From: a virus | Length of the DNA: 24,229 nt | Strand: one strand, 5' to 3' | Virus record (IMG/VR): IMGVR_UViG_3300009181_000328 | Coordinates: 1 to 24,229 of that record | Part shown: piece by piece, positions 1-24,229 of the stretch | Numbering within the stretch: position 1 is the first letter of the stretch | How the letters are laid out: every line of letters begins with the position of its first letter | Notes under the pieces: generated by a model | Database searches by the model: none | Seen by the model: only the letters and a program-made list of their open reading frames with translations | What the model was told of the DNA's origin: nothing | Made by a program: the position numbers and the translations under genes

Positions 1-182
1 CGCCATTCACGGGCTTGTTTTGTGCGCCCTTCCAGCATGGTTCTATCCCAGCCAAAAACTTGTGCCACAGCATCTTTGAGGCTGTTGGCAAAACTTTCTC
101 TACGGAATTCGTGAAAATTGGTGAGATAGTCTGCCACTGTGTCTTTGCCGGATCCTATGAATCCACAGATGCCTATGATCAT
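1..182 (-). CDS. Deoxynucleoside monophosphate kinase, N-terminal fragment (T4 gp1-like)
   Basis: Only the first 60 residues lie in the window; the gene runs off the left edge. They begin MIIGICGFIGSGKDT, a P-loop with the GxxGSGKDT form (residues 7-15; K13 should bind the phosphates of ATP), followed by an amphipathic helix (VADYL) and an FGWDR segment typical of phage dNMP kinases. The family phosphorylates dNMPs to dNDPs, feeding phage DNA synthesis in the cytoplasm. The start ATG (180-182) overlaps the stop of the upstream DexA-like gene in an ATGA, so the two are translationally coupled and share a promoter. The P-loop assignment is seen directly; the substrate is inferred from family resemblance, since the C-terminal lid and base-binding parts are not visible. 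Confidence 0.85.
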   Translation of the reverse strand, partial: MIIGICGFIGSGKDTVADYLTNFHEFRRESFANSLKDAVAQVFGWDRTMLEGRTKQAREW

Positions 183-703
183 TTTAATTCCTTGACGTTG
201 AGATGTTTCAATGTTGCCTGCAACATGTCAATCTGCCTGCGACAATCTTCCAGTGCATGATGGCTGGTAGCAGGACGAGGCAGATCGGGCCACAAACTAT
301 ATATGGTTCTGGCATCGCGTACCACGTAGAATTGCCAGGGCAGGGGCTTGCCATAGCTTTTGTAGGCATGCTCAATGATGTTCATGTCGTAAGTGGGGCC
401 GTTGGCCCAGATCAACTTGCTTTGCCATATAAACTTGGCCAGCTCGTCCAGTGCCTGGTCTAAGGGTATGCGGCCTTGTTCGTTGAATGCTTCGTCCCGT
501 GCTGCTGCTGGTTGAGTAGCCCACCAGTCTATGGTACTTTGTTGTATGCTGCGATTGGCCTGGCTTTCTAAGTCAATTCTAGCATAGTAGAATCGTTCAT
601 GATAGCCGGAGCCTACAGGATCAAAACTTTGGGCTGCAATGGTCAGGATAGTGGTATCCGGTCCAGTGCCCAATCCTTCAATGTCAATCATTAAATCTGC
701 CAT
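179..703 (-). CDS. dexA: DexA-like 3'-5' exonuclease (DEDDh fold)
   Basis: A 174-residue protein with the DEDDh exonuclease motifs in order: D7 and E9 in MIDIEGLGT (Exo I), D106 in NGPTYDMNII (Exo II), and H148 with D153 in HHALED (Exo III). This spacing, the short length and the IDIEGLGT opening match the T4 DexA / Rv2179c-like family, which removes nucleotides from 3' ends using two metal ions. In T4 DexA is an early, non-essential nuclease. Here the gene heads a two-gene unit with dNMP kinase (4-base overlap). The ATG at 701-703 is only five bases from a TATAAT box and has no Shine-Dalgarno, so the mRNA may be leaderless. Whether DNA or RNA is the true substrate cannot be told from sequence. 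Confidence 0.85.
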   Translation of the reverse strand: MADLMIDIEGLGTGPDTTILTIAAQSFDPVGSGYHERFYYARIDLESQANRSIQQSTIDWWATQPAAARDEAFNEQGRIPLDQALDELAKFIWQSKLIWANGPTYDMNIIEHAYKSYGKPLPWQFYVVRDARTIYSLWPDLPRPATSHHALEDCRRQIDMLQATLKHLNVKELK

Positions 704-708
704 AGCAC

Positions 709-737
709 ATTATAACACATGCCTATAGCGACAACGA
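709..737 (-). promoter_or_regulatory. Sigma70-type promoter of the DexA-like gene
   Basis: On the minus strand a perfect TATAAT (709-714) is preceded by TGT, giving an extended -10. At 17 bases the -35 position reads TCGTTG (732-737), a poor match, so the extended -10 must do most of the work. Only AGCAC (plus strand, 704-708) separates the -10 from the ATG, so the predicted transcription start falls on the start codon. Confidence 0.6.
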
Positions 738-738
738 C

Positions 739-1509
739 TCAACTGGTTATGTTGAATCCCACTTGTGTTTCAAACCATTCGGCCATACCAAAACTGGTGG
801 GGTGGAATTTATCAATCTGCAACAGATTGCGTTCGGCACAGTATTCATATGGCGGCACTGGTACTGTGAATTTGGTCCAATCTACCATGCTGTACAAAGT
901 GGATGTGGTGTCTATTTTGCCAAGACAATGTTCCAATGCCAACCAACGTGGCCAACGATCTGTGCCTATGTTGCGGCGACGGGTGTTGGTCACCTTGTCC
1001 ACCACTTCCTCGTAACTCTGATGCACATCGTATATAAAACACATGCTATAATTCACATCGCGAGAATTCAGCAGTTCTTGTGTTTCCAAGATAGCTGCCA
1101 GCGTGGAATCTGTGGCAGATCTTGATGTCTGATTCACATACTGCTCTCGGAATTGAGACTTAACCTGTATTGGACAGTGGTCATCTGACTGCCAACTGCT
1201 GCCCATGCCACCGGATAGGTACCAGGCCCAATCTTCCAATACTGACACATATGGATACGTGTCCGGCAATTTTTCATGCACAATTTTTTCAATTGGAATG
1301 TCTATGCGGTTTATTCCGGACCACATGACTAACACATGATCGTATTTGCCCCTGGGCAGTTGGTGTCGTAATCGGGCTGCAATGGCCCTGTTGCCCGCAG
1401 CAGCATCTCCAAAAAAATGAAATCGTTCCAGATTGACTATAGGAGCCGGATGGGAATATCCTGCTGCGATGCCAGCAAAACTGCAACCTACTATCAGAGT
1501 TGGATTCAT
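739..1509 (-). CDS. SGNH/GDSL-type hydrolase-like protein
   Basis: Counting from the ATG at 1507-1509 the protein has 256 residues. It shows the block pattern of the SGNH hydrolase superfamily: GCSF near the N-terminus (Ser10 in the nucleophile position, with Cys where most members have Asp), MWSGINR (Asn67, block III) and a C-terminal DKFHPT (Asp233, His236, the DxxH of block V). These enzymes remove acyl or acetyl groups from sugars or lipids; in a virion they would de-esterify host polysaccharide, but no export signal or fibre domain is visible. A TTG two codons upstream (1515) overlapping the gp13-like stop is an alternative start. The gene follows the gp13-like gene without a gap and is probably co-transcribed with it. 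Fold confident, activity inferred. Confidence 0.65.
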   Translation of the reverse strand: MNPTLIVGCSFAGIAAGYSHPAPIVNLERFHFFGDAAAGNRAIAARLRHQLPRGKYDHVLVMWSGINRIDIPIEKIVHEKLPDTYPYVSVLEDWAWYLSGGMGSSWQSDDHCPIQVKSQFREQYVNQTSRSATDSTLAAILETQELLNSRDVNYSMCFIYDVHQSYEEVVDKVTNTRRRNIGTDRWPRWLALEHCLGKIDTTSTLYSMVDWTKFTVPVPPYEYCAERNLLQIDKFHPTSFGMAEWFETQVGFNITS

Positions 1510-1511
1510 GA

Positions 1512-2273
1512 TCAACCAATCACAAAGGTGATGGGCTGCGCTCCGTCGATGTACCTGCGAAGATCTTCGAGCAATAGATCTATCTGTGTTTGAGCTTCGG
1601 CTTTCATGGCAGTGCCGTTTAGGGTGCCGCCACCTTGTGGGCCAGCGATAGTACCAAATTTCTCACGTGCTTCGCCAATGATCATCTTGCAGCCAGCCAC
1701 CATGTAATCTCGTATCCATTGCTGTATCTGATAGTCGCTCAACAGATTGATTTCGGGTTTGAGCTGATAACACCAGATCAACACATTCTCTCCGGTGTTT
1801 TTGGGATCACGGATCAGTTGCAGTTTTTTATTCACTGGATTCCATGTGTAGTTCATGAACCCACCGAACATCTTGGCCGCCAGTTCCACATACTGGCTGT
1901 AGAAATCGTATGTGGCCAGGCCACCTGCCACGTTGAAGTTCATGAGATACACATTGATCGACGCCTGTGCAAAAGGATCAAAGTTTGATGCGAAAGGACC
2001 AGTAGCATCACCAAATGTGCGACGGAATATCTGTCTCACACTTTGCACTTCTTGCGGCAGTGTGTAGATGTTGAGATCTCGGATCAACTCCATGAAGATG
2101 TAGGCTTCTTCATATGCAGCATTGGACCGCTGTCTGAAAACACCTATGGCTCGCTGATATGCTGCTTCATAGTGTTCAGGATCCAACTCAAGATCGATTA
2201 TCTGCCCGCCCAAGGTTAGGCGAGTGTAATCAATCAGGGCTTGCTTGAGTTGTGGTAGTGTGTTGTCAGACAT
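1512..2273 (-). CDS. Neck / head-tail connector protein, gp13-like
   Basis: A 253-residue protein starting MSDNTLPQLK. The N-terminal pattern LGGQIIDLELDPEHYEAAYQRA, that is a short helix, a conserved GxxxIxxEL strand and then an aligned acidic/aromatic helix, resembles the gp13 neck proteins of T4-like marine phages, and the length is close to theirs (T4 gp13 is about 309). In T4, gp13 binds the head portal vertex and with gp14 closes it for tail joining. The C-terminal part (residues about 180-250) is helical with no recognised motif. The start ATG abuts a perfect 12-bp hairpin whose loop carries the only plausible Shine-Dalgarno (GGAG). The gp14- and gp15-like genes, normally adjacent and co-directional, lie nearby on the other strand. 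Assignment rests on remembered family patterns and synteny. Confidence 0.55.
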   Translation of the reverse strand: MSDNTLPQLKQALIDYTRLTLGGQIIDLELDPEHYEAAYQRAIGVFRQRSNAAYEEAYIFMELIRDLNIYTLPQEVQSVRQIFRRTFGDATGPFASNFDPFAQASINVYLMNFNVAGGLATYDFYSQYVELAAKMFGGFMNYTWNPVNKKLQLIRDPKNTGENVLIWCYQLKPEINLLSDYQIQQWIRDYMVAGCKMIIGEAREKFGTIAGPQGGGTLNGTAMKAEAQTQIDLLLEDLRRYIDGAQPITFVIG

Positions 2274-2298
2274 AAGGGGGAACTCCGTTCCCCCTTAT
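2272..2298 (-). promoter_or_regulatory. 12-bp hairpin holding the ribosome-binding site of the gp13-like gene
   Basis: A perfect inverted repeat with arms 2272-2283 and 2287-2298 and a 3-base loop. On the minus strand the loop and its edge read GGAG, nine bases before the ATG at 2271-2273, and the stem includes two bases of the start codon. No U-run follows on the transcribed strand, so it is not a normal intrinsic terminator for the preceding gene. It more likely controls or focuses ribosome access. The stop codon of the 382-residue gene (2299-2301) directly precedes it. Confidence 0.7.
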
Positions 2299-2303
2299 TT
2301 ACC
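2296..2303 (-). promoter_or_regulatory. Candidate phage late promoter box GGTAAATA
   Basis: The minus strand reads GGTAAATA, sharing the TAAATA core of the T4 late box TATAAATA, 22 bases before the gp13-like ATG. The identical octamer stands 22 bases before the 2591-residue fibre gene. It overlaps the stop codon of the upstream gene and the foot of the hairpin, so the predicted transcript would begin inside the hairpin. Weak on its own; supported by recurrence. Confidence 0.35.
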
Positions 2304-3447
2304 AGCTTTTGAGCACTAGCAGATTCTCGCTGCTGCGACCATTAAACTGAGTCTCAGTGGTGGTCAAGTCTTTGAAAATCTTTCTAGCAGCAGGCTTGCC
2401 CGCAGCTTGTATGGCCTTGATGGTCTCTGCGGGTTTGCGCACGGTCTTCTGCTGTGTCTCGCTCACAGAGAACCCAATGATCGAGCTGCTCTTGATGGTG
2501 AAACTGCCAGCATGGCTGTCTGCTACCACATGGATCAGTTTGCGCTTCTTGGTGTCGTACAACCAAGCTTCGCTCTTGTCTACCAAGGATGCAGCCGGCA
2601 ATCCTTTCAGCTTGAGCTCTGCAAATTCCACTTGATGCTTGAACTTGGCTGCTTTTTTCTCAGGACTCACAGGCTTGACCTTGCGCGGTTTGCGTTCCAC
2701 TTTCTTGATCTGCACGTATGCGCCGCAGTCAGAGATCACAGACTCGCAGAACTTCACGATGTTTCTCAACTGCACCTTGGTGAGATAAGAATAACCTTCA
2801 ACCAACTGAGAGTCTTTGCCAGCCACAACCAGCTCAAAGTGGGCCAGTCGTGTTTTCCAGATGTCTGCAATGTGATACACCATCTGTGGTGCCACATTCA
2901 TGCCGCGGATCTGTGCGATGGGTTTCCAGTCTGCTGACATCTTGCAGCCGGCAGCCACAAAGTCGTCAAACATGCCTTCTAGTTCGCCGGCACAATCCTT
3001 CATCTTTTCTCGCAGTCGATCTTGGATGTTGGGCTTGGCCACTGCTTCGGGCTCTGCCACTTCTACAGCAGCCTGATCTTTGATGGCCAACAAGTCTGCG
3101 ATGAGATTGTCCAGTTTGATCTGTTCTTGGTCAGTGAGCTCCAGTCCCATCATGCTCATGCGGCACAGCCAGCCTGTGGTCAGTCGCACTTGGCTGTCGG
3201 GCAAGGTGCGCATTTTTTTAGCGTCCTTGACTCGTTTGTGTGCATCCAAGTAGGCCACGATCATTTCCTTGGCTTCTTTCTTGCCGTAGAAATAGTTGTA
3301 CCAACCAAACGCATTGCTCATGGCACTGATGCGATTTCTGTCTTGTTCGGGTTGCACACGCCACTCGGGTTCGTTGCCAACATACTTGGTGTCGGGGCTG
3401 CGCGGGTTCATCGATTTCAGTGCGACTTTAGCTGCTAGGGTTGCCAT
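2299..3447 (-). CDS. Uncharacterised T4-like phage protein, lysine-rich
   Basis: A 382-residue soluble protein with no signal peptide or membrane segment. I do not recognise a named domain, but the sections NAFGWYNYFYGKKEAKE (residues about 45-62), TTGWLCRMSMMGLEL and the C-terminal block AWLYDTKKRKLIHV followed by KSSSIIGFSVSETQQKTVRKP resemble a conserved protein of unknown function found in cyanophage- and pelagiphage-type myoviruses. Residues about 245-285 are strongly basic (KKVERKPRKVKPVSPEKKAAK), which suggests nucleic-acid or membrane-surface contact. It has an AAGGA Shine-Dalgarno seven bases before the ATG and a near-perfect sigma70 promoter 30 bases upstream, so it is probably expressed early by host polymerase, unlike the virion genes around it. 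Confidence 0.8.
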   Translation of the reverse strand: MATLAAKVALKSMNPRSPDTKYVGNEPEWRVQPEQDRNRISAMSNAFGWYNYFYGKKEAKEMIVAYLDAHKRVKDAKKMRTLPDSQVRLTTGWLCRMSMMGLELTDQEQIKLDNLIADLLAIKDQAAVEVAEPEAVAKPNIQDRLREKMKDCAGELEGMFDDFVAAGCKMSADWKPIAQIRGMNVAPQMVYHIADIWKTRLAHFELVVAGKDSQLVEGYSYLTKVQLRNIVKFCESVISDCGAYVQIKKVERKPRKVKPVSPEKKAAKFKHQVEFAELKLKGLPAASLVDKSEAWLYDTKKRKLIHVVADSHAGSFTIKSSSIIGFSVSETQQKTVRKPAETIKAIQAAGKPAARKIFKDLTTTETQFNGRSSENLLVLKSW

Positions 3448-3476
3448 GGAGTTCCTTTGCTAGTGTTTATGATGTA

Positions 3477-3505
3477 ATTATAGCACACTATGATTTTTTG
3501 GTCAA
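3477..3505 (-). promoter_or_regulatory. Strong sigma70-type promoter of the 382-residue gene
   Basis: Minus strand TTGACC (3500-3505), a 17-base spacer and TATAAT (3477-3482) with a TGC extension. This is one base from full consensus at optimal spacing. Transcription should start near 3470, giving a leader of about 23 bases with an AAGGA Shine-Dalgarno. The -35 lies inside the last codons of the 94-residue gene. Confidence 0.85.
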
Positions 3506-3772
3506 GTCCGCGCACAACAGCACAAAGGTCATGTCTGATTGTCTGCGGAACATGATGTAGTAGGGTGTCTCTACGTTGCGTCCCCGTTTTCCAAAATACC
3601 CAAGCCAATCAGAGGTCGTGGCCGTCCAGCTGGTGCCCAAGCGACTTTGGCAGATCCGTTCAATCTGAGAAATTTTGTCTTTATGATCCCACCAGCCCTC
3701 AAACCGCAAGCCAGATTCATACCCGGCTTCTTTGTGCGGACGGTATCTGCGATCCAGCTTTATGACTTTCAT
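3488..3772 (-). CDS. Small protein of unknown function (94 aa)
   Basis: A 94-residue basic protein, MKVIKLDRRYRPHKEAGYES at the N-terminus, with conserved-looking aromatic positions (FEGWWDHKDK, SDWLGYFGKRGR, ETPYYIMFRR) and no membrane segment. I do not recognise the family. The alternation of aromatic strands and a central helix (KISQIERICQSRLG) fits a small alpha/beta fold, but that is only an impression. No other in-frame Met lies in its first 70 residues, so the ATG at 3770-3772 is the likely start. It has no Shine-Dalgarno and is seven bases from the -10 of a near-consensus promoter, so the mRNA should be leaderless. The same promoter architecture on the next gene supports its being a real early gene. 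Confidence 0.7.
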   Translation of the reverse strand: MKVIKLDRRYRPHKEAGYESGLRFEGWWDHKDKISQIERICQSRLGTSWTATTSDWLGYFGKRGRNVETPYYIMFRRQSDMTFVLLCADLTKKS

Positions 3773-3778
3773 GTGAGT

Positions 3779-3807
3779 ATTATAACTGAAACAGAATTTC
3801 CGGTCAA
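3779..3807 (-). promoter_or_regulatory. Strong sigma70-type promoter of the 94-aa gene
   Basis: Minus strand TTGACC (3802-3807), a 17-base spacer and TATAAT (3779-3784). Both hexamers and the spacing repeat those of the promoter at 3477-3505, while the spacer sequences differ. The expected start site coincides with the ATG at 3772. Confidence 0.85.
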
Positions 3808-3813
3808 CCTGCC

Positions 3814-3821
3814 CATAAATA
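3814..3821 (+). promoter_or_regulatory. Candidate phage late promoter box CATAAATA
   Basis: One mismatch from the T4 late consensus TATAAATA, seven bases before the ATG of the gp14-like gene, and back-to-back with the minus-strand promoter at 3779-3807. In T4 the start site lies about six bases after this box, which would place it 1-2 bases before the ATG. Confidence 0.55.
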
Positions 3822-3828
3822 ACACACT

Positions 3829-5199
3829 ATGCCTAAACTTTCCATGTACCGTCCCAATCGAACACGGGATTATCAGTTCCTGGACCGAACCATTTCTGAA
3901 ATGTACACCGTGGGCGGCTTGGATCTTTATTGCCACAAATATCTAGGACCCGAAACCGGTGGTGCTGATTCTGCATTTTCAGGCAATGCAGATGCTACCC
4001 AACCGGTATATGAAACACAAAGCCCACTAAACATACAAGACCTGCTGTTGCTAGAAAACCGTGATCGAGCATACGATCCAGATGTGTACACCATGCGGGG
4101 TGTGTACAATACCCAAGACATTGATTTTGATCTTACACAATTTGGCTTGTTTCTAAACAACGATACCCTGTTCATCACGTTTCATTACAATGACATGATC
4201 GATGCGTTTGGACGAAAATTAATGAATGGTGATGTGCTAGAAGTGCCCAATCTCAAAGACTTCCATCCTTTAAATCCAAACTTGCCTACTGCATTTTCCA
4301 AGTATTACGTGATCCAGGATGCAGCCTATGCCAGCGAAGGATTCAGTGTGACATGGTTGCCTCACTTGTGGCGTGTGAAAGCCACACCGCTCACAGATGC
4401 ACAAGAATTCAATACTATCACCAACAAGCCATTTGTTAGCCAACAGATCTGGGACAATGGCAATTTTTACCCAACAGGCAGCATAGTGAATTATGGTGAT
4501 GCGTACTATCAAGCCCAGGTCAACACACCAGCTGGCACAGACATAAACAATACTGCCTATTGGCAACCGTACACACCACCTACCATATCTGACAGTCAAG
4601 GTACCAGAGTCAAAGATACTGAGATCAACGATGCCATACTCACACAGGCCGATGTTGAAGTGCCACTCAGTGGATATGATGTGACCAAATTCTATGTTCT
4701 CCCCACAGAGAATTCACAACCAGGCAATCCAACCACACTCACTGCTGATGGCGGTACAACTGTGGATGGCACACAAAGTGGCATGGATGTCACTCCCAAA
4801 GGGCCAGGTTATACTGTGGGCTATCTTACCGGGCAAGGTGTTGCACCAAACGGATTGCCGGTTACACCTGGAGTGAGCTTTCCTCTTAACCCGGTACAAG
4901 GAGATTATGCATTGAGATTAGATTATCAGCCCAATCGATTGTTCCGTTATGATGGCAAACGCTGGATCAAGATCGAAGATAGTGTTCGTGCTAATCTCAA
5001 CAACGGTGCGACCAACGATACTTTACGCAGCACTTTTGTTAACAATACATACACTGTGAATACCACAGACATGGGCAACATACCTAGCCGCCAGAGTCTC
5101 AGCGAGATACTCCGGCCCAGAGCAGACAATGGCGATCAAGGCGGTAATTTTCCACCAAACCCATACCCACGTACACAACCAGGACAGAAGTCCAGCTAA
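3829..5199 (+). CDS. Virion structural protein, probable neck protein (gp14-like by position)
   Basis: A 456-residue protein opening MPKLSMYRPNRTRDYQFLDR. Residues 95-190 contain FDLTQFGLFLNNDTLFITFH, GDVLEVPNLKDF and VTWLPHLWRVKA, which recall the core of structural proteins in marine T4-like phages and loosely gp14. It is longer than T4 gp14 (256). Residues about 207-249 (IWDNGNFYPTGSIVNYGDAY, then YYQAQ and YWQPY) look like a CBM5/12-type carbohydrate-binding insert. Residues about 365-390 have the NRLFRYDGKRWIKI pattern seen in virion proteins. It is first in a plus-strand operon with the gp15-like and Nudix genes, three bases from the next gene. No Shine-Dalgarno precedes it, and a late-type box sits seven bases upstream. 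Virion role is likely; gp14 identity is inferred from adjacency to gp15. Confidence 0.55.
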   Translation: MPKLSMYRPNRTRDYQFLDRTISEMYTVGGLDLYCHKYLGPETGGADSAFSGNADATQPVYETQSPLNIQDLLLLENRDRAYDPDVYTMRGVYNTQDIDFDLTQFGLFLNNDTLFITFHYNDMIDAFGRKLMNGDVLEVPNLKDFHPLNPNLPTAFSKYYVIQDAAYASEGFSVTWLPHLWRVKATPLTDAQEFNTITNKPFVSQQIWDNGNFYPTGSIVNYGDAYYQAQVNTPAGTDINNTAYWQPYTPPTISDSQGTRVKDTEINDAILTQADVEVPLSGYDVTKFYVLPTENSQPGNPTTLTADGGTTVDGTQSGMDVTPKGPGYTVGYLTGQGVAPNGLPVTPGVSFPLNPVQGDYALRLDYQPNRLFRYDGKRWIKIEDSVRANLNNGATNDTLRSTFVNNTYTVNTTDMGNIPSRQSLSEILRPRADNGDQGGNFPPNPYPRTQPGQKSS

Positions 5200-5202
5200 C
5201 AC

Positions 5203-6591
5203 ATGCAATCATTCTTTTACGACGAACAAATACGCAGGTTTTTGCTGCAATTTACCAGGATAGTATCAAACTTCCAGGTGCAGTACGGACGTGATGGTGA
5301 GCAACCTGCGCTGCTGCGTGTGCCTGTGCGGTACGGTGATGCCAGTAGGAATGCACAAACTATCCTGCAGGAAAATTCCGCAGCCAGCATGCCCAGCACT
5401 CCGCTGATGACTTTTTACGTGTCAGCCCTGACGTATGATCGCCCTAGGATGCAGGAACCCTATCATGTGAATACAGTATCTGTGCGCCAACGCACCTATG
5501 ACAGTGCCACAGACAGTTACGAAACCACGCAAGGTAATGCATTCACTATCGAACGCTTGATGCCTGTGCCATACAGATTGGGCATCACACTGGATATCTG
5601 GACCAGTAATACCAACCAAAAATTCCAACTGCTGGAACAGATCCTGACCTTGTTCAATCCCAGCTTGGAGATACAGAGTACGGACAACTATCTTGATTGG
5701 ACCAGCCTCAGCGTGGTAGAACTAGATGACTGTGTATGGACATCTAGAGTTATTCCACAAGGCACAGACAATCCCATTGATGTGGCTACACTAAAATTTG
5801 GGCTGCCTATCTGGATTTCATCACCGGCCAAGGTCAAGAAACTGGGTGTGGTGGAACGTGTGATCGCCAGCATGTACGACGCACAAGGCGATCTAAACAA
5901 TGCCATATATCAAAACGATCTGTTGTTAGGCACCAGACAGGTGATCACTCCGTACAATTGGGCTGTGGTGTTGATCAACAACAAACTGCAATGTTTACAA
6001 CAGCAAGAAACAGCACAAGAACCGGCAAATGACTCATTGACACCGCCAACCATCGTGTCCGACAGCAATCTGTTGTGGCCAGCAGTGATTGGAGTATATG
6101 GTGCGTTCCGTCCGGGCATCAGTCAAGTGAGACTGGTGCAGCCCGACGAAACCGAAGTGATAGGAACTGTGTCATTGGATCCCAATGACGATCGTTTCTT
6201 GTTGTTTGACGTGGATATTGATACTGTGCCCGGCAACACATTGGAACCGATTGATGCTATCATCAATCCTTTGACCTACGCTCCTAATCCGGATGATTCA
6301 AATTTTCAAGGTGTAAGATATCTATTAACTGAGGCAACCGGTAATATTGACAATGATTATCCTGCTGAAGGATGGTTGGGGGCCAACGGACGTGGCTTGG
6401 TTGCCGGTGCCAACGACATCATTGAATACAGCAACAACTACTGGCGTGTGGTGTTCAACTCAGCGGTTGTCACAGAAGTGCAATATGTTACCAATATCAC
6501 AACCAGTATCCAATATGAGTGGGACGGGCAGCAATGGATCAAGAGTTATCAAGGTGTGTATCTAGGCGGTGAATGGAGCCTTGTACTTTGA
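5203..6591 (+). CDS. Tail sheath stabiliser and completion protein, gp15-like
   Basis: A 462-residue protein. The first 230 residues follow the gp15 pattern of T4-like phages: an N-terminal MQSFFYDEQIRRFLLQF helix, LLRVPVRYGDASRN, then MPSTPLMTFYVSALTYD, and PVPYRLGITLDIWTSN at residues 121-136 leading into a LLEQIL helix and FNPSLEI strand. gp15 caps the tail tube and sheath and forms the surface that joins the head neck. T4 gp15 has 272 residues; here about 190 extra C-terminal residues form what looks like a beta-rich extension ending in a WDGQQWIKSYQGVYLGGEW repeat-like strand. The gene begins three bases after the gp14-like stop, with no clear Shine-Dalgarno, suggesting reinitiation, and overlaps the Nudix start by 19 bases. 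Confidence 0.72.
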   Translation: MQSFFYDEQIRRFLLQFTRIVSNFQVQYGRDGEQPALLRVPVRYGDASRNAQTILQENSAASMPSTPLMTFYVSALTYDRPRMQEPYHVNTVSVRQRTYDSATDSYETTQGNAFTIERLMPVPYRLGITLDIWTSNTNQKFQLLEQILTLFNPSLEIQSTDNYLDWTSLSVVELDDCVWTSRVIPQGTDNPIDVATLKFGLPIWISSPAKVKKLGVVERVIASMYDAQGDLNNAIYQNDLLLGTRQVITPYNWAVVLINNKLQCLQQQETAQEPANDSLTPPTIVSDSNLLWPAVIGVYGAFRPGISQVRLVQPDETEVIGTVSLDPNDDRFLLFDVDIDTVPGNTLEPIDAIINPLTYAPNPDDSNFQGVRYLLTEATGNIDNDYPAEGWLGANGRGLVAGANDIIEYSNNYWRVVFNSAVVTEVQYVTNITTSIQYEWDGQQWIKSYQGVYLGGEWSLVL

Positions 6592-7013
6592 AAGCGGTAG
6601 GGGTTTGGTTCCGTAGTCATGCCACTGGCAGATACCTGTATCTCATGAGATCTGATGCCAAGCATCCGGGTGCATGGGGCTTGCCAGGTGGCAAGGTAGA
6701 GACCGGAGAAACCTTGTTGGGCGGCATGGAACGCGAGTGTGTGGAAGAACTGGGCAGCATGCCTGACTACTTGCGATTGATCCCATTAGAAAAATTCACA
6801 TCCACGGACAATGCATTTGAATATCACACCTGGGTGTGTATTGTTGATAGGGAGTTTGTGCCTGTGTTGAATCACGAACACTTGGGCTATGCTTGGTTAG
6901 ACGGTGGACACTGGCCCAAGCCCATGCATCCGGGACTGTGGAGCACAGTGAATCTCGAAGCTGTGCAACAAAAAATCGAAGCAGTTGAACGCAGTTTTCA
7001 GCCTGCGAAATAA
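6573..7013 (+). CDS. Nudix hydrolase
   Basis: A 146-residue protein with a complete Nudix box at residues 40-62: G40, then E46, R54-E55, E58-E59 and G61 (GKVETGE...RECVEELGS), matching GX5EX7REUXEEXGU. E58 and E59 should bind the catalytic magnesium. Nudix enzymes hydrolyse nucleoside diphosphates linked to another group, for example oxidised dNTPs, ADP-ribose, NADH or RNA caps. T4 has a Nudix protein (NudE) of similar size but the substrate here cannot be read. The ATG at 6573 lies inside the end of the gp15-like gene (19-base overlap), downstream of AGGCGG at about 10 bases. Its stop is three bases from the stop of the convergent giant fibre gene, with no terminator between. Confidence 0.9.
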   Translation: MEPCTLKAVGVWFRSHATGRYLYLMRSDAKHPGAWGLPGGKVETGETLLGGMERECVEELGSMPDYLRLIPLEKFTSTDNAFEYHTWVCIVDREFVPVLNHEHLGYAWLDGGHWPKPMHPGLWSTVNLEAVQQKIEAVERSFQPAK

Positions 7014-7016
7014 CTG

Positions 7017-10000
7017 TTACAATCTTCCAACCAATATTTCGATAACGCCGGCAACACCGGTGTGATCCTGCACAGCTTTACCAAGTATGGATCCCGGCGC
7101 TGGATTGGATTCTGATCTAGCAGCACCATTGCCGGCGCTGACCATCATGTCTCCTCGACGCACTGTACCGACCACACTGCATGGCACACGACCTATCAGC
7201 GCCACTGCGGTAGGGTGATTGGCTTGTAAATCACTGTTCATCAAGTGAGCAGGATCTGTAGATACCACACCGATTATTCTGGTGCTCATGTCACTATCGC
7301 TTAGTGTAATTTCTTCCGAGCCGCCAAACTCAAGCACTGTTCCGGGTGTGTAGTAAGCGTCAGCTGCATACATCTCGGCCAAGTCAGCATATTGTGCCGA
7401 TGTTGCCTTGGCAAACACAGTATTGAACACAGCGCCGCTGGCACCAATATTACCAGTACCTGTTGTGGCAGCATTGTTGATGGCTGTGGTCGCATTGTTG
7501 ATGGTCAGGCCAGTCAGCGTACCCAAGCTGGTGATATTGCCTTGTGCTGCTGTGGTCACTGTGCCTGCTGTGGTTGCACTGCCTGCTGAACCAGATACAC
7601 TACCATTTATAGTTGCTGATACAGTCAAGCCAGTCAATGTACCCACACTGGTGATATTGCCCTGTGCTGCTGTGGTCACTGTGCCTGCCGTTGTGGCCGA
7701 TGTGGCCGATGGAACTGTGCCAGTTACGTTGGCACCTGGAATACTTGTAAGTCCTGCACCCGATCCATTGAATTGGCTTCCAGTCACAGTGCTGGTTACT
7801 GATACTGTGGTACCTGTGTGTGTGGTTGCATTCACATTGGCACCACCTAACACATTGCCACCCGAGATATTACCGGTCACTGCCAAACTGGTCAGTGTGC
7901 CCACACTGGTGATATTGGTCTGTGCTGCTGTGGTCAATGTACCCACGATACTGGTACCACTCAAGTTGCCACTGGTTATGTTGCCAGTAACCGCTAAACT
8001 GCCCAGTGTTCCAACTGAGGTGATATTGGTCTGTGCTGCCGTGGTCAAGGTGCCCACGATGCTAGTACCTGACAGATTGCCACTGGTTATGTTTCCTGTC
8101 ACTGCTAAACTAGTTAGGGTACCAACTGAAGTGATGTTGCCTTGTGCTGCTGTGGTCACAGTTCCTGCCGTTGTGGCCGATGTAGCCAGTGGAACTGTAC
8201 CTGTTACGTTGGCACCTGGAATACTGGTCAATCCTGCACCTGATCCGTTGAATTGACTTCCTGTTACAGTGCTGGTCACACTCACAGTGGTACCTGTGTG
8301 AGTGGTAGCATTCACGTTGGCACCACCTAACACATTACCGCCTGTGATATTACCGGTTACATTCAAACTACCTAATGTACCCACTGAGGTTATGTTGGTT
8401 TGTGCTGCGGTAAGCAAGGTGCCCACGATGCTAGTACCTGACAGGTTGCCACTGGTGATGTTGCCAGTAACTGCCAAACTGGTCAGTGTGCCCACACTGG
8501 TGATATTGGTCTGTGCTGCTGTGGTCAAGGTGCCCACGATGCTAGTACCTGACAGGTTGCCACTGGTGATGTTGCCAGTAACTGCCAAACTGCCCAGTGT
8601 TCCAACTGAGGTGATGTTGCCTTGTGCTGCACCACTCACAGTGGCAGCATAGCCAGATGTATTAACACTTAACGTACCAGTTACGTTGGCAGCAGGAATT
8701 GAAGTTAGGCCTGCGCCTGATCCGTTGAATTGGCTTGCAGTGACAGCACCAGTTGATGATATCAATCCACCTGTGAGCAAATTACCACTTGTGGTATTGC
8801 CGGTCACTGCCAGGCTGCCTAGAGTTCCCAAGCTGGTGATATTGGTCTGTGCTGCTGTGGTCAGCGTACCCACAATGCTGGTACCTGACAGGTTGCCGCC
8901 ACTAATATTACCAGTCACAGCCAAACTGGTCAATGTACCAACACTGGTAATATTACCCTGAGCTGCTGTGGTCACCGTGCCTGCCGTTGTGGCCGATGGC
9001 ACAGTGCCAGTTACGTTGGCGCCAGGAATTGAAGTCAATCCAGCACCAGATCCATTGAATTGGCTTCCAGTAACTGTGCTTGTTGCACTGATTAATCCGC
9101 CTGTTAAAATATTACCGCCGGTGATGTTACCAGTGGCGCTATAACTTCCGGCGGTGCTTGATCCACTGCCCAGACTTAAAGAAGTAGCACTAAGTGCCGC
9201 TGCGGATATGATGTTACCGCCGTTTATATTGCCAGTCACACTCACTGTGGTACCTGTGTGTGTGGTTGCATTCACATTGGCACCACCTAACACATTGCCA
9301 CCCGAGATATTACCGGTCACCGCCAAACTGCCCAGAGTACCTACCGAGGTGATGTTAGTTTGTGCTGCTGTGGTCAATGTACCCACGATACTGGTACCAC
9401 TCAAGTTGCCACCACTAATATTGCCAGTTGCAGATACTATGCCAGAAGTGGTTAGGTTGCCGCCAATCACATTGGCAGTTGCACTCAAGGTGGTAGCATT
9501 GACCACGTTGGCTCCGCTGATGTTGCCACCGGATCCTGCTGTTATGATGTTGCCACCGGTGATGTTAGCACTTACTGAGACTGTAGTACCCGATAGCAAT
9601 ACAGCATTCACATTGGCTCCACCCAGCACGTTGCCACCTGAGATGTTGCCTGTGGCCGATATTGCACCACCTGTTATCAAGTTGCCAGTAGTGGTATTGC
9701 CAGTCACGCTCAAACTTGCCAATGTGCCAACTGTGGTAGCTGCTACTCCTGTGAGCAGTGATCCATTACCAATATAGTAGTTGCCAGTGATGTTGCCTGT
9801 GACACTTACGATGCCACCGGTGTTGATGTTGGCGCCAGTGATGTTGCCTGTGGCACTTACGATGCCACCGGTGTTGATGTTAGCACCACTGATGTTGCCT
9901 GTGACAGCCAGACTGGTCAATGTGCCCACTGACGTGATATTGGTCTGTGCTGCTGTGGTCAGTGTGCCCACGATACTTGTGCCACTCAAGTTACCACCAG

Positions 10001-13000
10001 TGATGTTACCAGTTACCGAGACTGTGGTACCTGTGTGTGTGGTTGCATTCACATTGGCTCCACCTAACACATTACCACCGGTGATATTACCAGTTACCGA
10101 AACTGTGGTACCTGTATGTGTGGTTGCATTCACATTGGCGCCGCCCAGGATGTTGCCACCAGTGATATTGCCTGTTGCACTTACCAAGCCACCTGTATTG
10201 ATATTGGCACCAGTTACATTGCCCGAAGCTGACATCAATCCAGCAACGCCGGCACCATTGGACACTGTCCAAATATTACCGGTGCTGTTGTAGGTTAATG
10301 TAGCATATTCAGCGCCAACTGGACCAACTCCAATGCCACCACCGTTGGCAGCGGCCGCAGTAGCAGCATTATTGGCCATGTTGATTACCAAATCATTTGT
10401 GGTGATTGTATTGGAATCAATATAAGTTACATTGCCAGTAACGCTCAAGTTACCTTGAATAATTACCGCACCAGTGTTACCAGCAGCAGCAGGATCAATT
10501 GTGATTATGTTATCACTTGAACTGATTGTATTGCCTGTCAATGACAGTGTGCCAAAGGTGGCATTGCCACCTGTGATGTTGCCAGTTACTGAAACTGTGG
10601 TACCTGTGTGAGTTGTGGCATTCACATTGGCACCACCCAGCACATTACCGCCTGTGATGTTGCCAGTTACTGAAACTGTGGTACCTGTGTGAGTTGTGGC
10701 ATTCACATTGGAACCACCCAGCACATTACCGCCTGTGATATTGCCGGTCACATTCAAACTGCCCAATGTGCCCACTGCGGTAATATTGGTCTGTGTGGCA
10801 GTGATTATTGTACCTGCAATGCTTCCACCTACTGTGAGGTTGCCGCCAGTGATATTACCAGTTGAACTGATCACGCCGGCTGTGAGCAAATTACCACCAG
10901 TGGTATTACCAGTCACAGCCAAGCTGGTCAGTGTGCCCACACTAGTAATATTGGTCTGTGCAGCAGTGGTCAATGTGCCCACGATGCTGGTACCTAACAG
11001 ATTGCCACCTGTAATATTGCCTGTGGCACTAATAAGACCGCTGGTCAAGATGTTGGCGCTGGCCGATACTGTGCCAGGAGTTGTTAGATTACCGCCAGCA
11101 ATGTTTGCAGTGACATTGAGTGCTGACACCACATTTGAGCTCAAGCTCAATCCTGCGGCATTTAGATTAGCGCCGGTGATGTTGCCATAGGCGCTTATGG
11201 TACCACGGGTGATACCTGTACCAACTCTTAGATCTTCAGCAATAGCAGTGTTTGTGGTAACAACATTTCCAACAGTGGTGACGTTGCCACCAATCACATT
11301 GCCTGCGGCCGAAATAGAGTTGGTAGATAACAACACACCCGAAACTGCAATATTGCCGCCGGTGATGTTGCCACTACCTGTTACTACACCAGTGCTAAAA
11401 TATACACTACCATTAAACGCCGCGCCATTAACATTGCCGCCGGTGCTGATTTGAGTCCCGACTCCGCCGGCCAATATATTGCCGCCTGTGATGTTGCCGG
11501 TTGCGCTAATTAATCCTCCGGTTACTAAATTACCGCCAATGACATTGGCAGTTGCGCTGACATTGCCGCCAGTTAAGATGTTGCCGGTTGCACTTACGAT
11601 ATTACCAACAACAAGATTGCCAACACCTGGGCCATTACTAACAGTTAAATTACCAACTTGTGCATCACCAGTGCCAAGTAATCCGAATATACCAAACAGA
11701 ATGTTGCCAGCGGTGATGTTGCCACTGGTTGATATCGGGTTTGTTCCAAATGCTGCCAAGTTAGCTGCCACGTTGGCATTACCGTATGTTGCTGGTAATC
11801 CGGTTAGTTGAGATCCGTTACCCAGGAAATAATTTCCAGTTATATTGCCTGTGGTGCTGTAGCTTGCAGCAGTTGATGCACCTGTAGTGATAGTTGCGCC
11901 ACCGGTGATGATATTGCCACCCGTGACGTTGCCAGTGGCGCTGTAGCTTGCGGCAGTTGAAGTACCAGATGAACTGATCCCGCCTGTGATAATGTTACCA
12001 CCGGTGATGTTGCCTGTGGTTAATATTGGGTTTGAGCCAAATGCTGCCAGATTAGCTGCCACGTTGGCATTGCCATAACCGGCTGCAATACCCGTCAGCT
12101 GAGATCCGTTACCGATAAAGTAGTTGCCCGTGACGTTACCAGTGGCACTTACGATTCCGCCTGTTAATATGTTTCCGCCGGTTGCATTACCTGTCACCGC
12201 TAAACTGATCAATGTGCCCACGCTGGTGATATTGGTCTGTGCTGCTGTGGTCAAAGTACCCACAATGCTGGTGCCTGACAGATTGCCGCCAGTGATGTTA
12301 CCTGTTACTGATACAGTGGCACCTGTATGTGTGGTAGCATTTACATTGGCACCACCAAGAATGTTGCCTGCTGTGATATTGCCACTGGTTGATATGGGAT
12401 TTGAGCCAAATGCTGCTAGATTAGCTACAACATTGGCATTGCCATATGTGGCTGCAAGGCCGGTCAGTTGAGATCCGTTACCGATAAAAAAGTTGCCGGT
12501 TACGTTACCTGTTGCTAGCACTATGCCGGCAGTGGTTAGGTTGCCGCCAATCACATTGGCAGTTGCACTCAACGTGGTACTGTTAATTACATTGGCTCCG
12601 CTGATGTTGCCACCGGATCCTGTTGTTACGATGTTGCCACCGGTGATATTGCCAGTTGCACTTACCAGGCCGGCTGTTAATACATTTCCACCAGTGACAT
12701 TACCGGTACTACTTACAATTCCGGCTGTTAGTAAATTTCCACTTGTGGCATTGCCTGTGACTGTTAAACTGCCTAACGTACCCACTGAAGTGATATTGGT
12801 CTGTGCTGCTGTGGTCAGTGTGCCCACGATGCTGGTACCACTTAGGTTACCGCCAGTGATGTTACCGGTTACTGATACAGTGGCACCTGTGTGTGTGGTT
12901 GCATTCACATTAGCACCACCTAGTATGTTGCCACCAGTGATGTTACCAGTTACCGAAACTGTGGTACCTGTATGTGTGGTTGCATTCACATTGGCACCAC

Positions 13001-14792
13001 CTAGGATATTACCACCAGTGATGTTACCGCTGGTGGATATTGGGTTTGAGCCAAATGCTGCCAAGTTAGCTGCCACGTTGGCATTGCCATAACCGGCTGC
13101 AATACCCGTCAGCTGAGAGCCATTACCGATAAAAAAGTTGCCGGTGATATTGCCCGTGGCACTCACAATGCCAGCAGTTAAGATGTTGCCGCCGGTGACG
13201 TTGGCACTGACTGAAACAGTGGTACCTGTATGAGTTGTGGCGTTGACATTGGCACCACCTAGGATATTACCACCAGTGATATTGCCACTTGTGGATATTG
13301 GGTTTGAGCCAAATGCTGCCAAGTTAGCTGCCACATTGGCATTGCCATATGTGGCTGCAATACCCGTCAGCTGAGAGCCATTACCGATAAAAAAGTTGCC
13401 GGTGATATTGCCGGTTGTGCTGACTGGATTTGTGCCCAATGCAGCCAAGTTGGCAACAACATTGGCGTTGCCGTAACTGGCAGCAATACCTGTCAGCTGA
13501 GATCCATTGCCAATAAAGAAATTGCCGGTTACATTACCGGTTGATGATACAATGCCAGCAGTTAATATATTACCACCAGAGATGTTGCCGGTTACCGCTA
13601 CGGTGCCCAACGTACCCACTGAGGTTATATTGGTCTGTGCTGCTGTGGTCAGGGTACCCGCAATACTGGCGCCGCTGAGGTTGCCACCGGTTATATTACC
13701 TGTTGCACTTATCACACCACCTGTCAATACATTGCCGCCGGTGACATTGGCACTGACTGAAACTGTGGTACCTGTATGTGTGGTAGCATTCACGTTGGCG
13801 CCGCCTAACACATTACCACCAGTGATGTTACCAGTCACTGCTAGACTAGTCAATGTGCCCACTGAGGTAACATTGGTCTGTGCTGCTGTGGTCAGGGCAC
13901 CCGCGATACTGGTGCCTGAGAGATTGCCACCTGTGATGTTGCCGGTGGTGGATACTGGATTGGTTCCAAGTGCTGCCAAGTTGGCCACCACATTGGCATT
14001 GCCATATGCGGCTGCAAGACCGGTAAGTTGTGATCCATTGCCAACAAAGTAGTTGCCAGTGATATTGCCTGTGGTTGATACAGGATTAGTGCCAAATGCT
14101 GCCAAGTTGGCAGCCACGTTGGCATTGCCGTATGGAGTAAGAGTTCCGGCGCCGGATATCACTGAAGTCTGTCCTGATTCATTTACAAAAACAATGCTGG
14201 TACTGTTGGCACTGATACTGGCGTTGCCTAAGAAAAGAGAATTGTTTGAAAGATAAAGATCGTTAAATGCAGCAGTTGGGCTACCTAGATTATAGGTGAT
14301 ATTAGCTGTTGGAATTATGTTGGCTTTGACAACAATATTAGCCGGAGTAAAAACTGCTATATTGCTAACACCACCCACGCCCACGGAAACATTGCTATTG
14401 GCCGCTACACTCACATTGCTGTTGCCGTTGATAATTGATGTTCCGCCGCCACCGGCAGAGATGCCAGTCAGTTGAGATCCGTTACCTACAAAATATGTTG
14501 AGTAAACTGTATCGAATCGAACATTGGCGGTACCGATATCATACACCGCATCAATGCCGGGCACAATTGTGCTGTTGGCCTGAATGTTGCCAACACCATT
14601 GCCTGCCAGTACCAAATTGTTATTTGTCCCAATCACACCAATGGTGTTTCCGGAGATCACCACATTACTATCTACAGGTCCTGCTGCATATATTTCGGAA
14701 AAATTTTCATTTACTGCGGTAAATGCATCGCGTAATGACTCGCCGGTGCCATCATTTGTTGTGTTACCGGTGTTGATGATCTGTTGTGCCAT
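7017..14792 (-). CDS. Giant repetitive tail fibre / adhesin (2591 aa)
   Basis: N-terminus MAQQIINTGNTTNDGTGESL followed by FTAVNENFSEIYAAG is the opening used by many virion-attached fibre proteins of marine T4-like phages. From residue about 215 to 2455 it is built from shuffled modules: a 27-residue unit GNITGGNVLGGANVNATTHT..., a 37-residue unit GNLSGTSIVGTLTTAAQTNI..., and a unit with GNGSQLTGI. Residues 2456-2591 are a separate domain (QYADLAEMYAADAYYTPGTV, ISTDPAHLMN-like, GRVP, MMVSAGNG, VGRL) shared with the 1322-residue neighbour. The composition (Gly, Asn, Thr, Ser, Val, Ala) and short period suggest a long fibrous beta structure, probably trimeric, ending in a receptor-binding or maturation domain. 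The ATG at 14790-14792 follows an AGGA in a hairpin. A candidate late box stands 22 bases upstream. Function as fibre is well supported, receptor unknown. Confidence 0.88.
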   Translation of the reverse strand: MAQQIINTGNTTNDGTGESLRDAFTAVNENFSEIYAAGPVDSNVVISGNTIGVIGTNNNLVLAGNGVGNIQANSTIVPGIDAVYDIGTANVRFDTVYSTYFVGNGSQLTGISAGGGGTSIINGNSNVSVAANSNVSVGVGGVSNIAVFTPANIVVKANIIPTANITYNLGSPTAAFNDLYLSNNSLFLGNASISANSTSIVFVNESGQTSVISGAGTLTPYGNANVAANLAAFGTNPVSTTGNITGNYFVGNGSQLTGLAAAYGNANVVANLAALGTNPVSTTGNITGGNLSGTSIAGALTTAAQTNVTSVGTLTSLAVTGNITGGNVLGGANVNATTHTGTTVSVSANVTGGNVLTGGVISATGNITGGNLSGASIAGTLTTAAQTNITSVGTLGTVAVTGNISGGNILTAGIVSSTGNVTGNFFIGNGSQLTGIAASYGNANVVANLAALGTNPVSTTGNITGNFFIGNGSQLTGIAATYGNANVAANLAAFGSNPISTSGNITGGNILGGANVNATTHTGTTVSVSANVTGGNILTAGIVSATGNITGNFFIGNGSQLTGIAAGYGNANVAANLAAFGSNPISTSGNITGGNILGGANVNATTHTGTTVSVTGNITGGNILGGANVNATTHTGATVSVTGNITGGNLSGTSIVGTLTTAAQTNITSVGTLGSLTVTGNATSGNLLTAGIVSSTGNVTGGNVLTAGLVSATGNITGGNIVTTGSGGNISGANVINSTTLSATANVIGGNLTTAGIVLATGNVTGNFFIGNGSQLTGLAATYGNANVVANLAAFGSNPISTSGNITAGNILGGANVNATTHTGATVSVTGNITGGNLSGTSIVGTLTTAAQTNITSVGTLISLAVTGNATGGNILTGGIVSATGNVTGNYFIGNGSQLTGIAAGYGNANVAANLAAFGSNPILTTGNITGGNIITGGISSSGTSTAASYSATGNVTGGNIITGGATITTGASTAASYSTTGNITGNYFLGNGSQLTGLPATYGNANVAANLAAFGTNPISTSGNITAGNILFGIFGLLGTGDAQVGNLTVSNGPGVGNLVVGNIVSATGNILTGGNVSATANVIGGNLVTGGLISATGNITGGNILAGGVGTQISTGGNVNGAAFNGSVYFSTGVVTGSGNITGGNIAVSGVLLSTNSISAAGNVIGGNVTTVGNVVTTNTAIAEDLRVGTGITRGTISAYGNITGANLNAAGLSLSSNVVSALNVTANIAGGNLTTPGTVSASANILTSGLISATGNITGGNLLGTSIVGTLTTAAQTNITSVGTLTSLAVTGNTTGGNLLTAGVISSTGNITGGNLTVGGSIAGTIITATQTNITAVGTLGSLNVTGNITGGNVLGGSNVNATTHTGTTVSVTGNITGGNVLGGANVNATTHTGTTVSVTGNITGGNATFGTLSLTGNTISSSDNIITIDPAAAGNTGAVIIQGNLSVTGNVTYIDSNTITTNDLVINMANNAATAAAANGGGIGVGPVGAEYATLTYNSTGNIWTVSNGAGVAGLMSASGNVTGANINTGGLVSATGNITGGNILGGANVNATTHTGTTVSVTGNITGGNVLGGANVNATTHTGTTVSVTGNITGGNLSGTSIVGTLTTAAQTNITSVGTLTSLAVTGNISGANINTGGIVSATGNITGANINTGGIVSVTGNITGNYYIGNGSLLTGVAATTVGTLASLSVTGNTTTGNLITGGAISATGNISGGNVLGGANVNAVLLSGTTVSVSANITGGNIITAGSGGNISGANVVNATTLSATANVIGGNLTTSGIVSATGNISGGNLSGTSIVGTLTTAAQTNITSVGTLGSLAVTGNISGGNVLGGANVNATTHTGTTVSVTGNINGGNIISAAALSATSLSLGSGSSTAGSYSATGNITGGNILTGGLISATSTVTGSQFNGSGAGLTSIPGANVTGTVPSATTAGTVTTAAQGNITSVGTLTSLAVTGNISGGNLSGTSIVGTLTTAAQTNITSLGTLGSLAVTGNTTSGNLLTGGLISSTGAVTASQFNGSGAGLTSIPAANVTGTLSVNTSGYAATVSGAAQGNITSVGTLGSLAVTGNITSGNLSGTSIVGTLTTAAQTNITSVGTLTSLAVTGNITSGNLSGTSIVGTLLTAAQTNITSVGTLGSLNVTGNITGGNVLGGANVNATTHTGTTVSVTSTVTGSQFNGSGAGLTSIPGANVTGTVPLATSATTAGTVTTAAQGNITSVGTLTSLAVTGNITSGNLSGTSIVGTLTTAAQTNITSVGTLGSLAVTGNITSGNLSGTSIVGTLTTAAQTNITSVGTLTSLAVTGNISGGNVLGGANVNATTHTGTTVSVTSTVTGSQFNGSGAGLTSIPGANVTGTVPSATSATTAGTVTTAAQGNITSVGTLTGLTVSATINGSVSGSAGSATTAGTVTTAAQGNITSLGTLTGLTINNATTAINNAATTGTGNIGASGAVFNTVFAKATSAQYADLAEMYAADAYYTPGTVLEFGGSEEITLSDSDMSTRIIGVVSTDPAHLMNSDLQANHPTAVALIGRVPCSVVGTVRRGDMMVSAGNGAARSESNPAPGSILGKAVQDHTGVAGVIEILVGRL
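7020..7427 (-). other. C-terminal domain of the 2591-aa fibre, shared with its paralogue
   Basis: Residues 2456-2591, non-repetitive. Conserved with residues about 1187-1322 of the other fibre: FNTVFAKAT, QYADLAEMY, GVVSTDPAHLMN, GRVP, GNG and a terminal VGRL are identical while intervening residues differ. The arrangement of strands after DLAEMY and PGTV recalls domains next to intramolecular chaperones or receptor-binding tips. No S74 peptidase Ser/Lys dyad was identified. Confidence 0.7.
7430..14150 (-). repeat. Modular DNA repeats inside the 2591-aa fibre gene
   Basis: Imperfect direct repeats with two clear periods: 111 bases (37 residues; compare 8421-8530 with 8532-8641) and 81 bases (27 residues; compare 10021 with 10102, and 10594 with 10675). 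About a dozen copies of each module are mixed in changing order with a longer GNGSQLTG unit. Many copies differ only by synonymous bases, so the array is a likely substrate for recombination within the gene and with the paralogue at 15270-18700. Confidence 0.85.
10245..10535 (-). other. Non-repetitive island in the 2591-aa fibre
   Basis: Around residues 1420-1515 the modules are interrupted by a single-copy stretch with VTYIDSNTITTNDLVINMAN, ANGGGIGVG and YNSTGNIWTVSNGAG. The same pattern (a strand naming a test basis, a run of NAA/AAA, GGGI.VG, then Y.S..N.W) is common in fibres of aquatic phages, so it is probably an inserted globular or trimerising module. Confidence 0.55.
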
Positions 14793-14797
14793 GTGGG

Positions 14798-14834
14798 TTC
14801 CTGAGTTTATGATATATTTACCATAACTCAGGAA
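14798..14834 (-). promoter_or_regulatory. Leader hairpin holding the Shine-Dalgarno of the 2591-aa fibre
   Basis: Arms 14798-14807 and 14825-14834 are perfectly complementary (10 bp); a further ATG/CAT triplet (14809-14811 with 14822-14824) pairs across a one-base bulge, leaving a 10-base AT loop. On the minus strand the 3' arm contains CAGGAA, the only Shine-Dalgarno, seven bases before the ATG. No U-run follows, so it is not a standard terminator for the upstream 1322-residue fibre gene. Confidence 0.65.
14815..14822 (-). promoter_or_regulatory. Candidate phage late promoter box GGTAAATA
   Basis: Identical octamer and identical 22-base distance to the ATG as the box before the gp13-like gene. 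It lies in the loop of the leader hairpin; transcripts initiated here would lack the 5' arm and therefore would not form the hairpin, whereas read-through from the upstream fibre gene would. Confidence 0.4.
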
Positions 14835-14854
14835 TTAGGATTGCACGGATCAGT

Positions 14855-17800
14855 TTATAGTCGGCCTACTACCACGTGGATTGTGCCCGAGTCGCCTGAA
14901 AAATCTTCTAATGATTTGCCAATCACAGTGCCAATAGAGGGTGTTGCACAGGCTTGAGCATGACCGTTGCCCGCAGAAATCATCATGGCACCTTTCCAAA
15001 CTGTGCCAGTGACTCGGGTAGGTACTCTTCCGGTCAGGGCCACTGCCACCACATGTTCGCCTGTTTGTGTGGAGTTCATTAGATGTGCCGGATCAGTTGA
15101 TACCACACCGGCCACTCGATCGCTGGCTGATGTGGTGCTAATGGTGATTTCTTGTGTGCCGCCAAAATCCACCACAGTGCCTGGCGCATAGTCGGCATCG
15201 CTTGCATACATCTCAGCCAAGTCGGCGTATTGTGCTGTGGTTGCCTTGGCAAATACTGTGTTGAATGTGCCAGCAGCCGAGCCAATATTACCGGTACCGG
15301 TTGTGGCAGCATTGGTAATTGCTGTAGTGCCGTTGTTGATCGTCAAGCCAGTCAATGTGCCCACGCTGGTGATGTTGGTCTGTGCAGCAGTGGTCAATGT
15401 GCCCACAATGCTGGTGCCAGAAAGATTACCGCCAATGATGTTACCTGTGATACTGAGCCCACTGGAACCACCTTGATACCCGGCAGCACTGATGTTTCCT
15501 GTTAATACTGTTCCTGCTGCACTCACGGTACCAGTTATACTAACTGTGGTACCGGTGTGTGTAGTAGCACTGATATTACCACCGGTGATGTTGCCGGTCA
15601 CTGCCAAACTACCCAATGTGCCTACTGAAGTGATATTGGTTTGTGCTGCTGTGGTCAATGTGCCCACGATGCTAGTACCAGAAAGATTACCACCCGTGAT
15701 GTTGCCCGAAACATATGCTGTACCTGTCACGCCCAGTGTGGTGGTCGGAGCGGTGTTTCCAATCCCCACATTGCCGCTGGAGGTGATACGCATGCGTTCT
15801 GTAGTATTAGTATACCAGATATGGCTATAGTCGGCGCTTATAACATATTGCTCACCACCACTACCATTATACAAGCTAAATGCACGACTAGATCCTGCAT
15901 TAGAAAATATGTACGTACCCTGCGTAGAGTTATAACCAAGTACACCAGCAGAATCTACAGCAGTCGATGTAGTGGCTATGAAACGTGTTGCAGTCACCGT
16001 GCCCGATACTGACAAGCTGCCTAGCGTGCCCACACTGGTGATGTTGGTCTGTGCTGCTGTGGTCAATGTGCCCACAATACTGGTACCAGAAAGATTACCA
16101 CCGGTTATGTTACCGGTAGCTGAGATCAATCCAGTTACATATTCGCCGGTGCTGGCAAACACGGCCACATTTGATGTGCCGGCTACGCCAACTGTGATGT
16201 TGCCGCCTGCACTTACCACAGTCACATTACTGGTACCGCTGTTGATATTGGCCACGCTGGTAATAACACCAGTCAGCAATGCGCCGTTGCCCAAGATGTA
16301 GTTGCCGGTTACGTTGCCTGTCACACTGACTACAGTACCAGTCAAACTTACTGCATTCACAGTTCCACCACCATTTACATTGGCACCGGTGATGTTTCCT
16401 GATGTTGATAACACGCCCGGAGTTAATAAATTGCCGCCGGTTACGTTGGCACTGACTGACACTGTGGTACCTGTGTGTGTTGTGGCATTTACATTGGCAC
16501 CACCTAACACATTACCACCGGTGATGTTGCCAGTTACAGAGACTGTGGTACCTGTATGTGTGGTGGCATTCACATTAGCTCCGCCCAGCACATTGCCACC
16601 TGTGATGTTGCCAGTAGCACTTACGATACCACCTGTTAATACGTTGCCACCGGTGGCATTGCCAGTTACTGCAAGGCTACCCAATGTACCCACTGACGTA
16701 ATGTTAGTTTGTGCAGCAGTGGTCAGGGTACCCACAATACTTGTGCCGCTTAGGTTGCCACCTGTGATATTACCAGTTGCTGAAACCACTCCAGCGGTGT
16801 TGATATTGGCTCCGGTCACATTGCCGGTTGCACTAGAATATCCAATTATGTTGTATCCACTTGGACTTATGTTACCAACACTGACATTGCCCACAACTAT
16901 CAACACATTGGCGCCGGTGCTGGTGATGGACATGGAAGTGGTTCCATTGGCGATCGTTGTGACCGATACGTTGGCAGCGGCAGTCACATTGCTGAGATAT
17001 CCGCCGTCACCTACAAAATATGCACTGGTCACAATATTTCCGGCGCCGCTTATCAGTCCCGATCCAAACAAGATATTGCCGCCGGTGATGTTTCCAGTAG
17101 CACTAAATGTTGTTCCTGTGTGAGTTGTGGCAGCTATGTTGCCGCTGGTGATATTGCCAGTCACACTCACCGTGGTACCTGTAAGGGTAGTAGCATTCAC
17201 ATTAGCGCCACCTGAAATATTGCCGCCGGTGATGTTGCCAGTTGCAGATACCTGGCCGGCTGTTAATACATTGCCACCGGCGATATTGGCACTCACACTC
17301 ACGGTGGTACCTGTGAGAGTTGTAGCATTGACATTGGCTCCGCCTAATACGTTGCCACCTGTAATATTGCCAGTAACTGATACCGTGGTTCCGGATAACA
17401 ATGTGGCATTCACGTTGGCACCACCATTAACATTGCCGCCTGTTATGTTGCCGGTTACACTTAGATTGGTGCCTGTGAGATTGATCGCATTCACATTGGC
17501 ACCACCTAACACATTACCACCAGTGATGTTGCCAGTTACTGACACAGTGGTGCCTGTGTGTGTGGTAGCATTAACATTGGCACCGCCTAACACATTGCCT
17601 GCTGTGATGTTGCCTGTGGCACTGACTGAGCCGGTTGTTCTTAAGTTACCTGCTTGCACATCTGAGTTGGCTATGAGGTAAGCACCGGTGATGTTGCCTA
17701 CTGAATTTATTGATACAGTAGAAAGTAAATTTCCAGTTGTGACGTTACCAACTACACTCAATCCACTAGCACTGGAAAAGGTAGCCACTGCTGTGGGAGT

Positions 17801-18823
17801 TATAGCACCTGAGGCTGTGGTGAATATTTGTACATTGGTAGCACGACTGGTATCGGTAAATGCCTCTGCGGCCGTGACATCTAATCTCCCAGTTGATGCA
17901 TTACCAAACTGCAAAGTACCACTGCTAAATCCACGTGCTGTAAATTGAGCCAGTGTGTCACCTGATTGTGTTCCAGTAGGAGTGGCGCCTGTACCGCCAG
18001 CTGATCGTCCGGTAAATGCACTATACGATCCTGTACCAAATGCATCTTGAACGATCCTGGTGTTGGCCGTATCTGCACCTGAAATATGCAAATCGGTTCC
18101 CAATGTTGTGCTGTTGCCTGTTATAGAATATACCACAGTCTGTGGAGTTGCCAGTATGGTCAATTCGCAATCTGGCGTGTTTGTTCCTACTGCTAAATTA
18201 GCACCAGTAATATTGCCAGTTGCTGAGATTATACCACCAGTACGTATGTTACCACCTTGGATGTTGCCGGTCACAGTGGCGATACCACCAGTAACCAGAT
18301 TGCCACCGGTGACATTAGCTGTTGCAGAAATTAATCCACCAGTGACTAAATTGCCACCAGTTACGTTTGCACTTACCGAGACTGTGGTACCTGTAAGGGT
18401 AGTAGCATTTACATTAGCACCGCCTAATACATTACCTCCGGTGATATTGCCAGTAGCCGAAATCAATCCTGCTGTTCTTAGATTTCCACCTTGAATGTTA
18501 CCAGTAGCACTCACTGTGCTGGCCGTACTCACTGCACCAGTGATGTTGGCAGTACCTGTGATATTAGCCCCGGTTGAAGTGAATACTGCTACGTTTGCAG
18601 TACCACCTACACTGATATTTGCATTGCCGCTGGGAGAAGGAATACCAAGGTTAGTAGTACCGCTGTTCAATGCAGTGGCAGAAAGATTACCGGTCAGCGT
18701 GGTGGTACCCGATACCGTAAGATTTCCGGTTACGGTCACTGTACCACCTTGCAGGGTAATAACATCCGATGCTGTAACAGTTTGTATGGTAAGATTACCG
18801 AGCACACGCTTGAAAGTAGACAT
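14855..18823 (-). CDS. Large repetitive tail fibre / adhesin paralogue (1322 aa)
   Basis: A paralogue of the 2591-residue fibre with a different N-terminus (MSTFKRVLGNLTIQTVTASD), the same 27- and 37-residue modules, and the same C-terminal QYADLAEMY...VGRL domain (residues about 1187-1322). Two single-copy islands interrupt the repeats: one near DNA 17740-18200 containing VGTNTPDCELTILAT and FTGRSAGGTGA, and one near 15735-15995 containing ERMRITSSGNVGIGNTAPTT, a motif typical of tail-fibre domains that precede receptor-binding tips. The differing N-terminus suggests attachment at another baseplate or fibre position, or binding to the first fibre. A T4-consensus late promoter 17 bases upstream and an AAAGGAA Shine-Dalgarno support the ATG at 18821-18823. 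The gene begins where the GT42-like gene ends. Confidence 0.87.
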   Translation of the reverse strand: MSTFKRVLGNLTIQTVTASDVITLQGGTVTVTGNLTVSGTTTLTGNLSATALNSGTTNLGIPSPSGNANISVGGTANVAVFTSTGANITGTANITGAVSTASTVSATGNIQGGNLRTAGLISATGNITGGNVLGGANVNATTLTGTTVSVSANVTGGNLVTGGLISATANVTGGNLVTGGIATVTGNIQGGNIRTGGIISATGNITGANLAVGTNTPDCELTILATPQTVVYSITGNSTTLGTDLHISGADTANTRIVQDAFGTGSYSAFTGRSAGGTGATPTGTQSGDTLAQFTARGFSSGTLQFGNASTGRLDVTAAEAFTDTSRATNVQIFTTASGAITPTAVATFSSASGLSVVGNVTTGNLLSTVSINSVGNITGAYLIANSDVQAGNLRTTGSVSATGNITAGNVLGGANVNATTHTGTTVSVTGNITGGNVLGGANVNAINLTGTNLSVTGNITGGNVNGGANVNATLLSGTTVSVTGNITGGNVLGGANVNATTLTGTTVSVSANIAGGNVLTAGQVSATGNITGGNISGGANVNATTLTGTTVSVTGNITSGNIAATTHTGTTFSATGNITGGNILFGSGLISGAGNIVTSAYFVGDGGYLSNVTAAANVSVTTIANGTTSMSITSTGANVLIVVGNVSVGNISPSGYNIIGYSSATGNVTGANINTAGVVSATGNITGGNLSGTSIVGTLTTAAQTNITSVGTLGSLAVTGNATGGNVLTGGIVSATGNITGGNVLGGANVNATTHTGTTVSVTGNITGGNVLGGANVNATTHTGTTVSVSANVTGGNLLTPGVLSTSGNITGANVNGGGTVNAVSLTGTVVSVTGNVTGNYILGNGALLTGVITSVANINSGTSNVTVVSAGGNITVGVAGTSNVAVFASTGEYVTGLISATGNITGGNLSGTSIVGTLTTAAQTNITSVGTLGSLSVSGTVTATRFIATTSTAVDSAGVLGYNSTQGTYIFSNAGSSRAFSLYNGSGGEQYVISADYSHIWYTNTTERMRITSSGNVGIGNTAPTTTLGVTGTAYVSGNITGGNLSGTSIVGTLTTAAQTNITSVGTLGSLAVTGNITGGNISATTHTGTTVSITGTVSAAGTVLTGNISAAGYQGGSSGLSITGNIIGGNLSGTSIVGTLTTAAQTNITSVGTLTGLTINNGTTAITNAATTGTGNIGSAAGTFNTVFAKATTAQYADLAEMYASDADYAPGTVVDFGGTQEITISTTSASDRVAGVVSTDPAHLMNSTQTGEHVVAVALTGRVPTRVTGTVWKGAMMISAGNGHAQACATPSIGTVIGKSLEDFSGDSGTIHVVVGRL
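15270..18700 (-). repeat. Modular DNA repeats inside the 1322-aa fibre gene
   Basis: Same module types as in the larger fibre (27-residue GGANVNATTHTGTT and variants with ATTLTG or ATLLSG, and 37-residue LTTAAQTNITSVGTL), broken by the two single-copy islands. Module variants such as ATTLTG are characteristic of this gene, which suggests some local amplification after the duplication. Confidence 0.8.
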
Positions 18824-19411
18824 TCAAAGTTCCTTTGTGTTATTTATACGATTCAAAAAGTCCGCCATGGGCATGTGATGTAGATTGCCAACATTTTTGA
18901 AATCTGCTATGTCAGCAGTGGTCGGACCAACAACTCGATAAAAACTGACTTTGCGAAAATCCTTACAGAGCTTTGCAATCTGTTTGGCCCAATTGCCAGT
19001 GTAAGTGGGGTTTGCAGAACTCTTTTTATAGAATTCTGTATCCGCATAACAGTTGTTGAACCGACCAGTTCGGGTTGGCCCCATATCAAACCCAATCATA
19101 TAAACTGCTCGGTTGGCATCTGCTGCTGCTATACTCACAGCTACTGGCCCTGAACTGTAGCCAAAATATTCTTGATCGATACGTACTGCTCCAGAATCTG
19201 GCAAAGGACGGCGGGTGTACATTCTGTTTTTTTGTGCATAACCTGTTCGTTGTATGGCTTCACTGATAGGCACATCAGTACTGATCAACACTGTAGGAGT
19301 GAATTCACGATAGATCGCGTTGCATCCATATACTGGCCCAAGCGACAGCAAGAGATCTAAGTCAATCCCTTGACGGCTCACGCCATTACCCAACACGAAT
19401 GCTCTGCTCAT
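18824..19411 (-). CDS. GT42/DUF115-like protein (possible glycosyltransferase)
   Basis: A 195-residue protein. The N-terminal AFVLGNGVSRQGIDLDLL gives the GNGxS nucleotide-binding turn seen in GT42 sialyltransferases and DUF115 proteins. It is followed by YGCNAIYREF (the conserved Asn after a CN/GCN turn), VLISTD, and at residues 86-110 SSGPVAVSIAAADANRAVYM then IGFDM, which corresponds to the SG...A...G...VYL.GxD block of that fold. It is shorter than bacterial members (about 250-300), and similar short versions occur in T4-like phages. No catalytic residue can be assigned securely. The gene sits directly upstream of the fibre genes and its last codons contain their late promoter. The Shine-Dalgarno lies in the terminator hairpin before it. 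Role could be sugar modification of virion or host; inferred. Confidence 0.5.
   Translation of the reverse strand: MSRAFVLGNGVSRQGIDLDLLLSLGPVYGCNAIYREFTPTVLISTDVPISEAIQRTGYAQKNRMYTRRPLPDSGAVRIDQEYFGYSSGPVAVSIAAADANRAVYMIGFDMGPTRTGRFNNCYADTEFYKKSSANPTYTGNWAKQIAKLCKDFRKVSFYRVVGPTTADIADFKNVGNLHHMPMADFLNRINNTKEL
18825..18837 (-). promoter_or_regulatory. Small hairpin around the Shine-Dalgarno of the 1322-aa fibre
   Basis: Minus strand CAAAG, loop GAA, CTTTG (5-bp stem), one base from the ATG. The Shine-Dalgarno AAAGGAA spans the 5' arm and loop, so it would be partly masked. Short and weak, but it is the same arrangement seen before three other genes here. Confidence 0.4.
18841..18848 (-). promoter_or_regulatory. 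T4-consensus late promoter TATAAATA
   Basis: An exact TATAAATA on the minus strand, 17 bases before the ATG of the 1322-residue fibre gene, inside the 3' end of the GT42-like gene. In T4 this box is read by gp55 (late sigma) with gp33 and the gp45 clamp, which implies that this phage carries a gp55 homologue elsewhere. Confidence 0.75.
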
Positions 19412-19416
19412 AAAAA

Positions 19417-19443
19417 ATCCTCCCAGTATGTAGCTGGGAGGAT
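19417..19443 (-). terminator. Intrinsic terminator that also carries the next gene's ribosome-binding site
   Basis: Perfect 10-bp stem (arms 19417-19426 and 19434-19443, loop of seven) followed on the minus strand by six T, a classical intrinsic terminator for the upstream virion gene (stop at 19460). The minus-strand 3' arm reads CTGGGAGGAT, whose GGAGG is the only Shine-Dalgarno for the GT42-like gene, seven to nine bases before its ATG at 19409-19411. Termination and initiation signals are thus the same bases. Confidence 0.8.
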
Positions 19444-19459
19444 CCGGACACCTAACAAA

Positions 19460-20290
19460 TTAGGATGTGACGCTGGCGATTTGAGCCAATTGCAGAGTAC
19501 CATTTTGCGACTGAGCGCCGCCAATAACTTCAGCACCAGACCATGTAACCGAACCTTCATCAGTGAAGAAGTTGGTAGGATAGAAGTTTTCTGCACTTTG
19601 GACATTGACACCCAAATTGCTGTTGCTATAGTTGCCAACGGTCATGCCATTCCAGTCACGTACCCACTTGTTGGTGATATAACTGGCATACACAGCAGCA
19701 CTATCGCCTACTGAATAACTAATACTCATGTTGCCTGCAGACGGAGTTGCTGTGTTTGACAACACACATTGACCTACAGGATATACTGTACCATTACCGG
19801 CACCTACAGCCAATGCTGTGAATATTCTACCTACTGCTGCTGTACCACTCAAGATTGTGGACCAATCACTTGTGCCCAAGGATACGATTTGATAACTTTG
19901 ACCAACAATAAGACCGCTGCTGAGTGCATAAGTTCCGCCGGTATAGGCTACCAGGAACTTGTGCGCACCTTTTTGGCGTATGATACGTCCGGTATAGCTG
20001 CTGGCCAATGAAAAAGTGTTTGACCCATCTGCCAATAGAATATTGACCAATGCAGCAACTTCTGGATAGGTAGCACTGGCTGTGCTGGTCACCGGCGAAC
20101 CGCCAACCACACCCAGATATTCAGTGTCATTTAGAGTCTGAACTGGGGTGTTATAAGCAGGATTTGTCAATGCACTAAACGGTGGAAAACCTGCGTCAGT
20201 TAGAATGTTTTGATTGTAGCTGGTTGTTGAACCGGAAACACTTGTGCCTGAACCAGTGTTTGTTTTTTGAATTTTAAGAGCTCTTCCCAT
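19460..20290 (-). CDS. Virion structural protein (276 aa), tail/fibre-associated
   Basis: I chose the ATG at 20288-20290 (MGRALKIQKTNTGSG) because an AAGGAG lies eight bases before it; the longer reading from 20314 has none. The GRALKIQKTNT opening is a recurrent start of virion proteins in T4-like marine phages. Residues about 125-165 hold the module SYQIVSLGTSDWSTI, then GRIFTAL and GAGNGTVYPV, which is common in phage tail and fibre proteins and probably forms a small beta domain. The C-terminal third (YITNKWVRDWNGM, VQSAENFYPTNFFTDEGSV, GGAQSQNGTLQLAQIAS) is beta-rich and Ser/Asn-rich. No membrane or signal segments. It sits first in a minus-strand unit with the GT42-like gene and fibres, so assembly with the fibre complex is likely but not shown. 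Confidence 0.6.
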   Translation of the reverse strand: MGRALKIQKTNTGSGTSVSGSTTSYNQNILTDAGFPPFSALTNPAYNTPVQTLNDTEYLGVVGGSPVTSTASATYPEVAALVNILLADGSNTFSLASSYTGRIIRQKGAHKFLVAYTGGTYALSSGLIVGQSYQIVSLGTSDWSTILSGTAAVGRIFTALAVGAGNGTVYPVGQCVLSNTATPSAGNMSISYSVGDSAAVYASYITNKWVRDWNGMTVGNYSNSNLGVNVQSAENFYPTNFFTDEGSVTWSGAEVIGGAQSQNGTLQLAQIASVTS

Positions 20291-20326
20291 TTTTTTCTCC
20301 TTAAAGAAGCCCAATGTGGGTTCTAG

Positions 20327-20340
20327 CCACTACGCAGTGG
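20327..20340. promoter_or_regulatory. Short palindrome in the divergent intergenic region
   Basis: CCACT-ACGC-AGTGG, a perfect 5-bp inverted repeat, followed by a second small one (CCCA-ATG-TGGG, 20310-20320) nearer the virion gene. The 145-base region 20291-20435 separates the divergent virion gene and the glycosyltransferase, so the palindrome could be an operator or a leader structure; nothing shows which. Confidence 0.25.
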
Positions 20341-20372
20341 TTGCTGCATAAGACGCATTATCGCGTACATAG

Positions 20373-20401
20373 TTGACTTATATTTAGCTGCATGTTAAAA
20401 T
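20373..20401 (+). promoter_or_regulatory. Sigma70-type promoter of the TPR-glycosyltransferase gene
   Basis: TTGACT (20373-20378), 17 bases, TAAAAT (20396-20401) with a TGT extension. Start site expected near 20408, leader about 28 bases. No good Shine-Dalgarno: GCGGA ends 17 bases before the ATG. On the minus strand the region also reads GCTAAATA (20381-20388), a weak late-box candidate for the divergent virion gene. Confidence 0.7.
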
Positions 20402-20435
20402 TTGATACCGCACAGCGGATTTTATTAAATATCTC

Positions 20436-21584
20436 ATGACATCAAACGAACTCATCGAAGCAGGCAATCAACATCGTGCCGAAGATAATCCTGCCCAAGC
20501 ATTACAATGCTATGCTATGGCATTTGTACAAGATCCAGAATCAGCGGCAGCATTCAACAACTATGGCAACGTGCAACGTGAGATGGGACACCCGGCCAGA
20601 GCCATTCCGTTCTTGCAGCACTCATTGGTGTTGGAACCCAACAATGTCACAGCACAGTTCAACTTGGCCGTGAGTTATCTGTTGATGGGCAACTATGCGC
20701 AAGGATGGCCAGCTTACGAATCAAGATGGAACTACGAACATCTGGCCGGCACAGAACCCAAGTATTCTCAACCTCGCTGGCGCGGCGAAGACCTTAGAGA
20801 CAAGACCATCTTGGTGGTAGGCGAGCAAGGACATGGTGATTGCATACAGTTTGTTCGATTCTTGTACAACCTGCACATGATGGGTGCCCGGATCAAACTG
20901 CAAGTGACTGACGGATTGATTCCTGTGATGAGCAGCAGCAGTATACTACAACAGGTCAGCAGTTATACCACTGACATGGGTGAGTTTGATTATTGGATTC
21001 CCATCATAAGCCTGCCGGGCATACTGGGCATCACTGTGGATACCATACCCAAGATACAAAGCTACCTCCATGCACAACCTGCATTGGTAAAAGACTGGCT
21101 GGATAGACTGGGACCAAAAACACGCATGCGTGTGGGCATCAGTTGGAGTGGGCGCAGAGACGCCTGGCTCAATCGTCACAAAGGCGTGCCGTTTCCTGTT
21201 ATCCTGGACATGATACGTGCCAATCCTGAGTACGAGTGGATCAATCTGCAGATAGATGCCACACCGGATGAAGAACAAGCACTGGCCGATGCTGGTGTGA
21301 CCAGATATCCCGGCAGCATCGTGAGCTTTGCAGAGACTGCGGCGTTGATCATGCACATGGACGTGGTCATAGGTGTTGATACTGCGGTGTCACATCTAGC
21401 CGGTGCACTGGGCCGACCAGCATGGATTATGCTGAATGCTTATGCCACAGATTGGCGTTGGTTGTTGGACCGAGATTCCAGTCCTTGGTACGCCACAGCC
21501 AGATTGTTCCGACAGCCTGTAATGGGCGATTGGGACAGCGTTACTAAAAAAGTATCCCAGTATCTCTCTTGGTTCAAAGTCTAG
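20436..21584 (+). CDS. TPR-repeat glycosyltransferase, GT9-like (heptosyltransferase-type fold)
   Basis: A 382-residue protein. Residues about 4-95 are two to three TPR repeats (AAAFNNYGNVQREMG, AQFNLAVSYLLMGNYAQGW). The rest is a GT-B type domain known from bacterial TPR-glycosyltransferase fusions: TILVVGEQGHGDCIQFVRFL (residues 124-143), RVGISWSG (232-239), VIGVDTAVSHLAGALG (311-326, the sugar-nucleotide site region) and the tail DWRWLLDRDSSPWY...RLFRQP. Such enzymes transfer a sugar to protein or to LPS. The gene is alone on the plus strand between minus-strand virion genes, has its own host-type promoter, and its stop overlaps the next gene's stop by 11 bases. These are signs of a moron or auxiliary gene acquired from a bacterium. 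Donor and acceptor are unknown. Confidence 0.85.
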   Translation: MTSNELIEAGNQHRAEDNPAQALQCYAMAFVQDPESAAAFNNYGNVQREMGHPARAIPFLQHSLVLEPNNVTAQFNLAVSYLLMGNYAQGWPAYESRWNYEHLAGTEPKYSQPRWRGEDLRDKTILVVGEQGHGDCIQFVRFLYNLHMMGARIKLQVTDGLIPVMSSSSILQQVSSYTTDMGEFDYWIPIISLPGILGITVDTIPKIQSYLHAQPALVKDWLDRLGPKTRMRVGISWSGRRDAWLNRHKGVPFPVILDMIRANPEYEWINLQIDATPDEEQALADAGVTRYPGSIVSFAETAALIMHMDVVIGVDTAVSHLAGALGRPAWIMLNAYATDWRWLLDRDSSPWYATARLFRQPVMGDWDSVTKKVSQYLSWFKV

Positions 21585-22830
21585 CCAGATATACCAGGCG
21601 GTTCAGTGCCGCGGTTGATTCGTCTACTTTGTTTTTTCTCGCTTGTTGTATAATATCCTGTATTTCGGCGTCAGTAGCGACTGCTGAATCACTGGCAGGA
21701 GCAGCAGGTGTTTTTTCAGCTGCTGGAGCCGGTGTCTCGGTAGAAGCAGCCGGTGAGGGAGGAGACCAGTCAGTTGGTATTTCTTTTACTGTTGGACCTG
21801 CACGTTCTGGTGGCAACGGCTTAGGAGCCAAAACTTTTTCAGGTCCTTGCGTGACAATAGAAACTGGATTGTAGTAGTCCGGAACTGTGCCGGGTCTGAT
21901 TGCATTGATTGCTGATGGTGCAGCAGCGCCTAATGCGGCAACCCCAGCAGCGGTTAGTCCTTTTTTACCCCACCATCCCCATTGCTTGGCTTGTTCCTGG
22001 GCTGCTGCCGGATTTTGGGTGGCCAGGTCCAACAATCGATCTGCCATGTCTCGTGGTAAAGTCACAGTGTCTGCTTGGGGTTCCGGAGCAGCTCGCTGAC
22101 CGGAACCTTGTCCAGGGCGGCGTGGTCTAACTTGTCTACCGCCTGTGGCCGCAGGTGCTGGCGCTGGTGCATTGGCAGACATCGGCGGCTCAAAGTCAGA
22201 AGGCAATCCAGGTTCTTGTCTCTCCGCTGCTGCTGCTTTTTCAGCAGCCGCTGTTCTTTCGGCGGCTGTTCTTTCAGCTTGTGCTGCTTTTTCAGCTGCA
22301 TATGCCTCAGCTTCTGCGCTGGGTTTGCCTTTATTAGGCATACCTGGATTCATATCATGTCTGGCACGAACTTCCTGGTCGGCTGCAGATGTGTCTGCTT
22401 TGGGTTTTGGTTTTGGAAGCGAACCTATTCTAGCAGGTGGTAGATTCTGCAAATAGTCCGGTAAGGCCTGTGTCTTGCTGAGGTTAGGATCAAATCCTTG
22501 ATCTCCACGACGCCTAAAGAGTGATGGCAATTCTGATCTTTGTGGTGGAACTATTCCAAGTGCTGCTTTTTCTGCGTCTGACAATCGATCACCTGAGGCT
22601 TTAATACCACCTAATTCTGTATTTGTTGCTGCTTGTGTTCTAGCGATCGCTTGATCCATTGTTTCGCCAGGTTTCATAACAATCCTGGGTTTCATTGCCG
22701 ACGATGCTGCTTGCACGGTTTTGTTAAGGTATGGTTCGACATACTTAACAACTGGTTGGATTCCTTTTGTTATCCAAGGTGGAAGTGTAACTTCGTCAAG
22801 ACGTCTAGGTGCAATTTCGTTTATTTTCAT
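21574..22830 (-). CDS. Ala/Pro-rich protein of unknown function downstream of gp23
   Basis: I chose the ATG at 22828-22830 (MKINEIAPRRLDEVTLPPW, 418 residues): the longer reading from 22899 would run through the terminator-proximal leader and is not typical phage coding. The protein has a short conserved-looking N-terminus, a long low-complexity middle with an Ala/Glu/Lys-rich segment that should be helical or coiled (residues about 190-225), Pro-rich linkers, a weakly hydrophobic stretch GLTAAGVAALGAAAPSAIN (about residue 300) and a helical C-terminus (DAEIQDIIQQARKNKVDEST). No enzyme motif. The MKINEI opening recurs in proteins of related phages. Position after gp23 suggests a head-internal or capsid-associated protein, but this is only context. 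Weak Shine-Dalgarno (GGA). Confidence 0.7.
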   Translation of the reverse strand: MKINEIAPRRLDEVTLPPWITKGIQPVVKYVEPYLNKTVQAASSAMKPRIVMKPGETMDQAIARTQAATNTELGGIKASGDRLSDAEKAALGIVPPQRSELPSLFRRRGDQGFDPNLSKTQALPDYLQNLPPARIGSLPKPKPKADTSAADQEVRARHDMNPGMPNKGKPSAEAEAYAAEKAAQAERTAAERTAAAEKAAAAERQEPGLPSDFEPPMSANAPAPAPAATGGRQVRPRRPGQGSGQRAAPEPQADTVTLPRDMADRLLDLATQNPAAAQEQAKQWGWWGKKGLTAAGVAALGAAAPSAINAIRPGTVPDYYNPVSIVTQGPEKVLAPKPLPPERAGPTVKEIPTDWSPPSPAASTETPAPAAEKTPAAPASDSAVATDAEIQDIIQQARKNKVDESTAALNRLVYLARL

Positions 22831-22842
22831 GGTGGTGTCCAA

Positions 22843-22884
22843 TTGGTATGATTTATTTATTTTATCTTGTGCATAACATACCAA
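22843..22884. repeat. 8-bp inverted repeat flanking an AT-rich late-box region
   Basis: TTGGTATG (22843-22850) and its perfect complement CATACCAA (22877-22884) enclose 26 AT-rich bases that contain the late-box candidate at 22854-22861. In RNA it would be a long-loop hairpin in the leader of the 418-residue gene; in DNA it could be a binding site for a dimer. Confidence 0.45.
22854..22861 (-). promoter_or_regulatory. Candidate phage late promoter box AATAAATA
   Basis: One mismatch from TATAAATA on the minus strand, 23 bases before the ATG of the 418-residue gene and just past the gp23 terminator, which is where a new promoter would be needed. Confidence 0.45.
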
Positions 22885-22898
22885 AACCACAGCCAACA

Positions 22899-22922
22899 AA
22901 AAACGCCCCGAAGGGCGTTTTT
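22899..22922 (-). terminator. Strong intrinsic terminator after gp23
   Basis: Perfect 10-bp stem (22899-22908 with 22913-22922). On the minus strand it is AAAAACGCCC, loop TTCG, GGGCGTTTTT: a C(UUCG)G superstable tetraloop and a T-run, 25 bases after the gp23 stop. A T-run also follows on the plus strand, so it may work in both directions. It fits the need to end the abundant capsid transcript. Confidence 0.92.
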
Positions 22923-22947
22923 GTTTTCCAAATAAATGGATTGTGGA

Positions 22948-24144
22948 TCAGCTGAACGAGAGGTTCGAAACTGCGATTTCTCCAACATAGTCGCCCGCAT
23001 TGCCAAAAGACGATGCAGTATTAGTGAGCTCTATGTAACCATAACGTGTCATGAACGACACGACTGGTTCGAAGGTGCTTGGATCCAGAACAACACCGCT
23101 GCTCATCAATGGAATGTATGGGCAGTAGAATGCAGGAGCGTCAGCTTCTGAGCTACCTTTGTAACCAACCAGCACAGGTGTGGTATCGCTGGCATAGCTG
23201 TCAACGAACACACGCATAGCGCCGTTCAGTGTGCCAACAAACTTGGTGTTGGTAGGTGCTTCGAATGTACCTTCTGTGGTACGAGCAAATGCACTTGTGG
23301 TCGCACTTTGCAGTACGGTCAATGCAGCAGAGCTAACAACAGCGTAGTTACCAGCGCCACGACGTGTGCGTTGGGCGATCAAGTTAGCAACACGGTTGAT
23401 CAGAACTGCCAGAGCGGCGTGTTCGTCACCAACAAATGTAGCTGTACCACTAACGGTAGCTTGGTTGTATGTAAACTCAGTAGCTGCCAACGAACGCAGA
23501 GACAACAAGATCTCTTGGTCAATTTCAGCTGTAATTTCTTGTGCCAGTGCAGCCATGATTTCTGCTTCAACGTCAATACCATGCATGGCTTGTGCGTCTT
23601 GTGCAGATTCAAAGGTCCAACGAGCTTGCAACTTACGTGTGCGAGCTTCAACTGCCTGCTTCAGGATCTGAACAGAAATCTGCTTACCGCCAGTACCTTC
23701 CATGGTAGCTGTAGCGCCACCAGTGTAGTTGGTAGCTGTGCTGGTACCTTGTGGTACGGTAGAATACGCAGTAGCGATTGTGAATGGGCTCAACGCTTCT
23801 TGGCCGGCTGTAACGCTAGTTGCAGCAGCAGAAGTGTCAGTCAAACTCTGGGCATAACGCACACGCAGGGTGTGGATCTGACCAACAGGACCAGTCATGG
23901 GCTGAACACCAACCAATTCGTTAGCGATAACGGTTGGCATAACACGACGGATAACTGGAAGAATCACACGGTTTAATGTGGCGATATTACCAGCGCCTGT
24001 AGAACCTGCGGATGCATTTTCTTTCAGGTACTTGCGAGTGTTTTCAAGGATAACACCCATGCTATTGCGCTTAGATCCGTTAAGACCTTCGAGCAGGGCT
24101 TCTTTTGTTTCGCCCCAGCGGCTCTCTAATAGTTCTTGTGACAT
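22948..24144 (-). CDS. 23: Major capsid protein, gp23-like
   Basis: A 398-residue protein with the gp23 hallmarks: SMGVILENTRKYLKENA, IATLNRVILPVIRRVMPTVI, then ANELVGVQPMTGPVGQIHTL and RVRYAQS, and a C-terminal FMTRYGYIEL followed by GEIAVSNLSFS. gp23 forms the hexamers of the T4-type capsid after N-terminal cleavage by the gp21 protease. The segment before IATLNR is the expected propeptide region, but the exact cleavage site is not clear. It is shorter than T4 gp23 (521) and than cyanophage versions (about 465), so surface insertion domains seem reduced. A strong Shine-Dalgarno (AAAGGAG, seven bases from the ATG), position just after gp22 and a superstable terminator downstream all fit a very highly expressed late gene. 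Confidence 0.95.
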   Translation of the reverse strand: MSQELLESRWGETKEALLEGLNGSKRNSMGVILENTRKYLKENASAGSTGAGNIATLNRVILPVIRRVMPTVIANELVGVQPMTGPVGQIHTLRVRYAQSLTDTSAAATSVTAGQEALSPFTIATAYSTVPQGTSTATNYTGGATATMEGTGGKQISVQILKQAVEARTRKLQARWTFESAQDAQAMHGIDVEAEIMAALAQEITAEIDQEILLSLRSLAATEFTYNQATVSGTATFVGDEHAALAVLINRVANLIAQRTRRGAGNYAVVSSAALTVLQSATTSAFARTTEGTFEAPTNTKFVGTLNGAMRVFVDSYASDTTPVLVGYKGSSEADAPAFYCPYIPLMSSGVVLDPSTFEPVVSFMTRYGYIELTNTASSFGNAGDYVGEIAVSNLSFS

Positions 24145-24166
24145 TTAAGTCTCCTTTATTAAATGA

Positions 24167-24229
24167 TTATAATCCTGCCAAACGCTTCAAGTCGATCACA
24201 TTGCTGCGTTCTTCTTGTGGAACATTGGA
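24167..24229 (-). CDS. 22: Prohead core scaffold protein, C-terminal end (gp22-like)
   Basis: An open frame enters from the right edge and ends at a TAA (24167-24169), encoding SNVPQEERSNVIDLKRLAGL as its last 20 residues. A charged helix ending in LKRLAGL just upstream of gp23, on the same strand and 22 bases from its start, matches the end of gp22, the internal scaffold around which gp23 assembles and which is then cut up by gp21. With so little protein visible the identification relies mostly on position. A TATAAT (24166-24171, minus strand) overlaps the stop but has no -35, so I do not call it a promoter. Confidence 0.65.
   Translation of the reverse strand, partial: SNVPQEERSNVIDLKRLAGL

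Follow-up and report, generated by a model that had tools for sequence, protein, structure and literature searches.

A conserved hairpin before a sialyltransferase-like gene of jumbo T4-like phages: a probable terminator and Shine–Dalgarno lock that may hold a weak late promoter

In bacteriophage T4, a late promoter can lie within the hairpin that pairs with a gene's own Shine–Dalgarno (SD) sequence, the precedents being e, soc, 49 and I-TevI (PMC3014915, PMC2988022). The same design is found in the leader of T4 gene e (lysozyme), soc, 49, I-TevI/II/III, segB and mobE of Aeh1, and the element described here resembles this group: the SD is paired in a hairpin on transcripts arriving from upstream, and a putative late box lies within that hairpin, such that late RNA would lack the 5′ arm. 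The arrangement in T4 e, TAAATA-CTT-AGGAGG-TATT-ATG, has the same order and spacing as in the element. However, T4 e has a canonical box and no U-run, whereas the element has a box that is one base off and a U-run that makes its hairpin terminator-like, and the T4 cases block read-through from early and middle transcription, whereas the gene upstream of the element is itself late. New with respect to the T4 e design are the fusion with a terminator-like U-run, the placement with a late gene on either side, and a box that departs from the canonical sequence in every case. By analogy, the element would work like the control of T4 gene e; full membership of the group depends on a mapped 5′ end.

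Two further kinds of system are comparable. Like the intrinsic (Rho-independent) terminators of T4-like phages, the element has a G+C-rich stem and a tail of 6–7 U soon after a stop codon; unlike them, its 3′ arm is the SD, its tail is the SD–AUG spacer, and its loop and arms hold conserved signals. Like translational attenuators and other SD-sequestering leaders, it has an upstream arm that masks the SD; unlike attenuators, it has no leader peptide, neither a ligand nor an alternative pairing was found for it, and its proposed release would be a new transcription start, with no refolding.

The element is 37 nt long and lies on the minus strand of a 24-kb uncultured virus record, which was analysed as a whole (the window, 24,229 nucleotides). 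We read it, with a probability of about two in three, as a terminator, SD lock and late promoter combined in one sequence after the design of T4 gene e. This reading is built on sequence, covariation, motif statistics and predicted SD accessibility, from which we infer the transcription start, the termination and the promoter strength.

Layout, neighbours and conservation

Read on the minus strand, the element is ATCCTCCCAG-CTACATA-CTGGGAGGAT-TTTTT-ATG, with a perfect 10-bp stem (Table 1). The first T of the U-run (19417) pairs with the outermost A of the stem, and the minimum free energy structure contains the 10-bp stem plus two extra G·U pairs (−25.5 kcal/mol for 81 nt, z −2.3). GGAGG is 7 nt away from the ATG, and a second SD for the 195-aa ORF is absent. 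The original prediction, which had described a 10-bp stem, six U, GGGAGG in the 3′ arm and the U-run as spacer, was accurate by coordinates.

Table 1. Coordinates of the element and of related features in the window
Feature	Position	Strand	Basis or remark
5′ arm (anti-SD), ATCCTCCCAG	19434..19443	-	sequence, fold, covariation
Loop CTACATA	19427..19433	-	sequence
TACATA, proposed one-mismatch T4-type late box (−11 to −6)	19432-19427	-	motif statistics
3′ arm CTGGGAGGAT with the only SD (GGGAGG)	19417..19426	-	predicted +1 near 19421 by the T4 rule
U-run, six T: putative terminator tail and SD–AUG spacer	19412..19417	-	sequence
ATG of the GT-like gene	19411-19409	-	ORF
Sialyltransferase/GT42-like gene, 195 aa, putatively under the element's control	18824..19411	-	ORF, PHROG, predicted structure
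Upstream virion-type gene (MGRALKIQK...)	19460..20290	-	stop 14 nt 5′ of the extended stem
Freshwater-2 RNA (RF02980), 5′ leader of the upstream gene	20288..20368	-	Rfam
TAAATA late promoter core, upstream gene	20381..20386	-	12 nt 5′ of freshwater-2 RNA
Canonical TAAATA late promoter core, downstream fibre-like gene	18841..18846	-	within the last codons of the GT-like gene
2591-aa gene, canonical TAAATA in SD-pairing stem (ATTCCTGAGTTATGG...CTCAGGAA)	14792-14825	-	plain T4 e-type case

The capsid gene of the window is of the gp23 type (Pfam Gp23, E 1e-96) and is nearest to those of jumbo T4-like isolates, for example PA5oct and the SNUABM phages (62–66% identity). The gene upstream of the element is labelled virion-type because of its context and has no family match. 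Its leader is a freshwater-2 RNA, both in the window and in 13/13 relatives, with 12 exceeding the family cut-off. In all 13 relatives, the 5′ end of this RNA is located 4–12 nt 3′ of a canonical TAAATA; the motif therefore begins at about the start of a T4-type late transcript, which places an Rfam orphan as a leader of late phage mRNA.

The 195-aa product of the downstream gene can fairly be called sialyltransferase-like from profile and structure comparisons. It matches PHROG 4603 (alpha-2,3-sialyltransferase) with an E value of 8e-5, a Pfam search returned no match, and its structure, predicted confidently (pLDDT 93.8), weakly resembles ST6GalNAc2 (TM 0.39, E 2e-3). The latter belongs to a GT family other than GT42, and these matches lend the earlier label GT42-like weak support. 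The conserved end of the protein, INNTKEL, may be kept because the late promoter of the downstream gene overlaps these last codons.

The element is not a chance occurrence; it is real and conserved. A search with the 195-aa protein yielded 80 loci, and the hairpin, the U-run and the ATG are present in all 73 closer ones (52–100% identity to the 195-aa protein); the hairpin is absent from seven distant homologues (36–39% identity, L075–L081), which are located in other surroundings. A second search, starting from the upstream gene, also gave 80 loci, 79 of which reach beyond the stop codon. The hairpin followed by the GT-like gene was found in 79/79 of these, in 73 distinct versions, with one locus ending early within the GT-like gene. 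No locus that keeps the upstream gene without the GT-like gene was found among the 80.

Among 40 distinct sequences, 96.5% of the stem cells are paired, six of the ten pairs show two-sided changes, and covariation amounts to 0.287 versus 0.158 ± 0.012 in shuffles (0/500 as high); with slid partners it is at most 0.108. In the 64 ungapped elements, standard pairs occupy 634 of 640 pair cells, with swaps between C-G, U-A, U-G and A-U. Covariation between stem and SD, which had been set beforehand as a check, is thus found, and no relative carrying the element has an unpaired SD. A mobile or repeated element was considered and rejected: there is one strong copy per genome, second matches are weak, and those inspected were terminator-like sites or the DnaJ case described below. 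Exact copies of the 37-mer were traced to this one gene as carried by other phages. No Rfam match above the gathering score was obtained at the hairpin, the only one being freshwater-2 upstream.

SD masking and termination

SD accessibility was calculated as the unpaired probability from partition-function folding, with the late +1 assumed. For the window, values of 0.0001 on read-through RNA and 0.96 from the predicted +1 were found, and the means for 73 elements are 0.006 and 0.79, respectively. The corresponding values are 0.0009 and 0.60 for T4 e, and 0.25 and 0.97 for T4 I-TevII. Folding thus agrees with the original claim that a transcript reading through the hairpin carries a masked SD.

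The element displays the features of an intrinsic terminator: a G+C-rich stem directly followed by at least five U, downstream of a gene end. A U-run of at least five is present in 69/73 elements. In four relatives, at least six U precede the ATG in only 4 of 786 genes, and the element itself accounts for two of these. The U-run, seldom seen ahead of a start codon in these phages, fits a terminator. Strict hairpin-plus-U sites number 20, 7, 15 and 19 in four genomes versus 0–1 in shuffled sequence; many of them lie 20–60 nt past stop codons, and the seven in G001 include the element. A simple terminator scan of the window did not list the element, probably because the stem extension consumes the U-run by G·U pairs; it was listed when a near-identical 151-kb record was scanned more strictly.

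The U-run could instead be an A/T-rich spacer, with no terminator at all and the element a plain promoter-in-hairpin of the T4 e type. T4 e functions without a U-run, and termination can be weak at a site as near to a stop codon as this one. Still, runs of at least five U seldom precede start codons in these phages and yet are kept in nearly all elements, and they are missing from nearly all other SD-pairing promoter hairpins, which makes this explanation improbable.

The stem begins 13–15 nt after the upstream stop codon in 31/36 relatives. In Escherichia coli, termination at such distances ranges from about 0.1 to 0.8, and a trailing ribosome can lower it (PMC4824070); termination at the element may therefore be partial, in which case the SD lock would handle the remainder. 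That the hairpin stops transcription of the upstream gene, as had been proposed, is suggested by the terminator-like stem and U-run and by similar sites throughout the genomes, and it is from these that we infer termination itself. A ribosome positioned at the stop codon should just fail to reach a stem starting 13–15 nt downstream, which disfavours opening of the stem by coupling; the earlier suggestion that coupled ribosomes open it is therefore unsupported.

A late box in the loop

The promoter system of the relatives is the T4 late system. In the 65 bases 5′ of genes of four relatives, TAAATA is seen 140 times versus 12.4 expected, with a position peak 15–29 nt before the ATG, and no other hexamer is more strongly enriched ahead of genes (48 versus 7.2 in G007; 15 versus 1.2 in G001). 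A gp55-like sigma is present in 10/10 relatives tested, and one such ORF that was scanned matches phrog_12791 with an E value of 1.5e-73. The Aeh1 late promoter, CTAAATA, closely matches the box of these phages (PMC1524935).

In the 73 distinct elements, the loop hexamer is TACATA (47), TAACTA (15), TAATTA (7), TATATA (3) or TAAGTA (1); nine elements with insertions or mismatches were read by eye, and all have TACATA. An apparent TAGATA proved to be a counting artefact of CTAGATACATA and similar sequences. Each of these hexamers differs from TAAATA by exactly one mismatch and is positioned about 15–16 nt before the ATG. Across long branches of the protein tree the stem varies, and TA--TA is invariant in 73/73 loops; on the label tree, several branches of which are weak, TACATA needs four changes. 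Before genes in general, the variants are enriched 5.0-fold (TAAGTA), 3.2-fold (TATATA), 2.9-fold (TAATTA), 2.1-fold (TACATA) and 1.7-fold (TAACTA), and in a positional test on genes without TAAATA the enrichment of TACATA and TAACTA is weak, at 1.3-fold each.

Applying the T4 rule (box −13 to −6), we predict a +1 near 19421 and a leader AGGAUUUUUU-AUG, and the position of the box fits a start that would remove the 5′ arm. The DNA 3′ of the box is G-rich, unlike T4 late promoters, which favour A/T there (PMC2988020), and this counts against a promoter. Variant late promoters are in use (PMC2988020). A sigma70 promoter in the loop was rejected, as TACATA agrees with TATAAT at only 3/6 positions.

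Canonical TAAATA occurs in 0/73 distinct loops, whereas it forms the core before the upstream gene in 91/91 distinct sequences and before the downstream gene in 73/73, which suggests a tuned-down promoter. The simplest account of the off-consensus box would be selection for a weak late promoter of an enzyme needed in small amounts. Because the box is never canonical, the loop could also be conserved for another reason, with TAAATA avoided; avoidance by itself leaves the absence of double mismatches unexplained.

If the hairpin were a terminator and SD lock only, with a loop devoid of a promoter, the gene would be nearly silent and expressed through rare opening or from processed RNA. The universal hairpin, U-run and masked SD would suit this account, as would the missing TAAATA, which leaves late transcription from the loop putative. 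However, nothing requires the loop of a plain terminator to be conserved, whereas here TA--TA is kept while the stem varies, every version of the loop is one step from the phage's late box at the right spacing, and a ribosome terminating at the end of the upstream gene should not reach the hairpin. We regard this account as unlikely, if slightly less so than a hairpin without a terminator.

The least likely of the alternatives, in our view, is an RNA operator, in which a phage or host protein would read the loop (G-N-UA-NN-UA-C) and control termination or translation, the likeness to TAAATA being incidental or the canonical sequence being avoided. Hairpins that are read by proteins typically combine a conserved loop and a covarying stem, an operator of this kind is bound by T4 gp43, and the lack of canonical TAAATA would be accounted for. 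On the other hand, the element is single-copy in each genome with no second strong site, and a RegA match (PF01818) is absent, although the control was silent too; moreover, an operator does not predict that every variant is one step away from TAAATA, or that unrelated hairpins elsewhere carry canonical TAAATA at the corresponding position.

Our preferred explanation for these observations unites a terminator, an SD lock and a late promoter in one element. Transcripts of the upstream late gene would start at their own TAAATA with the freshwater-2 leader and end partly at the hairpin and U-run, and those that read through would carry the whole hairpin with the SD paired, leaving the GT-like gene untranslated. 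A gp55-type late holoenzyme would start at the TA(C)ATA box of the loop, with the +1 about 6 nt downstream and inside the 3′ arm, so that the RNA would lack the 5′ arm and its SD would be free. Since every version of the box deviates from consensus by one base, the gene's own promoter would keep synthesis of the enzyme low, and its output would be insulated from the strongly expressed virion genes to either side.

The terminator and masked SD of the original prediction thus probably describe one half of the device correctly; the overall interpretation overlooked the loop, where on the best reading a weak T4-type late promoter would make up the other half. A promoter within the hairpin yielding an unstructured leader, which had been set against that interpretation, is what the loop suggests, though never in canonical form. 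The proposed attenuator-like device would accordingly be less an attenuator than an insulator with a promoter-in-hairpin start, and our best reading is an insulator plus a weak late promoter for the sialyltransferase-like gene. If true, a compact phage genome would set the output of one gene amid strong late genes by one short sequence that combines stop, mask and restart. The mechanism of T4 gene e would be extended from a block of early translation to insulation within the late programme, and the variants would constitute a natural series of one-mismatch late promoters for testing promoter strength. A wider claim, plausible and somewhat short of probable, is that a clade of jumbo T4-like phages shares a fused 37-bp late-gene terminator, SD lock and promoter exactly one base off, which insulates and tunes down an enzyme gene flanked by two strong virion genes and has a sigma70 version before a DnaJ gene.

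The same layout at other genes

A late box inside an SD-pairing stem was found at 10 other genes in four relative genomes, the GT-like gene being left out, a count that holds at the chosen score. Permutation of the 5′ flanks gave 2.3 such genes on average and a maximum of 6 in 200 permutations. The ten include the orthologue of the 2591-aa gene of the window and several other genes of fibre- or virion-like type, and in most the box is the canonical TAAATA.

In two related records, G006 and G007, the SD hairpin of a DnaJ gene (Pfam) holds TATAAT and is followed by six T and ATG (L104, near 1480–1530, and L105). In G006, TTGACA is located 17 bases 5′ of TATAAT, and the same build may therefore serve a sigma70 promoter. 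On the minus strand of G003 (172580 on the reversed record), the strict terminator GGGCCCTGTAAATACTTACAGGGCTTTTTCATG holds TAAATA and is possibly another promoter-in-terminator. In the window, the late leader TAAATAAGGGGGAACGGAGTTCCCCCTTATG (2273-2301, minus strand) forms a strong hairpin (−19.3 kcal/mol) with the SD within its loop or next to it; this hairpin is located right at the presumed 5′ end and occurs in a shorter version in the G003 orthologue.
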